From: Shinella lacus
Lineage (GTDB): Bacteria > Pseudomonadota > Alphaproteobacteria > Rhizobiales > Rhizobiaceae
NCBI RefSeq assembly: GCF_010994755.1
Contig: NZ_WHSB02000020.1
Location: forward strand, 1-64,000
DNA length: 64,000 nt
Reading direction: 5' to 3'
Positions 1-64,000 of the stretch are shown piece after piece; position 1 is the stretch's first letter; every line of letters starts with the position of its first letter. Under the pieces are notes generated by a model, which was not told where the DNA came from, ran no database searches, and was given only the letters and a program-made list of their open reading frames with translations. The translations under genes were made by a program, and so were the position numbers.

Positions 1-62
1 TGATGGCCGGCCTTGCTGCCGCGCTTGATCAGATCGACACCACCACAGCCCGGGCAATCCAT
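1..62 (-). CDS. Partial CDS, N-terminus of a CPxC zinc-ribbon-like protein
   Basis: Only the first 20 residues are in the window; the gene runs off the left edge. It begins MDCPGCGGVDLIKRGSKAGH. The CPGC pair near the N-terminus resembles one half of a zinc-ribbon site. A good Shine-Dalgarno (GGAGG about 8 nt upstream of the ATG) supports the start. It follows a small secreted-protein gene on the same strand after about 37 nt, so the two may be cotranscribed. The function cannot be named from this fragment. Confidence 0.4.
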   Translation of the reverse strand, partial: MDCPGCGGVDLIKRGSKAGH

Positions 63-99
63 CACCTGCCTCCACGCAAATCACCCCCATAGCAGAATC

Positions 100-363
100 T
101 CAAAAGCGTTCAATGTAAACACTCCCCTTGCCAGGCGGGTCTTCCGTCAGCGTGCCCGTGCTGCGGCCGTCGCCGTCGGCGAATTCATAGGTGCCGGTGA
201 GCCGGCCGTCGCCTGTCAGCGACAGCACGGTGATCGCCTCGACCAAGTCGCCATTGCTCCACAGCCGGCCGCAATAGCGCCCGTCGATGCTCATCGCCTG
301 CTTGGGCGAGGGGGCGGTCGCGCCGGAAATGCCGATCACCAATGCCAGGATTGCTGCCTTCAT
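100..363 (-). CDS. Small secreted hypothetical protein (87 aa)
   Basis: The protein starts MKAAILALVIGISGATA, a typical short Sec signal peptide, followed by a mature domain of about 70 residues (SIDGRYCGRLWSNGDLVEAI...). Beta-strand-like, glycine-rich spacing suggests a small lipocalin-like or beta fold, but I recognise no named family. The ATG was chosen over a longer upstream reading because it places the signal peptide at the N-terminus. It lies 19 nt downstream of the coiled-coil protein gene on the same strand, so they probably share a transcript. Periplasmic or extracellular location is inferred. Confidence 0.6.
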   Translation of the reverse strand: MKAAILALVIGISGATAPSPKQAMSIDGRYCGRLWSNGDLVEAITVLSLTGDGRLTGTYEFADGDGRSTGTLTEDPPGKGSVYIERF

Positions 364-382
364 GCCGCCCTCCGGGGACGAA

Positions 383-1558
383 TCAAGCTTCGTCGCCGCT
401 GATCTGTTCGCGCACGCGCTGGGCGAGGCTGCGCTCGTCGCCATCAAGCGCCGGGTCGATCGTGGCGATGAGGTCGTGCACCGGCGAGCCGGCACCCTCG
501 CGCGCGGCCGTCAGCACGATCATCTTGCTGGCGAGATCGGCCATTTCTTCGCGCAGCGCGGCGTCGTTGTCACCGGTTTTCGCGGCGAGCAGCCGTTCCG
601 AAAGTGCGGTGCCCTGATTGCGCACGTCCTCTTCCAGCGCGCCGATATCGATCGGCGGCGGCACCAGCTTTTCGGTGCGGCGGGCGGAAATGCGGCTTGT
701 CGCGATGGTGCGGGCGAGCCCGGTGGACCGCATCGCTTTCACCGTATCCTTGTTTTCCGCTGTCAACGTCTTCACCTTGTCGCGCAGGCGGTTGATTTCC
801 GCGATGCGCCGTTCGATTGCATTGTCCTTGTCGGCGCTGCCGGCGAGCTCGCGCGTCAGCCGCGTTTCGAGCTGGCGCACGCGGCCCTCTTCGCGCGACA
901 GGCGAATTTCCAGCGATTTTGCCGCCTGGCTCGCCGTCTTGATGTCCTCGCGCAGCTTGTCGCGCTCGTCCTTGAGATTGCCGATGCGGCTCTTCAGGTT
1001 CTCCATCGCCGTGTCGCGGGTGGCGAGGTCGATCTTCATATTGTCGAGGTCCGCCTCGAGATGATCGATGCGGCCGTGAAGGCTCTCGATGTCGGCTTCC
1101 TTGCCGCGGATTTCGCGGTCGGCAGTCGAAAGCGCCGTCTTCAGCTGCTCGGTCTTCATTTCCTCGCGGCGCAGCGCCGAGCGCATGTCGCCGGCCTCGA
1201 TGTTCATGTCGGCGATCTGGGCGTGCAGCTCGGCGTTTTCCGTGCCGATCGCGGCAGCCTGCGACAGCAGTTTCTCGTTGCGCACCATTTCCAGCGTGTG
1301 TTTTTCGCGCTCGCGGCGCACGCTCTGGGACAGGCGGGCGTTTTCCGCGGCATAGGCGGCGCGGGCCATGTCCTTCTGCGCCCGCACTTCCTGCGGGCTG
1401 AGCGGCATCGTGGCGCGCATGCGCTCTTCGGTGAACTTGACGACGCGCTTCTGGATGGCCGGCGCGACGAGCAGACCGGTCAGCGTGGCGGCGAGAAAGC
1501 CGAGCGCGAAGAGAAGGGCATACTCGATCACAGGTCCACTCGTTCCAAAACGGCCCAA
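383..1558 (-). CDS. Membrane-anchored coiled-coil protein (about 390 aa)
   Basis: One N-terminal transmembrane helix (around residues 10-32, VIEYALLFALGFLAATLTGLLVAP) is followed by some 250 residues of charged heptad-rich sequence (long runs of E, R, K, L, A), predicted as a long coiled coil facing the cytoplasm, and a less regular C-terminal tail. A GTG nine codons inside (1531) would put the membrane helix directly at the N-terminus and is an equally good start. It resembles rhizobial proteins annotated only as hypothetical or chromosome-segregation-ATPase-like, but has no Walker motifs. A structural or envelope-scaffold role is only a guess. Confidence 0.7.
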   Translation of the reverse strand: MGRFGTSGPVIEYALLFALGFLAATLTGLLVAPAIQKRVVKFTEERMRATMPLSPQEVRAQKDMARAAYAAENARLSQSVRREREKHTLEMVRNEKLLSQAAAIGTENAELHAQIADMNIEAGDMRSALRREEMKTEQLKTALSTADREIRGKEADIESLHGRIDHLEADLDNMKIDLATRDTAMENLKSRIGNLKDERDKLREDIKTASQAAKSLEIRLSREEGRVRQLETRLTRELAGSADKDNAIERRIAEINRLRDKVKTLTAENKDTVKAMRSTGLARTIATSRISARRTEKLVPPPIDIGALEEDVRNQGTALSERLLAAKTGDNDAALREEMADLASKMIVLTAAREGAGSPVHDLIATIDPALDGDERSLAQRVREQISGDEA

Positions 1559-1701
1559 AACGGTTCAAGCAAGCGCACTATAGCGGCTCGCCCGAACTTT
1601 CACAGGGGGATGCCCGGCGAAATCAACTCTCGGTTAACCTGACGGGCGAGGGCCGCCGTTCATTCGACCAGAGGGCGACCAAGGGGCGACCGGGTGGGCG
1701 A

Positions 1702-2283
1702 TCAGAAGGGATTCCAGGTCGGCTCGCGGGTGAGCTTCAGGTAGCCGGCATTGATGCCGATGCGGGCGCCGACGCCGGTGCGGATCGGCACGAGCACGAC
1801 GTCGCGGTTGACATTGACCTGCATGCCGACGCCGGCAATGACATAGGCCGAGCCGGAAACGCCGCCGTAGCGCTCATAGAGCGCATTGACGTCGGGCAGA
1901 TTGTAGACGAGCATCATGGTGCGGCTGCCCTGGCCGCCCCAGTCGAGGCCGAGCGACGGGCCTTGCCAGAACACCGAATGCTGGCCGGCATTCTTGGTGT
2001 TCAGCGTGCCCTCGCCATAGGTCAGGCCCGCGACGAAGGCGCCGGACCCTTCCTGGCCGAGAATGTAGCCGTTGGGCAGGCCGTGGGATTCGAAAGCGCG
2101 TTCGACCACCTTGGCAAGGCCACCCGAGGTGGAGCCGAAGAAGCCGTGGCCGGCATCGACGATTTCCTGCATGGAATATTGGCCGCTGCTCTGCTGTGCC
2201 TGAGCCGGCAAAATCCAGAAGAGCGCCAGCAGCGCCGTTGTGACGATCCTGAACGCCGTCGTGACCAGTTTTGAAACACGCAT
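1702..2283 (-). CDS. eipA: DUF1134 periplasmic envelope protein (EipA-like)
   Basis: A 193-residue precursor: basic N-terminus plus hydrophobic stretch ending ILPAQAQQ (signal peptide), then the conserved DUF1134 domain including GHGFFGSTSGGLAKVVERAFE, GQEGSGAFVAGLTYGEG and GLDWGGQGSR. In Brucella the DUF1134 protein EipA is a periplasmic beta-barrel protein needed for envelope integrity, and its expression is reported to be CtrA-controlled. The ATG has a GGAAGG-rich Shine-Dalgarno; an ATG 21 nt upstream is also possible. It is divergent from chpT, with a CtrA-like site between them, which fits the Brucella regulation. Confidence 0.85.
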   Translation of the reverse strand: MRVSKLVTTAFRIVTTALLALFWILPAQAQQSSGQYSMQEIVDAGHGFFGSTSGGLAKVVERAFESHGLPNGYILGQEGSGAFVAGLTYGEGTLNTKNAGQHSVFWQGPSLGLDWGGQGSRTMMLVYNLPDVNALYERYGGVSGSAYVIAGVGMQVNVNRDVVLVPIRTGVGARIGINAGYLKLTREPTWNPF

Positions 2284-2344
2284 GTCCCGTTCGCCTTCCT
2301 TCATGTCTCGGCCCCGTTCCATGCAGCAATTTGATCCGATCGTC

Positions 2345-2359
2345 TTAACAATCGGTTTA
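2345..2359. promoter_or_regulatory. CtrA-type box between eipA and chpT
   Basis: TTAA-caatcgg-TTTA matches the CtrA consensus TTAA-N7-TTAA at 7 of 8 half-site positions. It lies 62 nt from the eipA ATG and about 140 nt from chpT in their shared upstream region. Function is inferred from the motif and from the known CtrA control of eipA in Brucella. Confidence 0.5.
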
Positions 2360-2500
2360 CCAAATGTGGTGTCATTATGGCTGTCTTCAATTCGGGTACG
2401 CCTCGCGCAATTCCGGCGTGTTATGCGTCGCGCAGGATGCCCGCGACAGTGCCCTGTGAGGCCGCCGCGTTGCAAGAATACGTGGACCTGGGAGAAATTT

Positions 2501-3154
2501 ATGGCGAAAAATCCGAACCTTACGCTGACCGGTCCCGACCTGGCAGCGCTTCTTTGCAGCCGCGTCTGCCATGACGTCATCTCGCCCGTCGGCGCGATCA
2601 ACAACGGGCTGGAACTGCTCGACGAGGGCGGCGCTGATTCGGAGGCGATGGACCTCATCCGCACCAGCGCGCTGAATGCCTCCGTCCGGCTGAAGTTCGC
2701 ACGGCTCGCTTTTGGCGCCTCCGGCTCGGTCGGCGCCTCCATCGATACGGGCGAGGCGGAAAAGGCGGCGCGCGATTTCGCCGTCGCCGAGAAGAAGACC
2801 GAAATCACCTGGACGGGGCCGCGCGCCATCGTCGCGAAGAACCGGGTCAAGCTGCTGCTCAACCTGTTCCTCGTCGCCTATGGCGCCATCCCGCGTGGCG
2901 GCTCGATCGACGTGACGCTGGAGAACCCGGAGACCGACGCGGTCTTCAAGCTCACCGCCAAGGGCCGCATGCTGCGCGTGCCGCCGAAATTCATGGAGAT
3001 CCTCTCCGGCACGCCGGAAGAGTCGGTCGATGCCCATTCCATCCAGCCCTATTACACGGTGCTGCTGGCGGACGAGGCGGGCATGCAGCTCGACGTGGCG
3101 GCTTCGCCCGAAGAGATCGTCTTCTCCGCCCGCGTGGTCGCCGCCGAGGCGTAA
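2501..3154 (+). CDS. chpT: Histidine phosphotransferase ChpT
   Basis: ChpT moves phosphate from the hybrid kinase CckA to CtrA and CpdR. This 217-residue protein has the DHp-like phosphoacceptor helix CSRVCHDVISPVGAINNGLELLDEG; His24 in the HDxxxP motif is the expected phosphorylation site. The remaining part is the degenerate Bergerat-like domain typical of ChpT, without ATP-binding boxes. The start follows GGAG at good spacing and lies beside the conserved MAKNPNLTLTGPDLAALL segment; upstream in-frame codons do not look conserved. It is 119 nt upstream of a receiver gene and 1.3 kb from ctrA, forming a compact phosphorelay locus. Confidence 0.9.
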   Translation: MAKNPNLTLTGPDLAALLCSRVCHDVISPVGAINNGLELLDEGGADSEAMDLIRTSALNASVRLKFARLAFGASGSVGASIDTGEAEKAARDFAVAEKKTEITWTGPRAIVAKNRVKLLLNLFLVAYGAIPRGGSIDVTLENPETDAVFKLTAKGRMLRVPPKFMEILSGTPEESVDAHSIQPYYTVLLADEAGMQLDVAASPEEIVFSARVVAAEA

Positions 3155-3174
3155 AACAATGCGGCCAGGGTTTG

Positions 3175-3182
3175 TTAACCAT
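3175..3182 (+). promoter_or_regulatory. CtrA half-site TTAACCAT upstream of receiver gene
   Basis: An exact TTAACCAT, the half-site form described for CtrA, lies 91 nt before the receiver ATG and just after chpT. A further CTAA sits nine bases on, so the full TTAA-N7-TTAA spacing is not met. Confidence 0.4.
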
Positions 3183-3272
3183 GGCCGCTAACGCTTTGTT
3201 TGCCAGCCGCCGGTACAGTTGCAACCTGTAATCTTCCCGCAGCTCAAGAGCGGGAGACCCTAGGAGCAGCTA

Positions 3273-3635
3273 ATGCAGCGGTTGATGATCGCCGATGGTT
3301 CCGACGTCGTCCGTAAGGTCGGCAAGCGTATTCTCTCCGGTTTCAATTTCCTCGTGCTGGAAGCGTCGAGCTCGCTCGAGGCGCTGGTGCGTTGTGAGGC
3401 GGAGCTGCCGAACATCATCATCGTCGATGCGACGATGGACGGTGCGATCGAGCTGATCGGCAATATCCGCAACCTGCCGCAGGGCAAGTCGGTGCGCATC
3501 TACTATTGCGTGGTCGAGGCGGACCTCAAGAAGATGATGATGGGCAAGCGCGCCGGTGCCGACGACTTCCTGCTGAAGCCGTTCGACCGCAAGATCCTGA
3601 CCCAGGTCTTCGGCAATCTTTCGATCGCCGCCTGA
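3273..3635 (+). CDS. Atypical stand-alone response-regulator receiver (120 aa)
   Basis: A single receiver domain with no output domain. Asp52 (IIIVDATMDGA) is the likely phosphoacceptor and Lys102 (LLKPFD) is conserved. The acidic pair near the N-terminus is reduced to one (MIADGSD, second Asp replaced by Gly9), the usual MPxxxG after the acceptor is MDGAIEL, and the strand-4 Thr/Ser appears to be Val (YYCVVEAD). It sits between chpT and ctrA in a conserved rhizobial order. It might accept phosphate from ChpT as CpdR does, or act as a modified sink, but it is not an obvious CpdR orthologue. Shine-Dalgarno is AGGAGC. Confidence 0.8.
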   Translation: MQRLMIADGSDVVRKVGKRILSGFNFLVLEASSSLEALVRCEAELPNIIIVDATMDGAIELIGNIRNLPQGKSVRIYYCVVEADLKKMMMGKRAGADDFLLKPFDRKILTQVFGNLSIAA

Positions 3636-3662
3636 AACGATAGACCTTAATCTGACGACATG

Positions 3663-3697
3663 AACGCGGCCGCTCGTGAAGAGCCGGCCGCGTTTTT
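3663..3697 (+). terminator. Rho-independent terminator after receiver gene
   Basis: AACGCGGCC-GCTC, loop gtgaa, GAGC-CGGCCGCGTT (one bulged base) followed by TTTTT. It lies 28 nt after the receiver stop codon. Confidence 0.85.
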
Positions 3698-3729
3698 CGT
3701 TCCGGGCTTACTCTCTCTGTCGCACAACG

Positions 3730-3756
3730 AAAAAACCCGCCGGCGAAGCGGCGGGT
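3730..3756 (-). terminator. Rho-independent terminator after ctrA
   Basis: The 8-bp stem ACCCGCCG/CGGCGGGT with loop gcgaag is preceded on the plus strand by an A-run, which reads as a U-tract for the minus-strand ctrA transcript. Confidence 0.85.
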
Positions 3757-3783
3757 CGGAATTCTGGAGCGGGGAGGGTGGTA

Positions 3784-4482
3784 TCAGGCGCTTTCGGCGA
3801 AGTCGCCATCGGGCTCGCGCAGCACGTAGCCGCGGCCCCAGACCGTCTCGATATAGTTCGCGCCGCCGGCGGCGTTCGCAAGCTTCTTGCGCAGCTTGCA
3901 GATGAAGACGTCGATGATCTTCAGTTCCGGCTCGTCCATGCCGCCATAAAGGTGGTTCAGGAACATTTCCTTGGTGAGCGTGGTGCCCTTGCGGAGCGAA
4001 AGCAGCTCCAGCATCTGGTATTCCTTGCCCGTCAGGTGGACACGCTGGCCACCGACCTCGACCGTCTTGGCGTCGAGGTTGACGATGAGCTCGCCCGTCG
4101 AGATGACCGACTGGGCATGGCCCTTGGAACGCCGCACGATGGCGTGAATGCGGGCGACGAGCTCGTCCTTGTGGAAGGGCTTGGTCATGTAGTCGTCGGC
4201 ACCGAAGCCGAGGCCGCGCACCTTGTCCTCGATGCCGGCCATGCCGGAGAGGATGAGGATCGGCGTCTTGACCTTGGACAGGCGAAGCGTGCGCAGAACC
4301 TCGTAACCCGACATGTCGGGGAGGTTCAGATCGAGCAGGATGATGTCGTAATCGTACAACTTGCCCAGATCGACACCTTCCTCGCCGAGGTCGGTGGTAT
4401 ACACATTAAAACTTTCGGACTTCAGCATCAATTCGATGCTCTGCGCCGTCGCGCTGTCGTCCTCAATGAGTAGAACCCGCAT
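3784..4482 (-). CDS. ctrA: Cell-cycle master regulator CtrA
   Basis: OmpR-family response regulator of 232 residues that controls division, motility and replication genes in alphaproteobacteria. The receiver domain (1-120) has E7/D8/D9, phosphoacceptor Asp51 ([13 protein letters not shown]) and KPF; the winged helix (about 125-225) carries the CtrA signature [32 protein letters not shown] and ends [19 protein letters not shown]. The small nonpolar C-terminus is reminiscent of the ClpXP-recognised tail of Caulobacter CtrA (inference). Its long upstream region holds a TTAACCAT half-site and several GANTC motifs, suggesting autoregulation and methylation input. Confidence 0.97.
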
Positions 4483-5009
4483 ATCTGTCCCCTTTTCCGC
4501 CGCTCAAGGTTTCTGGCCCCCTACGCGATACGGATCCAGTCGTTGCCTGATTTGGAGGCTGCCACGAAATGGTTAACAAATCCTGATTCACTTTGGCAAG
4601 ATGCATCGATCTGTTAATTATTTTAGGCAGGCTCCTGATTTTATGGATGAATCAGAATTGTGTCTCTTAATATGTTTCTTCAAGAAACACAGCTAACCGA
4701 CTCTTTCGACTCATCAATGCGCCCCACCTCTTTTTTGCGAACCGCATTTACTGAGCCTTAAATCCTCACACCTATGATTAACGATGCCCGTAAACGAAAG
4801 GTTACCAGCGGTAGGGTTTTATTAATATCGCTGAATTTTTTTCGGGGCCCGGTGCGTTTTGCCGGGTTTCGGGCGCAAGACGGCTTCCGGCGTGTGGAAA
4901 ACACCGCGCTTCGGGGGCTGATTTGGAATGCGGAGCGCGTGGTTGCCGAGAGAATCAGGCTGCCATTCGCTCCAATGCCGGGGTCTCGCTATCCACGGGA
5001 GTATTGCGT
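4483..5009. promoter_or_regulatory. ctrA / fliJ-like divergent control region (527 bp)
   Basis: No gene seen. AT-rich compared with its flanks. It holds five GANTC sites (starting at 4585, 4649, 4699, 4708 and 4952), the target of the cell-cycle methyltransferase CcrM, and one CtrA half-site. In Caulobacter a GANTC in ctrA P1 couples transcription to replication; a similar role here is inference. The fliJ-like promoter should lie in the right-hand part. Confidence 0.6.
4569..4576 (-). promoter_or_regulatory. CtrA half-site upstream of ctrA
   Basis: Reads TTAACCAT on the minus strand, 87 nt before the ctrA ATG. It is an exact match to the CtrA half-site and suggests autoregulation. A GATTC (GANTC) lies just upstream of it. 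Confidence 0.5.
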
Positions 5010-5360
5010 ATGAAGTCGCGTGAGAGCCTAGTTCGCCTGAAGGAATTTCAGGTGAAAGACAAGAGACGGCAGCTGGCCCAGCTTCAGTTGATGATGTCCG
5101 AATTCGAACGGATGTCGAAGGAACTGGAAACCCAGATCGCCATCGAGGAAAAGAAGTCCGGGATCACCGATCCCAACCACTTCGCTTATCCCACCTTCGC
5201 CAAGGCAGCGCGTCAGCGCTCCGACAATCTTCAGGTCTCCATCCGGGAACTGAAGGTGCAGCAGGATGCGGCGGAACTGGCACTGGAAGAGGCGGAGGCG
5301 GAGTTCGCCAAGGCTTCGGCGCTGGAAGAGCGCGACAACGCGGTTCGGCTTCGCGCCTGA
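5010..5360 (+). CDS. fliJ: FliJ-like flagellar export chaperone (116 aa)
   Basis: Almost entirely alpha-helical coiled coil (MKSRESLVRLKEFQVKDKRRQ... through ALEEAEAEFAKASALEERD), with the length and charge pattern of FliJ, the stalk-like protein of the flagellar type III ATPase FliI. A FliJ-type gene divergent from ctrA is familiar in rhizobia. The start follows GGGAG; upstream sequence in frame lacks the helical pattern. The sequence cannot strictly separate FliJ from another small coiled-coil protein, so the assignment rests partly on context. Confidence 0.65.
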   Translation: MKSRESLVRLKEFQVKDKRRQLAQLQLMMSEFERMSKELETQIAIEEKKSGITDPNHFAYPTFAKAARQRSDNLQVSIRELKVQQDAAELALEEAEAEFAKASALEERDNAVRLRA

Positions 5361-5438
5361 TCCGTTTCAATTCGAAGGACCTTCGCGAGCGGCCGGAAGA
5401 CCGCTCACGAGGGTTCTTCGCGTTGCGTCAATTTCCGT

Positions 5439-5720
5439 TTAGAGATTGACCACGTCCTGCCAGTCCTTGTGGCGCATCGCCTGCGCCCGGAAGAAGGGGC
5501 AGAGCGGCATGATCTTCCAGCCGCCCGCCCGCGCCGCCTCCACCGCATGGGCGGCCAGCGCCTGGCCGACCCCCTTGCCGCGCAACGCATCCGGCACGCC
5601 GGTATGATCGACGATGACGAGCTTCGGCGAGGTGCGGGAGTATGTCACCTCCGCCTCATGCCCCTCGACGATGGTGGAATAGCGGCCCTTCGAGCCGGTT
5701 TCTTCGTCCTTGATATCCAT
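5439..5720 (-). CDS. Small GNAT-type N-acetyltransferase (YjdJ/COG2388 type)
   Basis: A 93-residue single-domain member of the short Gcn5-related group. The acetyl-CoA loop appears as GVPDALRGKGVGQALAAHAVEAAR (R/Q-x-x-G-x-G/A type) and the C-terminal CPFFRAQAMRHKDWQDVV motif is typical of COG2388. The ATG at MDIKDEETG has a well-spaced GAGGA; an earlier ATG would add residues that do not look conserved. The substrate is unknown. It is divergent from a PqiA-like membrane protein gene. Confidence 0.8.
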   Translation of the reverse strand: MDIKDEETGSKGRYSTIVEGHEAEVTYSRTSPKLVIVDHTGVPDALRGKGVGQALAAHAVEAARAGGWKIMPLCPFFRAQAMRHKDWQDVVNL

Positions 5721-5863
5721 GATGGTCCTCGCTTGCGGTTGCGTTGGTGCCATCCTTTCCTGTCCCGGCTGATACGGCAAGCCATCCGGATGTGAACGGA
5801 GTGTGCTGCGTCGGCGCCTCGCGAATGCTATGCAGGACGCATCGAAACCTTCGACGTGTGCCC

Positions 5864-6313
5864 ATGATTCTCGCCGTACCCGCTCTTCTCGTGCTCTCCG
5901 CGCTGTTCCTGGCCTTCGGTCTCGTCCTGCCGCTCGTGCGCTTCGAAAAACTGTATTTCTTCAACGAGACGCCCTCGCTGATCGATATCGTCGTCTCGCT
6001 CTGGGTGCAGGGCAGCGGCGCGCTGGCCGTGCTGGTCGGCCTGTTTTCCATCGTCTTCCCGGTCATCAAGCTCTTCGCCATAGCGCTGGAGGCGACCGCG
6101 CCGACGCCGGCTGACGGCAAGGCGAACTGGATCGCCCGGCTGCTTCCGCTGCTCGGCAAATGGTCGATGATGGATGTGATGCTGGTGGCGCTGGTCATCG
6201 TCGCGGCGAAGACGAGCGGCATGGCCTCGGCCTTCACCCAGCCCGGCCTGTGGTTCTACGCCGCCTCGGCCATCATGACCGGGCTCCTGCAGATGAAGCT
6301 GCAACCGCGCTGA
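5864..6313 (+). CDS. PqiA-like integral membrane protein (149 aa)
   Basis: Four hydrophobic segments (about residues 3-25, 45-72, 95-118 and 120-142) and the PqiA signature P(L/T)-(I/L)D-I-V-SLW, F-PVIK and W-MMDVMLVALVI. It corresponds to one half of the paraquat-inducible protein A family, inner-membrane proteins linked to envelope lipid transport through MCE-type PqiB. No PqiB or PqiC gene is nearby, so this is a stand-alone PqiA domain. The ATG at MILAVPALLV was preferred because earlier starts give non-hydrophobic leader sequence. Confidence 0.75.
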   Translation: MILAVPALLVLSALFLAFGLVLPLVRFEKLYFFNETPSLIDIVVSLWVQGSGALAVLVGLFSIVFPVIKLFAIALEATAPTPADGKANWIARLLPLLGKWSMMDVMLVALVIVAAKTSGMASAFTQPGLWFYAASAIMTGLLQMKLQPR

Positions 6314-6329
6314 ATATTGATAAAAAGAA

Positions 6330-6356
6330 CTACGGCTGCGCAAGGCGCAGCCGTAG
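6330..6356 (-). terminator. Terminator after sciP
   Basis: A perfect 12-bp stem (ctacggctgcgc / gcgcagccgtag) around an aag loop. The plus-strand A-run on its left becomes a U-tract for the minus-strand sciP transcript; it may also limit the convergent pqiA-like transcript. Confidence 0.85.
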
Positions 6357-6379
6357 GGGTCTTGATCAAAAATGGGACG

Positions 6380-6655
6380 CTAGTGGCGGTATTGCTGGAT
6401 GCGCGTGGTGCGCAGGCCGGCAAGGCCATGGTCGTTGATGGAGGACTGCCAGGAGAGGAATTCTTCGACCGTCAGCGTATAACGTTCACAGGCTTCTTCG
6501 AGGCTCAAGAGCCCGCCGCGTACCGCGGCGACGACTTCTGCCTTCCGGCGAATCACCCAGCGCCGCGTATTAGCCGGCGGCAGATCGGCAATTGTCAGAG
6601 GGCTGCCATCGGGGCCGATGACGTATTTAACGCGTGGTCGTATCAGATCGGTCAT
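6380..6655 (-). CDS. sciP: CtrA-inhibitory protein SciP (DUF1153)
   Basis: SciP is a small DNA-binding protein that blocks CtrA-activated transcription in G1-phase Caulobacter cells. This 91-residue protein has the highly conserved core KYVIGPDGSPLTIADLPP, RWVIRRKAEVVAAVRGGLLS and EEACERYTLTVEEFLSWQ (helix-turn-helix), ending GLAGLRTTRIQQYR. The full-length match and its place close to ctrA and chpT make the call secure. Upstream lie phased TTAA/CTAA half-sites and one GANTC (6658), so it is likely itself CtrA-activated. Confidence 0.95.
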   Translation of the reverse strand: MTDLIRPRVKYVIGPDGSPLTIADLPPANTRRWVIRRKAEVVAAVRGGLLSLEEACERYTLTVEEFLSWQSSINDHGLAGLRTTRIQQYRH

Positions 6656-7093
6656 TGGACTCTCTACATAAACTCAAGACCATATCCCCGGACTGTAGCT
6701 TGCCACATTTAAGATTTGCCTAAACGCATGCTAACAATTTTCTAATCATTTGAGCGGCTTCGCCGATCGTGCGGGGCTCTGTAAGCGCTGGTTTCCGTTA
6801 CGTTTGTCTATGCGCGCTCGCGCAGAGCCTGCATGGGAGCCATGCAAATAAAACGTTTCTCTTTTATTCAAATACTGCTAATAAGCCCCAAAATTTGGGG
6901 GCGGCATCGTTGATGTCACCGGAAGCCCCCAGGATGCATCCAAATGAATTCTATCCGCGAGCTGTTTCCCTTTGGGACATGGCTGACGCGGCGTTTTTCG
7001 TCGTGTCTGTACGCGATGGTGCTCCTGTAATTTTCCGGACCGAGAATGCACACGAGCCCGGCGCGCGTCCGCGCCGGCTGTTGGAAACGGAAA
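6656..7093. promoter_or_regulatory. sciP / luxR-type divergent control region
   Basis: No gene seen in about 440 bp. The left part holds the CtrA-like boxes of sciP. The right part holds a perfect 15-nt palindrome CCCCAAAATTTGGGG at 6886-6900, about 200 nt before the LuxR-family gene, a candidate operator. Confidence 0.5.
6709..6734 (-). promoter_or_regulatory. Phased CtrA-type boxes upstream of sciP
   Basis: TTAA-N7-CTAA-N7-CTAA: three half-sites at exact 11-bp intervals (6709, 6720, 6731). The first pair matches TTAA-N7-TTAA at 7 of 8 positions. They lie about 55-80 nt upstream of the sciP ATG. Confidence 0.5.
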
Positions 7094-7843
7094 ATGAGAG
7101 ATCCAGACAACATGCTCCTGCAGCAGGGTTGGTCGCCCGAATTCCTGTCGACGGCCAATATTGAATCCGTGCAGACCGAATATGAGGTGCTGCACCTCAT
7201 GCGCCAGTGCGCCAACCATTTTCGCTTCAGCCATTTCCTGGTGTCGCGTTTTCCGGCCAATGGCCAGCAGCGCTTTGCCGAGCGCCTGCTCGTCAGCAAC
7301 TGGCCGGCCGATCTCGTGCGCAAATATGATGCGATGAATCTGTTTCACGTCAGCCGTCTGGCGATCGAGACCGGCATGACGAAGCTGCCGGTCCAGGGCG
7401 ACAGCTCGCTTCTGGCACCATCGGACTGGGAAAGCGGCCAGGCCGGCGAGGCGATCACGCTCGCCGAAAGCTACGGCCTTTCCGGCTCCACGGCGCTGCT
7501 CATGCATTCCACGACCTCCGATCCCTATCTGATGGTCTTTTCCGGCACGCGCACGCCGCTTGCCCGGCCGGAGCTGACGGAGCTGCATTTCGCCGCCCTC
7601 CAGCTGTTTGAATGCCTGGAAAAGACCTTTGTCGCGGCGACGGCGGGGCGGGAAAAGCTGTCGAGCCGCGAGGTCGAGTGCCTGCGCTGGGCGGCGGCCG
7701 GCAAGAGCAGCGACGAGATCGCCATCATCCTCGGCATCTCGGTCTATACGGTGAGCAGCTATTTCAAGAGCGCCACCCGCAAGCTCCAGGCCGTCAACCG
7801 CATGCAGGCGATTGCGATCGCGCTCCGCCTGCGCCTCATCTGA
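7094..7843 (+). CDS. LuxR-family regulator without canonical AHL-binding residues
   Basis: A 249-residue protein with an N-terminal autoinducer-binding-like domain (about 20-165) and a C-terminal LuxR helix-turn-helix (about 180-245: LSSREVECLRWAAAGKSSDEIAIILGISVYTVSSYFKSATRKL). In the region matching the TraR/LuxR ligand pocket it reads NWPADLVRKYDAMNLFHVSRL: the pocket Trp and the Asp-Pro pair are absent. It may therefore sense another ligand or none, like VisN/VisR or orphan LuxR solos. No luxI-type synthase is nearby. The ATG at MRDPDNMLL was chosen over an upstream alternative by its purine-rich leader. Confidence 0.8.
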   Translation: MRDPDNMLLQQGWSPEFLSTANIESVQTEYEVLHLMRQCANHFRFSHFLVSRFPANGQQRFAERLLVSNWPADLVRKYDAMNLFHVSRLAIETGMTKLPVQGDSSLLAPSDWESGQAGEAITLAESYGLSGSTALLMHSTTSDPYLMVFSGTRTPLARPELTELHFAALQLFECLEKTFVAATAGREKLSSREVECLRWAAAGKSSDEIAIILGISVYTVSSYFKSATRKLQAVNRMQAIAIALRLRLI

Positions 7844-8080
7844 CTTTTCGTTCGCGCGCGACAGCCCCTCTCTGCGGACCGGGAGGGGCGATCCCGCGTG
7901 CGGCCGGAAAGACGAGGTTTCCGGCCTTCTCTTGCCCTCGGGGCGGCAAGTTTCTATATGTCGCCCCAGAGGCGTTCCGACAGTGACGGGACGCCGCAAC
8001 GGCCGGTTTCCGGCGTTTCAGTCAAAGGTGTCTGCGGCAAGCCCCGAAGGCGGCGGCCGCAACATCGGAACGGACCTCGC

Positions 8081-9277
8081 GTGAACAGTCTCGATTTCGA
8101 CCGGAAGCCAGAAGATACGCGTGTCGTCGTCGCCATGTCGGGCGGCGTCGACAGTTCCGTGGTGGCCGGAATCCTGAAACGCGAGGGCTATGACGTCCTC
8201 GGCATCACCCTGCAGCTCTACGATCATGGCGCCGCCGTGCACCGTGCCGGCTCCTGCTGTGCCGGCCAGGACATCGACGATGCACGCCGCGTCTGCGAAA
8301 CGATCGGCATTCCGCATTATGTGCTGGATTATGAAAAGCGTTTTCGCGAGACGGTGATCAACCCCTTTGCCGAAAGTTACATCGCCGGCGAAACGCCGAT
8401 CCCCTGCGTCGCCTGCAACCAGACCGTCAAGTTCGCCGATCTCCTGGCCACCGCCAAGGAGCTCGGCGCGGATGCGCTGGCGACCGGCCATTACATCCGC
8501 TCGCGCCCGAACCCAACCGCCGCAGCGCCGGAGCGCCGCGCGCTCTATCGCCCGGTCGATGCCGAGCGCGACCAGAGCTATTTCCTGTTCGCGACCACCC
8601 AGGAACAGATCGACTACCTGCGCTTCCCGCTCGGCCATCTCTCGAAGGCCGAAACCCGGGCGCTTGCGGAAGAGATGGGCCTCGTCGTCGCCAAGAAGGC
8701 GGACAGCCAGGACATCTGTTTCGTGCCGCAGGGCAAGTACACCGATATCGTCAACAAGCTGAAGCCGAACGCAGCGCTCGCTGGCGACATCGTGCATATC
8801 GACGGCCGCGTGCTCGGCCAGCATGACGGTATCCTGCATTATACGATCGGCCAGCGCCGCGGCATCGGCATTGCCACCGGCGAGCCGCTCTATGTCGTGT
8901 ATCTCGACGCCCGTTCGCGCCGCGTCATCGTCGGCCCGAAGGAAGCGCTGGAAACGCGCCGCCTCTATCTGCGCGACATCAACTGGCTCGGCGACGGCAA
9001 TCTCGAAACCGTCGCCGCGGCCGGTTTCGATTGTTACGCCAAGGTGCGCTCGACGCGCCCGCCGCGCCCCGCGCGCCTGAAGTCCGGCCCCGGCGGCATC
9101 TATGTCGAGCTTGCGGAAGGCGAAGCCGGCGTCGCGCCCGGCCAGGCCTGCGCGCTCTATTCCGGCGAAGGCGAGGACGCCCGCATCTACGGCGGTGGCT
9201 TCATCCAGCGCTCGGAACGCGAAACGGCAGCTGAAGACGCCCTCAAGCGCATTCTCTCCACCCCCGTGGCCGCCTGA
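8081..9277 (+). CDS. mnmA: tRNA-specific 2-thiouridylase MnmA
   Basis: MnmA activates U34 of Lys, Glu and Gln tRNAs with ATP and installs sulfur. Visible are the PP-loop SGGVDSS (residues 19-25), the catalytic Cys in [12 protein letters not shown], the second catalytic Cys in [12 protein letters not shown], the GHY motif and the C-terminal beta-barrel region. At 398 residues it has the usual rhizobial length. The start is a GTG ([22 protein letters not shown]); longer upstream reading is low-complexity Arg-rich and unlikely to be translated. Confidence 0.95.
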
Positions 9278-9332
9278 AAAGCCACGCCCGCCAAGGCCTT
9301 TGCGGACAAAGCGATTTTTGTGCGAACGTCGC

Positions 9333-9362
9333 TTGACACCCGCAGGAACAGCACCTTATAAG
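9333..9362 (+). promoter_or_regulatory. Sigma-70-type promoter of tRNA-Met
   Basis: TTGACA (9333-9338), a 17-nt spacer and TTATAA/TATAAG (9356-9362), a near-consensus housekeeping promoter. Transcription would start about 40 nt before the tRNA. Confidence 0.75.
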
Positions 9363-9410
9363 CCGCCCACCGGACGGAAAACGGACCTCGTTTCCATCGT
9401 CCCTTCGGTC

Positions 9411-9487
9411 GGCGGAGTAGCTCAGTAGGTTAGAGCAGAGGAATCATAATCCTTGTGTCGGGGGTTCGAATCCCTCCTCCGCTACCA
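9411..9487 (+). tRNA. tRNA-Met (anticodon CAU, elongator type)
   Basis: A 77-nt cloverleaf with encoded CCA end. Acceptor GGCGGAG pairs with CTCCGCT; D-arm contains GCTC...GAGC; the anticodon loop reads aatCATaat inside GAGGA/TCCTT; the T-arm has GGGGGTTCGAATCCC(T)C. The first acceptor pair is normal Watson-Crick, unlike an initiator tRNA. A tRNA-Ile with lysidine-modified CAU cannot be fully excluded, but the body matches rhizobial elongator tRNA-Met. Confidence 0.93.
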
Positions 9488-9659
9488 GCCGGAACCACTG
9501 GTAGTTCTGTGTCGATTAAGCTGGCCATATAATCCCTTGATTTTGATTTCGTAGGTTACAGCCTCACCGCCGACGATGCCGCTCGGCTAATCGGTTGCTC
9601 GCTTTGACGATGCTGTCGGACAGGTGTAATCTGCGGGCATATCATTGGGAGCATCAGCC

Positions 9660-9908
9660 ATGCGTGTTGGAGTGCTCGTCGTTGGTTTGGCAATTGCCGC
9701 GATCCCCACCTTGGCGGATGCCCACAATTGCAAATGCCGAAATCGTGGTGTCATGTTCGAGCTTGGCCAGACCTCCTGTCTGAAGGTTGATGGAGGCTCT
9801 TACCTCGCGCGCTGTGAGATGAAGCTCAACGTCTCGTCCTGGACCAAGATCCAGGAAGGTTGCCCCGTGACGGAACGAGCGTATTCGCAGCCGACCCTCA
9901 TCAATTGA
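9660..9908 (+). CDS. Small secreted cysteine-containing protein (82 aa)
   Basis: A signal peptide (MRVGVLVVGLAIAAIPTLADA) precedes a mature part with five cysteines (CKC, SCLK, RCEMK, GCPV). This suggests a small disulfide-stabilised periplasmic or secreted protein. Start supported by GGGAG 9 nt upstream. It lies in the orphan-gene patch downstream of tRNA-Met, and its base composition looks less GC-rich than the flanking core genes. I do not recognise the family. Confidence 0.65.
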   Translation: MRVGVLVVGLAIAAIPTLADAHNCKCRNRGVMFELGQTSCLKVDGGSYLARCEMKLNVSSWTKIQEGCPVTERAYSQPTLIN

Positions 9909-9982
9909 TCGCTTCGTCAGGGCCGCCTTGCCGTTGGTCGAGTGTTCCGCCCACAGTCGCTTCCGGCCGCGGAACCGTTCGG

Positions 9983-10222
9983 CTACAGCGCCTGGAGGCG
10001 TCGCGGGAATGGGGACTGGAGCGTTGATGCCCTTGGGCGGTCCAGCCGATACTGGAAGGTCTCGATCTCGGTATCTGCAAACCGTCCCTGCTCTCGAAGC
10101 GCTATCATCGCCAAGGCAATCAGTTGGCTATCGGTAGCGCAGCCGTCGTCAGGGACAGGGATGAGAGCCAATAGTTCACGGACGCCTCCATTCGTATAGG
10201 CTCTGATGATAACATCCTGCAT
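9983..10222 (-). CDS. Hypothetical protein (79 aa)
   Basis: The reading frame starts MQDVIIRAYTNGGVRELLALIPVPDDG and has a plausible GGGGAAG Shine-Dalgarno 7-8 nt upstream. There is no signal peptide or membrane helix. Composition is ordinary and there are no recognised motifs. It might be a real small rhizobial protein or a chance frame; the ribosome-binding site is the main support. Confidence 0.4.
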   Translation of the reverse strand: MQDVIIRAYTNGGVRELLALIPVPDDGCATDSQLIALAMIALREQGRFADTEIETFQYRLDRPRASTLQSPFPRRLQAL

Positions 10223-10272
10223 GGTCGCTTCCCCAATTAGGGGTAAGCATATACCCGGCTTGTTGATTTGAT

Positions 10273-10563
10273 CTACGTATCGGGAAGGGCGGTTGTGCCA
10301 GACCGGTAGTGTTCGGCGCCGGATGTCACGCGCGAGTCACGACCTTCCGTCGCGGGATTGGGAGATGCCGCGCGTTTGCCAATTTGAGGTAGGAGGCTAC
10401 TCTTCTCGAAGATGAACGTGTCTATGCCGAGCCCAACTGAGAGTACATCGCTGCCCAGGCCGCCGTCCAGGATATCCATTCTCGGACCGCCGGATAGCGT
10501 GTCGCCACCCATGTCGCCAGACAGTTCGTCATTACCACCGCCGCCGCCTAAGACGTCACCTTC
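10273..10563 (-). pseudogene. Fragment of an RTX (calcium-binding repeat) protein
   Basis: The frame encodes about four glycine/aspartate nonapeptide units (DVLGGGGGNDELSGD, GGDTLSGGPRMD, ILDGGLGSDVLS, GLGIDTFIFEK), the parallel beta-roll signature of haemolysin-type secreted proteins. The stretch ends with FIF, typical of the last repeat, then unrelated sequence. Upstream the frame closes at a TGA (10564-10566) in the middle of the repeats, so only the tail of a once larger gene is left. No type I secretion genes are adjacent. This is a decayed remnant, not a working exoprotein. Confidence 0.65.
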
Positions 10564-10576
10564 TCAAATCTCGCTG

Positions 10577-11269
10577 TCAGTTCCGGTCCGCCGGTGTGGG
10601 ATCTTCGCCTCCGCCGGCAGGGCCTAGGCCGCCGCCCATTCCCATGCCGCCACCGCCGCCACCTCCACCTCCACCCCGTGAGCCCTCTTTTCCGCGCTCA
10701 CCCTTGGTGCGGCCGCCGCTGCTTGCCGGGCGGGTCGGGCCTTGCATCGGGATTGCCAGGTCGGATGGAACGGGGTCGAGATCGAGCGCTTCCCGGATGA
10801 AGGCGCGGAGGGAGACGACGAGTTCGTGGGTGTGGACGGGACGGCCCGCGATGAGCTCCCGGGCCGCTTTCTCCGCCAGGCGGACCTGCGCCTCCGTACC
10901 CAGCAGCATGATATCGGAAAGTGCGGCCTCGACGTCGTCGCGTATGCGCCTGCGACGCTCGGAGCTCGCGACGATGCCGTCCGCGTCTTCATCTGCCGGC
11001 TCGGCGGATGGTTCTGCGCGTCGTCGCAGATCGCGAAGATGCGTGGGATCGACGGCGAGATTGCCGGTGAAGGAACCGCCCAAGGTCTTGTAGGCGGCGA
11101 TGAGGGTTTTCAGGCGTTCGTTGATCTGGCGGTTCGTGCGCTCCCGGCGCTGCTGGATCGTGAACATCATGATCAGGCGGATGCCGATGCTGATCAGGGT
11201 GAACAGGGCAAGCCCGATCAGCGTTGCCAGAAGGTTGTACCAGGAGCTGAAATCGAGGTTGCGCAACAT
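10577..11269 (-). CDS. Membrane-anchored hypothetical protein with Gly-rich tail (230 aa)
   Basis: One N-terminal transmembrane helix (about 14-37), then a basic, helical cytoplasmic region (QQRRERTNRQINERLKTLIAAYKTLGGSF) and a middle domain ending near residue 180. The C-terminus is low-complexity: about 20 glycines with methionines. The middle part looks conserved (VEAALSDIMLLGTEAQVRLAEKAARELI) but I do not recognise it. The poly-Gly tract is encoded by GCC/GGC repeats and could be slippage-prone. It sits next to the RTX fragment in the orphan-gene patch. Confidence 0.65.
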   Translation of the reverse strand: MLRNLDFSSWYNLLATLIGLALFTLISIGIRLIMMFTIQQRRERTNRQINERLKTLIAAYKTLGGSFTGNLAVDPTHLRDLRRRAEPSAEPADEDADGIVASSERRRRIRDDVEAALSDIMLLGTEAQVRLAEKAARELIAGRPVHTHELVVSLRAFIREALDLDPVPSDLAIPMQGPTRPASSGGRTKGERGKEGSRGGGGGGGGGGMGMGGGLGPAGGGEDPTPADRN

Positions 11270-11367
11270 GTTATCCAGACTCTTTTGTCGTCAGAGTCCG
11301 GATCATATCCGACGCGTCCGGAAATGCACCCACCACGGATGGGGAACGATGGCTCCTTGGGCGAGGC

Positions 11368-11463
11368 TCATGGAAGACCGGCCGTCAGCCCGATCGCCAG
11401 CATGACGGCAAGGAGTAGTCCAACGGCCAGCCACCGACGGGGCGAGGAATAAAAGAATCTCAT
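11368..11463 (-). CDS. Putative 31-aa membrane peptide
   Basis: An ATG-initiated frame encoding MRFFYSSPRRWLAVGLLLAV followed by MLAIGLTAGLP and a stop. A short basic N-terminus followed by one hydrophobic helix is the classic shape of small bacterial membrane proteins. It lies in a 414-nt stretch without larger genes (11270-11683). The Shine-Dalgarno is weak, so the call is tentative. Confidence 0.3.
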   Translation of the reverse strand: MRFFYSSPRRWLAVGLLLAVMLAIGLTAGLP

Positions 11464-11683
11464 CGCACTTATACCCAGTGCCCACAAACGAGAAATCCGC
11501 ACCCACAGGAGGCACAGGATTTTGATGTCATGCTTGGCAGGGTGCACGCAAGAGCGACGGGATCAAGCACGGCAAACCGCCTGCGCCCGCCGAGGGATCG
11601 TCGGCCTCTTCGCCCGCCGCATCCACATCCCGGTAACCATATCTTCAAGAGATCGTAGCACTGTCTCGCGCAGGAGACAGGCG

Positions 11684-12325
11684 ATGGTGAAGAAGACGAC
11701 CAGGCGGAAGAAGACATCGGGGGCGAAGCGTTCTACGGCGGCGCGGCGGGGCGGCATGGCGCATTGGTATGTGCTGGGCGCGGCCGTCGTGGGCGGGATT
11801 GTCTATATGGACAATTGGGTGCCGGGGCCGGAAACGGCGGCGACCGGGATCCGCACGGCCTCCATCGAGCGCAAGGCCAAGACGGTCGAGCGGGAGGCCG
11901 TTTTGCCGCGGCCGAAGCAGCGGCCGGCCGAAGAGGTGGAGCAGGCGTTGCCTGCGGCAGAAAAGCTGCCGGCTTTTTCGGGAAAATGGTTCATCTGCAC
12001 GACGCAGACCGATTATTGCGTGCTCGACGGCAGCACGATCCTCTATGCCGGTCGCAAGGTGCGGCTGGCCGATATCGATGCGCCGGCGATCGCCGAGGCG
12101 CGCTGCGATGCGGAGCGTTCGCGCGGCGGCGATGCCAAGCTGCGGCTGCGGGAAATCCTGAACGAGGGCGACGTGACGCTGGTTTCGGCCAAAAGCGGCG
12201 CGGAGGGAAAGACGAAGGCGGCGCCGCATCTGGTGTTGCGCGGCGGGCAGTCGATCGGTAACCGGATGGTGCGCGAGGGCCTCGCGAAACCGTGGACGGG
12301 GCGTCATCAATCCTGGTGCGGTTGA
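11684..12325 (+). CDS. SNase-like (thermonuclease-fold) exported protein
   Basis: A 213-residue protein with a very basic N-terminus (MVKKTTRRKKTSGAKRSTAARR), a membrane helix (about 26-43) and a C-terminal staphylococcal-nuclease-like domain (about 105-210). The fold signature is KVRLADIDAPAIAEARCDAER, then MVREGLAKPWTGRHQSWC. The catalytic pattern is incomplete: the Glu after DAP is Ala, so nuclease activity is doubtful. Such proteins are common in rhizobia and resemble ExoI-type annotations. The start has AGGAGA at good spacing. Confidence 0.7.
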   Translation: MVKKTTRRKKTSGAKRSTAARRGGMAHWYVLGAAVVGGIVYMDNWVPGPETAATGIRTASIERKAKTVEREAVLPRPKQRPAEEVEQALPAAEKLPAFSGKWFICTTQTDYCVLDGSTILYAGRKVRLADIDAPAIAEARCDAERSRGGDAKLRLREILNEGDVTLVSAKSGAEGKTKAAPHLVLRGGQSIGNRMVREGLAKPWTGRHQSWCG

Positions 12326-12435
12326 TGGCTTTGACGCTTGCACAACCTGTGCCTTTCCGGCACAAGCCATGCGCAAGCCTGCGGTCCTATGCTTTCCGTT
12401 AACCGGGATGGTGCCGGCTGGAAAGGGACAATGAT

Positions 12436-12597
12436 ATGTCGAAAGACCTCGAGCGCTATAGCGATCCGGACAATGCAACGGTCGCGCTCTTCCTCCTCGA
12501 AAACGATGCGGACGAACTGACGGACATATTGGTGGCCGCGCTGGACGAGGCCTTCCGCATTCTCGACGACGAAGCGTCGCCTGCGACTTTCCACTGA
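12436..12597 (+). CDS. Small acidic protein (53 aa)
   Basis: The frame MSKDLERYSDPDNATVALFL continues to ...DDEASPATFH and stops 14 nt before a strong terminator, so the gene has its own transcription end. It is rich in Asp/Glu and hydrophobic helix residues, with a GGGA-type Shine-Dalgarno. No known motif. The position between two unrelated genes and its own terminator support a real small gene. Confidence 0.55.
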   Translation: MSKDLERYSDPDNATVALFLLENDADELTDILVAALDEAFRILDDEASPATFH

Positions 12598-12610
12598 TCG
12601 CCAAGACGAA

Positions 12611-12641
12611 GAGGGGCCCTTGAGGCCCCTCTCCCTTTTTT
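12611..12641 (+). terminator. Rho-independent terminator
   Basis: GAGGGGCC-cttga-GGCCCCTC followed by a run of T, just after the small acidic protein gene. Confidence 0.9.
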
Positions 12642-12657
12642 AGGGTCGCGAGGCGAA

Positions 12658-13497
12658 TCAGCCGGCGGCCACGACCTGGCGCTGCGTGCCGAGGCCGGCG
12701 ATGGAGACTTCCATGCGGTCGCCGGGCTTCAGGTAACGCGGCGGCTTCATGCCCATGCCGACGCCGGGCGGCGTGCCGGTGGTGATGACATCGCCGGGCT
12801 CGAGCACCATGAACTGCGAAATGTAGTGAACGAGGAAGGGCACCTTGAAGACCATGGTGCTGGAGGAGCCGTTCTGCACCAGTTCGCCGTTGACGCTGAG
12901 CGTCATGGCGAGGTCGCCGGTTTCCACCTCGTCCGTCGTCACGAGCCAGGGACCGATCGGGCCGAAGGTCGGGCAGCCCTTGCCCTTGGTCCACTGGCCG
13001 CCGCGCTCGATCTGGTAGGCGCGCTCGGAGACGTCGTTGCACACGCAATAGCCTGCCACATAATTCAGCGCGTCGGCTTCCGAGACGTAGGACGCGCGTT
13101 CGCCGATGACGACCGCAAGTTCCACTTCCCAGTCGGTCTTTTCGGAGCCGCGCGGAATGAGGATCGTGTCGTCCGGGCCGACGATGCAGGAGGGGGCCTT
13201 GTTGAACAGCACCGGTTCGCTCGGCACGGCCATGCCGCTTTCCGCCGCGTGGTCGGCATAGTTGAGGCCGACGGCGATGAAATTGCCGACGCGGCCGACG
13301 CAGGCGCCGAAGCGGCTGTCTTCCGGGGCGAGCGGCAGGCTCTTCGGATCGATCGCGGCGAGGCGCTTCAGGCCCTCGCGGCCGAGCACGTCGCCGGCAA
13401 TATCCGCCACCACGCCGGAGAGGTCGCGGACCTTGCCGTCTGCATCGATCATTCCGGGCTTTTCCGCGCCCGCCGCGCCAAAGCGCACCAGCTTCAT
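12658..13497 (-). CDS. Fumarylacetoacetate hydrolase-family protein
   Basis: A 279-residue COG0179 member. Members hydrolyse or decarboxylate 2,4-diketo acids and related compounds with a divalent metal. The metal ligands are visible as TDWEVELAVVIG (two Glu) and CNDVSERAYQ (Asp); GVGMGMKPPRYLKPGD is the usual C-terminal motif. Relatives are annotated as ureidoglycolate lyase or 2,4-diketo-3-deoxy-L-fuconate hydrolase; the substrate cannot be decided here. It is divergent from a GntR/FCD regulator across 119 bp with a 14-bp palindrome, suggesting local control by its substrate pathway. Confidence 0.85.
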   Translation of the reverse strand: MKLVRFGAAGAEKPGMIDADGKVRDLSGVVADIAGDVLGREGLKRLAAIDPKSLPLAPEDSRFGACVGRVGNFIAVGLNYADHAAESGMAVPSEPVLFNKAPSCIVGPDDTILIPRGSEKTDWEVELAVVIGERASYVSEADALNYVAGYCVCNDVSERAYQIERGGQWTKGKGCPTFGPIGPWLVTTDEVETGDLAMTLSVNGELVQNGSSSTMVFKVPFLVHYISQFMVLEPGDVITTGTPPGVGMGMKPPRYLKPGDRMEVSIAGLGTQRQVVAAG

Positions 13498-13572
13498 GAG
13501 GTTCTCCGTAAACTGTCCGTTTCACCGATTTCGGTTGCGCGCACCTTCCATCCGGTCTTACATCGAGTCAAC

Positions 13573-13586
13573 GATTTTCGAAAATC
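13573..13586. promoter_or_regulatory. 14-bp palindromic operator candidate
   Basis: GATTTTCGAAAATC is a perfect palindrome in the FAH/gntR divergent region, 31 nt before the gntR ATG. It is a likely site for the adjacent GntR regulator (inference). Confidence 0.45.
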
Positions 13587-13616
13587 CGTGTGATTTTATA
13601 AGTTGGGTGAGGGGCG

Positions 13617-14291
13617 ATGGACCAGAAGAAGCCGGGCGGGCGCACGCTCGCGGGCGATGCCTATGAGGCGATCCGCCAATCGATCCGCACGGGCGCGGTA
13701 AAGCCGGGCGACCGGCTGCGCTTCGCCGACCTTCAGGCACTGTGCGGCATGAGCGTCACGCCGGTGCGCGAGGCGCTGGCGCGGCTGACGGCGGAAGGGT
13801 TCACCGTGCTGGACGATCACCGCGGCTATAGTGTCGCCAGCCTCTCGCTCGCGGAGTTGCGCGACATCACCGCCGCGCGGCAGCTTTGCGAGGGCGAGGC
13901 GCTGCGGCTGTCGGTGACGAAGGGGGATGGGGATTGGGAAGCGGGCCTCGTCGCCGCGCATCACCTCATGGCACGCATTCCGCAGGCGCGAGACGATATT
14001 CCGTCGGTCATGCGGGAGGATTGGGAAGCGCGGCATGCGACGTTTCACGCGGCGCTGATTGCGGCCTGTGGTTCGCCGATCCTGCTGGAAATCTGTGAGA
14101 AGCTGTTTTCACGCGCGGATCGTTACCGGCGCCTGTCGGTCAGCCTCACCGGCGGCGCGCGGGACGTGACGGGCGAACACCGCCGGCTGATGGAGCTCGC
14201 GCTGGCGCGCGATGCAGAGGGGGCGGTAGCGGCACTCCGCGAGCACTACGGCCGGACGGCCGCAGCGCTCGAGGGTTTTTTCAAGGCTTGA
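13617..14291 (+). CDS. GntR-family transcriptional regulator (FadR/FCD type)
   Basis: A 224-residue regulator with an N-terminal winged helix (about 10-75: YEAIRQSIRTGAVKPGDRLRFADLQALCGMSVTPVREALARLTAEGF) and an all-helical FCD effector domain (about 85-215), whose metal/ligand residues include the His in EARHATFHAAL and H in TGEHRRLMELAL. It most probably represses the divergent FAH-family hydrolase and itself. The stop is 3 nt from the end of the convergent NodT gene. Confidence 0.88.
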   Translation: MDQKKPGGRTLAGDAYEAIRQSIRTGAVKPGDRLRFADLQALCGMSVTPVREALARLTAEGFTVLDDHRGYSVASLSLAELRDITAARQLCEGEALRLSVTKGDGDWEAGLVAAHHLMARIPQARDDIPSVMREDWEARHATFHAALIAACGSPILLEICEKLFSRADRYRRLSVSLTGGARDVTGEHRRLMELALARDAEGAVAALREHYGRTAAALEGFFKA

Positions 14292-14294
14292 CGC

Positions 14295-15722
14295 TTACTT
14301 GCTGGCGACAGCCGTCGGCGCGCCGATCTCGGCACCGCCGCCGATCGCCACGTTGAGGGCCACGTAGTCGCGGGCAAGCTGGCGAATTGCCGAAGCGAGC
14401 GCCAGACGGGCGTCGGCGACGTTGCGTTCGGCATCGAGCACGTCGAGGATGGTGCTTGCGCCGCCGCGATAGCTTTCGCGCGCAAGGTTCAGGGTCTGCT
14501 CGAAGGTGCTGACGACCTTGCGCAGGGCTGCGACCGTCTGGCCGTCGCGGATCAGCGCCGTCTGGGCGTTTTCCACTTCCTCGACCGCCTGCAGCACCGT
14601 CGACTTCCAGGTCAGGTACTGCTGCTCGGCTTCAGAGCGGGCGATCTTGACCTGCGCCTTCAGCGCGCCGCCATTGAAGATCGGCAGGCTCAGCGTCGGG
14701 CCGAAGGACCAGCTCGTCAGGTTGCCGGTTGCCGCATTGGTGAAGTTGCGCGTTGCGCCGATCGAGCCGCCGAGCTCGATGCTCGGGTAGAGATCGGCTT
14801 CCGCGACGCCGATGCTGGCTGTCGCCGCCTGGAGACGGCGCTCGGCCGCGCGGATGTCCGGACGGTTGCGGATGAGATCGGCCGGCACGCCGGTGCGCGT
14901 CGCATAACGCGGCATCGGCTGGGCCGAGCCCTTGATCAGGCTGGACGTGATCGTGCTGGCCGGCACGCCGAGCAGCGTCGCGATGTGGTTGGCCGCCTGG
15001 TGGAAGCCGGTTTCGAGCGCCGGCAGGTCGGCGAGCGTCTGGTTGACGAGGCCTTCGGCCTGCAGCACGTCGAGGCTGGAAGCGGCGCCCGCTTCCTTGA
15101 TCTCGTTGGTGAGCTTCAGCGTTTCGCGGCGCGATACCAGGTTCTTGCGGTTAAGCGCCAGCGCTTCCTGGAAGTAGCGCGCATTGACATAGCTCGACAC
15201 GAGATCCGAGAGATAGGCGAGGCGGGCAACGCTGACATCGTCATAGGCAGCGTCGAGCGAGGCATTCGCGGCTTCCTTCGAGCGGCGGTACTGGCCGAAG
15301 AAGTCGAGCAGCCATGAGGCGCTCAAGCCGGCGTTGAGCTGCTTCGAAGACGAGGAATCGCGGCCCGAGGTGCGGCGCAGGTAGTTGCCGTCCTGGCCGC
15401 TGGCATTCGCGTCGGCCGAAGCGCCGATGCTCGGCAGCGCGCCAGCGCCGGCGACGATGACATTGGCCTCGGCCGCCGTGATGCGCTCGAGCGCCTGGAG
15501 CACGGTGAGGTTTTCGCCGAGACCCTGGTGCACGAGATCATTGAGGCGCCGGTCGCGGAACGATTCCCACCACGGATTGAGCGAAACGCTCTCGCCGGTC
15601 GTTGCCTTGCTTTCGGAAAACTTCGCCGGCAGCGCGGTGTCGGGCTTCTGATAATCGGGGCCTACGACGCAGCCCGACAGGAGGAGCATGCTCAGAGGAA
15701 AAAGCGTCCTGGTGAAATTCAT
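14295..15722 (-). CDS. NodT-family outer-membrane efflux lipoprotein
   Basis: A 475-residue TolC/OprM-type channel of tripartite RND pumps. The signal peptide ends in a lipobox LLLSGC (Cys18), then VVGPDYQKP typical of NodT/OprM. Two outer-membrane-efflux repeats follow, with SWLLDFFGQYRRS and SWSFGPTLSLPIFNGG diagnostic. The ATG was chosen to place the signal sequence at the N-terminus. No inner-membrane pump is adjacent, so it could serve the RND systems at 23 or 60 kb. A 9-bp inverted repeat lies about 70-95 nt upstream. Confidence 0.9.
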   Translation of the reverse strand: MNFTRTLFPLSMLLLSGCVVGPDYQKPDTALPAKFSESKATTGESVSLNPWWESFRDRRLNDLVHQGLGENLTVLQALERITAAEANVIVAGAGALPSIGASADANASGQDGNYLRRTSGRDSSSSKQLNAGLSASWLLDFFGQYRRSKEAANASLDAAYDDVSVARLAYLSDLVSSYVNARYFQEALALNRKNLVSRRETLKLTNEIKEAGAASSLDVLQAEGLVNQTLADLPALETGFHQAANHIATLLGVPASTITSSLIKGSAQPMPRYATRTGVPADLIRNRPDIRAAERRLQAATASIGVAEADLYPSIELGGSIGATRNFTNAATGNLTSWSFGPTLSLPIFNGGALKAQVKIARSEAEQQYLTWKSTVLQAVEEVENAQTALIRDGQTVAALRKVVSTFEQTLNLARESYRGGASTILDVLDAERNVADARLALASAIRQLARDYVALNVAIGGGAEIGAPTAVASK

Positions 15723-15788
15723 GGTCATACCTTGTCGGCCGTCGCGGCATATTAACTGAACAAAATCGAGATTCACTCTTTATTCATG

Positions 15789-15818
15789 TTTGGACGGAAG
15801 ATCGAGCCCCCGTCCAAA
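15789..15818. repeat. Inverted repeat upstream of the NodT gene
   Basis: TTTGGACGG, 12-nt loop, CCGTCCAAA: perfect 9-bp arms. The T-rich tract is on the wrong side for a terminator of either strand, so an operator or 5'-leader hairpin of the NodT transcript is more likely. Confidence 0.4.
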
Positions 15819-16212
15819 AAAGAATGGTCCCACAACGTTTTTTCCCCGCTTCCCTGAAGGGGTGTGTCCGCCGTGCAACTGGGGCAATTGCTCCAGCGTC
15901 GCACCTTTGCTCGTTTAGCGGAAGATTCCGATTTTGAACGCCCCGCCAGGTTGCGCCACGGCATTTCCCCGGAATATCCGTCTTCGCGACATATTTTCCT
16001 GAAAAATGCTGCAAGCGCGAACATTATTTTGCGATTCGAATTGTCACACAAATTCGGCAGTAATTTTTTCCAAAATTATGCCGATTCCATTGACAAAGAA
16101 GGGAGAGCTGATTATGTGTTTGAGCATCGCATGAGGACCGCATGCGTTTCCCCCGGTCCACACTCTGGAGCCTTCATTTCAAGGTTCCAGCGCCAACAAG
16201 AGGGAGTGTGTC
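15819..16212. promoter_or_regulatory. AT-rich control region and structured leader before small ORFs
   Basis: No larger gene is credible here. It contains a hairpin around 16054-16085 (CGGCA-g-TAATTTT / AAAATTA-TGCCG), a perfect -35 TTGACA at 16090-16095 with a 17-nt spacer to TATGTG (16113-16118), and a two-helix leader at 16159-16210 whose 3' arm overlaps the Shine-Dalgarno of the next small ORF. Confidence 0.5.
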
Positions 16213-16308
16213 ATGTACAATATCAACTGCATCGCCTCCGTGCGTGTGGCGTACTCCTGTCGTGAAACGATTACAGGGAAAGCGCATACGGCCCTCCGCC
16301 GAATGTGA
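16213..16308 (+). CDS. Putative 31-aa small ORF with sequestered ribosome-binding site
   Basis: MYNINCIASVRVAYSCRETI plus eleven residues. GAGGGAG lies at ideal distance from the ATG, stronger than most sites in this window. The same bases can pair with an upstream CACACTC, so translation may be structure-controlled. It lies 69 nt upstream of another small gene, so a leader-peptide role is possible. The peptide has no recognised motif. Confidence 0.35.
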   Translation: MYNINCIASVRVAYSCRETITGKAHTALRRM

Positions 16309-16377
16309 GTTGGTTTCCCTCTTCGAATTAAGCGCAAATGAGAATTGGCTGTGCCCTCGGGTACGGCAGGAGTTGTT

Positions 16378-16596
16378 ATGCAAAAGCAGGTTATCGAAAT
16401 CGGTGGTGAGGCCGTCGGCGTTGTCGTTCCCGATGAGGATCGACTGAAGTTCGTCGCGGTCAAATATTCCGTGTGGGATCTGGATTCCCAGCGCTTCTCG
16501 TCGGCAGACGAAGTGCGCGTGGCGATCCGCCGTCTCCTCAGTGATCCGTCCGCCTCGGCGCGGGCGCGGTCCCCGGCCAATATTGTGGCCGCCTGA
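16378..16596 (+). CDS. Small conserved-type hypothetical protein (72 aa)
   Basis: MQKQVIEIGGEAVGVVVPDEDRLKFVAVKYSVWDLDSQRFSS continues to a basic tail. The N-terminal half looks like a short beta domain (IGGEAVGVVVPD; KFVAVKYSVWDLD). It has a perfect AGGAG 7 nt before the ATG and is followed by a terminator, so it is a genuine small gene. Similar short proteins are frequent in rhizobia, but the function is unknown. Confidence 0.6.
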   Translation: MQKQVIEIGGEAVGVVVPDEDRLKFVAVKYSVWDLDSQRFSSADEVRVAIRRLLSDPSASARARSPANIVAA

Positions 16597-16640
16597 ACCC
16601 GGATTCTGAACGATCTGGCGCCATTCGCGCCGATCATCGG

Positions 16641-16676
16641 CCGGCCTCGCTCGACAGCGGGGCCGGTCTTGTTTTG
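16641..16676 (+). terminator. Rho-independent terminator
   Basis: CCGGCCTCGCT / AGCGGGGCCGG stem with one mismatch and a short loop, followed by tcttgtttt, about 45 nt after the 72-aa gene. Confidence 0.7.
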
Positions 16677-16754
16677 TAGACAGTCCATTCACCGGCCATC
16701 CGCTGGCGCGCGCTGCCAAATCCTGCTTGTGTGCCTCCCGAAAGGAGGTGCTCC

Positions 16755-18311
16755 ATGACAAGCGGCATCCATCACATCACGGCGATCACCCGGAAAATCC
16801 AGGCGAATGTCGATTTCTACGTGGGTTTCCTCGGCCTCCGGCTCGTCAAGCGGACGGCGGGTTACGAGGATGCCGACCAGCTCCACCTGATTTACGGCGA
16901 TGCGGTCGCGAGCCCCGGCTCGTTGGTCACCTTCCTTGCCTGGGAGGATGGCTCCCCCGGCCGCGTCGGGCTCGGCCAGCCGTCGGAGATTGCGCTGTCC
17001 ATCCGCCCGGACGCGATCGGCTTCTGGCTGACGCGCGCGCTGACCTACAATATCGCGCTCACCGGGCCGTCGCAGGAATTCGGCGAACCCGTGCTGCGGC
17101 TGAAGGATCCGGACGGCATCATCGTGAAGCTCGTCGGCGAGGCGGATGTCGAAGGGCCGGCGCCGCACATCACGAAGGACATTGTGGCCGCGGACGCCGT
17201 TCAGCGCATCCGCGGTGCGACGATCCTGTCGGAAAAGCCGGCGGAGACGGCGGCCTTCATCGCCGGGCATTTCGGTTTTCGCACGGTCGCCGAGGCGAGC
17301 GGCATCACCCGGCTTGCGGGGGAGGTGGGCGACGTGCTCGACATTCGCAATGCCAGCGGCTTCTGGACCTCGGCGCCCGGCACCGGCACGATCGATCATA
17401 TCGCGCTGAGGGCGCCGGATTTGGCCGCCGTGGAAGCGGTCGCCGCCCGGCTTGCCGCGGAAGACGTGGGCGATACCAACATGCACGACCGGAAATATTT
17501 CTACTCGCTCTATGTTCGCGAGCCCGGCGGTTCGCTCATCGAATATGCGACGGACGGCCCCGGCATGACCGTGGACGAGCCGTTGGAGACGCTTGGCAGC
17601 GCGCTGTTCGTGCCCCGGCATTTCCGGACCGATCCGGATGATGTCCGGGCGCGGCTTCCGCAGTTTTCGCTGCCGGGGGAAGAGCGCATGCGCGAGCGCG
17701 ACCTGCCGTTCGTGCACCGGCTGCACCGCCCGGACGATCCGGACGGCACCACCATCGTGCTGCTGCACGGCACCGGCGGCAACGAGACGAGCCTGCTGCC
17801 CTTCGGCGCAAGGCTGGCGCCGCGTGCGGCATTGCTCAGCCCGCGCGGGCGCAGTTTCGATGAGGGCGTTCCGCGGTTCTTCCGCCGGCTGACCGCTCTC
17901 ACCTTCGACCAGAAGGACATTGCCGGTGAAGCGGAAGCCTTCGCCGCCTTCATGGAGGAGGCGAATGCGGCTTACGGGCTCGATCCGGCGAAAACGCTGT
18001 TCGTCGGTTATTCGAACGGGGCGAACATGATCGGCGCAGTCATGCAGCTCTATCCGGGCGTCATCCGCAACGCCGTGCTGCTGCGGGGCATGAACGTGCT
18101 GGAAAGCCGGCCCGAGATCGACCTTTCGGGCACGAATGTGCTGATGCTCACCGGTGAATCGGACCCCTACGGCGCCCATGCCACCGAACTCGAAGCGCGT
18201 CTGAAAGCGGCCGGTGCCTCGGTCGAAAACACTCTGCTCGCCGCCGGCCACGATATCGGCGCGGCCGATGCGGAACTGGCCAAGGCCTACAAGGAGCGGA
18301 TCATCGGTTGA
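16755..18311 (+). CDS. Fused VOC ring-cleaving dioxygenase / alpha-beta hydrolase
   Basis: A 518-residue two-domain enzyme. Residues 1-315 form a MhqO/MhqA-type glyoxalase-fold dioxygenase with two VOC modules; the metal triad fits GIHHITAIT (His), GTIDHIALRAPD (His) and SLIEYATDGPG (Glu). Residues about 320-518 form an MhqD/YfhR-like serine hydrolase: LLHGTGGNET oxyanion loop, nucleophile in VGYSNGAN, Asp in ESDPYG, His in AAGHDIG. In Bacillus these two activities are separate genes of the methylhydroquinone-resistance regulon. The ATG has a near-perfect AAAGGAGGTG. It is convergent with an FMN reductase and a second such dioxygenase. Confidence 0.85.
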   Translation: MTSGIHHITAITRKIQANVDFYVGFLGLRLVKRTAGYEDADQLHLIYGDAVASPGSLVTFLAWEDGSPGRVGLGQPSEIALSIRPDAIGFWLTRALTYNIALTGPSQEFGEPVLRLKDPDGIIVKLVGEADVEGPAPHITKDIVAADAVQRIRGATILSEKPAETAAFIAGHFGFRTVAEASGITRLAGEVGDVLDIRNASGFWTSAPGTGTIDHIALRAPDLAAVEAVAARLAAEDVGDTNMHDRKYFYSLYVREPGGSLIEYATDGPGMTVDEPLETLGSALFVPRHFRTDPDDVRARLPQFSLPGEERMRERDLPFVHRLHRPDDPDGTTIVLLHGTGGNETSLLPFGARLAPRAALLSPRGRSFDEGVPRFFRRLTALTFDQKDIAGEAEAFAAFMEEANAAYGLDPAKTLFVGYSNGANMIGAVMQLYPGVIRNAVLLRGMNVLESRPEIDLSGTNVLMLTGESDPYGAHATELEARLKAAGASVENTLLAAGHDIGAADAELAKAYKERIIG

Positions 18312-18315
18312 CGAA

Positions 18316-18348
18316 AAAAGGGCGCGCCGGGAAACCGGCGCACCCTTC
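18316..18348. terminator. Convergent (bidirectional) terminator
   Basis: Stem GGGCGCGCCGG / CCGGCGCACCC with gaaa loop and a left-hand A-run, giving a U-tract for the minus-strand FMN reductase transcript; it also lies just after the fused-enzyme stop. Confidence 0.7.
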
Positions 18349-18366
18349 TGATTCGTGCTGCTCCGT

Positions 18367-18924
18367 CTATCGCTTGTAATCCGCGACGAAGGCCGAAAAG
18401 CCGGCGACGAAATCGCGGAGCTTCTTTTCCGTCGCCTCGTCGGCGATTTTACCGTCCTGAATGACCGTTCCGGCGCGCGACACCATCAGCTTGGCGCCGA
18501 ACCACGGCACGGTGCCGAGCGTGCGCATCACCGGCAGCCAGGCTTCCTGCGAGAGAAGCGTGCCGAAATTGCCGGGCGAGGCGCCGGTAATGGCAAAGGG
18601 TTTTCCGCCGAAGACGCGGCCGATATCGGCGGAGGGGCGGCTCATCCAGTCGATGGCGTTCTTGAAGACGCCGGGAATGCCGTTGTTGTATTCCGGGGTG
18701 AAGAGCAGCACACCATCGGCCGCCGCGACCTGGTCCTTCAGCCGCGCCACCGCCTCGGGGATGCCCTCGGCCGCCTCGACGTCGCCGTCATAGAGCGGAA
18801 TGCCGTGGATCGAGCCTTCGACGATGTCCACGCCGTCGGGCGCCATGGTCAGCGCCGCGCGCAGCAGCGCCGTGTTGAGGGAGCCCTTGCGCAGGCTTCC
18901 CGAGATGGCCACCAGTTTCGTCAT
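18367..18924 (-). CDS. NADPH-dependent FMN reductase-family protein (185 aa)
   Basis: Flavodoxin-like fold. GSLRKGSLNTALLRAA binds the FMN phosphate and TPEYNNGIPGVFKNAIDWMSRP is the family signature, as in ArsH/ChrR/azoreductase-like quinone and metal reductases. The ATG follows GAGGAGA. Between two ring-cleaving dioxygenases, a quinone-reductase role fits: two-electron reduction to hydroquinone, then ring opening. That pathway role is inference. Confidence 0.85.
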   Translation of the reverse strand: MTKLVAISGSLRKGSLNTALLRAALTMAPDGVDIVEGSIHGIPLYDGDVEAAEGIPEAVARLKDQVAAADGVLLFTPEYNNGIPGVFKNAIDWMSRPSADIGRVFGGKPFAITGASPGNFGTLLSQEAWLPVMRTLGTVPWFGAKLMVSRAGTVIQDGKIADEATEKKLRDFVAGFSAFVADYKR

Positions 18925-18951
18925 CCGACTTCTCCTCTTGATAGCAGGCAT

Positions 18952-18989
18952 AAAAAACCCCGGCGGACCGTTTGTCACGCCGGGGTTTT
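18952..18989. terminator. Terminator between dioxygenase and FMN reductase genes
   Basis: AAAACCCCGGC ... GCCGGGGTTTT, symmetric with A and T runs, so it can work in both directions. It would attenuate read-through from the upstream dioxygenase gene into the reductase gene. Confidence 0.65.
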
Positions 18990-18996
18990 ATCCGAG

Positions 18997-19950
18997 TTAG
19001 GCGAGCGGCTTCAGCCGGGCCTCGATCTGCGCGCGGCGCGGCTCCAGGAAGGGCGGCAGCGACAGGCTTTCGCCAAGTGTTTCGAGCGGCTCATCGACGG
19101 CAAAGCCCGGGCCGTCGGTGGCGATCTCGAACAGGATACCGTTCGGCTCGCGGAAATAGAGCGAGCGGAAGTAGAAGCGCTCGACCTCGCCGCTGGAGGG
19201 TAGGCGGAAGCCGCGCAGGCGCTCCGTCCAGGCATGCAGGGCCTCCTCGTCCGGCGCACGGAAAGCGACGTGGTGCACGGCGCCGGCGCCCTGGTGTGCG
19301 GCCGGCAGGTCCGGCTCGACGGCGACATGCAGCTCGGCGGCCGGGCCGCCTTCGCCCATAGAGAACACGTGCACGTCACCGGCACCTTCCGGGTTCGGAT
19401 AGGTCGAGGTCTCCGTCATGTTCATGACCTGCACCAGCACGGTCTGCGTGTTGCGGATGTCCGGCACGCTGAGCGTGATGGGGCCGAGGCCCTTGATCTG
19501 GTGTTCGGCTGGAACCGGGCTCTTGTCCCACGGGTTGGACGGCGCGCCGGCATCGTCGACGACGAAGCGGAGGCGCTGGCCTTCGCCATCCTCGAAATCG
19601 AGCGTGGCGCGGCCGCCGACATCGCGGATCTCGCCGGCGCGGACCTTCAATTCGGCAAACCGGGCCTTCCACCATTCGAGCGTGGCGAGGCTTGCGATGC
19701 GCAGGCCGGTGCGCGCGATGCTGTGCGTGCCGCGCCGCTCGTGGCCCACCGGCCAGTCGAAGAAGGTGAGGTCGGTGCCGGGCGAGGCGAGCCCGTCGGC
19801 ATAGAAGAGATGGTAGGCGCTCGTATCGTCCTGGTTGACGGTCTTCTTGACGAGGCGCAGGCCCAGCACCTGCGTGTAGAAGCGCAGGTTCTCCGGCGCA
19901 TTCGCGGTGATCGCGGTCAGGTGGTGGATGCCTGTGAGCTGTAGAGTCAT
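18997..19950 (-). CDS. VOC-family ring-cleaving dioxygenase (MhqO/MhqA-like)
   Basis: A 317-residue two-module glyoxalase/bleomycin-resistance-fold dioxygenase. Probable metal ligands: His in GIHHLTAIT, His in [12 protein letters not shown], Glu in [13 protein letters not shown]. It has the family hallmark [14 protein letters not shown] and ends with an [13 protein letters not shown] segment. It is the stand-alone paralogue of the N-terminal domain of the fused enzyme 0.7 kb away. The start has GAGGAG at good spacing. A TGTTCA-N7-TGAACA element lies about 125-140 nt upstream. Confidence 0.9.
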
Positions 19951-20328
19951 GATGAAACTCCTCCTCGGAAACGTCCGGGGCGTTCTGGTGCGTACCCCGA
20001 TAGCGGGGCCTTGCGTCGAGGTGAATATCGCCCCTCGCATGGGCTGTCGGAAGACCGGGCCGGGCGAACGGATTGTTCACTTTTCCTGAACACCTTTTCC
20101 GTTCGCAGCGCCGCCGGGCCGAAGCGCCGTGTTCTATAGAGCGTTCTTCCTCCCTTTCTGTTCCATTATGAGTTCATTCGAATTTTATCGTTTCATAAAC
20201 CAAGGCTCGCTTACGCTGCCGCCCTGCGAAATGACTTCGTCTTCTGCTCCGCCGCGTCCGCCGGCATGTCCCGCCATTTCCGATGATTGCCGCTACGGAT
20301 TTTCCGCACGGATGCGAGGAGACGATTG
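19951..20328. promoter_or_regulatory. Divergent control region, dioxygenase / chemoreceptor
   Basis: No gene seen. It contains the perfect inverted repeat TGTTCA-cttttcc-TGAACA at 20074-20092, a candidate repressor or activator site, and AT-rich sequence at 20155-20205 that probably holds the chemoreceptor promoter. Confidence 0.45.
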
Positions 20329-22647
20329 ATGCTGCCCAAGACTGCGACTGCCCGAAACATGTTCGCCATCGTGGCGGCCGGTGTTGCCACGACCGTCGCG
20401 ACGGCGGGCGTGCTGCTCTTCCTGTCCTACCGCGCCGTCGAGGAACGCTCGATTTCGGAAATGGTGAATGCCGCGGAGGCGAGCGCCGGCAAGGTGGAAA
20501 CCACCTTCGCGCAGGTCAAGACGCTGAGCTGGAACATGCGCTCTACGCTCGTCGCGATGAAAGAGGGCGGTGGAGCGAGCCGTGAAGTTTTCGATGGAAT
20601 GTTGAAGCGGCTGCTGCTGGACAACCCGATGGCTGTGGGTGTCTATACGGCCTGGGAACCAGAGGCCTTCGACGGCAAGGACGCCGAGTATACGAGCAAA
20701 CCCGGCCACGACGCTACCGGCCGCTATATTCCATACGCCATTCGGTCGAACGGCGGCACGGTAATCGAGAGGCTGGTCGACTACGACAAGCCGGGACCGG
20801 GCGACTATTACCAGGTGCCAAAGAAGACCGGCAAGGATTACCTCTCAGAGCCCTATATGTACAATGTCGGCGGCAAGGACACGCTGATGACGTCGTTCGT
20901 GGCGCCGCTCATGCTCGATGGCGCCTTCAAGGGGATGGCCGGTACCGACATTGCACTCGATGCGCTGGCGACCGATATCGCCAAGCTGAAGCCGCTGGGT
21001 GAGGGCTACGTCGCACTCTTGAGCAGCGGCGGCAGTATCGTCAGCCATCCGGACAGCGCAGCGCTCGGGAAGCCGTTGAAGGATTCCGGTCTTGACGCTG
21101 TTGCCTGGCAGCAGCTGATCGACAACCCCAGCAAGGCCTTTGAGGTCACGGATGAGACTGGCGTCGCCTCCATGAAGGTTGCCGTTCCTGTCAACTTGAA
21201 CCCCGGGTCAATCTGGTTCGTCGTCGTCTCTGTGCCGAAATCCGTTCTGTTCGCCAGTTTGTCGAACCTTGCTCTCACCTCCATCATGGTCATCGCCATT
21301 GCGGCGGGCCTGATGATCGCGATCGGCTGGGCGTTGGCCGCCCGCTTCCGCAAGCGGCTCGCCACCGTCATTACCGCGACGAGCGAAATCGCCGCTGGCC
21401 GTACCGATGTCGATCTCTCGGAATCCGAGCGCAAGGACGAAATCGGCGAAATGGCCCGCTCGCTCGCCGTGCTGCGCGATGCGACGCTTGCCAAGGTCCG
21501 CCTCGAAGGCGAGGCCGCGCAGAACCGTGCGCTCTCGGAAGAGGAGCGCCGCCACCGCGCCGAAGAAGCCGCCTTGCGCGAACAGGAGACGCGCATCGCC
21601 GTCGAGGCGTTGGCCGAAGGCCTGCAGAAGCTCGCCGATGGCGACATGACGCATCGCATCGAGCAGGCCTTTGCCGGTTCGCTCGATGAAGTCCGTCACG
21701 ATTTCAATGCCTCTGTGGAAAAGCTGCAATCGGCGCTTCGCTCCGTCGGCAGCAATGCCAATGCCATCCAGGCCGGCTCGGCGGAAATCCGCGCCGCCTC
21801 CGACGATCTCGCCAAGCGCACCGAACAGCAGGCGGCCTCCGTCGAAGAGACCGCAGCGGCGCTGGAGGAGACCACCACCTCGCTGAAGGACGCGACCAAG
21901 CGGGCGGAAGATGTCGGCCAGCTCGTCGAGCGCACCCGGGCAGGTGCCGAAAAGTCGGGCGACGTCGTGCGCCGGGCGGTGAGCGCCATGAGCGGCATCG
22001 AGAATTCCTCACGCGAAATCTCCAACATCATCGGCGTGATCGACGAGATCGCCTTCCAGACCAACCTGCTGGCGTTGAATGCCGGCGTTGAGGCTGCTCG
22101 CGCCGGTGAAGCCGGCAAGGGCTTTGCGGTCGTCGCACAGGAAGTGCGTGAACTGGCCCAGCGCTCGGCCAATGCGGCCAAGGAGATCAAGGCGCTCATC
22201 ACCAAGTCCGGCGAGCAGGTCAATCTCGGCGTGGCGCTGGTCGGCGAGACCGGCTCGTCGCTGTCTGAAATCGTCAATCAGGTGCAGGAGATCGACCAGA
22301 ATGTCGCGGCGATCGTGCGTTCGGCGCGCGAACAGTCGACCGGCCTCAACGAGATCAGCGCGGCGGTGAACTCCATCGACCAGGGCACGCAGAAGAACGC
22401 GGCCATGGTGGAAGAGCAGACCGCGGCAAGCCATGCGCTGGCGACGGAAGCCGCCGCCCTCAACAGCCTCATCTCGCAGTTTCGCCTGGCAACGGGTGCT
22501 GTCGCGGCCCGTCCGGTCGCCGCATCCTCCGCCGCACACCGCCCGGCCGCGTCCGGCGCACGGGCGCTCGGCAACAAGCTTACCCGCGCCTTCGGCGGCG
22601 GGCAGGCCGCCACGGCAGCGGCGGCGCAGGACTGGGAAGAATTCTGA
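20329..22647 (+). CDS. Methyl-accepting chemotaxis protein with periplasmic Cache domain
   Basis: A 772-residue receptor. TM1 about 11-33; a large periplasmic domain (about 35-300) of dCache_1 type ([18 protein letters not shown]..., [30 protein letters not shown]); TM2 about 310-332; HAMP, then a second HAMP-like helix pair; signalling hairpin [20 protein letters not shown] around residue 580. The C-terminus ends QDWEEF, matching the xWxxF type of CheR/CheB tether pentapeptide. Small organic ligands such as amino or organic acids are typical for this class; the actual ligand is unknown. Start supported by GAGGAGA. Confidence 0.92.
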
Positions 22648-22674
22648 ACCTTCCCGCTCGGCTGACAAAACGAA

Positions 22675-22704
22675 GGCGGCCGGGTTGAACCGGGCCGCTT
22701 TTTT
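22675..22704 (+). terminator. Rho-independent terminator after chemoreceptor gene
   Basis: gcggcc-ggg / ccg-ggccgc stem with one mismatch, then TTTTTT. Confidence 0.85.
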
Positions 22705-22730
22705 GTTGGGCGGTGAAATACGCCCAAGTT

Positions 22731-22745
22731 TTGTGCGATGCACAA
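22731..22745. promoter_or_regulatory. Inverted repeat upstream of sigma-54 promoter
   Basis: TTGTGC-gat-GCACAA, perfect 6-bp arms, about 130 nt before the predicted sigma-54 start site, a typical distance for an enhancer-binding activator. It does not fit the NtrC or NifA consensus. Confidence 0.4.
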
Positions 22746-22842
22746 GAATTGGCCAGGATCGGAACAGGCTGCCGGCAACGGTGTTTGTTAGCTGCGCCTT
22801 TAGTAATATGAAATCATTTTTCTATTTTGCATCTCACTGACT

Positions 22843-22858
22843 TGGCACGCTTCCTGCT
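22843..22858 (+). promoter_or_regulatory. Sigma-54 (RpoN) promoter
   Basis: TGGCACG-cttc-CTGCT carries the invariant GG (22844-22845) and GC (22856-22857) with exactly ten bases between them and matches the rhizobial TGGCACG-N4-TTGC consensus except one base. No open gene starts nearby; a structured RNA element begins at the expected start site near 22869. Confidence 0.7.
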
Positions 22859-22868
22859 TCTCTCAGGC

Positions 22869-22982
22869 AGGTCCAGAGGGGACCGAGATAGAAGCGTCCA
22901 ACGAATGGCGCTCCGGTAAAGCCGCTGTGCAGCTTGATGAAAACCGTATGGTTTCGAAGCTGCCGGCGGCTTTCTTGTCTCT
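22869..22982 (+). ncRNA. Candidate sigma-54-dependent small RNA
   Basis: From the predicted start the sequence can form a 5' hairpin GGTCC-agagg-GGACC (22870-22884), a single-stranded middle, and a long 3' hairpin in which aaagccgctgtgcagctt (22918-22935) pairs with aagctgccggcggcttt (22957-22973), capped by an inner AAACC/GGTTT pair and followed by the U-rich tctt-gtct. This is the layout of a Rho-independently terminated small RNA of about 105-110 nt. No protein longer than a few residues is credible inside it. I do not recognise a known family. Confidence 0.5.
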
Positions 22983-23107
22983 GCCCATATGGTGCTGAAA
23001 AATATGATTTATTATATTTTTCTGTCTTAGCGCCTTGCCGATTGGCTTTTTTCAAAGGTTCCGCCACACTCGGCTGCGACAAGTTCAACATCTGGTGGTG
23101 CTGCGAC

Positions 23108-23155
23108 TTGTCAGTCTGATCTTCGCGATATAATGAGGACCCATATTAAATGGGT
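23108..23155 (+). promoter_or_regulatory. Promoter and operator of the two-adaptor RND operon
   Basis: TTGTCA (23108), a 15-nt spacer and a perfect TATAAT (23129-23134), followed immediately by the inverted repeat ACCCAT-attaa-ATGGGT (23139-23155). The repeat covers the expected start site, an arrangement typical of a repressor operator. No repressor gene is adjacent. Confidence 0.55.
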
Positions 23156-23178
23156 TATCTGCAAGGGTGGGGACGACA

Positions 23179-24285
23179 ATGCTGAGATCGCCGATTGTCT
23201 CGGGGCCGCGATCGCTGGTCCTGTCAGGCGGGATGCTGCTGGCCATGCTGGCGTTCTCCGTCACTGCCGGGCCGGCGCTTGCCGATAGCGCCGCACGGCC
23301 GGTGCATGTCGCGCCGGTCAAATTCCAGGAGCGCGAGCAGACGATCACCATTACGGGCGAAGTGGTCGCGCGGGTGGAAACCGATCTGTCCTTCCGCGTC
23401 GGCGGGCGCATCACCGGCTGGTTCGTCGATGTCGGCGCTGCGGTGAAGGAAGGCCAGGTGCTCGCCCGGCTCGACCCCGAGGAGCAGAGGGCAGATGTCG
23501 AAGCGGCGGAGGCCGGCGTGCGTGCCGCGGACGCGCAGCTCAAACTTGCCCGCACCAATTTCGACCGGCAGAAATCACTCCTGAACGACGGCATCAGCAC
23601 GCAGCGCGATTTCGACGATGCCGAGACGGCGCTGCGCACCGCGGAAAGTGCACGCGAGGCATCGATCGCCCAGCGCGACACGGCCAAGGAAGTGCTCTCC
23701 TATACGGAACTGCGCGCGCCGGCAGACGGCATCGTCACCGGTCGGCTTGCCGAAAGCGGCCAAGTGGCGCAGGCGGCGCAGACCATGTTCACCATCGCCG
23801 ACAATGGCCCGCGCGACGCGGTCTTCGAGGTCTACGAATCACTGTTCTTCTCGCAGCCCTCCGAGGACGGCGTGGTCATCACGCTGCTCAGCGACGACCG
23901 CGTGCGCACCGAGGGCAAGGTGCGTGAAGTCTCGCCGACCATCGATGCGGAGACCGGCACGGTGCGCGTCAAGATCGCCATGGCCGAGACGCCGCCGGAA
24001 ATGACGCTCGGCGCCTCCGTCGTCGGCGTCGGGTCGCTCGCGCCCCGGCGGGTGGCGGTCGTGCCCTGGCAGGCGCTCTCCGGCACCGATGGCAAGCCGG
24101 CGCTGTGGATCGTCGACAAGACGAACAACACGGTCGATCTGCGGCCGGTCGAGGTGCTGTCCTTCGAGACCGGCGCGGCGCTGATTTCGGGCGGCATCGA
24201 GGAGGGCGAGACCTACGTGTCCGATGGGACGAAGCTGCTCCGGCCCGGCCAGACCATCACCGCGACCGAAGGAGCCGCGCCATGA
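23179..24285 (+). CDS. RND efflux periplasmic adaptor (first)
   Basis: A 368-residue membrane fusion protein. Signal region residues about 10-38; biotinyl-lipoyl half-motif VGGRITGWFVDVGAAVKEGQVLARLDPEEQRADVE; helical hairpin (AEAGVRAADAQLKLARTNFDRQK...); beta-barrel (LSYTELRAPADGIVTGRLAESGQ); membrane-proximal domain to ATEGAAP. The ATG was preferred over a GTG four codons earlier because GGTGGGGAC is then at ribosome-binding distance. It overlaps the second adaptor by ATGA, so the genes are translationally coupled. Substrate unknown. Confidence 0.92.
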   Translation: MLRSPIVSGPRSLVLSGGMLLAMLAFSVTAGPALADSAARPVHVAPVKFQEREQTITITGEVVARVETDLSFRVGGRITGWFVDVGAAVKEGQVLARLDPEEQRADVEAAEAGVRAADAQLKLARTNFDRQKSLLNDGISTQRDFDDAETALRTAESAREASIAQRDTAKEVLSYTELRAPADGIVTGRLAESGQVAQAAQTMFTIADNGPRDAVFEVYESLFFSQPSEDGVVITLLSDDRVRTEGKVREVSPTIDAETGTVRVKIAMAETPPEMTLGASVVGVGSLAPRRVAVVPWQALSGTDGKPALWIVDKTNNTVDLRPVEVLSFETGAALISGGIEEGETYVSDGTKLLRPGQTITATEGAAP

Positions 24286-25355
24286 GGATATCCATCCTGC
24301 TGACGACCGTCGTGCTTGCCGCGACGGCGCTTGCCGGCTGCCAGAAGGAAGAGGAGGCGGCCGCACCGCCGCGGCCGGTCCTGTCGCTGGTCGTTACCCC
24401 GACCGCGCTGCCGGGCACGCGGTTTGCCGGCGTGGTGCAGGCGAAGGTGCAGGCCGCCCTCGGCTCGCGCGTCGCCGGGCGTCTCGTCTCGCGCACGGTG
24501 CATGTCGGCGATCTCGTGAAGAAGGGCGACGCGCTCGCCGTGCTCGACGCGACGGCCTATGAGCTTGCGGTGCGCTCAGCACGCGCCGAGCTTTCCAGCG
24601 CCGAAGCCACGCTGTCCAGCGCGGTGGCGACCGAGGAGCGGCAGAAGACGCTGCTCCAGTCGAATGCCGCCGCACAGGCCGCCGTCGAAAGCGCCGAACA
24701 GTCGCGCGAGGCGGCGGATGCCGGGCTGGTCAGGGCGCGCACCGCACTGGTGAAGGCGGAGGAACAGCTTTCCTACACCCGCATCCTGGCGGAATTCGAT
24801 GGCGTCGTCGTGGCGACGGGCGCCGAGGTCGGCCAGACCGTTTCGCCCGGCGAGGCGATCGTCACCGTCGCGCGGCCCGATGAGCGGGATGCCGTGGTCG
24901 ACATTCCGGAGACGGCGGAAAAAATCGCGATCGGCAGCCGGTTTGCGGTGTCGTTGCAGATCAATCCGGCCGTGAAGGTCATGGGCACGGTGCGCGAAGT
25001 CGCACCCTCCGCCGACGCCGTGACACGCACGCGCCGCGTCAAGATCGCGCTGGAGAACCCGCCGGAGACGGTGCGGCTCGGCACGACGATCACCGCCGAG
25101 CTGGAGGGGCCGGACCTGACCGCCATCATGATCCCCGAGACGGCGGTGCTCCTGAAGGACGGCAAGCCGCATGTCTGGCTCGTCGATGCCGGCAAGGGCG
25201 AGGTCCATCTCGCGCCGATCGAGACGGGTGCCGCCGCCAACCGCTATCTCCAGGTGGCAAGCGGGCTGAAGGATGGCGACCGCGTCGTCACCGCCGGGGT
25301 GAACAGCCTCGAAGAAGGCCAGAAAGTCAGAATCGAAGACGGGGCAAGCCTATGA
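24282..25355 (+). CDS. RND efflux periplasmic adaptor, lipoprotein (second)
   Basis: A 357-residue MFP paralogue with a lipoprotein signal (LAATALAGC, Cys19) followed by QKEEEAAAPPRPV. Visible are ALGSRVAGRLVSRTVHVGDLVKKGDALAVLD (lipoyl), a coiled hairpin and LSYTRILAEFDGVVVATGAEVGQTVSPGE. It overlaps both the first adaptor and the permease by ATGA. Two adaptors serving one permease recall the Pseudomonas TriAB-TriC pump, in which both are required. Confidence 0.92.
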   Translation: MRISILLTTVVLAATALAGCQKEEEAAAPPRPVLSLVVTPTALPGTRFAGVVQAKVQAALGSRVAGRLVSRTVHVGDLVKKGDALAVLDATAYELAVRSARAELSSAEATLSSAVATEERQKTLLQSNAAAQAAVESAEQSREAADAGLVRARTALVKAEEQLSYTRILAEFDGVVVATGAEVGQTVSPGEAIVTVARPDERDAVVDIPETAEKIAIGSRFAVSLQINPAVKVMGTVREVAPSADAVTRTRRVKIALENPPETVRLGTTITAELEGPDLTAIMIPETAVLLKDGKPHVWLVDAGKGEVHLAPIETGAAANRYLQVASGLKDGDRVVTAGVNSLEEGQKVRIEDGASL

Positions 25356-28300
25356 AGAAATTCAACCTTTCGGACTGGGCGCTCGATCACTCGTCGCTCG
25401 TCTGGTACTTCATGATCGTCTTCGCGCTGCTCGGCTTCTTCACCTACCAGAATCTCGGCCGCGAGGAGGATCCCTCCTTCACCATCAAGATCATGACGAT
25501 CAGCGCCGCCTGGCCCGGCGCCTCGGTGGAAGAAACGACATTGCAGGTGACGGAGCGCATCGAGCGCAAGCTGGAAGAGCTGGAATCGCTCGATTTCACC
25601 CGCTCCATCACCACGCCCGGCCAGACGCTGATCTTCGTCAACCTGAAGCCGACGACGCGCGCGCGCGACGTGGCGCCGACCTGGGTGACGGTGCGCAACA
25701 TGATCAACGACATCCGTGGCGACTTCCCGTCCGGCGTCGTCGGCCCTGCCTTCAACGATCGATTCGGCGACGTCTTCGGCAATATCTACGCCTTCACCTC
25801 CGATGGACTGACCTCGCGCCAGCTACGCGACTATGTGGAAGACGCCCGCCGGCAGATCCTCACCGTTCCCAATGTCGGCAAGGTCGATCTCGTCGGCGCG
25901 CAGGACGAGGTGATTTACCTTGAATTCTCGACGCGGCAACTCGCGGCGCTGGGCATCTCCACACAGCAGGTCGTCTCGACGCTCCAGGCGCAGAATGCCA
26001 TCGCGCCCTCCGGCGTGGTGCAGGCCGGCGGCGAGCGCGTCAGCGTGCGCGTCGGCGGGCAGTTTTCCTCAGAGGCGAGCCTTCGCGACGTCAATCTCAG
26101 GGTCAACAATCGCTTCTTCCGCCTGAGCGACATCGCCACCATAACCCGCGGCTACGAAGACCCGCCATCGGCGCTGTTCCGTTTCAATGGCGAGGCGGCG
26201 ATCGGGCTTGCCATCGGCATGAAGCAGGGCTCGAACCTGCTGGAATTCGGCGCGGCCGTGGAGAAGGAAATCGAGCTTCTCTCGCATGACCTGCCGATCG
26301 GCGTCGATGTGCATCTCGTTTCCGACCAGCCTAAGGTGGTCGAGGAGGCGGTGTCCGGGTTCACGCGGGCGCTGTTCGAGGCGGTCATCATCGTGCTCGC
26401 CGTCAGCTTCGTCAGCCTCGGCATCCGCGCCGGCCTCGTCGTTGCGCTCTCCATTCCGCTGACGCTCGCGATCACCTTCGTCTTCATGTATTACGACGGT
26501 ATATCCTTGCAGCGCATTTCGCTGGGCGCGCTCATCATCGCGCTCGGCCTGCTCGTCGACGACGCGATGATCGCGGTGGAAATGATGGTGGCGCGGCTGG
26601 AGGCTGGCGATACGCTGCGCAAGGCCGCCACCTATGTCTATACGTCCACCGCCTTTCCCATGCTCACCGGCACGCTGGTGACGGTGGCGGGCTTCATCCC
26701 GATCGGCCTAAACAACAGTGCTGCCGGCGAATTCACCTTCAGCCTCTTCGTCGTCATCGCCATTTCGCTCGTCGTGTCCTGGGTGGTCGCGGTGGTCTTC
26801 GCGCCGCTGCTTGGCGTCGCGATCCTGCCGAAGACCATGAAGAACCTCCATGGGCAGAAGGGCTGGTTCGCCCGCACCTTCGCGCGCCTGCTCGATACCT
26901 GCATGCACTGGAAATGGATGACCATCGTTGCGACCGTGCTGGTCTTCGGCCTATCGGTCTTCGCCATGCGCTTCGTGCAGGAGCAGTTCTTCCCGTCCTC
27001 TGACCGGCCGGAACTCATCGTCGACTGGTCTTTGCCGCAAAACGCCTCGATTGCCGAGACCAATGCGCAGATTGCCAAGTTTGAAGAGGAGAAGCTGAAG
27101 GGCAATCCCGATATCGAGCGCTGGTCGTCCTATGTCGGCCAGGGCGCGGTGCGCTTCCTGCTCTCCTTCGACGTGCAGCCGCCGTCGCCGGCCTTCGGCC
27201 AGACGGTCATCGTCGCCAAGGATCTGGAGGCGCGCGATCGTCTGAGGGCCGATCTCCAGGCCTATCTGCGCGAAACCTTCGTCGGCACGGATGCGCTGGT
27301 CAAGCTGCTCGACATCGGCCCGCCGGTCGGCCGGCCGATCCAGTATCGCGTCAGCGGCCCGGATATCGAAGAGGTGCGCAAACATGCGCTCGCCTTCGGC
27401 GAACTCATCGGCAAGGACGACCGGCTCGGCGATATCGTCTACGACTGGAACGAGCCGGCCCGCGTGGTGAAGGTCGATGTGCTGCAGGACAAGGCCCGGC
27501 AGTTGGGCGTCACCTCGCAGGATATCGCTTCGGCGCTGAACGGCGTGGTCGGCGGCACGACCGTCACCCAGGTCCGCGACGACGTCTACCTGATCGACAT
27601 CATCGGCCGGGCGCGGGCGGGCGAGCGCGAATCCATCGAGACGCTGCGCCAGCTCCAGCTTCCGACGGCAAACGGCACCTCCGTGCCGCTCGCAGCCGTG
27701 GCGAACTTCCGCTACGAGATGGAGCAGCCCGTGGTCTGGCGCCGCTCGCGCGAGCCCACCATCACCGTCAAGGCCAGCATCACCGGCGGCGTGCAGCCGG
27801 CGACGATCGTCGCGCAGCTCGACAAGGACGTGTCCGCCTTCAGCGAAAGCCTGCCGACCGGCTACCATGTGGAAGTGGGCGGCACGGTCGAAGAAAGCGC
27901 GGACAGCCAGGCGCCGATCGTGGCCGTCGTGCCGCTGATGCTGTTTGCCATGGCGACGATCCTGATGGTGCAACTCCAGAGTTTCTCGCGGCTGTTCCTC
28001 GTCTTCGCGGTGGCGCCGCTGGCGCTCATCGGGGTGGTCGTGGCCCTTCTCAGCAGCGGCGCACCGCTCGGCTTCGTTGCCATCCTGGGTGTGCTGGCGC
28101 TGATCGGCATCCTCATCCGAAACTCCGTCATCCTCGTCGTGCAGATCGAGGAGCTGAGGCGGGAGGGCATGCATGCGTGGGATGCGGTGCGCGAGGCGAC
28201 GGAACATCGCATGCGGCCGATCCTGCTGACGGCGGCGGCGGCGAGCCTTGCGCTCATCCCCATCTCCCGGGAGGTGTTCTGGGGGCCGATGGCCTATGCC

Positions 28301-28441
28301 ATGATGGGCGGCATCATCGTCGGCACCGTGCTGACGCTGCTCTTCCTGCCCGCCCTCTACATCGCCTGGTTCCGCATCAAGCCGTCGGAAAAGGCAGAGG
28401 CCGCCCCGCCGCCCGAAGCCGAACCCCAGGAGGCGGCATGA
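25352..28441 (+). CDS. RND multidrug efflux permease (AcrB/MexF/TriC-like)
   Basis: A 1029-residue HAE1-type proton-driven inner-membrane pump. TM1 near residues 14-34; two large periplasmic loops; the TM4 proton-relay acidic pair is visible in LIIALGLLVDDAMIAVEMMVARL; a second TM block follows after about residue 860 (PIVAVVPLMLFAMATILMVQL). The periplasmic start YQNLGREEDPSFTIKIMTISAAWPGAS is typical of the TriC/VexB-like branch. No outer-membrane factor follows it; the NodT-type protein at 14-16 kb is a candidate partner. Confidence 0.93.
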   Translation: MKKFNLSDWALDHSSLVWYFMIVFALLGFFTYQNLGREEDPSFTIKIMTISAAWPGASVEETTLQVTERIERKLEELESLDFTRSITTPGQTLIFVNLKPTTRARDVAPTWVTVRNMINDIRGDFPSGVVGPAFNDRFGDVFGNIYAFTSDGLTSRQLRDYVEDARRQILTVPNVGKVDLVGAQDEVIYLEFSTRQLAALGISTQQVVSTLQAQNAIAPSGVVQAGGERVSVRVGGQFSSEASLRDVNLRVNNRFFRLSDIATITRGYEDPPSALFRFNGEAAIGLAIGMKQGSNLLEFGAAVEKEIELLSHDLPIGVDVHLVSDQPKVVEEAVSGFTRALFEAVIIVLAVSFVSLGIRAGLVVALSIPLTLAITFVFMYYDGISLQRISLGALIIALGLLVDDAMIAVEMMVARLEAGDTLRKAATYVYTSTAFPMLTGTLVTVAGFIPIGLNNSAAGEFTFSLFVVIAISLVVSWVVAVVFAPLLGVAILPKTMKNLHGQKGWFARTFARLLDTCMHWKWMTIVATVLVFGLSVFAMRFVQEQFFPSSDRPELIVDWSLPQNASIAETNAQIAKFEEEKLKGNPDIERWSSYVGQGAVRFLLSFDVQPPSPAFGQTVIVAKDLEARDRLRADLQAYLRETFVGTDALVKLLDIGPPVGRPIQYRVSGPDIEEVRKHALAFGELIGKDDRLGDIVYDWNEPARVVKVDVLQDKARQLGVTSQDIASALNGVVGGTTVTQVRDDVYLIDIIGRARAGERESIETLRQLQLPTANGTSVPLAAVANFRYEMEQPVVWRRSREPTITVKASITGGVQPATIVAQLDKDVSAFSESLPTGYHVEVGGTVEESADSQAPIVAVVPLMLFAMATILMVQLQSFSRLFLVFAVAPLALIGVVVALLSSGAPLGFVAILGVLALIGILIRNSVILVVQIEELRREGMHAWDAVREATEHRMRPILLTAAAASLALIPISREVFWGPMAYAMMGGIIVGTVLTLLFLPALYIAWFRIKPSEKAEAAPPPEAEPQEAA

Positions 28442-28785
28442 GTCGCCTCATATTTTCGCCCATCTCCGCCGTCATGGCTTTTCGCGGCGATGTTTTGACG
28501 CATGGGCAGGCAGGGGAGATTGCGTTTTTTTTGCCGCACCCGCTGTGAAAAAGCCCGTGGAAAAAGTTGATTTTCAACGCCAAAGGGGGAAGCGTCTTTT
28601 CAGGCCGTAACGAATGTGCAAGGGATTTGCTCCATGGTATCGGCGGGGGCCGCATGGGTGGGACAAGGTTTGGTCATGGGACTTGACGAGACGTTGGAAC
28701 TGCATGTCTATGGCGCCCTGTCGTGGCAAGCGGCTGGCTCTTGCCCCGTGCCTTGTGTGGCACGGTCGAAGGGAAATGCAGTGTG
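28442..28785. promoter_or_regulatory. Intergenic region before kpsD-like gene
   Basis: 344 bp with no credible gene. A possible promoter for the capsule gene is TTGACG (28683-28688) with a 17-nt spacer to GTCTAT (28706-28711), about 75 nt before the ATG. A run of T at 28527-28534 may help end the RND transcript, but no clean stem precedes it. Confidence 0.35.
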
Positions 28786-30003
28786 ATGATCGTAATTGAA
28801 GACGTGAACAGGCCGCGCAAGGGTTTGAACGCATTCGTGCGTGTTCTCGCGGCGGGTTGCCTGTTGACGCTGGCCGGATGTGTCGTTCCCAGCGATGGTC
28901 CGTTGACCCACGAGGTCCTGTCCGCTGGTGCCGGCGGCAAATCTTACGAAATTCCCCAGACGAAGCTGATCTTCGACGTGGTGAGCGTCGACCAGCGCGT
29001 CGCCAACAGCGTCAGCGCGGCCACGCGCCTCGGCCTGTCCAGCACGTTCGGCTTCGGCGGCGGCGGCGGCACGCCGGTCATCGGTATCGGCGACCGCGTG
29101 GATGTCACGATCTTTGAAGCGGGACCGGACGGCCTGTTCTCCACGGCGGAGCGCAAGTCGACGACCATTCCCGTCATCGTGCAGCCGGACGGCCACGGCC
29201 AGATCCCCTATGTCGGCTCCGTCCGGTTCGCCGGCATGACGATCGATTCGGCGCGCGCGACCATCGTCGATGCGCTGAAGGCCAAGGCCGTCGAGCCCGA
29301 CGTGATCGTCACGCTTGCCGGCAATGCCTCGCGCACCGTGTCCATCCAGGGCGATGTGAACAAGTCGGCCATCGTGCCGCTTGGCCTCAGCGGCCAGCGT
29401 CTCAGCGAAGTGATCGCCATGGCGGGCGGTGCGGCCAAGCCGTCCTACGACACCTATGTAACCCTCAAGCGCGGCGGCAAGTCGCGCAGCGTGCTGCTCC
29501 AGTCGGTCATCGACAGCCCGAAGGACGACATCTACGTCAAGCCGGACGACCAGATCTACCTGACCTATGATCCGCAGACCTTCGCGGCCCTCGGCCAGAC
29601 GAAAAAGAGCGGCAAGATCCCGTTCGATGCGGCCAAGCTCAGCCTCGTCGAGGCCGCCGCGCTGGCTGGTGGCGGCAATGTCGCGACGGCGGACCCGAAG
29701 GGCTATTTCGTCTTCCGTTACGAGGATGAAAGCGTCTACCGCAGCGTCGTCGGCGATGACCGGTTCCGTGACCTGATCTCGCGCGGCATGATGCCGGATT
29801 CGGAAGGCCGCTATCCGATCGTCTATCGCCTCGATCTGGGTGCGACGCAGAGCTACATCGTCGCGCAGAACTTCCCCGTGCGGAACAAGGACGTGGTCTA
29901 TCTGGCGCGCCATGTCGCTACGGACCTCGCGAAGTTCCTGACGATTGTCTCCAGCGGCTCGACCGCGGCCTACAATATCCAGCGTACGGCGGACCTGCTG
30001 TAA
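28786..30003 (+). CDS. Capsule export outer-membrane protein (Wza/KpsD-like)
   Basis: A 405-residue polysaccharide-export (OPX) protein. The leader ends in lipobox LTLAGC, followed by VVPSDGPLTHEV. Poly_export domain: VIGIGDRVDVTIFEAGPDGLF; then SLBB-type beta-grasp repeats (VSIQGDVNKSAIVPLGLSGQRLSEVIAMAGG and the second ending YIVAQNFPVRNKDVVYLARH). It forms the outer-membrane/periplasmic channel for polysaccharide export. It heads the plus-strand capsule genes. Confidence 0.88.
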   Translation: MIVIEDVNRPRKGLNAFVRVLAAGCLLTLAGCVVPSDGPLTHEVLSAGAGGKSYEIPQTKLIFDVVSVDQRVANSVSAATRLGLSSTFGFGGGGGTPVIGIGDRVDVTIFEAGPDGLFSTAERKSTTIPVIVQPDGHGQIPYVGSVRFAGMTIDSARATIVDALKAKAVEPDVIVTLAGNASRTVSIQGDVNKSAIVPLGLSGQRLSEVIAMAGGAAKPSYDTYVTLKRGGKSRSVLLQSVIDSPKDDIYVKPDDQIYLTYDPQTFAALGQTKKSGKIPFDAAKLSLVEAAALAGGGNVATADPKGYFVFRYEDESVYRSVVGDDRFRDLISRGMMPDSEGRYPIVYRLDLGATQSYIVAQNFPVRNKDVVYLARHVATDLAKFLTIVSSGSTAAYNIQRTADLL

Positions 30004-30060
30004 CCAGCAGACGCCGGCCGCTGATGCGGGCGCTCGATTTCGGCTGATCGAGTTTTGACC

Positions 30061-30116
30061 CTGGAGTCTGTCTGGTTCATCCTGAATCAGACAGACTCCA
30101 GGTTTCTCTGTTTCCG
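30061..30116 (+). terminator. Long perfect inverted repeat / terminator
   Basis: CTGGAGTCTGTCTG / CAGACAGACTCCAG, 14 bp without mismatch, 13-nt loop extendable by four more pairs, followed by gtttctctgtttc. It sits between the kpsD-like gene and kpsC and may end or attenuate transcription there. Confidence 0.7.
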
Positions 30117-30173
30117 TTTGTCTTTTCGGGAAAGCCGGTCCCCGCTTTTCCCTGACAAACTCTAGAGGGCTGC

Positions 30174-32201
30174 ATGGCCGGTCGGGCACGCAAAACCTAC
30201 GCACTTCTTTCCTTCGGTCTCTGGCAGCAGCGGGACGATATTTCCCGCTTGCTCGACGCCGAGATCGTCGCCTGGCCTTTCGCGCTGCCGGGACGGATCG
30301 ATGGTTTCATCGGCTGGGGACGCAAGGCTTCCGGCCGCAGGGCCGCGTGGCTTGCAGCGCGCTCGGGCAAAGAAGTGATCACCCTCGAAGACGGCTTCCT
30401 GCGTGGTTTCTCGCCGGGGCAGGGGGAGCCAAGCCATTCGTTTGTGGTGGACCGGGACGGCATCTATTTCGATGCGCTCCATCCGAGTGGCCTTGACCGG
30501 CTGCTCTCCCGGCCGGTCACCGACGCCGCAGCGCTCGACCGGGCGCGCCGGCTGATGGCGCTGCTGCGTCATGAGCGCCTGTCGAAATACAACAACAGCC
30601 CGCTGCTCACGCCCGCGGCCGCAGGCGTGCCGGTGGGCCGGCCGTTCGTGCTGCTCGTCGATCAGGTGGCGGGCGATGCCTCGATTGCCGGGGCGGGGGC
30701 GAGTGCGGCGAGTTTCCGCGCCATGCTGGAGCATGCGGCCGCCAACAATCCGGGCAAGACGCTGGTCGTGCGCATGCATCCGGCGGCAGGTGACCGCAGC
30801 CTGCTGCGGCAGGCGGCAACCGCCATGGGCATCGAGATCACCGTGCCCGGCCGCATGAACCCCTGGCCTCTGCTGGAAGCGGCCGACAGCGTCTACACCG
30901 TGTCGAGCCAGCTTGGCTTCGAGGCGCTGATGGCGGACCGCGCGGTCCATTGTTTCGGCACCACATATTATTCCGGCCGCGGCCTCACCGTCGATCACAA
31001 TGTTCTGTCCGCCGGGCGGTCGCCGGCCTCGCTGGAGCAGGTCTTTCACGCCGCCTATATCGACTATTCGCTCTATCTTGACCTGCACACACGCCAACCC
31101 TGCACGCCGGAACACGCCGTGCAGCAGGCGATCACGGTGCGTGACCAGCGTGCGCGCATCGAGCGCAAGGTTTTCACCGCCGGATTTTCTCCCTGGAAGC
31201 GTAGGGCCATGACGCCCTTCCTGAAGGGCATGGCCGGTGGGCCGGTGCATGCACGCTCGCTGGACGCCGCCGCGGCGGCTGCGCAGGCGGCCGAGGGGAT
31301 AGTCGCCGTCTGGGGCAGCGATGCGGCTTTGCCCGCCGACGTGCCCGCCATCCGGCTCGAAGACGGCTTCATTCGTTCCCGGGGCCTCGGTGTCAACCTG
31401 ACGATGCCCTCCTCCATCGCGCTTGATGGCGAGCATGTCTATTACGATGCGCGTGGCGAAAGCCGGCTGGAGGCGCTGATCGCCCATGGTGGTTTCGATG
31501 AAAGCCTCAAGGCACGGGCACGCGATCTCGTCCGCCTGCTGATCCAGCGCGGCATTTCCAAATACAATCTCGGGACGGATGCCGATCTGCCGGTCGTGAC
31601 CGAAGGCCGGACCAAGATCCTCGTGCCGGGGCAGGTGGAGAAGGACGCCTCGATCCGCTACGGCTCCCCCGAGATCCACTCCAATGCCGCGCTGGTGGGC
31701 GCCGTGCGCGCGCTGTTTCCCGAGGCCTTCATCGTCTACAAGGCGCATCCGGACGTGGTTTCCGGCGTGCGTGACGGCGGCGCTGAGCCGCAGGAAGCCG
31801 ATCTCACTGTCGGCAGTGGCGATATCCTGCAATGGATCGGCTGGGCGGACCGGGTCGAGACCATGACCTCGCTTGCCGGCTTCGAGGCGCTGCTGCGCGG
31901 GAAGGCCGTCGGCGTTCATGGCGCGCCGTTCTATGCGGGCTGGGGGCTCACCGACGATCGCCTGGCCATTCCCCGTCGGACGCGCCGTATCGATCTGGAA
32001 ACGCTCGTCGCCGCGAGCCTGATTCTCTACCCGCTCTATGTGCACCCGCTGAGCGGTTTGCCATGCCGGCCGGAGGACCTTGTGGAAGAAATTTCCGCCG
32101 GCGCCTTGAAATCGCCCGGACTGGCGCAGAAGCTCTTTTTGTGTGCGGCGCAACAAATCAACCGTGTCGGGGTGTTGCTTCGCGACTCGCGGTTGCGGTA
32201 A
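30174..32201 (+). CDS. kpsC: Capsule beta-Kdo transferase KpsC
   Basis: A 675-residue tandem enzyme. KpsC builds the beta-linked Kdo linker on lysophosphatidylglycerol that anchors group-2-type capsules. Two homologous halves are visible: ITLEDGFLRGFSPGQGEPSH with the YSGRGLTVDH motif in the first, and IRLEDGFIRSRGLGVNLT with FYAGWGLTDDR in the second, along with KYN and KAHPDVV-type sites. The pair of GT domains is the family hallmark. It is followed by kpsS on the same strand. Confidence 0.92.
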   Translation: MAGRARKTYALLSFGLWQQRDDISRLLDAEIVAWPFALPGRIDGFIGWGRKASGRRAAWLAARSGKEVITLEDGFLRGFSPGQGEPSHSFVVDRDGIYFDALHPSGLDRLLSRPVTDAAALDRARRLMALLRHERLSKYNNSPLLTPAAAGVPVGRPFVLLVDQVAGDASIAGAGASAASFRAMLEHAAANNPGKTLVVRMHPAAGDRSLLRQAATAMGIEITVPGRMNPWPLLEAADSVYTVSSQLGFEALMADRAVHCFGTTYYSGRGLTVDHNVLSAGRSPASLEQVFHAAYIDYSLYLDLHTRQPCTPEHAVQQAITVRDQRARIERKVFTAGFSPWKRRAMTPFLKGMAGGPVHARSLDAAAAAAQAAEGIVAVWGSDAALPADVPAIRLEDGFIRSRGLGVNLTMPSSIALDGEHVYYDARGESRLEALIAHGGFDESLKARARDLVRLLIQRGISKYNLGTDADLPVVTEGRTKILVPGQVEKDASIRYGSPEIHSNAALVGAVRALFPEAFIVYKAHPDVVSGVRDGGAEPQEADLTVGSGDILQWIGWADRVETMTSLAGFEALLRGKAVGVHGAPFYAGWGLTDDRLAIPRRTRRIDLETLVAASLILYPLYVHPLSGLPCRPEDLVEEISAGALKSPGLAQKLFLCAAQQINRVGVLLRDSRLR

Positions 32202-32371
32202 ACTTGGCTCGAAACCGTGGGACGGTCCGAGTCGCCTCAGGATGCGGGTATCTGCCAGTCGAGGGGCTGGCGGCAAAAATCGGGGAATAGAGTAGATGTG
32301 GTTGCTAAAACGGCGCCTTTGTGCGAATACCATTCTACCCAGCATCACATTTTGAGTAGAGCCGACCTGTC

Positions 32372-33787
32372 ATGAGCGTACAGCATGATAACGATATGAA
32401 GGTTGGCCGCTCCGACGCCGAAGCCAATGGTGCTGCGCGTGGATCCCGGCTGATCAATCTGTCGCTGCGTCGCAAACTTTCCAAGCGCTTTCCCTCCAAG
32501 AGTGCGCCGCGCGTGCTCCTGTTGCAGGGTCCGGTCGGCCCGTTCTTCCGCAAGGCCCAGGCGCTGCTCAACGATAGTGGCTTCGACACTTGGCGCATCT
32601 GTTTCAATGCCGGCGACAGGCTTTTTGCCCGCGGCAACAAGATCTTGCACTTTTCCGGCACCGCGGACGTCTGGCGCGACTGGTTCACGGAAATCGTCGG
32701 CGAGCACGGCTTCGACTATGTGGTTCTCTTCGGCTGCGAGCGCGATATCCACAAGATCGCGATCGAGCAATGCACGGCTGTGAACATCCCCGTGCTCAGC
32801 CTGGAAGAGGGTTACATCCGTCCCGGCTTCGTGACGATGGAGACCGGCGGCAACAATTGGCGTTCGCCGATCGCCGGCTTGCTGCCCTCCGAAAAGGATG
32901 AGGACAAGCGCCGGGAGCGCCCGCGGACGACGAATTATCCCTCGTCCTTCGGCGCGATGGCGACTTACGCCTTCACCTATTTTTCCGTGCGCGGCATCTT
33001 CTCGACGCTGAGCGAACGCAAGTTGTTCCACAAGCACAAGCGGTCGCTGGCGCCTGAGGCCTTCTACTGGGTCAAGAACTATTACCGGAAGTTCCGCAAC
33101 CTCGGCAGCAATTATCGCAGCATGGAACGGTTGCTGGAGCATCACGACAAGAAATATTACCTGGTGCCGCTGCAGGTGCATGACGATAGCCAGCTTGGTG
33201 CCGCAGCGAGCGGCTGGAACAACCAGAAGCTCATCCTCAAGACGATCGTGTCCTTCGCGCGAAATGCTCCGCCGACCCATCAGCTGGTGTTCAAGATTCA
33301 CCCGATGGAGCGCGGCCACAGCCAGGACAAGCAGTTCATCCGTCAGGTCGGCGTGCTCAACAATGTCTCCGACCGGATCCACATTCTCGACAGCGGTTCG
33401 CTCGGCCTGATGACGCGGCATGCGGCGGGCATGGTGACGATCAACAGCACATCCGGCCTGTCGGCGCTTCAGCATGGCATTCCGCTTGCCGTTCTCGGGC
33501 AGGCCTTCTACCGCCATCCCTCGCTCGCCTTCTGTGTCAACAAGGGCATCGAGCTCGATAGTTTCTGGTCGTCCGGCCATGTGGGCTCGGCGGCGCTGCG
33601 GCGCGACTACCTCAACTGGATTGCCCAGCAATGCCTGCATCCCGGCGATTATTACGCCTATGAGGGCATCGAGGTCGCGACCAATTCGCTTCTGGAAAAG
33701 CTTCGCGCCATGGACGAAGACGCACGGGCCGCCGGCCAGTTGCCCCGGGCCAGCAACGTCCTGCCCCTGCTCGCGCAATCGCAGTAG
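32372..33787 (+). CDS. kpsS: Capsule beta-Kdo transferase KpsS (RkpJ-like)
   Basis: A 471-residue single-unit Kdo transferase that adds the first Kdo to the lipid anchor in the Escherichia group-2 system. Motifs: VLLLQGPVGPFFRKAQALL, LSLEEGYIRPGFVTME, FKIHPMERGHSQD and TINSTSGLSALQHGIPLAVLGQAFY. A basic N-terminal extension of about 45 residues precedes the domain. It is convergent with the kpsT-kpsM-kpsE group, so the capsule genes form two facing transcripts. Confidence 0.9.
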   Translation: MSVQHDNDMKVGRSDAEANGAARGSRLINLSLRRKLSKRFPSKSAPRVLLLQGPVGPFFRKAQALLNDSGFDTWRICFNAGDRLFARGNKILHFSGTADVWRDWFTEIVGEHGFDYVVLFGCERDIHKIAIEQCTAVNIPVLSLEEGYIRPGFVTMETGGNNWRSPIAGLLPSEKDEDKRRERPRTTNYPSSFGAMATYAFTYFSVRGIFSTLSERKLFHKHKRSLAPEAFYWVKNYYRKFRNLGSNYRSMERLLEHHDKKYYLVPLQVHDDSQLGAAASGWNNQKLILKTIVSFARNAPPTHQLVFKIHPMERGHSQDKQFIRQVGVLNNVSDRIHILDSGSLGLMTRHAAGMVTINSTSGLSALQHGIPLAVLGQAFYRHPSLAFCVNKGIELDSFWSSGHVGSAALRRDYLNWIAQQCLHPGDYYAYEGIEVATNSLLEKLRAMDEDARAAGQLPRASNVLPLLAQSQ

Positions 33788-33871
33788 GGCCGGCTAATCT
33801 CTCATAGGCATGCCTTTTTCAAACCCTCGGGACGCTCCCGGGGCCGAGATGTTTGCGCTTCTCAGAAAAAC

Positions 33872-34558
33872 TCAGGCGGAACGGCGCTGGTTGGCCGAGG
33901 AGGTCCGAAGGATTTCTTCGTGGACCTCGATTGCTTCTTCAATGTCATTGTAGAAGGTCAACTGGCCGTTGTTCATGACGCCGCCGATGTCGCAGAACGA
34001 CCGCAGCAGGCCGGAAGAGTGGGAGACGAGAAGCAGGGTGGCGTTCTCGCGCCGCTCATCGAAGACGTCCTTGCACTTCTGCTTGAAGGTGGAGTCGCCG
34101 ACCGCAATCACCTCGTCGATCAGGTAATATTCAAACCCGATCGCCATGCAGATGCCGAAGGAGAGCCGCGCCTTCATGCCGGCGGAATAGGTCTTGACCG
34201 GCATGTCGAGATAGGCGCCAAGCTCGGAAAAGTCGGCAACGAAATCCAGCACGTGGTTGCGGTTCTTGCCGTAGATATCGGCGATGAAGCGCGTGTTCTG
34301 GGCGCCGGTCAGCTTGCTGTGCACGCCGCCATTGAAGCCGAGCGGCCAGGAAATCTTGCCCTCGCGCAGGATGCGCCCGGAATCCGGCATTTCGCCGCCG
34401 GAGATCAGGCTCATCAGCGTGGACTTGCCGGCGCCGTTGCGCCCGAGGATGCCGACATTGGTGCCGGGACGGAAGGCCGCGGTGAACCGGTCGAGGATAA
34501 TCTTCTTGCCGCCGCCGGGGCGAGGGTAGGCCTTGCTGACATTGTCGAAGATGATCAT
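33872..34558 (-). CDS. kpsT: Capsule ABC exporter ATPase KpsT
   Basis: A 228-residue ATP-binding subunit. Walker A GRNGAGKSTL, signature KTYSAGMKARLSFG, Walker B YYLIDEVIAVGD and H-loop LLVSHSSG are all present. It pairs with KpsM to flip Kdo-anchored polysaccharide across the inner membrane. The start MIIFDNVSKAYPRPGG overlaps the kpsM stop (ATGA), indicating coupling. Confidence 0.95.
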   Translation of the reverse strand: MIIFDNVSKAYPRPGGGKKIILDRFTAAFRPGTNVGILGRNGAGKSTLMSLISGGEMPDSGRILREGKISWPLGFNGGVHSKLTGAQNTRFIADIYGKNRNHVLDFVADFSELGAYLDMPVKTYSAGMKARLSFGICMAIGFEYYLIDEVIAVGDSTFKQKCKDVFDERRENATLLLVSHSSGLLRSFCDIGGVMNNGQLTFYNDIEEAIEVHEEILRTSSANQRRSA

Positions 34559-35349
34559 GCGCTTATAATCCTGCTGCGGAAAACCCGTTCCAAGATGAGC
34601 GCTGAGGTCAGCAGTGCGGTCGACAGACCAAGCAGGTAGGACTTGCTGAGAAGGGCGTTGTAATCGAGATATGTGGAGGTGCGGAACCATTCCACGCAAT
34701 GCATGAAAGGGTTCCACCACAGGACGGCCTGAAAACTCGGTGGCATTTCAGCGGGCATGAAGAAGACGCCGGACAGCAGCATCAGGGGCATGCTCACCAT
34801 GCTCATGAACGTGTCGTAACGCGGTATGAGCGACCCCGCCATCGCGTTGAAGGCAGCATAGGAAAAGGCGAAATAGAGGATCGCGAACATGCATTCCGTG
34901 AATTCGCCGGGATAGACGATGACGTCGCGGTCGAGCGAAATCGCAAGCCCCCACATGAACAGGGCGCAGATGATCAGCCAGATCGTCGATTCTAGCAGGA
35001 AGGTCGCGATGATCGTATCGAGGGGACGCACGAGCGGATAAGTCAGCATCGGCTGATTGTTGGAGATCGCGCGCTCCGTCTTGCGCGAAATGCCGCGCGT
35101 CATGCGAAACCCGAACACGCCGGCGAGGATGAACAGCAGCGCGTTGTCGCCAAAGGGAATCTGCGCCTTCATGCCGGCATGGATGAGCAGGAAGATGCCG
35201 ATATAGGCGGCGGGCTCGATGAGGATCCAGACGAAACCCAGGCGGCTTTCGCCGAACCGCGTCACGGCGCTGCGCACGACGAGGGCGGAAATCACCCGCG
35301 CGTTCTCGCGCAGGGCGTAGCTCAGGGGTTTTTCTGCTAGCAGGGCCAT
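34555..35349 (-). CDS. kpsM: Capsule ABC exporter permease KpsM
   Basis: A 264-residue ABC-2-type permease with six hydrophobic segments (about 40-60, 68-85, 112-138, 150-172, 182-203 and 232-252). It has the family pattern FGESRLGFVWILIEPAAYIGIF near the N-terminus and LWWNPFMHCVEWFRTS near the C-terminus. It lies between kpsE and kpsT, overlapping kpsT. Confidence 0.95.
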   Translation of the reverse strand: MALLAEKPLSYALRENARVISALVVRSAVTRFGESRLGFVWILIEPAAYIGIFLLIHAGMKAQIPFGDNALLFILAGVFGFRMTRGISRKTERAISNNQPMLTYPLVRPLDTIIATFLLESTIWLIICALFMWGLAISLDRDVIVYPGEFTECMFAILYFAFSYAAFNAMAGSLIPRYDTFMSMVSMPLMLLSGVFFMPAEMPPSFQAVLWWNPFMHCVEWFRTSTYLDYNALLSKSYLLGLSTALLTSALILERVFRSRIISA

Positions 35350-35374
35350 GACGCCACTCGTTTCTGCAGCGCGA

Positions 35375-36781
35375 TCAGATCGCGTGATCCTTCACGGACC
35401 GGAAGGCGAAGTAGCCGATGAGCCACAGGCACGCCGCAGCCGCAAGGACGATGGCCGTGTTCACGGCGCCGAGCGGGTAGAGCGCGATTTCCGGCTCCCG
35501 CGGCGGCACGTAGACCGCGAAATAACGCTCCTGCTTCTGGGCTTCCTGCATGGCCGTTTCGAGCGCGGCGAGCGAGGTCGTATAGGCCTTGACGGCGAAT
35601 TCCTGCTCGACACCGAGTTCGGTGAAGCGGTCGATCATCGCCGGCAGTGCGCGGCCGCCATCCATGCCGCTGCGCGTCGTCTTGCTGGTGGGATCGTCGC
35701 TCTCGTTCTCGCCGCTGATCCGGTTCCGCTGTTCGACGAGCTGTGCCTCGAGCGCGCTGATCTGTCGCTCGATGACGCGGGCAGAGGGCGCATCCTTGCT
35801 GATCGAATCGACCAAGGCCTTGTAGCGCGTGCGAAGCGAGGCCAGTTCCTGCTCCAGCGAGCTGATGATGGTTGCTTCCATCGTCGCGACGGCCGTCGGG
35901 TCGACGGCCTGCTCGGTGATGCGCAGGTCGGTGATCTGGTTGCGGATGTTGCGCAGGCGTTCTTCCGAGCGCGCGACCTGATGGTTGGCAACCTCGATGA
36001 ACTGCCTGCGGGACTTGTCGGAAAGCGTGTTGACCAGGTTTTCAGCAACGGTGAGAACCGAATCCGCCACCTGCTTTGCGTCCGTCGGCGAGAAGGCGAA
36101 GACGCGCATCGTCACGTTGCCGGTGGTCGAATTGTAGCTGATCTCGACCATGTCCCGCCAGTAATCGCGGAACTCGTCGAGCGGCCTCGTATCGCTTTCG
36201 CGATAGAGAAAATCGATTGCGGGGCGCGAATAGATCGTGCGGATGTCGAGGCCCGTCTGCTCCTTGATATCCGGCAGGATCTGCGAGGAATGGATGTAGT
36301 CGGAGACGATGTAGGAATCGCCCGCCTGGGCGGCAGAGCCGACGAGCCCGGTCAGCCCGAGCGCATTGAGGGACGCCTGCTGCGCGCCGCGAACGGCAAA
36401 CTGCGTCTCGACCACATATTGCGGGGTCGCAACAAAGACGTAATAGAGCCCGCTCAGGATCGTCGGAACGATGACCGCCAGCACGAAGGAAATGAGCGCC
36501 CAAGGACGCTCCTTCTTCTGCTTGGGCATATCGGGCAGGGTCAGGACGCTCTTGGTAATGTCGACGGGCTTGCGAACCCGCGGTTCCACGCGAGACCGGA
36601 GGGTTTCCTCGTCGTCGATCGCGGGCTCTGCCCTGCGCCTCGGCGCCTGCTTCATCTTCACTATTTTCTGGTCGGCAAGGCGCTGTTGCGCGCGCTTCTT
36701 GGCGAGATCGAGCAGGCTGCTCGTCTGGTCGTCGACGTGGGTCGGGGTTTCCGCCGCGACGGGCGCGTTTTCATCTTTCAC
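35375..36781 (-). CDS. kpsE: Capsule export inner-membrane co-polymerase KpsE (RkpR-like)
   Basis: A 468-residue PCP-3/Wzz-type protein linking the ABC exporter to the outer-membrane channel. It has a long charged N-terminal cytoplasmic part (1-90), TM1 (about 95-118), a periplasmic coiled-coil region with many heptads (about 245-395) and TM2 near the C-terminus (about 435-458). AVRGAQQASLNALGLTG and YVPPREPEIALYPLG are recognisable. First gene of the minus-strand kpsE-M-T operon. Confidence 0.92.
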   Translation of the reverse strand: MKDENAPVAAETPTHVDDQTSSLLDLAKKRAQQRLADQKIVKMKQAPRRRAEPAIDDEETLRSRVEPRVRKPVDITKSVLTLPDMPKQKKERPWALISFVLAVIVPTILSGLYYVFVATPQYVVETQFAVRGAQQASLNALGLTGLVGSAAQAGDSYIVSDYIHSSQILPDIKEQTGLDIRTIYSRPAIDFLYRESDTRPLDEFRDYWRDMVEISYNSTTGNVTMRVFAFSPTDAKQVADSVLTVAENLVNTLSDKSRRQFIEVANHQVARSEERLRNIRNQITDLRITEQAVDPTAVATMEATIISSLEQELASLRTRYKALVDSISKDAPSARVIERQISALEAQLVEQRNRISGENESDDPTSKTTRSGMDGGRALPAMIDRFTELGVEQEFAVKAYTTSLAALETAMQEAQKQERYFAVYVPPREPEIALYPLGAVNTAIVLAAAACLWLIGYFAFRSVKDHAI

Positions 36782-36987
36782 GTCGGCTCACTCTTTTCCA
36801 ACAGCAAACTGGTTTGTCGCCTCGATGCTTGTCGCCGCAACTTATTCGAATTTGCCTTCACAGACAATAAAAATGCCGCATTCGACCGGTGGCGGGAAAT
36901 ACCGTGCATCCGCCGGGAAAGAAGGGGATAAGCCTCCTTCAACCGGTGCTTTTGCGATCGGCGCGCATTCCTCGTCGAGCAATCTGG

Positions 36988-37815
36988 TTATTTTGTGTTC
37001 GCCGCCGGGTCCGTGCACCAATCCGCGCTGGCGGCGATGAAATTCGGGTTGGCGAAGTCTGCGTCGCTGGCCTGGTTGGTCTTGCCGTAGAGGAGGGGGC
37101 TGCCGTCCAGCGTGTGGGTCATGCCGCCAGCGGCGCGCAGCACGGCGTCGCCCGCGGCGGTATCCCATTCCATCGTGCGGCCGAAGCGCGGATAGACGTC
37201 GGCAAGCCCTTCCGCCACGAGGCAGAATTTCAGCGAAGAGCCGATCGCCGTGCAGGCATCGATGCCGTGGTCGTCGAGAAAACGCGCGGTTTCCGGCGTG
37301 GCGTGCGAGCGGCTTGCGACCGCCGTCAGCGCATTGCCGCGGCTGCGGCAGCCGATAGCCTGGCGCCGGGAAATCTCGGTTTCGCCCGCCACTTCGAAAC
37401 GCTCCGCCCGATCCTCCTCGGCGATAAAGCCCACCGAAAGTGCGGGGGCATAGACGATGCCGGCAATCGGCGCGCCATCGCGGATCAGCGCGATATTGAC
37501 AGTGAATTCGCTGCGGCCGGCGATGAATTCCTTCGTGCCGTCGAGCGGATCGACGAGGAAGAAGGTGCCGCCGGAAATATCCGGCACGCTGCCGGCGGCG
37601 ACGGCTTCTTCGGCGACCACCGGGATCGCTGGAAAATGCCACGCCAGCGCCTCCAGAATGAGCCGTTCGGCTTCCTCGTCCGCGGCGGTCACCGGCGAAC
37701 GGTCCGACTTGTAGTGCACGTCCGCCCCGGCGCTATGGATGGCCATGATGGCGCGCCCGGCGGCAAGGGCTGCGCTTTCCATCACCTGCTTCAGCTCTGT
37801 CCTGTCTGGCTGCAT
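36988..37815 (-). CDS. cysQ: 3'(2'),5'-bisphosphate nucleotidase CysQ
   Basis: A 275-residue inositol-monophosphatase-fold enzyme converting PAP to AMP, relieving sulfation and sulfate-assimilation by-product. Motifs: VVAEEA, FLVDPLDGTKEF (metal site DPxDGT) and MEWDTAAGDAVLRAAGG (WDxAAGD). The ATG at MQPDRTELKQVM was taken because upstream codons are not family-like. CysQ genes are often seen near polysaccharide loci, where a sulfotransferase would make PAP, but no sulfotransferase is in the window. Confidence 0.92.
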   Translation of the reverse strand: MQPDRTELKQVMESAALAAGRAIMAIHSAGADVHYKSDRSPVTAADEEAERLILEALAWHFPAIPVVAEEAVAAGSVPDISGGTFFLVDPLDGTKEFIAGRSEFTVNIALIRDGAPIAGIVYAPALSVGFIAEEDRAERFEVAGETEISRRQAIGCRSRGNALTAVASRSHATPETARFLDDHGIDACTAIGSSLKFCLVAEGLADVYPRFGRTMEWDTAAGDAVLRAAGGMTHTLDGSPLLYGKTNQASDADFANPNFIAASADWCTDPAANTK

Positions 37816-37982
37816 GCGTCTCGTCCTGCCGTTTCTTGCCCATGCCTTAGACGCGAGGCGGCGCGAAAGCAAATGCCGCGCCTCGCCATTGCACGCGGAA
37901 AGTTTCCGGTGCGGCAAGACGCCGCCGGCCTTGCTGTTTGTGCTGCATATGCGAATGTGGGGCGACTGATCCAGGATTCTGC

Positions 37983-39233
37983 ATGCGCTATTCGGCCCTT
38001 TCGATCTTCAAGCAAGCCTTTGCCGGAAACCTCGGCTGGACGCCCGCCTGGCGCGAGCCGGCGCCGAAGTCGCATTACGACGTGATCATCGTCGGTGGCG
38101 GCGGGCACGGGCTGGCGACGGCCTATTACCTCGCCCGGGAATTCGGCATCCGCAACATCGCGGTCGTTGAAAAGGGTTATCTCGGCTCCGGCAATGTCGG
38201 GCGCAACACGACCATCGTGCGCTCCAACTACATGCTGCCCGGCAACGAGCCGTTCTATGAGTTCTCGCTGAAGCTTTGGGAAGGGCTGGAGCAGGAACTC
38301 AATTACAATGTGATGTTCTCGCAGCGCGGCATCATCAACCTTTACCACAATGACGGCCAGCGCGATCAATATATCCGCCGCGGCAACGCCATGATGATGG
38401 AAGGGGTAGGGGCGGAGCTTCTCGACCGCGAGTCGCTGAAGAAGATGCTGCCCTTCCTCAATTTCGAACATGCGCGCTTCCCCATCATGGGCGGCCTCCT
38501 GCAAAAGCGCGCCGGCACGGCGCGGCACGATGCGGTTGCCTGGGGTTTTGCGCGCGGCGCGGACCGGCTCGGCGTCGATCTCATCCAGAACTGCGAAGTC
38601 ACCGGTATTCGCCGCGAAAACGGTGCTGTGACCGGCGTCGAGACGACGAGGGGTTTCATCGGCTGCAACAAGCTGGCGCTGGCCGCTGCCGGAAACACCT
38701 CGCGCGTCGGCGAGATGGCCGGGCTGAAGCTGCCGATCGAGAGCCATGTGCTGCAGGCTTTCGTCACCGAGGGACTGAAACCCTGCATCGACCACGTCAT
38801 CACCTATGGTGCCGGACATTTTTATATATCGCAGTCCGACAAGGGCGGGCTGGTGTTTGGCGCGGAGATCGACGGCTATTCCTCCTATGCGCAGCGCGGC
38901 AACCTCGCGACGGCCGAGCATGTCATGGAGGAGGGCGTCACCATGATCCCCGGACTTTCGCGCGTGCGGGTGCTGCGCGCCTGGGGCGGCGTCATGGATA
39001 TGTCGATGGATGGTTCGCCGATCATCGACCGCACGCCGATCGAAAACCTCTACTTGAACTGCGGCTGGTGTTACGGCGGCTTCAAGGCGACGCCGGCTTC
39101 CGGTTTCTGCTTCGCGCACCTGATCGCCAAGGGCGAGAGCCATCATGTGGCGCGCGCGCTCAGGCTCGATCGTTTCGAGCGCGGCTTCCCGATCGACGAG
39201 GCGGGTGTGGGCACCCAGCCGAACCTGCATTGA
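37983..39233 (+). CDS. soxB: Sarcosine oxidase subunit beta SoxB
   Basis: A 416-residue flavoprotein of the heterotetrameric enzyme that oxidatively demethylates sarcosine to glycine with tetrahydrofolate. N-terminal Rossmann motif DVIIVGGGGHGLATAYYLA; SGNVGRNTTIVRSNYM; the His in RAGTARHDAVAWG is the likely site of covalent FMN attachment; WGGVMDMSMDGSPIIDRTP near the C-terminus. First gene of soxBDAG, 7 nt before soxD. Confidence 0.95.
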   Translation: MRYSALSIFKQAFAGNLGWTPAWREPAPKSHYDVIIVGGGGHGLATAYYLAREFGIRNIAVVEKGYLGSGNVGRNTTIVRSNYMLPGNEPFYEFSLKLWEGLEQELNYNVMFSQRGIINLYHNDGQRDQYIRRGNAMMMEGVGAELLDRESLKKMLPFLNFEHARFPIMGGLLQKRAGTARHDAVAWGFARGADRLGVDLIQNCEVTGIRRENGAVTGVETTRGFIGCNKLALAAAGNTSRVGEMAGLKLPIESHVLQAFVTEGLKPCIDHVITYGAGHFYISQSDKGGLVFGAEIDGYSSYAQRGNLATAEHVMEEGVTMIPGLSRVRVLRAWGGVMDMSMDGSPIIDRTPIENLYLNCGWCYGGFKATPASGFCFAHLIAKGESHHVARALRLDRFERGFPIDEAGVGTQPNLH

Positions 39234-39240
39234 GTGAGTG

Positions 39241-39516
39241 ATGGCAAGCCTGATTTCCTGTCCGCATTGCGGCACCCGCGCTAAGGAAGAGTTTTTCATC
39301 CGTGGCGATGCGACGCCGGTTCGCCCGGCGCCGATGGCTGGCGACGACATGTGGAACGATTATGTGCATGTGCGCGCCAATCCGCGCGGCCGCATCCGCG
39401 AATATTGGCAGCATGTGGCCGGCTGCCGGCGCTGGCTGGTGGTGGAGCGGGACAATTTTACCCATGAGGTGTTTTCCGTCAGCGATGCCGCGGCGGGAAG
39501 GGGAGGCGAACGATGA
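39241..39516 (+). CDS. soxD: Sarcosine oxidase subunit delta SoxD
   Basis: A 91-residue zinc-binding small subunit. CPHCG near the N-terminus and the distal AGCRRW cysteine match the SoxD zinc site; EEFFIRGD and DYVHVRANPRG are family motifs. It overlaps soxA by ATGA. Confidence 0.95.
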   Translation: MASLISCPHCGTRAKEEFFIRGDATPVRPAPMAGDDMWNDYVHVRANPRGRIREYWQHVAGCRRWLVVERDNFTHEVFSVSDAAAGRGGER

Positions 39517-42470
39517 CCGCCTATCGCCTCGCCACCGGCGGCCTCGTCGACCGCAGCCATGCCGTGCGCTTCTCCTTCGACGGCGCCGCGTTCACCGGCC
39601 ATGCCGGCGATACGCTCGCTTCCGCGCTCATCGCCAATGATCGCCTGCTCGTCGCGCGCAGCTTCAAGTATCATCGCCCGCGCGGCATCGTGACGGCCGG
39701 GCCGTCCGAACCGAATGCGCTGGTGACCATCGGCACGGGCGAGCGGCGCGATCCGAACACCAAAGCGACCGTCGCCGAACTCTACGATGGCCTCGAAGCC
39801 GTCAGTCAGAACAGATGGCCGAGCCTCGCCTATGATATCGGCGCGGTGAACGACCTGATGTCGCGCTTCCTTTCGGCCGGCTTCTACTACAAGACCTTCA
39901 TGTGGCCCGCCGCCTTCTGGGAAAAGGTCTACGAGCCGCTGATCCGCCGCGCCGCCGGCCTCGGCCGCACAAGCCTGCCGCGCGATCCGGATAGCTATGA
40001 GAAAAGCTGGGCGCATTGCGACCTGCTCGTCGTCGGCTCCGGCCCGGCCGGCCTTGCCGCCGCACTTACCGCTGCCCGTTCGGGTCTACGCGTCCTTCTC
40101 GCCGAGCAGGATTTCGTACTCGGCGGCGCGTTGCTGGCCGAGACGACGAAGCTGGATGGCGAGGCGTCCTATGTCTTTGCCCGGCGCGCCATCGATGAGC
40201 TCCAGAACCATGCGAATGTCACGCTCCTGCCGCGCACCACGGTGTTCGGCTGGTATGACGACAATGTCTTCGGCGCCGTCGAGCGGGTGCAGAAGCACGG
40301 TGTGACCATCGATCCCGGCAAGCCCGTCGAACGCCTGTGGCGCATCGTGGCGAAACACGCGATCCTCGCCACCGGCGCGGAAGAGCGGCCGCTGGTCTTC
40401 GGCGGCAACGACCGGCCGGGCATCCTGACGGCGAGCGCCGTCAGCACCTATGCCAACCGGTTTGGTGTGGTTGCCGGCAAGTCCGTCGCGGTGTTCACCA
40501 ATGGCGCGTCCGGCTATCGCACGGCGCAGGACCTCGTGGCGCATGGCATCGAGGTCGCGGCCCTCATCGATAGTCGCGCCGATGCCGCCGAAAGCGCGCC
40601 GGCGGGCGTGCGGCTGGTTCGCGGCGGCTCTGTCGTCGATACGAAGGGGCGCCAACGCGTCCGCGCCGTCGTCACCGATCGCGGCGGTTTCGAGGAACTG
40701 ATCGCCTGCGACGCCGTGGCGATGTCCGGCGGCTGGAGCCCGGTCATCCACCTTGCCTGCCAGCGCGGCGGCAAGCCGGTCTGGTCGGAGGCCTTGCAGG
40801 CGTTTCTGGCGCTGGAGGTGGGAGCCGGGCTGGTAACGGCCGGTGCTGCGGCGGGGCATTATCGCCTGTCCGAATGTTTCGAGGATGGCGCGCGCAAGGC
40901 GTCCGCCATCGTGGAGAGCCTCGGGCGACCGGTCGCCGGCTTCGAGCGCCCTTCCATCGGCGAGGAGATCGATCCGTCCTTCACGGCGCTCTGGCATGTG
41001 CCGGGGGCGAAATCCAAGGCCTTCGTCGATTTCCAGAACGACGTGCACACCAAGGATCTCGGCCTTGCCGTGCGTGAAGGGTTCGGCCATGTCGAACACG
41101 CCAAGCGCTACACGACGGGCGGCATGGCGACGGACCAGGGAAAGCTCGGCAACATCAATGCCATCGGCATTCTTGCGACCATGCGGGGCGTCAGCCCCGC
41201 CGACGTCGGCACCACCACCTTCCGGCCGTTTTACACGCCCGTCTCCTTCGGCGCGCTCGCCGGCACATCGGTCGGCGAACACAATATGCCGACCCGCCGC
41301 TCGCCGCTGCATGGCTGGGCGGCCCGCAACGGTGCGGTCTTCATCGATGCCGGGCTCTGGTATCGCTCCTCCTGGTTCCCGAAAGTCGGCGAAAAGAACT
41401 GGCGCGAAAGCGTCGACCGGGAAGTCAGGAATGTTCGCGAAAATGCCGGCCTCTGCGATGTCTCGACGCTTGGAAAAATCGAGGTTTTCGGGCCGGATGC
41501 GGCCGAGTTCCTGAACCGGCTCTATTGCAATCCCGTGCTGAAACTGCCCGTCGGCAAGGCCCGTTACGGCCTCATGCTGCGCGAGGACGGCATGGTCTAT
41601 GATGACGGCACGGTGAGCCGGCTGGCGGAGGAGCATTTCCTCGTCACGACCACGACGGCGCTTGCGGGCGGCGTGCTCTCGCATATCGAGTTCGCCGCGC
41701 AGGTGCTGTGGCCGGAACTGCGCGTGCGCTTCCTCTCCGTCTCCGACCAATGGGCGCAGATGTCGATTGCCGGGCCGAAGGCGCGCGCGATCCTGCAAGC
41801 CGTCGTCGAGGATGATTTGTCGCCTGCCGCTTTCCCGTTCCTCGCCGCCCGCGAGGTGCGGCTGAAGGGCAATCTGAAGGCGCGGCTCTTCCGCATTTCT
41901 TTCTCCGGCGAGCTTGCCTACGAGCTGGCGGTGCCGGCGGGTTATGGCGAGGCGGTGGCGGATGCGCTGATGCGGGCGGGCCAGCCGCACGGGCTCTGCG
42001 CCTATGGCGTCGAGGCGTTGAATGTGCTGCGCATCGAGAAGGGGCATGTCACCCATGCCGAACTCGACGGCCGCGTGACGCCGGACGATGCCGGCCTCGG
42101 CCGCATGATGGGTTCGGCCAAGCCGGATTTCATCGGCAAGCGGCTGTCGACGCGGTTCGGCCTGACGGCGGCGGACCGCGCCCAGCTCGTCGGCCTTCGG
42201 GCGCTGGAGGCGGACAAGGACATGCGCGCCGGCGCGCACCTGCTGAAGGACGGCGCAAAACCTTCGACGCTGAACGACCAGGGCTGGGTGAGTTCCGCCT
42301 GTTTCTCGCCGACGCTCGGCAGCCATATCGCGCTCGGCTTCCTCAAGTCTGGCCGCGAGCGCTACGGCGAGAAGATTTTGGTCTGGGATCAGTTGCGCGG
42401 CGTCGAGGCGATGGCGGAGGTCTGCGATCCGGTCTTCGTCGATCCGGAAAACCGCAAGCTGATGGCGTGA
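39513..42470 (+). CDS. soxA: Sarcosine oxidase subunit alpha SoxA
   Basis: A 985-residue subunit. It has an N-terminal ferredoxin-like domain (FSFDGAAFTGHAGDTLASALIAND...KYHRPRGIVTAGP) lacking the cluster cysteines as usual; NAD-binding Rossmann DLLVVGSGPAGLAAALTAARSG near residue 170; a second dinucleotide motif around VSTYANRFGVVAGKSVAVFTNG; and a C-terminal GcvT folate-binding domain from about residue 600. Translationally coupled to soxD. Confidence 0.95.
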   Translation: MTAYRLATGGLVDRSHAVRFSFDGAAFTGHAGDTLASALIANDRLLVARSFKYHRPRGIVTAGPSEPNALVTIGTGERRDPNTKATVAELYDGLEAVSQNRWPSLAYDIGAVNDLMSRFLSAGFYYKTFMWPAAFWEKVYEPLIRRAAGLGRTSLPRDPDSYEKSWAHCDLLVVGSGPAGLAAALTAARSGLRVLLAEQDFVLGGALLAETTKLDGEASYVFARRAIDELQNHANVTLLPRTTVFGWYDDNVFGAVERVQKHGVTIDPGKPVERLWRIVAKHAILATGAEERPLVFGGNDRPGILTASAVSTYANRFGVVAGKSVAVFTNGASGYRTAQDLVAHGIEVAALIDSRADAAESAPAGVRLVRGGSVVDTKGRQRVRAVVTDRGGFEELIACDAVAMSGGWSPVIHLACQRGGKPVWSEALQAFLALEVGAGLVTAGAAAGHYRLSECFEDGARKASAIVESLGRPVAGFERPSIGEEIDPSFTALWHVPGAKSKAFVDFQNDVHTKDLGLAVREGFGHVEHAKRYTTGGMATDQGKLGNINAIGILATMRGVSPADVGTTTFRPFYTPVSFGALAGTSVGEHNMPTRRSPLHGWAARNGAVFIDAGLWYRSSWFPKVGEKNWRESVDREVRNVRENAGLCDVSTLGKIEVFGPDAAEFLNRLYCNPVLKLPVGKARYGLMLREDGMVYDDGTVSRLAEEHFLVTTTTALAGGVLSHIEFAAQVLWPELRVRFLSVSDQWAQMSIAGPKARAILQAVVEDDLSPAAFPFLAAREVRLKGNLKARLFRISFSGELAYELAVPAGYGEAVADALMRAGQPHGLCAYGVEALNVLRIEKGHVTHAELDGRVTPDDAGLGRMMGSAKPDFIGKRLSTRFGLTAADRAQLVGLRALEADKDMRAGAHLLKDGAKPSTLNDQGWVSSACFSPTLGSHIALGFLKSGRERYGEKILVWDQLRGVEAMAEVCDPVFVDPENRKLMA

Positions 42471-42480
42471 GGTGAGGGCG

Positions 42481-43035
42481 ATGGCTTACGATTATCAGGC
42501 GGTGCATGCGCTGGATGGCATGATCGGCGCGATTTCCGAGCGGCGCGTCAATCACCTCGCCGCCCACCGCACGACGGCGATCGCCATGGTGCTGGCGGCT
42601 CCCGGCCAGACGGCCGAGGCGGCGGGCATCCTGGTTGCGAACGGCGAGTTCGAGGCCCGCTTTTCCGGTCCCGGCGAATGGCTGGTGCTCTCCGAGGTGC
42701 ACGCGCCGGAAACGCTCGCCGCCGAACTCGGCCTGCGCCTCGGCCACTTCGCCTTCGTCGCGGACCAGAGCCATGGCCGCGTCGCGCTGACGCTGTCCGG
42801 CCCGGACGCCACGCGCATCCTGGCGAACGGCATCGCCGTCGATCTGCATCCGGACGCCTTCCCGGTCGGTCGCGCGGCAAACGTCCTGTGCAACCACCTC
42901 TCGGTCAATCTCGCCCGCACGGGTGAAACAAGCTTCGATCTCGTCGTGATGCGCAGCTTTGCCGACGCGCTGGTAGGGGATCTGAAGGTCATGGCGCGGA
43001 GCTTCGACCTGTCGGTGGATTTCGCCACGCGCTGA
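42481..43035 (+). CDS. soxG: Sarcosine oxidase subunit gamma SoxG
   Basis: A 184-residue GcvT-like small subunit completing the SoxBDAG heterotetramer. SGPDATRILANGIAVDLHPDAFPVG and NLARTGETSFDLVVMRSFADAL are characteristic. The ATG after GAGGTGAGGG was preferred; 10 nt from soxA. Last gene of the operon before the DMGDH-like gene. Confidence 0.9.
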   Translation: MAYDYQAVHALDGMIGAISERRVNHLAAHRTTAIAMVLAAPGQTAEAAGILVANGEFEARFSGPGEWLVLSEVHAPETLAAELGLRLGHFAFVADQSHGRVALTLSGPDATRILANGIAVDLHPDAFPVGRAANVLCNHLSVNLARTGETSFDLVVMRSFADALVGDLKVMARSFDLSVDFATR

Positions 43036-43155
43036 CAAAATCGGCAAAGCGACATGAGGTTTCGCACCACGGGCTTGTCGGGCATCCGGGGGACAAAATA
43101 GGCTGCGCTTCGTTCGCCGCAATTCCCTTCAACCCGCCGAAAGCCGGAGTTTTTC

Positions 43156-45582
43156 ATGAAGAGCCATGCAAGGGTCGTCGTCATCGGGGGCGGCGTCGTC
43201 GGCTGTTCCGTCCTCTATCATCTCACGAAATTCGGCTGGACCGATGTCGTGCTCGTCGAGCGCTCGGAGCTGACCTCCGGCTCGACCTGGCATGCGGCCG
43301 GTGGCATGCACACGATCAACGGTGACCCCAACGTCGCCAAGCTGCAGAAATACACCGTGGAGCTCTACAAGGAGATCCAGGACTATTCCGGCCAGGATAT
43401 CGGCCTGCACATGACCTCCGGCATGATGCTGGCGTCCACCAAGGATCGTTTCGACTGGATGAAGTCGATCCTTGCCAAGGGCCGCTATATGGGCCTCGAC
43501 GCCCATCTCCTGACGCCCAAGGAAGCGCATGACCTGATGCCGCTGCTCGATCCCGACCAGTTCGTCGGCGCGGTGTTCGATCCGGTCGAAGGCCATCTCG
43601 ACCCCTACGGCACGACGCATGCCTATGCGAAATCCGCCAAGAAGAACGGCGCGGACATCTACCTGCACACCAAGGTGGAAGACCTCGTGCAGCGCGAGGA
43701 CGGCACCTGGCGCGTCATCACCGACAAGGGTGAGATCATCGCCGAACATGTCGTCAACTGCGGCGGCCTCTGGGCACGCGAAGTGGGCCGCATGGTGGGG
43801 CTGGAGCTGCCGGTACTCGCCATGGAGCACATGTATCTCATCACCGAGGACATGCCCGAGGTCATCGAGTTCAACCAGACGCGTGGCAAGGAACTGATGC
43901 ACTGCGTCGACTTCGACGGCGAGATTTATCTCCGCCAGGAGCGCAACGGCATGCTGATGGGCACCTATGAAAAGGCCTGCCGCCCGTGGTCGCCGCTCAC
44001 CACACCCTGGAATTTCGGCCACGAGCTTCTGGCAGAGGATATCGAGCGAATCACGCCGGAGCTGGAAGTCGGCTTCCGCCATTTCCCGGCCTTCAACAAG
44101 GCGGGCATCAAGAAGATCATCAACGGTCCCTTCACCTTCTCGCCGGACGGCAATCCGCTCGTCGGCCCGGTGCGCGGCATGACGAACTACTGGTCGGCCT
44201 GCGCGGTCATGGCCGGTTTCAGCCAGGGCGGCGGCGTGGGGCTGGCGCTCGCCAACTGGATGATCCACGGCGATCCAGGCTTCGACGTCTTCGCCATGGA
44301 TGTCTCGCGTTACGGCGATTTCGCGACGCTCGCCTATACCAATGCCAAGGTCCGCGAAAATTATTCGCGTCGCTTCTCGATCCGCTATCCGAACGAGGAG
44401 CTGCCGGCCGGCCGGCCTCTGCTGACGACGCCGATCTACGACAAGCTGAAGGAGGCCGGTGCCGTCTTCGGGGCGTCCTATGGCCTGGAACAGCCGCTGT
44501 GGTTCGCGCCGAAGGGTGTCGAGGATCATTTCTCGTGGCGCCGTTCGACCGATTTCGACACCGTCGGCGCGGAAGCGAAAGCAGTGCGCGAAAGCGTCGG
44601 CCTGATGGAGACCTCGGGCTTTGCCAAATATGCGGTGAAGGGAGAGGGCGCGGAGGCTTGGCTCGACCGGCTGCTCACCTGCCGCATTCCCGCGACCGGC
44701 CGCATGACGCTGGCGCCCATGCTGAAGGACGACGGCAAGCTGATCGGCGATTTCACGCTGGCGAAGCTCGGCGAGGGGGATTTCCTGCTCATCGGCTCCG
44801 GCATTGCCGAGGACTATCACATGCGGTGGTTCGAGACGCACCTGCCGAAGGACGGTTCGGTGACGCTCGAAGCGCTCAACCTCGCGCTCGTCGGGCTCGC
44901 GATCGCCGGGCCGAAGGCGCGCGAGGTGATGCAGAAGCTGACGCACCAGGACCTTTCGACCCCGGCCTTCCCCTTCATGGCGGTGCGCCGCATGGATCTC
45001 GGCATGGCGCCGGCGATCGTCGGGCGCGTCAGCTATACCGGCGACCTCGGCTACGAAATCTGGATGAAGCCGCAATACCAGCGCTACCTCTACGACCTGA
45101 TTCTTGAGGCCGGTGCCGAATTCGGCATCAAGCTCTTCGGGCTGCGCGCGCTGAACGCGCTCCGCCTCGAAAAATCCTACGGAAGCTGGTCGCGCGAATA
45201 CCGCCCGCTCTATGGGCCGCTCGAGGCGGGGCTGGAGCGTTTCGTGGCGGTCAAGAAGGACGCCGACTTCATCGGCAAGGCGGCGGCGAAGGCCGAGCGC
45301 GAATCAGGCGGCGCGCTTCGCCTGCGCACTTTCATCCTGGACGCGAAGGATGCCGACGTCATCGGCGATGAACCGATCTACCTGAACGGCGAAGTGCGCG
45401 GCTGGGTGACGTCGGGCGGTTATGCCCATGCGGCCGGCGTTTCCGTCGCGGTCGGCTATGTGCCGAAGGAGATCGCCGACGTCGAAAGCGGCTGGTCGAT
45501 CGAGCTTCTTGGCGAGATCCTGGCGGCGCGCCCGCAGCCGGAACCGCTGTTCGACCCCTCGGGCGCGAAAATGCGCGGCTGA
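43156..45582 (+). CDS. Dimethylglycine/sarcosine dehydrogenase-like FAD enzyme with GcvT domain
   Basis: An 808-residue two-part protein. The N-terminal DAO-type oxidoreductase has VVVIGGGVVGCSVLYHLTKFG and GSTWHAAGGMHT, whose His corresponds to the covalent-FAD His of dimethylglycine dehydrogenase. After about residue 420 come the FAO-M and GcvT folate-binding domains (DFTLAKLGEGDFLLIGSG; GRVSYTGDLGYEIW). It should convert an N-methylated glycine and pass the methyl to tetrahydrofolate. Located 120 nt after soxG, it fits stepwise demethylation of dimethylglycine and sarcosine. The exact substrate is inference. Confidence 0.88.
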   Translation: MKSHARVVVIGGGVVGCSVLYHLTKFGWTDVVLVERSELTSGSTWHAAGGMHTINGDPNVAKLQKYTVELYKEIQDYSGQDIGLHMTSGMMLASTKDRFDWMKSILAKGRYMGLDAHLLTPKEAHDLMPLLDPDQFVGAVFDPVEGHLDPYGTTHAYAKSAKKNGADIYLHTKVEDLVQREDGTWRVITDKGEIIAEHVVNCGGLWAREVGRMVGLELPVLAMEHMYLITEDMPEVIEFNQTRGKELMHCVDFDGEIYLRQERNGMLMGTYEKACRPWSPLTTPWNFGHELLAEDIERITPELEVGFRHFPAFNKAGIKKIINGPFTFSPDGNPLVGPVRGMTNYWSACAVMAGFSQGGGVGLALANWMIHGDPGFDVFAMDVSRYGDFATLAYTNAKVRENYSRRFSIRYPNEELPAGRPLLTTPIYDKLKEAGAVFGASYGLEQPLWFAPKGVEDHFSWRRSTDFDTVGAEAKAVRESVGLMETSGFAKYAVKGEGAEAWLDRLLTCRIPATGRMTLAPMLKDDGKLIGDFTLAKLGEGDFLLIGSGIAEDYHMRWFETHLPKDGSVTLEALNLALVGLAIAGPKAREVMQKLTHQDLSTPAFPFMAVRRMDLGMAPAIVGRVSYTGDLGYEIWMKPQYQRYLYDLILEAGAEFGIKLFGLRALNALRLEKSYGSWSREYRPLYGPLEAGLERFVAVKKDADFIGKAAAKAERESGGALRLRTFILDAKDADVIGDEPIYLNGEVRGWVTSGGYAHAAGVSVAVGYVPKEIADVESGWSIELLGEILAARPQPEPLFDPSGAKMRG

Positions 45583-45593
45583 GTGTTCCGTTC

Positions 45594-45628
45594 AGGCGGC
45601 GCTGTCTCAAAACGGGACAGCGCCGCCT
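45594..45628 (+). terminator. Strong hairpin after the DMGDH-like gene
   Basis: AGGCGGCGCTGTC / GACAGCGCCGCCT, 13 bp perfect, 9-nt loop. The tail (gctgctttc) is only moderately U-rich, so termination may be partial. Confidence 0.6.
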
Positions 45629-45695
45629 GCTGCTTTCATGCATCTTTTCGGGCAAGGGCGCGGTTTTTCCTGCCGATTTTTTGGTTTCCCTGGCG

Positions 45696-45712
45696 TTAAA
45701 TGCGTCATTTAA
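45696..45712. promoter_or_regulatory. Inverted repeat in liv promoter region
   Basis: TTAAAT-gcgtc-ATTTAA, perfect 6-bp arms, about 150 nt before livH. A candidate operator for the branched-chain amino-acid importer. The TTAA half-sites are nine, not seven, bases apart, so it is not a CtrA box. Confidence 0.35.
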
Positions 45713-45864
45713 CCGTTCTTGCTAAAGAAATTGTCGATCCCGGCTTTTTGGGCTTCCCTTTTGTATTGAAAGCGGTATGGAATCCCCTTCGTCTAACAAG
45801 CTCAAAAAAGAGCGTTAAGAACAAGAGATGTGGCCGATCAGGAACCGCATCCGGGGGATTGCAA

Positions 45865-46767
45865 ATGGAATATTTTGTCCAGCAGCTCGTCAATGGGCTG
45901 ACGCTTGGATCTATCTATGGATTGATAGCCATCGGCTACACCATGGTTTACGGCATCATCGGCATGATCAATTTCGCCCATGGCGATATCTTCATGCTGG
46001 GCGGGTTTGCCGCTCTCATCGTCTTCCTTCTCCTCACCAGCGTCTTTGCCGGCCTTCCGGTCGTTTTGCTGCTGCTGGTGATGATCGCCGCGGCCATGCT
46101 GACGGCGTCCTTGTGGAACTGGACGATCGAAAAGGTGGCCTATCGGCCGCTGCGCGGTTCGTTCCGCTTGGCGCCGCTGATCACCGCCATCGGCATGTCG
46201 ATCGCGCTGTCGAACTTCATCCAGGTCACGCAGGGTCCGCGCAACAAGCCGATCCCGCCGCTGGTGTCGTCGGTCTACAACGTCTTCGGCATCTCGATCT
46301 CGCTGAAACAGCTGATCATCATGGTGCTGACGGTCATCCTGCTGACGACCTTCTGGTACATCGTCAACAAGACCTCGCTGGGTAGAGCGCAGCGCGCAAC
46401 CGAACAGGACCGCAAGATGGCGGCGCTGCTCGGCATCGACGTCGACCGCACGATCTCGGTGACCTTCATCATGGGCGCCTCGCTCGCGGCCGTCGCCGGC
46501 ACCATGTACCTGATGTATTACGGCGTGACCGTCTTCACTGACGGCTTCATTCCGGGCGTCAAGGCCTTCACGGCCGCGGTTCTGGGCGGCATCGGCTCGC
46601 TTCCGGGCGCGGTTCTCGGCGGCCTGCTCATCGGTCTCATCGAGAGCCTTTGGTCCGCCTACTTCACCATCGACTACAAGGACGTCGCGACGTTCTCCAT
46701 CCTCGCCATCGTCCTGATCTTCAAGCCGTCCGGTATTCTCGGACGACCGGAAGTCGAGAAGGTTTGA
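45865..46767 (+). CDS. livH: Branched-chain amino-acid ABC permease LivH
   Basis: A 300-residue membrane protein with about eight hydrophobic helices. The N-terminus QQLVNGLTLGSIYGLIAIGYTMVYGIIGMINFAHGDIFMLGG and the C-terminal AAVLGGIGSLPGAVLGGLLIGLIE are diagnostic for LivH. The ATG has GGGGG at 5-9 nt. First gene of livHMGF. Confidence 0.95.
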   Translation: MEYFVQQLVNGLTLGSIYGLIAIGYTMVYGIIGMINFAHGDIFMLGGFAALIVFLLLTSVFAGLPVVLLLLVMIAAAMLTASLWNWTIEKVAYRPLRGSFRLAPLITAIGMSIALSNFIQVTQGPRNKPIPPLVSSVYNVFGISISLKQLIIMVLTVILLTTFWYIVNKTSLGRAQRATEQDRKMAALLGIDVDRTISVTFIMGASLAAVAGTMYLMYYGVTVFTDGFIPGVKAFTAAVLGGIGSLPGAVLGGLLIGLIESLWSAYFTIDYKDVATFSILAIVLIFKPSGILGRPEVEKV

Positions 46768-46770
46768 TCC

Positions 46771-48159
46771 ATGACCAACATTGCAAACACGTCTGAGCGC
46801 GCCGGCGGTAACCTGACGGCGCAGGCTCTGCGCGAGGGCTTTTATGCCGGCGTCATCTCGCTCGGCCTCTTCGTCCTCTTCGTCGGTCTCGAGACCACGC
46901 AGAACATCCGCAACGAGCTGGTCATCAACCAGCGCTGGGGGCTGCTGGCGATCTTCGTGATCGTCGCCGCCGTCGGCCGCTTCCTCTCGGTCGCCTATCT
47001 GCGGCCCTGGGCGGCAGCCCGCAAGGCGAGCGCCGCGGCCAGGCCCGTGGATGAAGAAGTCAGCTTCTTCAAGCGCAACTTCTCGAAGATCGCGATCGTC
47101 GCGCTGCTCGTCTATCCGCCGCTGATGGTCATGCTGTTCGGCGTGCAGGGCTCGCTGAAGTGGGTCGACAATTTCGGCATCCAGATCCTCATCTACGTGA
47201 TGCTCGCCTGGGGCCTGAACATCGTCGTCGGCCTCGCCGGCCTGCTCGACCTCGGCTATGTCGCCTTCTATGCGGTGGGCGCCTATTCCTACGCGCTGTT
47301 GTCGCAGCAGTTCGGCTTCTCCTTCTGGGTGCTGCTGCCGCTCGCCGGCATCCTTGCCGCCTTCTGGGGCATGATCCTCGGCTTCCCGGTGCTGCGCCTC
47401 AAGGGCGACTATCTCGCCATCGTGACGCTCGCCTTCGGGGAAATCATCCGCCTGGTGCTCATCAACTGGACGGAAGTCACCAAGGGCACCTTCGGCGTCT
47501 CCGGCATTCCGAAAGCCTCGGTCTTCGGCATCTGGTCCTTCGACGTCAGCGCGCCGAACAACTTCGCCAAGGCCTTCGACCTGCCGATGTCGTCGGCCTA
47601 CTACAAGATCTTCCTGTTCTATCTCATCCTCGCCCTCGCTTTGCTGACCGCCTACGTGACGATCAAGCTGCGCCGCATGCCGATCGGCCGGGCCTGGGAA
47701 GCGCTGCGTGAAGACGAGATCGCCTGCCGCTCGCTGGGCATCAACACGGTGACGACCAAGCTGACGGCCTTTTCCATCGGCGCGATGTTCGGCGGTTTTG
47801 CCGGCTCCTTCTTCGCCGTGCGCCAGGGCTTCGTCTCGCCGGAAAGCTTCGTCTTCCTCGAATCGGCGATCATCCTCGCCATCGTGGTTCTCGGCGGCAT
47901 GGGTTCGCTCGTCGGCATCGCGATCGCTGCGGCGGTGATGGTCGGCGGCACGGAGCTCCTGCGCGAAATGACCTTCCTGAAGGCGGTCTTCGGCCCGGAC
48001 TTCACGCCGGAACTCTACCGCATGCTGATCTTCGGCATCGCGATGGTGGTGGTCATGGTCTGGAAGCCGCGTGGCTTCGTCGGAAGCCGTGAGCCGACCG
48101 CGTTCCTCAAGGAACGCAAGGCGGTCTCCGGCAGCTTCACCAAGGAAGGGCACGGCTGA
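46771..48159 (+). CDS. livM: Branched-chain amino-acid ABC permease LivM
   Basis: A 462-residue permease with an N-terminal extension holding extra hydrophobic segments (DUF3382-type) before the LivM core ([69 protein letters not shown]). Its stop overlaps the livG start by one base (TGATG). Confidence 0.95.
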
Positions 48160-49079
48160 TGGCGACCCTGACCAACGTGGCGACGAATACAGCGACAAAG
48201 ACCATGACGAACGATCCCATCCTGAAAGTCGAGCATCTCTCGATGCGCTTCGGTGGCCTCATGGCCATCAACGACCTCTCCTTCGAGGCACATCGCGGCG
48301 ATATCACCGCGCTGATCGGCCCGAACGGCGCGGGCAAGACCACGGTCTTCAACTGCGTGACCGGCTTCTACAAGCCGACCATGGGCATGATCACCATGCG
48401 CCAGAAGGGCGGCAAGGAATTCCTGCTGGAACGCATGACCGACTTCGAGGTCAATCGTGATGCGAAGGTGGCGCGCACCTTCCAGAACATCCGGCTCTTC
48501 TCGGGCCTGACCGTGCTGGAAAACCTGCTCGTCGCCCAGCACAACATGCTGATGAAGGCGTCCGGCTATACGATCCTCGGCCTGCTCGGTTTCCCGACCT
48601 ACAAGAAGGCCGCGGGCGAATCGGTCGATATCGCCAAATACTGGCTGGAAAAGGCGAACCTCATCGATCGCGCCGACGATCCGGCCGGCGACCTGCCCTA
48701 CGGCGCGCAGCGTCGCCTGGAAATCGCCCGGGCCATGTGCACGGGGCCGGAATTCCTGTGCCTCGACGAACCGGCGGCGGGCCTCAACCCGCGTGAATCG
48801 CTGACGCTCAACGAGCTGCTGCGCTCGATCCGGAAAGACAGCGGCACGTCGATCCTGCTCATCGAGCACGACATGTCGGTGGTCATGGAAATCTCCGACC
48901 ACGTCGTCGTGCTCGAATATGGCCAGAAGATTTCCGATGGCACGCCGGACCATGTGAAGAACGATCCGAAGGTTATCGCGGCCTATCTCGGTGTGGAAGA
49001 CGATGAGGTCGAAGAGGTGATTGAAGAGATCGAGGTTATCGCCGAGAACGAAGGCCCGCAGGGAGGGTCGCACGCATGA
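48159..49079 (+). CDS. livG: Branched-chain amino-acid ABC ATPase LivG with acidic tail
   Basis: Walker A GPNGAGKTT, signature LPYGAQRRLEIARAM, Walker B CLDEPAAGLNP and H-loop LLIEHDMS are intact. At 306 residues it is longer than usual LivG (about 255): a 15-residue N-terminal extension before MTNDPILKVEHL and a C-terminal acidic tail of some 30 residues (EDDEVEEVIEEIEVIAENEG). The role of the tail is unknown. It overlaps livF by ATGA. Confidence 0.93.
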   Translation: MATLTNVATNTATKTMTNDPILKVEHLSMRFGGLMAINDLSFEAHRGDITALIGPNGAGKTTVFNCVTGFYKPTMGMITMRQKGGKEFLLERMTDFEVNRDAKVARTFQNIRLFSGLTVLENLLVAQHNMLMKASGYTILGLLGFPTYKKAAGESVDIAKYWLEKANLIDRADDPAGDLPYGAQRRLEIARAMCTGPEFLCLDEPAAGLNPRESLTLNELLRSIRKDSGTSILLIEHDMSVVMEISDHVVVLEYGQKISDGTPDHVKNDPKVIAAYLGVEDDEVEEVIEEIEVIAENEGPQGGSHA

Positions 49080-49801
49080 GTGATACGCTTCTCAGCGTCC
49101 AGGGCGTGGAAACCTACTACGGCAATATCCGCGCGCTCGCCGGTGTCAATGTCGAGGTGAAGAGGGGCGAGATCGTCAGCCTGATCGGTGCGAACGGCGC
49201 CGGCAAGTCGACGCTGATGATGACGATCTGCGGCAGCCCGCAGGCGCGCACCGGCACGGTCACCTTCGACGGCGAGGACATCACGCGCGTGCCGACGCAT
49301 CTGATCGCGCGTCGCCGCATCGCGCAATCGCCGGAAGGGCGCCGCATCTTCCCGCGCATGACGGTCTATGAAAACCTTCAGATGGGCGCGAGCCTCGACA
49401 ATCTGAAGTTCTTCAACGAGGACGTGGAGAAGATCTTCACGCTCTTCCCGCGCCTCAAGGAACGCCAGGCCCAGCGCGGCGGCACGCTTTCGGGCGGCGA
49501 GCAGCAGATGCTGTCCATCGGCCGTGCGCTGATGGCGCGTCCGAAGCTCCTGCTTCTCGACGAGCCGTCGCTCGGGCTTGCGCCGCTGATCATCAAGCAG
49601 ATCTTCGACGCCATCAAGGTCTTGAACCAGGAGCAGGGTCTGACCGTGTTCCTCGTCGAGCAGAACGCCTTCGCCGCCCTCAAGCTCTCCAACCGGGCCT
49701 ATGTGATGGTCAACGGCCAGGTGACGATGAGCGGTTCGGGCAAGGAACTTCTGGCCAATCCGGAAGTGCGCGCCGCCTATCTTGAAGGCGGGCGCCACTA
49801 G
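49076..49801 (+). CDS. livF: Branched-chain amino-acid ABC ATPase LivF
   Basis: A 241-residue ATPase: Walker A GANGAGKSTLM, signature LSGGEQQMLSIGRALM, Walker B LLLDEPSLGLAP, H-loop region FLVEQN. Normal length, translationally coupled to livG. With LivG it forms the nucleotide-binding pair of the importer. Confidence 0.95.
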   Translation: MSDTLLSVQGVETYYGNIRALAGVNVEVKRGEIVSLIGANGAGKSTLMMTICGSPQARTGTVTFDGEDITRVPTHLIARRRIAQSPEGRRIFPRMTVYENLQMGASLDNLKFFNEDVEKIFTLFPRLKERQAQRGGTLSGGEQQMLSIGRALMARPKLLLLDEPSLGLAPLIIKQIFDAIKVLNQEQGLTVFLVEQNAFAALKLSNRAYVMVNGQVTMSGSGKELLANPEVRAAYLEGGRH

Positions 49802-49822
49802 GGCGGTCGAGAGGAGAAAAAA

Positions 49823-50167
49823 ATGCAGGGAATTCTTTACGAAGAACCGTCCATCTGGCAGTTCCTGTTCATCACCGTCATCATGGGCGGCTGGACTGCC
49901 TGGCGCACCGGCAAGAGCGTTGCGGAGAACTGGCAGAACTATACGACGCTGCTGATCTACGTGGCTCTGCTCGGCGTCGCCATCCGCTTCATCCACCACG
50001 CCCTGTTCCACGGCAGCATGCTGACGGTGCAGTACTATGTCGTGGACACCGCCGTGCTTTTGTTGTTTGCTACGCTCGGTTACCGCTACTATCGCACGCG
50101 GCAAATGACCAACAACTACTACTGGCTCTATGAAAAAGCATCGCTCTTTTCATGGAAGTCTAAATAA
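49823..50167 (+). CDS. DUF6867-type small membrane protein
   Basis: A 114-residue protein with three hydrophobic segments (about 12-28, 42-62 and 73-90), with GGWTAWRTGKSVAENW and YRYYRTRQMTNNYYWLYEK as conserved-looking parts. It is 21 nt after livF and before the binding-protein gene, a position seen in rhizobial liv operons. A role as an accessory of the transporter is inferred only from context. Confidence 0.75.
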   Translation: MQGILYEEPSIWQFLFITVIMGGWTAWRTGKSVAENWQNYTTLLIYVALLGVAIRFIHHALFHGSMLTVQYYVVDTAVLLLFATLGYRYYRTRQMTNNYYWLYEKASLFSWKSK

Positions 50168-50281
50168 CCAGAGGGAACTCCGCGACCGGCTCTTGGCCGC
50201 GGGATAAAGCATATCGGCGCAATGATGCGGGTGTTGCGACCGGTTGAAAACGAGCCCGCGTTTAATTTTGGGAGTAACACA

Positions 50282-51400
50282 ATGAAGAAGTCTCTCCTGT
50301 CGGCTGTTGCTTTGGCTGCAATGGTCGCATTCAGCGGCAACGCATGGGCCGACATCCTGATCGGCGTCGGCGGCCCGCTGACCGGCCCGAACGCTGCCTT
50401 CGGCGCACAGCTCCAGAAGGGTGCCGAGCAGGCTGCTGCCGACATCAACGCAGCTGGCGGCATCAACGGCGAGCAGGTCAAGATCGTGCTCGGCGACGAC
50501 GTCTCCGACCCGAAGCAGGGCGTTTCCGTTGCCAACAAGTTCGTTGCTGACGGCGTGAAGTTCGTTGTCGGCCACTTCAACTCGGGCGTTTCCATCCCGG
50601 CTTCGGAAATCTACGCTGAAAACGGCGTTCTGCAGATCTCGCCGGCGTCCACCAACCCGACCTACACGGAACGCGGCCTGTGGAACACCTTCCGTACCTG
50701 CGGTCGTGACGACCAGCAGGGCGCGGTAGCCGGTGCCTTCATCGCTGCAAACTTCAAGGATGGCAAGGTTGCCGTTCTGCACGACAAGACGCCTTACGGC
50801 CAGGGTCTCGCAGACGAAACCAAGAAGGCGACGAACGAAGCCGGCATCACGGAAGTGATCTATGAAGGCGTCAACGTCGGCGACAAGGACTTCTCCGCTC
50901 TCATCGCCAAGATGAAGGAAGCCGGCGTCAACGTCGTCTATTGGGGCGGCCTGCACACCGAGTTCGGCCTCATCGAGCGCCAGGCTGCCGACCAGGGCCT
51001 GAAGGCTCAGTTCATCTCGGGCGACGGTATCGTCTCGAACGAACTGGCTTCCATCGCTGGCGACGCCGTTGACGGCACGCTGATGACCTTCGCTCCGGAT
51101 CCGCGCAAGAACGCAGCTGCCAAGGACCTCGTCGAGAAGTTCCGCGCAGCCGGCTTCGAGCCGGAAGCCTACACGCTCTACGCTTATGCTGCCGTTCAGG
51201 TCATCGCTGAAGGCGCCAAGGCTGCCGGTGGCATCGATCCGCAGGCTGTTGCTGAAGCCATCAAGTCGAAGGGTCCGTTCCAGACCGCCATCGGCGAACT
51301 CGGCTTCGACGAAAAGGGCGACATCACCCGCCCGGACTACGTCCTCTACACCTGGAAGAAGGGTGAAGACGGCAAGTACACCTACGTCGAGAACGAATAA
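50282..51400 (+). CDS. livK: Branched-chain amino-acid-binding periplasmic protein
   Basis: A 372-residue precursor: signal [23 protein letters not shown], then the Leu/Ile/Val-binding fold ([52 protein letters not shown]). The two cysteines of LIVBPs are not obvious; [10 protein letters not shown] has one. Codon use is the most biased in the window, as expected for an abundant protein. It serves the LivHMGF importer upstream. Confidence 0.93.
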
Positions 51401-51454
51401 TCGTCTCACGCGGAACGGGCGGCGCATGCACGCCGCCCGACCGTTTCAGCTTCG

Positions 51455-51481
51455 AGCCCGGCCTTCGCGCCGGGCTTTTTT
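51455..51481 (+). terminator. Rho-independent terminator after livK
   Basis: AGCCCGGC-cttcgc-GCCGGGCT followed by TTTTT, about 55 nt after the stop. Confidence 0.92.
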
Positions 51482-51540
51482 ATGGCCGCCCGCACGCGCA
51501 AGCGCTTGCGCCGGAGGGCCGCATCGGGGAACCTGCCGGC

Positions 51541-52392
51541 ATGACAGCATCCATGGAACAACCACCCGTTCAGCAAGGGGAAGGCGCTTTGCCCCGTCCG
51601 CAACGGGCGCGCGGGCAGGGGCGGCTTGCCGCTAAAGCGTCCGCCGCCGGTACGCGCCTCGACGTGCTCTATCAGGATGGTTGCGCCAAAATCCGCCTTC
51701 CAAAGACCTTCGACGGAACGATGGAGGCCGTGCTCATCAACACGGCCGGCGGGCTGACGGGCGGCGACCGCATCGACTGGTATCTTTCGGCAGCCGCCGG
51801 CACGCGCCTGACGGCGACGACGCAGGCCTGCGAGCGGATCTACAAGGCGAGCGCCTCCACCGCGACGGTCGAGACGCGCATCGAGGTCGGCGCCGGCGCG
51901 CGGGTGGACTGGCTGCCGCAGGAAACCATTCTCTTCGATCGCTCGTCGCTCACCCGCCGGCTGGAGGTCGACCTTGCGGAAGATGCTCGCTTCCTGGCGG
52001 TCGAGGCCATCCTGCTCGGCCGCAAGGCGATGGGCGAGCAGATGGAGACCGGGCTCCTCCGTGACCGCTGGCGCATTCGCCGCGCCGGAAAGCTGATCCA
52101 TGCAGAGGAGGCGAGCCTTTCGGGCGACGTGGCGGCGCTGACGGGCGAGCGCGCGGTGCTGGCCGGCGCGCGCGCCTTCGCCACCGTGCTCTTTTGCGGG
52201 CCGGAGGCGGAGGCCCATCTGGAGCCGCTCCGCCGGCTTGTGGGCGAAACCGATGGCGGCGTCAGCCATTGGCAGGACAAGCTCGTGGCACGCCTGGTGG
52301 CAGACGACGGTTTTGCCCTGAGAAAAAAACTCTTGCCGCTTATTTCGCACTTGCGTAACGGCGCGAGCGTGCCGAAAGTCTGGACTCTGTAG
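51541..52392 (+). CDS. ureD: Urease accessory protein UreD
   Basis: UreD joins UreF and UreG to load nickel into apo-urease. The 283-residue sequence has the family motifs [38 protein letters not shown] and [12 protein letters not shown]. An alternative ATG lies five codons downstream. First gene of the urease cluster, after the liv terminator. Confidence 0.94.
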
Positions 52393-52507
52393 CGCGCTAA
52401 GCAATCCTATGGATTTGCGTCTGCGCGCCACCTTCCTGTTTTGCGTATGTCGCGCGCGCAAAACCTTTGCATAGTAGGCGCGATCGGAATCAAGCGATGG
52501 ACTGCCT

Positions 52508-52810
52508 ATGAATCTCACTCCCCGCGAAAAGGACAAACTGCTGATTGCCATGGCGGCGATCGTGGCGCGCAGGCGGCTGGAGCGCGGCGTGAAGCTCAAT
52601 CATCCCGAGGCGATCGCGCTGATCAGCGATTTCGTCGTCGAGGGTGCGCGCGACGGCCGCTCCGTCGCCGACCTCATGGAGGCGGGCGCCCATGTGCTGA
52701 CGCGCGACCAAGTGATGGAGGGCATCCCCGAGATGATCCACGACATCCAGGTGGAAGCGACCTTTCCCGACGGCACGAAGCTCGTGACCGTGCACGAACC
52801 GATACGGTAG
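52508..52810 (+). CDS. ureA: Urease gamma subunit UreA
   Basis: A 100-residue subunit beginning [35 protein letters not shown], with [18 protein letters not shown] at the C-terminus. Normal length and all signature regions present. It is 115 nt after ureD, then 4 nt before a DUF1272 gene. Confidence 0.97.
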
Positions 52811-52814
52811 GACC

Positions 52815-53069
52815 ATGCTCGACCTCAGGCCCAACTGCGAATGCTGCGACCGCGATCTTTCGCCGGAAAGCCCGGACGCGATGATCTGCACCTTCGAATG
52901 CACCTTCTGTGCCGATTGCGTGACGGGCGTTCTTGGCGGCGCCTGCCCGAATTGCGGCGGCGACTTCACGCGCCGTCCGGTGCGGCCGGCGGCGCTGCTT
53001 GCAAAATATCCGGCATCCACCAAGCGGGTCCTGAAAGCCGAAGGCTGCGGGCCGGCAAAGGCCGCGTGA
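52815..53069 (+). CDS. DUF1272 zinc-binding protein in urease operon
   Basis: An 84-residue cysteine-rich protein: [17 protein letters not shown] and CPNCGG give at least eight cysteines, enough for two zinc (or possibly nickel) sites. DUF1272 has no established function. Its tight position between ureA and ureB suggests cotranscription and perhaps a metal-related role in urease maturation, which is inference. Confidence 0.85.
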
Positions 53070-53079
53070 GAGGAAGACC

Positions 53080-53385
53080 ATGATTCCGGGTGAAATCATC
53101 GCCGCGAGCGGCGACATCGAACTCAATGCCGGCCTGCCGGTGACCACGCTCGACGTCGCCAATACGGGCGACCGGCCGATCCAGGTCGGCAGCCACTACC
53201 ATTTCTACGAAACCAATGCCGGGCTCGCCTTCGACCGCGAGGCGACCCGCGGCCTGCGCCTCGACATCCCCGCCGGCACGGCGGTGCGCTTCGAGCCGGG
53301 GCAGACGCGCACGGTTCGCCTCATTCCCTTCACCGGCAAGCGCGAGATCTACGGTTTCCGCCAGAGTGTGATGGGAAAACTCTGA
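53080..53385 (+). CDS. ureB: Urease beta subunit UreB
   Basis: A 101-residue subunit: [72 protein letters not shown]. All hallmark regions present. Only one base separates it from the LprI-like gene. Confidence 0.97.
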
Positions 53386-53386
53386 C

Positions 53387-53818
53387 ATGGCGTTGCATTT
53401 CCGGACCCTTCTTGCCGCTGCCTTCCTCCTCGTCCCGGCCACCTTCGCGGTCGCGCAGGACAACGAGCCGGACGTCGACTGCGATAACGCCATGACGCAG
53501 ATGGACATGAATATCTGCGCGCACCGCGACTACGAGACCGCCGATACGGAGCTGAACGCCGTCTACAAGAAGGCGATGGATGCGGCGCGCGAGATGGACG
53601 TGCAGGCCAAGGACATGGGCGAGCACTATGTCGGCGCCGTCAATGCGCTGAAGCGCGCCCAGCGGGCCTGGATCGGCTATCGCGACGGCCAGTGCGAATT
53701 GGCCGGCTTTGCGGCGCGCGGCGGTTCGATGGAGCCGATGCTGGTTTCCGGCTGCCTTGCCGATCTCACGCGGAAGCGCACGGCGGAACTGAAAACCGTC
53801 TACGAATCGGAAAACTGA
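53387..53818 (+). CDS. LprI/DUF1311-family secreted protein
   Basis: A 143-residue precursor: signal peptide ending FAVAQ, then the DUF1311 (lysozyme-inhibitor LprI-like) core with VDCDNAMTQMDMNICAHRDYETADTELNAVYKKAM and RAQRAWIGYRDGQCEL, plus a further Cys in VSGCLADLTRKRTAEL (four Cys, two probable disulfides). LprI proteins can inhibit lysozyme. Its place inside the urease operon is common in rhizobia but unexplained. Confidence 0.85.
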   Translation: MALHFRTLLAAAFLLVPATFAVAQDNEPDVDCDNAMTQMDMNICAHRDYETADTELNAVYKKAMDAAREMDVQAKDMGEHYVGAVNALKRAQRAWIGYRDGQCELAGFAARGGSMEPMLVSGCLADLTRKRTAELKTVYESEN

Positions 53819-53827
53819 GGGCCGCCG

Positions 53828-54472
53828 GTGTCGCGCAGCATCGCCATCGTCGGAAACGGCAGCATCCCCGAGGGGGTGGCGGGGGCGATCGATGCCGCCG
53901 ACCTGGTGATCCGCTTCAACGATTGCCGCTCGGCGGGCCTCGGCGGGCAGAGGACCGATGTCGTCGCCGTCTGCAACACCGGTCGCCCGGCGCTCGGCAT
54001 GCTCGGCGGCGGGCGCTGGAAGACGAGCGAACCGGTGCGGCAGGCGGGGGAATTCTGGTGCGTGCGGGCTTCGGAAACGTTCGCCGCCATGCGCGCGCCG
54101 CTTGCCATGAGCCATCCCGACCTCGATGATTTCTGCGACGACTATACGATCGGCTTCGAAACCTTCGCCCGCGCCACCGGCCGGCGGCTGAGCATCGTTC
54201 CGGCCGCGACCCACCAGGCGCTCGACGCGGCACTTTCGGCATTCGATCCGCCGCCCTATGTGGTGCCGAGTTCGGGCCTGATCGTCATCGCTCATGTGCT
54301 CGACGCGATCGCCGGGGAGGGTGACCGCGTCATGATCGCGGGCTTCGGCCATGAGGGCTGGGAATGGCATCCCTTTGCCGCAGAGCGGCGCTGGACCGAT
54401 GCGCAGATCGCCGCCGGCCGCCTTGCACGTCTCGACCACCAGAACACGACACCTGCCTCCCGGGGAACCTGA
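53828..54472 (+). CDS. Urease-operon accessory protein, glycosyltransferase-29-like
   Basis: A 214-residue protein starting at GTG (VSRSIAIVGNGSIPEGVAG). GNGSI...IDAADLVIRFNDCR resembles the sialyltransferase motif of GT29-like proteins, and VMIAGFGHEGWEWHPFAAERRW resembles their C-terminal His motif. Homologues are labelled urease operon accessory protein in rhizobia, without a demonstrated activity. It ends 3 nt before ureC. Confidence 0.7.
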   Translation: MSRSIAIVGNGSIPEGVAGAIDAADLVIRFNDCRSAGLGGQRTDVVAVCNTGRPALGMLGGGRWKTSEPVRQAGEFWCVRASETFAAMRAPLAMSHPDLDDFCDDYTIGFETFARATGRRLSIVPAATHQALDAALSAFDPPPYVVPSSGLIVIAHVLDAIAGEGDRVMIAGFGHEGWEWHPFAAERRWTDAQIAAGRLARLDHQNTTPASRGT

Positions 54473-54475
54473 ACC

Positions 54476-56182
54476 ATGTCCTACAGAATGTCCCGCGCCG
54501 CCTATGCCAACATGTTCGGCCCGACCACGGGCGACAAGGTGCGGCTTGCCGATACCGAGCTCTTCGCCGAGGTGGAGAAGGATTTCACCACCTATGGCGA
54601 CGAGGTTAAGTTCGGCGGCGGCAAGGTCATTCGCGATGGCATGGGCCAGAGCCAGGCGACGCGCGCCGAGGGCGCTGTCGATACCGTCATCACCAATGCG
54701 CTGATCATCGATCACAGCGGCATCTTCAAGGCCGATGTGGGCCTGAAGAACGGCCGCATCGCCGGGCTCGGCAAGGCCGGCAATCCGGATACGCAGCCGG
54801 GCGTCACCATCATCGTCGGCCCCTCAACGGAGGTGATCGCCGGCGAGGGGAAAATCCTGACGGCGGGCGGCATGGACGCCCACATCCACTATATCTGCCC
54901 GCAGCAGATCGACGAGGCGCTGGCAAGCGGCATCACCACAATGCTCGGCGGCGGCTCCGGCCCGGCGCATGGCACGCTCGCGACGACCTGCACGGGCGCG
55001 TGGCATATCGAGCGCATGATCGAAAGCTTCGATGCCTTCCCGATGAACCTCGCGCTTGCCGGCAAGGGCAATGCCTCGCTCCCCGCGCCCATCGAGGAGA
55101 TGGTAAAGGCCGGCGCCTCGTCGCTGAAGCTGCACGAGGACTGGGGCACGACGCCGGCGGCGATCGATTGCTGCCTGTCGGTTGCCGACGAATACGATGT
55201 GCAGGTGATGATCCACACGGACACGCTGAACGAAAGCGGCTTCGTCGAGGATACGATCGATGCCATCAAGGGCCGCACCATCCACGCGTTCCACACGGAG
55301 GGGGCGGGCGGCGGCCATGCGCCGGATATCATCAAGGTCTGCGGCCACGCCAACGTCATCCCGTCCTCGACCAATCCGACGCGGCCCTACACGGTCAACA
55401 CGATCGCCGAGCATCTCGACATGCTGATGGTCTGCCATCACCTGTCGTCGTCGATCCCGGAAGACATCGCCTTTGCCGAAAGCCGCATCCGCAAGGAGAC
55501 GATTGCGGCCGAAGACATCCTGCACGATATCGGCGCCTTCTCGATCATCTCTTCCGACAGCCAGGCGATGGGCCGTGTCGGGGAGGTGGCGATCCGCACC
55601 TGGCAGACCGCCGACAAGATGAAGCGCCAGCGCGGCAGGCTAGCTGGCGAGACGGGCGACAACGACAACCTGCGCATCCGCCGCTACATCGCGAAATACA
55701 CGATCAACCCGGCGATCGCCCAGGGCCTCAGCCACGAGATCGGCTCCATCGAGATCGGCAAGCGGGCGGACCTCGTTTTGTGGAACCCGGCCTTCTTCGG
55801 CGTGAAGCCGGACATGGTGCTTCTGGGCGGCACGATCACCATGGCGCCGATGGGCGATCCGAATGCCTCGATCCCGACGCCGCAGCCGGTGCATTACCGG
55901 CCGATGTTCGGCGCCTTCGGCAAGATGCGCACCAATTCCTCCGTCACCTTCGTCTCGCAGGCGGCGATCGATCTCGGCCTGCGCGAGCGCCTCGGCGTCG
56001 CCAAGCAACTGCTGCCGGTGCGCAACACGCGAAAAATCTCCAAGGCCTCGATGATCCTCAACGACCTGACGCCGCATATCGAGGTGGATCCTGAGACCTA
56101 CGAGGTAAGGGCGGATGGAGAATTGCTCACTTGCGAGCCCGCGACCGTGCTGCCGATGGCGCAGCGCTATTTCCTGTTCTAG
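54476..56182 (+). CDS. ureC: Urease alpha (catalytic) subunit UreC
   Basis: A 568-residue catalytic subunit hydrolysing urea at a dinickel centre. Visible are the nickel ligands in [11 protein letters not shown], the carbamylated-lysine site [41 protein letters not shown] and the active-site flap [22 protein letters not shown]. Complete, no missing key residue. Confidence 0.98.
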
Positions 56183-56275
56183 CCTCAAAACGGGACAGTT
56201 AAACTTGTACCGACTGCTTTAGACGAATCTGAAAGGAAGTCGCGTAATATCCTTCCGTTCAAGATGGAGAGATTT

Positions 56276-57109
56276 ATGCGTGGCAGGCTGGCCCTTTGGC
56301 TGAGGGCCCAGTGGGAGGTCGGTGTCTTCCGGACACGGGCCGACATTTCGACTTTCGTGCTGAACACCGTTCTGGTGGCGATCACGCTTGCCACCGCGAC
56401 CTACCTTATGGTTGCGGCAATCCTCACGAATTTCAGCTTTTTTCCCTATCCCTTTAGTGAAGCGCTCGGTTTCAACACCTCCACGACGGTGATGATCGCG
56501 GCGAGCGTTTCGGCGCTGCTTGCCTGGCTGCTGGGCACCGCCGTCCACGAAATGGCGCTGTCGCGCGCGGAATTCGAGCGGCTGAGCCGGCTCGATCCGC
56601 TGTCGGGCCTGTTCAACCGGCGCGCCTTCGCCGAGAAGATGGTGGCGGCAAACGTTAACGGTTTCTTCGTGCTGTTCGACGTCGACCGCTTCAAGGCGGT
56701 CAATGACGTTTATGGCCATGCGGCGGGCGACGAGGTCATCGTCGCCATCGCCGAGGAGCTGCAACGGGTTTTTGCGCCCACCCATCTCGTCGGCCGTTTC
56801 GGCGGCGAGGAGTTTGCCGTCTTCATCCATGGCGAGGATCGCGGCGATTGCAGCCTGCTGGTCGAGGAGGCACGCCGCTCCGTCGCCGCGCGCCGGGTCG
56901 AGACCGCCCATGGCATGGTCGCCGTCACCATGTCGGCCGGCATTGCCGACCGGCCGGCGGGCCGTCCGTTCGACGCGGTCTTCGAGGCGGCGGACCATGC
57001 GCTCTACCTCGCCAAGTCGCTCGGCCGCGACCGGGCCATCCACGAGGACGAAGGCGAGGGCCTGCTGGAGCCGAGCCGCCGGGTCGCGGCTGGTGGTCGC
57101 CGGCGCTAA
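56276..57109 (+). CDS. Membrane diguanylate cyclase (GGEEF) inside urease operon
   Basis: A 277-residue protein: two transmembrane helices (about 28-55 and 68-90), then a GGDEF domain (about 100-262) with DPLSGLFNRRAF, LFDVDRFKAVNDVYGHAAGDEV and the active-site loop GRFGGEEF. The inhibitory I-site is missing: where RxxD is expected the sequence reads APTH. Predicted to make cyclic-di-GMP without product inhibition. Its position between ureC and ureE interrupts the usual ureCEFG order. The ATG preceded by GGAGAG was chosen. Confidence 0.88.
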   Translation: MRGRLALWLRAQWEVGVFRTRADISTFVLNTVLVAITLATATYLMVAAILTNFSFFPYPFSEALGFNTSTTVMIAASVSALLAWLLGTAVHEMALSRAEFERLSRLDPLSGLFNRRAFAEKMVAANVNGFFVLFDVDRFKAVNDVYGHAAGDEVIVAIAEELQRVFAPTHLVGRFGGEEFAVFIHGEDRGDCSLLVEEARRSVAARRVETAHGMVAVTMSAGIADRPAGRPFDAVFEAADHALYLAKSLGRDRAIHEDEGEGLLEPSRRVAAGGRRR

Positions 57110-57210
57110 ACACCTACGGCAAATGACGTAGGTCGCCGTTTCGATGGTTTCCTTGGCCGGGCAAACATGCTTTTCTCGCCGTCCTATGCATCGACGCCCG
57201 AGGTCGCCTC

Positions 57211-57681
57211 TTGCCCTATCGCTCCACGGAAATCCTGCCGCACGGAACCGGCGGAAACCGCACGCCCATCGATGTCGTCGTGTTGTCGCACGACCAGCGC
57301 CATGTGCGCCGCAAGCTCCTGCACATGCAGCATGACGACGTCGTCATGCTCGACCTGAAGGAGCCGGTGCAGCTTTCCCATGGCGACCTGCTGCTTGCCG
57401 AGTCAGGCGAGGTGATTGAGGTGATCGCGGCGGAAGAAGCGCTCTACGAGGTGACGCCGCGGGACCGCCTGCACCTCGTCGAGCTTGCCTGGCATCTCGG
57501 CAACCGCCACCTGCCGGCGGAGTTCGAGGAGGGCCGCATTCTCATCCTGCGCGACCACGTCATCCGCGACATGCTGGTCGGGCTCGGTGCGTCGGTGCGC
57601 GAGGTGTCGGAGCCCTTCCATCCGCTGCGCGGCGCCTATCACGGCACGGGACATGGCCATCACCACCACGACCATGGCTGA
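57211..57681 (+). CDS. ureE: Urease accessory nickel metallochaperone UreE
   Basis: A 156-residue UreE: N-terminal peptide-binding domain ([25 protein letters not shown]), metal-binding domain with [12 protein letters not shown] and [14 protein letters not shown], and a His-rich tail [10 protein letters not shown] for nickel. No ATG or GTG fits upstream in frame; a TTG preceded by GAGG appears to be the start. Its stop overlaps the ureF start region. Confidence 0.92.
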
Positions 57682-58342
57682 GACGGCATCGCCCGTCGCG
57701 CTGGTGCGGCTGATGACCTGGCTGTCGCCGGCCTTCCCGGTCGGCGCCTTTTCCTATTCCGGCGGGCTGGAACAGGCGGTGAGCGCCGGCGATGTCGTTG
57801 ATGCCGGAGCGTTGCGCGACTGGCTCGCGAGCCTTCTGGCGCATGGCAACCTCTGGAACGACGCCGTGCTGTTTGCCGAGGCGCATCGTGCTGCCGGCGA
57901 TCACGCGCGGCTGGCGGATGTTGCGGCCCTGGCGGAGGCGCTTTCGGGTTCGGCGGAGCGGCATCGCGAAACGATGTTGCAAGGCGAGGCCTTTCTTGCC
58001 GCAGCATCGAGCTGGCCGCATCCGGTGCTGGAGGCGCTGGACAGGGCGGCCTATCCGGTTGCCGTCGGTGCCGTTTCCGGTGCGCATGGCATAACGGCCG
58101 AGGCGGCGCTTGCAGCCTATCTGCATGCGGTCGTCTCGAACCTCGTCTCGGTCGCCATCCGCTGCGGCGTCATCGGCCAGCGCGACGGGGTGGCGACGCT
58201 GGCGGGGCTGGAGGCGCGCATCGTCGCGCTTGCAGCATCGGCATCGGCATCGACGCTCGACAACCTCGGCTCGGCGACCATCCGCGCCGATATCACGAGC
58301 CTTCGGCACGAGACATTATCGGTCCGGCTGTTCCGCTCATGA
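57674..58342 (+). CDS. ureF: Urease accessory protein UreF
   Basis: A 222-residue helical protein that, with UreD/UreG, gates GTP-driven nickel insertion. [27 protein letters not shown] is the N-terminal hallmark, and [30 protein letters not shown] the C-terminal one. A second ATG seven codons upstream (57653) would give a longer overlap with ureE. Confidence 0.94.
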
Positions 58343-58373
58343 GCCGGCAGATTTTTCAGGACGGAGATTTGCA

Positions 58374-58981
<608 letters not shown>

Positions 58982-58985
<4 letters not shown>

Positions 58986-59665
58986 ATCCGCCGTAGAGCT
59001 TCCGGATCGCCGATATGGACGAGGCGGCCGCGTACGTTGACGCCGTGGCTGCGCAGCATGGAAAAGGCGCGCGACAGCGCTTCGGGTGCCAGCCCGAGTT
59101 TTCCGGCAAGCAGGCTCTTCTGGTAGGGCAGGCGGAAGCTCGTGGGCTTGCCCTCCACCGGGCAATGGGCGAGCAGGTAGCGCGCCACGCGTTGCGGGGC
59201 GGTGTGCAGCCGGTCGTCGGCGAGGCTCGCGAAGGCTCGAGAAAGCTGCGCCGAAAGCGCGCTGACGAGCGCGATGGCGAGGTCCGGTCGGCGGTTCGCG
59301 ATATCGCGCACGCGTCTCAGGTCGAAGCGGGCGATCAGCGAGGGTTCGGCCGCCTGGGCGGTTGCGGCATAACGCCCGCCATCGAGCACGACGCTCGCGC
59401 CGATGAGGTCGCCCGGGCCGTAGAGCTCGACATCGGCTTCGCGTCCGTCCGGATCGAGCTTGTAGACGCGCATATAGCCCGAAAGCACGCAATGCAGCAT
59501 GTCGGCGGGCTCGCCCTCGCGAAACAGCATCTGGCGAGCCGGCAGGTTGCCGATGGCCGCGATCTCCATCATCGCCGCAACACTTTCCACGCCGAGCACG
59601 GACAGGAGGCCGGAATTCAGCAGGGTTTCGCGTTCCCGTGCACCGGGTTTCATCAGCCTGTTCAT
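58982..59665 (-). CDS. Crp/Fnr-family regulator, DNR-like
   Basis: A 227-residue protein: cNMP-binding-like domain (about 30-140), dimer helix and Crp-type winged helix (about 150-225). The recognition helix [12 protein letters not shown] carries E-x-x-S-R, the FNR/DNR pattern for TTGAT half-sites. It has no N-terminal cysteine cluster, so it is not an oxygen-sensing FNR; it resembles heme-type DNR or NnrR. The ATG has GGAGTGAG. A perfect FNR box sits in its own promoter. It could regulate itself, urease or the nearby RND genes (inference). Confidence 0.88.
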
Positions 59666-59713
59666 CGATCTCACTCCATGCTCCCGCAGGCGTCTTCGGT
59701 CTTCGATGACAAG

Positions 59714-59755
59714 ACGATAGGCGAGGGCAGGCAAGTCCGACTTGATTTCGATCAA
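59714..59755 (-). promoter_or_regulatory. FNR-box promoter of the DNR-like regulator
   Basis: TTGAT-cgaa-ATCAA on the minus strand (59742-59755) is a perfect FNR/DNR box. A TATCGT (59719-59714) lies so that the box centre would be near -41.5, the class II position. About 77 nt upstream of the regulator ATG. Confidence 0.7.
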
Positions 59756-59764
59756 TCAAAACAA

Positions 59765-59791
59765 AAACGGCCGGTTTCGCACCGGCCGTTT
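59765..59791 (-). terminator. Terminator after second RND permease
   Basis: AAACGGCCGGT-ttcgc-ACCGGCCGTTT, 11 bp perfect. The A-rich plus-strand left flank gives a U-tract for the minus-strand RND transcript. It separates it from the adjacent FNR-box promoter. Confidence 0.9.
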
Positions 59792-59794
59792 GTT

Positions 59795-62700
59795 TCATTC
59801 CGCGGCGAGTGCCGAGTGGTGCACCACGCTGAACGGTTTTCGGTCGCCGTTCTTCTTCTCCAGCGTCTCGATGCGCTTTTCGAGGTCCGAAACGTCGCGG
59901 GCGGTCTGGTCGGCAAGGCGGGTCAGCGCCTCCGGCTCCATGGCCAGCAGCTCGTCATCCTTCTTGCCGACGAAGCGGCCGAAGAGCCAGCCGAGGAAGC
60001 GCGAGACGTCGTCCATGATCAGGAAGAACGAGGGCACGACGACGAGCGACAGCACCGTCGAGACGATGATGCCGCCGATCACCGCGATCGCCATCGGCGA
60101 GCGGAACGAGCCGCCTTCGCCGACGCCGAGTGCGGAGGGCAGCATGCCGGCCGACATGGCGATGGAGGTCATGACGATCGGGCGGGCACGCTTGCGGCCG
60201 GCCTCGATCATCGCCTCCACGCGGTCCATGCCGTGGTGCATCATCTCGATCGCGAAATCCACGAGCAGGATGGCGTTCTTCGTCACGATGCCCATCAGCA
60301 TCAGGATGCCGATGAGGACGGGCATGGAGAGCGCGTTCTGCGTGAGGATCAGGCCCGCCGCTACACCGCCGATGGCAAGAGGCAGCGAGAACAGGATGGT
60401 GAAGGGCTGGATGACGTCCTTGAACAGCAAGATCAGCACCATCAGCACGAGCAGCACGCCGAGCAGCATGGCATTACCGAAGGACTGCTGCATTTCCGCC
60501 TGAACTTCAGCGTCGCCGCTTTCCGCGAACTGCACGGTGGATGGCATGTCGGTGCTGGCGGCGATCTCCTTGAACCTTGCACTGGCCGTATCGAGCGCTA
60601 CCCCTTGCTGAAGGTCGGACCCGATCTGCACGACGCGATTGCGGTTATGCCGTTTCACCGAGCTCGGGCCTTCGGAATAATCGATGTCCGCCACGGTGGA
60701 GAGCGGCACGACCTGGCCGTTCGCCGCCTGGACCTTCAGGTTGCGGATGGCGGCAAGGTCGGTGCGGAAGCTGCGATCGACCTGCACGCGGATCGGGATC
60801 AGCCGGTCGTCGAGCGAGACCTTGCTCAGCTGCGCGTCGATATCGCCGATGGTGGCGACGCGCACCACTTCGGAGATCTGCGCCGTCGTGATGCCGAGGC
60901 GGGCCATCTGGTCGTCGCGCGGGCGGATCTGCAGTTCCGGCCGCGGCAGCGAGCCTTCCGAGCTGACATTCGACAGAACCGGGTCGGCGCGCAGCTTGGA
61001 TTCCAGCACGGCGACGGTGTTGTTGAGGTCCGCCTCGTTGTTGGAGAGCAGGTTGAACGCGAGGTCGCGCTCGCCGCGATCGTTGAGCTTGATGATGCGC
61101 ACGTCCGGGATTTCGCGGAGCGTCGCGAAGAGTTCCTTCTCGATGTCCCATTGCGGACGGATGCGGCCTGTCGTCTCGACCTTCGGCAGGTAAGGACCGA
61201 TCACCGGAATGCGGCCGGCAACATCGTTCACCAGCTTATGGACGAGCGAATGTTCGAGCTTGTGGAGGATGACCGTCACCGAGGCGCGTCGCAGCTCCAG
61301 GTCGCCCTTCGGCGAGGAGCCACCGAGCACGAAGACGCTTTCCACGCCGTTGATGCCCTTGACCCGCTCGAAGATCTGCGTGGTCGTGCGGTCGGTATCC
61401 TCCAGCATGGCATCCGGCGGCAGTTCGACGGAAAGCACGACGCGCGAGGCGTCTTCCGGGGGCAGGAAGCTGCCGGGAACGGTGGCGAGCAGCATGACCG
61501 AGCCGATGAGGAAGGCGATGGCGGCAAGCAGCGTCGCATAGCGGGCGTACCACTTGCTCGTCGTCTTGCTGACGAGCCAGGTGTAGCCGCGCATGAAGAT
61601 GCCTTCCTTCTCCTCGCCATGGCCGTCGGCATCGCCGGAGCGCATGAGATAGGCCGCCATGACGGGCGTTATCAGGCGCGCCACCACGAGCGAGAAGAAC
61701 ACCGCGACGGCCACCGTCAGGCCGAACTGGATGAAATACTGGCCCGGAATGCCCGGCATGAAGGAGACCGGCACGAAGACGGCGATGATGGTGAAGGTCG
61801 TCGCGATGACGGCGAGGCCGATTTCGTCGGCGGCTTCGATCGCGGCGCGGTAGGGCGTCTTGCCCATGCGGATGTGGCGCGCGATGTTCTCGATCTCCAC
61901 GATCGCGTCGTCAACGAGAATGCCGGTCGCGAGCGTCAGCGCCAGGAACGAGACGAGGTTCAGCGAGAAGCCCATCAGGTCCATGACGAAGAAGGTGGGA
62001 ATCGCCGACAGCGGCAGTGCCACCGCGGAAATCAGCGTTGCCCGCCAGTTGCGCAGGAAGAGCAGCACGACGATGACAGCGAGCAGCGCGCCTTCCATCA
62101 GCGTATGGAGGGCGGCTTCATAGTTGCCGTAGGTGAAGTAGACGGCGTCGTCGACCAGCTGGATCGAGACGTCCGGGAATTGCGTGCGCACCTTCTCCAG
62201 CGATTTCGCGACGGATTCGGCGACCGTCACTTCGCTGGCGCCCTTGGAGCGGAAGACGGCGAAGGTCACGACCGGATTGCCGTTGAAGCGCGAGAAGGAG
62301 CGCGGCTCCTCATAGGTGTCGGTGACGGTGCCGAGTTCCGACAGCCGCACGAAGCGGCCGTTCGCCAGCGCCACCATCGTGTTGTTGAGCTTTTCGACGG
62401 AGCGCGCATCGCCGAGCACGCGGATCGCCTGTTCGGCGCCGGCGATCTGGCCGCGGCCAGAGCCGACGTCGGCATTCATGTTGCGGATCTGGCGGCTGAC
62501 ATCGGCGGCGGTGATGCCGAAGGATTCGAGCTTGTCCGGGTTAAGGTCGACGCGCACCTCGCGGTCGGCGCCGCCATAGCGGTCGATCTTGCCGATGCCG
62601 GCCTGGCCCTGCAACGCGCGCTTCACCTTGTCGTCGACGAACCAGGAAAGCTCTTCCAGCGTCATGTTGGGCGAGGAGACGGCGAAGGTCTGGATCGCCT

Positions 62701-63106
62701 GGCCTTCCACGTCGATCTTGGTGACGACCGGTTCCTCGATCGAGGCCGGCAGGTCGCTGCGGATGCGGTCGATAGCGTCCTTGACGTCCTGAAGCGCCTG
62801 GTCCGTCGGCTTTTCGATCTCGAAGAGAACGGAAGTGACCGAGCTGCCGTCTGTGACCGTCGAGGTAATGTCGTCGACGCCTTCGATACCGGCGACCGCG
62901 TCCTCGATCTCCTTGGTGACCTGCAATTCGAGTTCCGCAGGGGCCGCACCGCTCTGGTTTACCGTGATGGCGACGACGGGCACGTCGATATTGGGGAAGC
63001 GCGTGATGGGCAGCGCATAAAAGGATTGGATGCCGACGAACATCAGCAGGAAAAAGGCGAGCAGCGGCGCAATCGGATTGCGAATGGACCAAGCTGAAAA
63101 GTTCAT
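59795..63106 (-). CDS. RND multidrug efflux permease (second system)
   Basis: An 1103-residue HAE1-type pump: TM1 at 13-33, proton-relay acidic residues in LALTLATGILVDDAIVEIENIARH, LPLSAIPTFFVMDLMGFSLNLVS and the C-terminal TM block after about residue 880. It has a long cytoplasmic C-terminal tail (about 60 residues, with MEPEALTRLADQTARDVSDLEKRIETLEKK predicted coiled coil), longer than in AcrB. It follows an adaptor gene on the same strand. Substrate unknown. Confidence 0.93.
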   Translation of the reverse strand: MNFSAWSIRNPIAPLLAFFLLMFVGIQSFYALPITRFPNIDVPVVAITVNQSGAAPAELELQVTKEIEDAVAGIEGVDDITSTVTDGSSVTSVLFEIEKPTDQALQDVKDAIDRIRSDLPASIEEPVVTKIDVEGQAIQTFAVSSPNMTLEELSWFVDDKVKRALQGQAGIGKIDRYGGADREVRVDLNPDKLESFGITAADVSRQIRNMNADVGSGRGQIAGAEQAIRVLGDARSVEKLNNTMVALANGRFVRLSELGTVTDTYEEPRSFSRFNGNPVVTFAVFRSKGASEVTVAESVAKSLEKVRTQFPDVSIQLVDDAVYFTYGNYEAALHTLMEGALLAVIVVLLFLRNWRATLISAVALPLSAIPTFFVMDLMGFSLNLVSFLALTLATGILVDDAIVEIENIARHIRMGKTPYRAAIEAADEIGLAVIATTFTIIAVFVPVSFMPGIPGQYFIQFGLTVAVAVFFSLVVARLITPVMAAYLMRSGDADGHGEEKEGIFMRGYTWLVSKTTSKWYARYATLLAAIAFLIGSVMLLATVPGSFLPPEDASRVVLSVELPPDAMLEDTDRTTTQIFERVKGINGVESVFVLGGSSPKGDLELRRASVTVILHKLEHSLVHKLVNDVAGRIPVIGPYLPKVETTGRIRPQWDIEKELFATLREIPDVRIIKLNDRGERDLAFNLLSNNEADLNNTVAVLESKLRADPVLSNVSSEGSLPRPELQIRPRDDQMARLGITTAQISEVVRVATIGDIDAQLSKVSLDDRLIPIRVQVDRSFRTDLAAIRNLKVQAANGQVVPLSTVADIDYSEGPSSVKRHNRNRVVQIGSDLQQGVALDTASARFKEIAASTDMPSTVQFAESGDAEVQAEMQQSFGNAMLLGVLLVLMVLILLFKDVIQPFTILFSLPLAIGGVAAGLILTQNALSMPVLIGILMLMGIVTKNAILLVDFAIEMMHHGMDRVEAMIEAGRKRARPIVMTSIAMSAGMLPSALGVGEGGSFRSPMAIAVIGGIIVSTVLSLVVVPSFFLIMDDVSRFLGWLFGRFVGKKDDELLAMEPEALTRLADQTARDVSDLEKRIETLEKKNGDRKPFSVVHHSALAAE

Positions 63107-63229
63107 GTCCCCAAAGTCCTCGATAAGAGACCAGACGTTGTTCAGGCTGCCGGCCCCACTCCGGCTTGCCCGTATATGACCAGGCGCCCCACGCCCGGCA
63201 TTGCCCCCGCTGTCAGCGGGGCCTTCACG

Positions 63230-64000
63230 TCATTTCGTGGCCGAAGCCTGTTCGGCATGCACCGGATTGACCCGATCGCCATCGCGAACATAGGCGCCGG
63301 CCTTGGCGACCACCTCGTCGCCGGCGGCAAGGCCGCTGACGATCTCGATCACCTGGCCGTCCTGGATGCCGGTCTCGACCGGCACCAGCTTGACGACACC
63401 GTCCTCGACCTTGCGGGCCACCGTCTTGCCATCGGCCGTCGTGATGGCCGAGAGCGGCAGGACGACGCCCTCTCGCTGCTCGACGACGATCTCCGCGCTC
63501 GCAAACATGCCGGCGCGTGCCTTGCCGGGCTCGTCGAAGCGGATATAGACGCGGCCGAGACGGCTGTCCGGGTTGAGCGTCGGCTCGATGAGGCGGATCG
63601 TGCCCGTGAGCTTGGCAGCACCGCCGGCGAGGGTTACCGTCGCCTTCTGGCCGAGCGCCAGCTTGAGGATGCCGTCTTCGGAGACGTCGGCTTTCAATTC
63701 GATCTCGCCATCACGAATGACCGTGAAGAGCGGCGAGGCGCCGCCGCTGGCAATGGCGCCGATCTTTGCCGTGCGAACGGAGACGACGCCGGCGACCGGC
63801 GACTTCACCGCCGTGCGGGCAAGCCTCAGGTCGATGTCGTCGATCTGGGATTGGGCCACGGTGATGTCGGCTTCGGAGACCGCGATCGCCTGTTCGGCGG
63901 AGTTGACGCGGGCAAGTGCCGCGTCCGCCGCGGCCAGCGCCTGGTCGGCGGCGGCCTGCGACTGCGAGCCGGACTTCACGAGTTTCTGGGCGCGCTCGCG
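63230..64000 (-). CDS. RND efflux periplasmic adaptor, partial (C-terminal part)
   Basis: The frame is open to the right window edge, so the N-terminus is missing. Seen are part of the alpha-hairpin (QAAADQALAAADAALARVNSAEQAIAVSEADI), the barrel LRLARTAVKSPVAGVVSVRTAKIGAIASGG and the membrane-proximal domain ending HAEQASATK. It is 123 nt upstream of its permease; a short GC-rich hairpin (CCCCGC/GCGGGG at 63205-63221) lies between them and may lower permease expression. Confidence 0.9.
   Translation of the reverse strand, partial: RERAQKLVKSGSQSQAAADQALAAADAALARVNSAEQAIAVSEADITVAQSQIDDIDLRLARTAVKSPVAGVVSVRTAKIGAIASGGASPLFTVIRDGEIELKADVSEDGILKLALGQKATVTLAGGAAKLTGTIRLIEPTLNPDSRLGRVYIRFDEPGKARAGMFASAEIVVEQREGVVLPLSAITTADGKTVARKVEDGVVKLVPVETGIQDGQVIEIVSGLAAGDEVVAKAGAYVRDGDRVNPVHAEQASATK

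Follow-up and report, generated by a model that had tools for sequence, protein, structure and literature searches.

The window analysed in this work, that is, the whole stretch of 64,000 nucleotides, belongs to a genome of the genus Shinella of 7.04 Mb in 53 contigs. The locus of a putative small RNA lies in it between the gene of a chemotaxis receptor and one of HlyD type, and the following features were recorded there (strand given where one applies):

22722 to 22736: NtrC-like element, degenerate (GCCC-N7-GTGC; CGC-N11-GCG), overlapping the PhaR box; the pattern TGC-N11-GCA is enriched in promoters of the family
22729 to 22747: predicted PhaR (AniA) box TTTTGTGCGATGCACAAGA, with a score of 24.8 (seventh of 129 upstream regions) and a fit to the published consensus core
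22843 to 22858, plus strand: sigma-54 promoter TGGCACG-N4-CTGCT; the box occurs in all 54 loci that were selected with a model of the RNA alone
22868 to 22980, plus strand: predicted small RNA, from a conserved block, a fold z-score of -5.0 and covariation; start at 22868/22869, end within the U-rich tail
22870 to 22884, plus strand: 5' hairpin GGUCC-AGAGG-GGACC, from fold and alignment
22872 to 22882, plus strand: UCCAGAGGGGA, proposed AbcR-binding site, a perfect complement of UCCCCUCUGGA around the aSD2 motif of AbcR, from genome matches and accessibility scoring
22893 to 22912, plus strand: second hairpin, with its loop around CAACGAAU, from fold, alignment and covariation
22918 to 22973, plus strand: terminator hairpin with a long interrupted stem, followed by a U-rich tail to about 22980, from sequence, fold and covariation

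The two halves of the promoter (TGGCACG at 22843-22849 and CTGCT at 22854-22858, four nucleotides apart) leave exactly 10 nt between GG (22844-45) and GC (22856-57), and differ by a single mismatch from the sigma-54 consensus TGGCACG-N4-TTGCW as quoted in PMC2573895. The predicted start at 22868/22869 falls directly 5' of the hairpin GGTCC-AGAGG-GGACC (22870-22884), and a GC-rich terminator with its U-rich tail closes a predicted RNA of about 113 nt. A sequence-only reading of this DNA had proposed these same elements and had added that the promoter serves no coding gene; all of them were found in place, and the next gene on the plus strand begins near 23167, beyond the terminator, where the gene varies among genera. 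That the transcript could be the leader or attenuator of a downstream gene, as the HlyD-type gene lying on the same strand might suggest, appears scarcely credible given that the unit is closed by its terminator and that the downstream genes differ from genus to genus.

Since the promoter was left out of the covariance model R1, which was built from 22 RNA-only sequences, the RNA and the promoter each support the other. Upstream DNA was examined at 54 loci picked for diversity from the R1 list (152 genomes matched), and every one of them carries TGGCAY-N6-TGC with the GG-N10-GC spacing 23-26 nt upstream of the model start; the strict box lay at the right distance in 54/54 loci versus 0 of 10,800 mononucleotide shuffles of the upstream 60-mers. 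Folding of 22869-22982 gave -54.2 kcal/mol, whereas shuffles gave -35.9 (sd 3.7), a z-score of -5.0; none of the 200 shuffles was as low. The sequence-only reading had proposed a covariance search of homologous loci and would have given up its claim if no conserved pairing appeared there; two-sided compensatory changes keep the pairing at 25 of the 27 pairs among 100 aligned members, though fitting this alignment to the model biases it towards the structure; the unfitted alignment of 22 sequences gave 11/27 such pairs. In the 100-member alignment 92.9% of the cells are paired, and 98% in the nine pairs of the main terminator stem; shuffles reach 77.8% overall and slid structures 41-51%. Conservation and covariation strongly support the assignment of 22843-22980 as a sigma-54 promoter that would drive a structured, untranslated RNA, about 113 nt long and closed by a terminator of its own. 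A tiling-array survey of non-coding RNAs in R. etli, in the passages considered here, reports that none of its candidates is preceded by an RpoN site, and refers to a second survey with the same outcome.

A BLAST search with 22830-23000 matched 24 of 61 genomes, our own included, and these comprised 20/20 other members of the genus, 3/16 genomes from other genera of the family and 0/24 from other families. Within the genus most matches begin at query base 12-14, in the promoter, and stop near the terminator, those of L021 and L024 being shorter; 22 of the 24 rows entered alignment A2, L024 and L025 being left out. Model R1, built mostly from one genus, so that its count of genomes is a lower bound, matched at least 152 genomes among the 394 that represent the family, in 52 of 109 genera. 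Of 347 genomes from the order, a second model built from 100 members (R2) matched 51, and 37 of these belong to 11 families other than that of the window. From these 37 genomes 25 loci were taken, of which 16 pass a stricter test; L325 was unreadable and L337, L340, L348, L349 and L353 lacked the box, leaving 19 for analysis, some of which are close relatives of one another. These matches support the view that the RNA family extends beyond the Rhizobiaceae.

Two types of the RNA could be distinguished. A-type members (37/54 loci) carry CC(A/G)GAGGGG in the 5' hairpin, and B-type members (17/54) have a different 5' hairpin; the two types have hairpin 2 and the terminator stem in common, and the B-types, which lack the AbcR site, form the wider group. 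The A-type motif was absent from the 24 readable loci outside the family, and we infer that the B-type is ancestral and the A-type a derivative of the Rhizobiaceae. The genome of the window contains one copy of each, the A-type of the window and a B-type at L056:5002-5118 (G000:C24:356001-356117), the latter with a sigma-54 box and a PhaR-type palindrome and devoid of the AbcR complement. An A-type RNA with rhizobial neighbours also appeared in a contig labelled Arenimonas (L106, a gammaproteobacterial metagenome-assembled genome), which is probably mis-binned. Searches against Rfam 15 with the window region, 15 loci on the A-type side and 12 on the B-type side returned no family above the gathering cut-off for the RNA; weak matches to snoRNA, microRNA, P11 and narK families fell under the cut-off and were taken as chance. 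Elsewhere in the window, at 54631-54915 on the minus strand, Rfam recognised 5_ureB_sRNA (RF02514, 102.6 bits). We found no report of the B-type in the open-access literature searched.

Crude clusters of ORFs near the 80 A-type loci listed, out of at least 119, contained 44 LuxR-type ORFs upstream, 37 Mrp-type ORFs downstream and 21 CorA ORFs further down. Among these listed loci the downstream genes are most often Mrp and then CorA in Rhizobium and Sinorhizobium; in Shinella a chemotaxis receptor gene takes the upstream place of the LuxR-type gene. This order recalls SmelC165 of S. meliloti, described as a transcript of about 116 nt at 910182-910297 (+) with a predicted RpoN promoter (PMC7143759), which founds the model RFMSmelC165, Rhizobiaceae-wide, with complete microsynteny and both neighbours conserved (PMC3927594). 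In S. meliloti, SMc00877/878 are LuxR-type and SMc00861 lies at 927 kb; if the numbering runs downward, SMc00877 would be located near 910 kb. RFMSmelC165 would be expected between SMc00877 and Mrp, to be set against the order LuxR-sRNA-Mrp-CorA of the relatives. Judged by gene order, SmelC165 is probably the A-type member of S. meliloti. The sequence-only reading had not recognised the RNA, but its likely counterpart SmelC165 was already on record as a transcript with a predicted RpoN promoter, though with no function reported. The likeness comprises an intergenic position, expected beside SMc00877, the predicted RpoN promoter, the Rhizobiaceae-wide distribution and an interrupted terminal stem with a U tail. 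By contrast, A. tumefaciens C58 was reported to lack RFMSmelC165, while two records under the name A. tumefaciens (L110, L126) contain A-type members, and the passages on SmelC165 in PMC3927594 and PMC7143759 mention neither a B-type nor a PhaR box nor any connection to AbcR.

The upstream region contains the inverted repeat TTGTGC-GAT-GCACAA (22731-22745, centred about -130), which the sequence-only reading took as the site of an enhancer-binding protein. The repeat is present, but it lies inside a sequence that fits better the PhaR/AniA box published for Bradyrhizobium and S. meliloti (TGCRNYGCASMA, WNWD2NYGCRNYGCRNH2WNW), and the same palindrome occurs beside phasin-like genes, so that a classical activator site at the repeat was given up in favour of a PhaR box. 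An activator may still bind close by, since the NtrC-like element overlaps this box. As to PhaR binding and its effect on transcription, the part of the published Table 3 covered here lists nothing near SMc00876/877. Once 26 of 155 upstream regions had been dropped as redundant, a motif search found TTTTGTGC-RNY-GCACAAAA in 66 of the remaining 129 versus 0.8 in shuffles, the motif having been trained on these same regions; outside the family, where no locus was used in training, the box was found at 11/19 loci with 0.15 expected. The palindrome lies mostly at -112 to -116 (30 cases) and -131 to -137 (13) from the promoter, distances that suggest a helical phasing without defining it sharply (R 0.53 for 10.5 bp and 0.54 for 11.5) in a set of related loci.

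The genome of the window, which contains a phaR gene, has nine PhaR-type sites with up to two mismatches. One of them adjoins a phasin gene and two sit upstream of the two RNA copies, these two being the only ones with a sigma-54 box within reach. Among the other motifs scanned (NifA, NtrX, QseF, a DctD-like guess, NorR, PrpR-like, TacA-like and IHF) none was as strong as the PhaR box; the patterns for NtrX, TacA-like, IHF and PrpR-like exceeded shuffles in the upstream scan. PhaR-type palindromes were also seen in several genomes near genes judged by eye to be PAS-type sensor-like (L233, L234, L243, L245). The glnK promoter of Shinella (L247, L249-L267) has a sigma-54 box TGGCACGCCC(C/T)TTGAA in 19 genomes, and a weaker PhaR-like core stands 69 nt upstream of it in most but not all of the 19. 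This core might possibly provide a carbon-storage input to nitrogen sensing, and its presence there means that the combination is not unique to the RNA.

The copy of the NtrC-like element in the window has one mismatch to GCAC-N7-GTGC. The pattern TGC-N11-GCA, an NtrC signature according to PMC10746234, was found in 48 of the 129 upstream regions (12.2 expected), although beside PhaR boxes it is ambiguous, since a similar spacing arises where PhaR boxes stand in tandem, as at phaP1, and the spacings N15, N16 and N0 were mildly enriched as well. Of the 56 loci that lack a PhaR box 17 showed the pattern (2.2 expected), as did 10 of the 19 loci outside the family (1.55 expected). On these sequence patterns NtrC is our leading guess for the activator.

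The most conserved stretch of the RNA, in the A-type 5' hairpin, is complementary to the AbcR RNAs. In three Shinella genomes the 10-nt complement TCCCCTCTGG occurs 8, 6 and 11 times, three of these being the RNA itself, and 10 of the 22 non-self matches are genes of the Rfam ar15 (AbcR) family. In each of the three genomes two matches lie 213-214 nt apart, adjoining a LysR gene in G008, and these pairs are among the ar15 genes. With a loose pattern, which altered copies could escape, a match ending in GTTCCCCTCTGGA (the AbcR stretch) was found in 27 of 44 genomes; four genomes have the stretch and no R1 match, so that the stretch is not conserved because of the sponge candidate. Contained in this stretch is aSD2 (UUCCCCUC), one of the two motifs proven to serve AbcR1/2 in mRNA silencing, described as within an ultraconserved stretch and drawn single-stranded (PMC8844928). 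Complementarity to the seed region of the target sRNA, as looked for in a sponge, amounts here to 11 nt with the aSD2 region.

An accessibility-corrected score for ungapped helices selected the aSD2 site in 10/10 A-type:AbcR pairs from the same genome (-5.8 to -11.2 kcal/mol) and in 0/6 B-type:AbcR pairs. Shuffled sequences bound AbcR as well in 0-2 of 60 cases in eight of the ten genomes, and in 17 of 60 in the other two. In most pairs structure partly blocks the AbcR site as well as the 5' hairpin, at a cost of 5-7 kcal/mol each; full-length duplex energies gave no discrimination, although in most A-type pairs co-folding was more favourable than it was for shuffles. A-type variants with UCCGGAGGGGA retain the pairing through a G-U pair, and the pairing of 37/37 A-types follows partly by construction, the type being defined by the motif. 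A different partner was also considered, the sRNAs that we take to be NfeR1-like from their CTCCTCCCA...CGCCCGC pattern, which in seven genomes scored between 0 and -4.2 kcal/mol, with no gain over shuffles, and were discarded.

Most characterised trans-acting sRNAs act on mRNAs, and an ordinary sRNA of this kind, whose invariant AGAGGGG loop would pair with C-rich mRNA leaders while the AbcR match is coincidental or secondary, would agree with such typical action as well as with the 12 of 22 complementary matches that are not AbcR. None of these 12 was seen in a conserved mRNA leader in the three genomes, one recurring inside a hemE-like coding sequence, and the B-type RNAs retain a hairpin without the sequence, all of which renders this explanation unlikely. 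Alternatively, AbcR might be the regulator and the RNA its target, blocked or destabilised by the pairing, with the true function residing in the hairpins shared with the B-types. Both types do share hairpin 2 and the terminator stem, and the B-types, without an AbcR site, are more widespread; yet a stable structured RNA without a reading frame would gain little from translational silencing, and the complement resurfaces in another loop of the B-type L094 (G331), where UCCAGAGGGGA is found at RNA nucleotide 78, in the terminator loop and not in the 5' hairpin, as expected if capture of AbcR is useful. We consider this reversal of roles distinctly unlikely. That the RNA is a decoy for a protein, as GlmY and CrcZ are, and binds it through the purine-rich loops, seems very improbable: these loops are conserved and sigma-54 RNAs of such a kind are known, but a protein site would not be expected to complement 11 nt of a proven targeting motif exactly.

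Our preferred reading is that of a sponge for AbcR. An enhancer-binding protein, most likely NtrC, would activate the promoter under nitrogen limitation, and PhaR (AniA) would modulate it from the box near -130, so that the RNA would be produced during nitrogen shortage, while the cell stores carbon as polyhydroxybutyrate. The 5' hairpin of the A-type would then function as a target mimic, UCCAGAGGGGA pairing with the aSD2 of AbcR (UCCCCUCUGGA): its loop would meet the single-stranded aSD2 and open into an 11-bp duplex, and the sequestration of AbcR would release the uptake mRNAs that it silences. To the reading of the locus as a sigma-54 sRNA, modulated by PhaR, whose A-type sponges AbcR when nitrogen is scarce and carbon stored, we assign a probability of roughly 60%, the sponge action, the activator and the sign of the PhaR effect being the conjectural parts. 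The broader proposal, in which sigma-54 RNAs read by NtrC and PhaR are found in much of the Hyphomicrobiales, with a Rhizobiaceae branch that evolved the AbcR-sponging hairpin and an ancestral B-type with another partner, stands about evenly balanced.

If true, a nitrogen/carbon switch would disarm a master silencer of nutrient-uptake mRNAs through RNA-RNA capture, and a single RNA, present in many plant-associated bacteria, would connect nitrogen status with polymer storage and with the post-transcriptional control of uptake. The family is widespread and almost unstudied in rhizobia and their relatives. Regulatory RNAs with sigma-54 promoters, some of them decoys, are known in gammaproteobacteria (GlmY/GlmZ, CrcZ and Qrr); none of these has an Rfam match to the RNA of the window. 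AbcR1/AbcR2 (ar15, RF02345), the proposed partner, are different RNAs, not homologous to it by the Rfam search of the window. Their interactomes are reported to cover 6% of the protein genes of S. meliloti, and the authors of that study proposed AbcR sponges and named them as still to be sought (PMC8844928); we found no identified AbcR sponge in the open-access literature searched, and the RNA described here is a concrete candidate with pairing bases, promoter and likely nutrient signals. MmgR (alpha-r8) of S. meliloti is likewise an sRNA whose promoter contains a PhaR box, with AniA/PhaR as repressor and NtrC as activator, but it lies at another locus, measures 78 nt, has an anti-Shine-Dalgarno first loop and plays a role in polyhydroxybutyrate control (PMC7143759, PMC12542648). 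Sponge RNAs are a kind already known, and the nearest in kind is CrfA of Caulobacter, the sponge of SisA-D, likened here by description only. It responds to carbon starvation, and the text considered mentions none of AbcR, RpoN, NtrC or PhaR; like the RNA proposed here, it belongs to an alphaproteobacterium, and on starvation it renders a family of sibling sRNAs inactive (PMC12559287).
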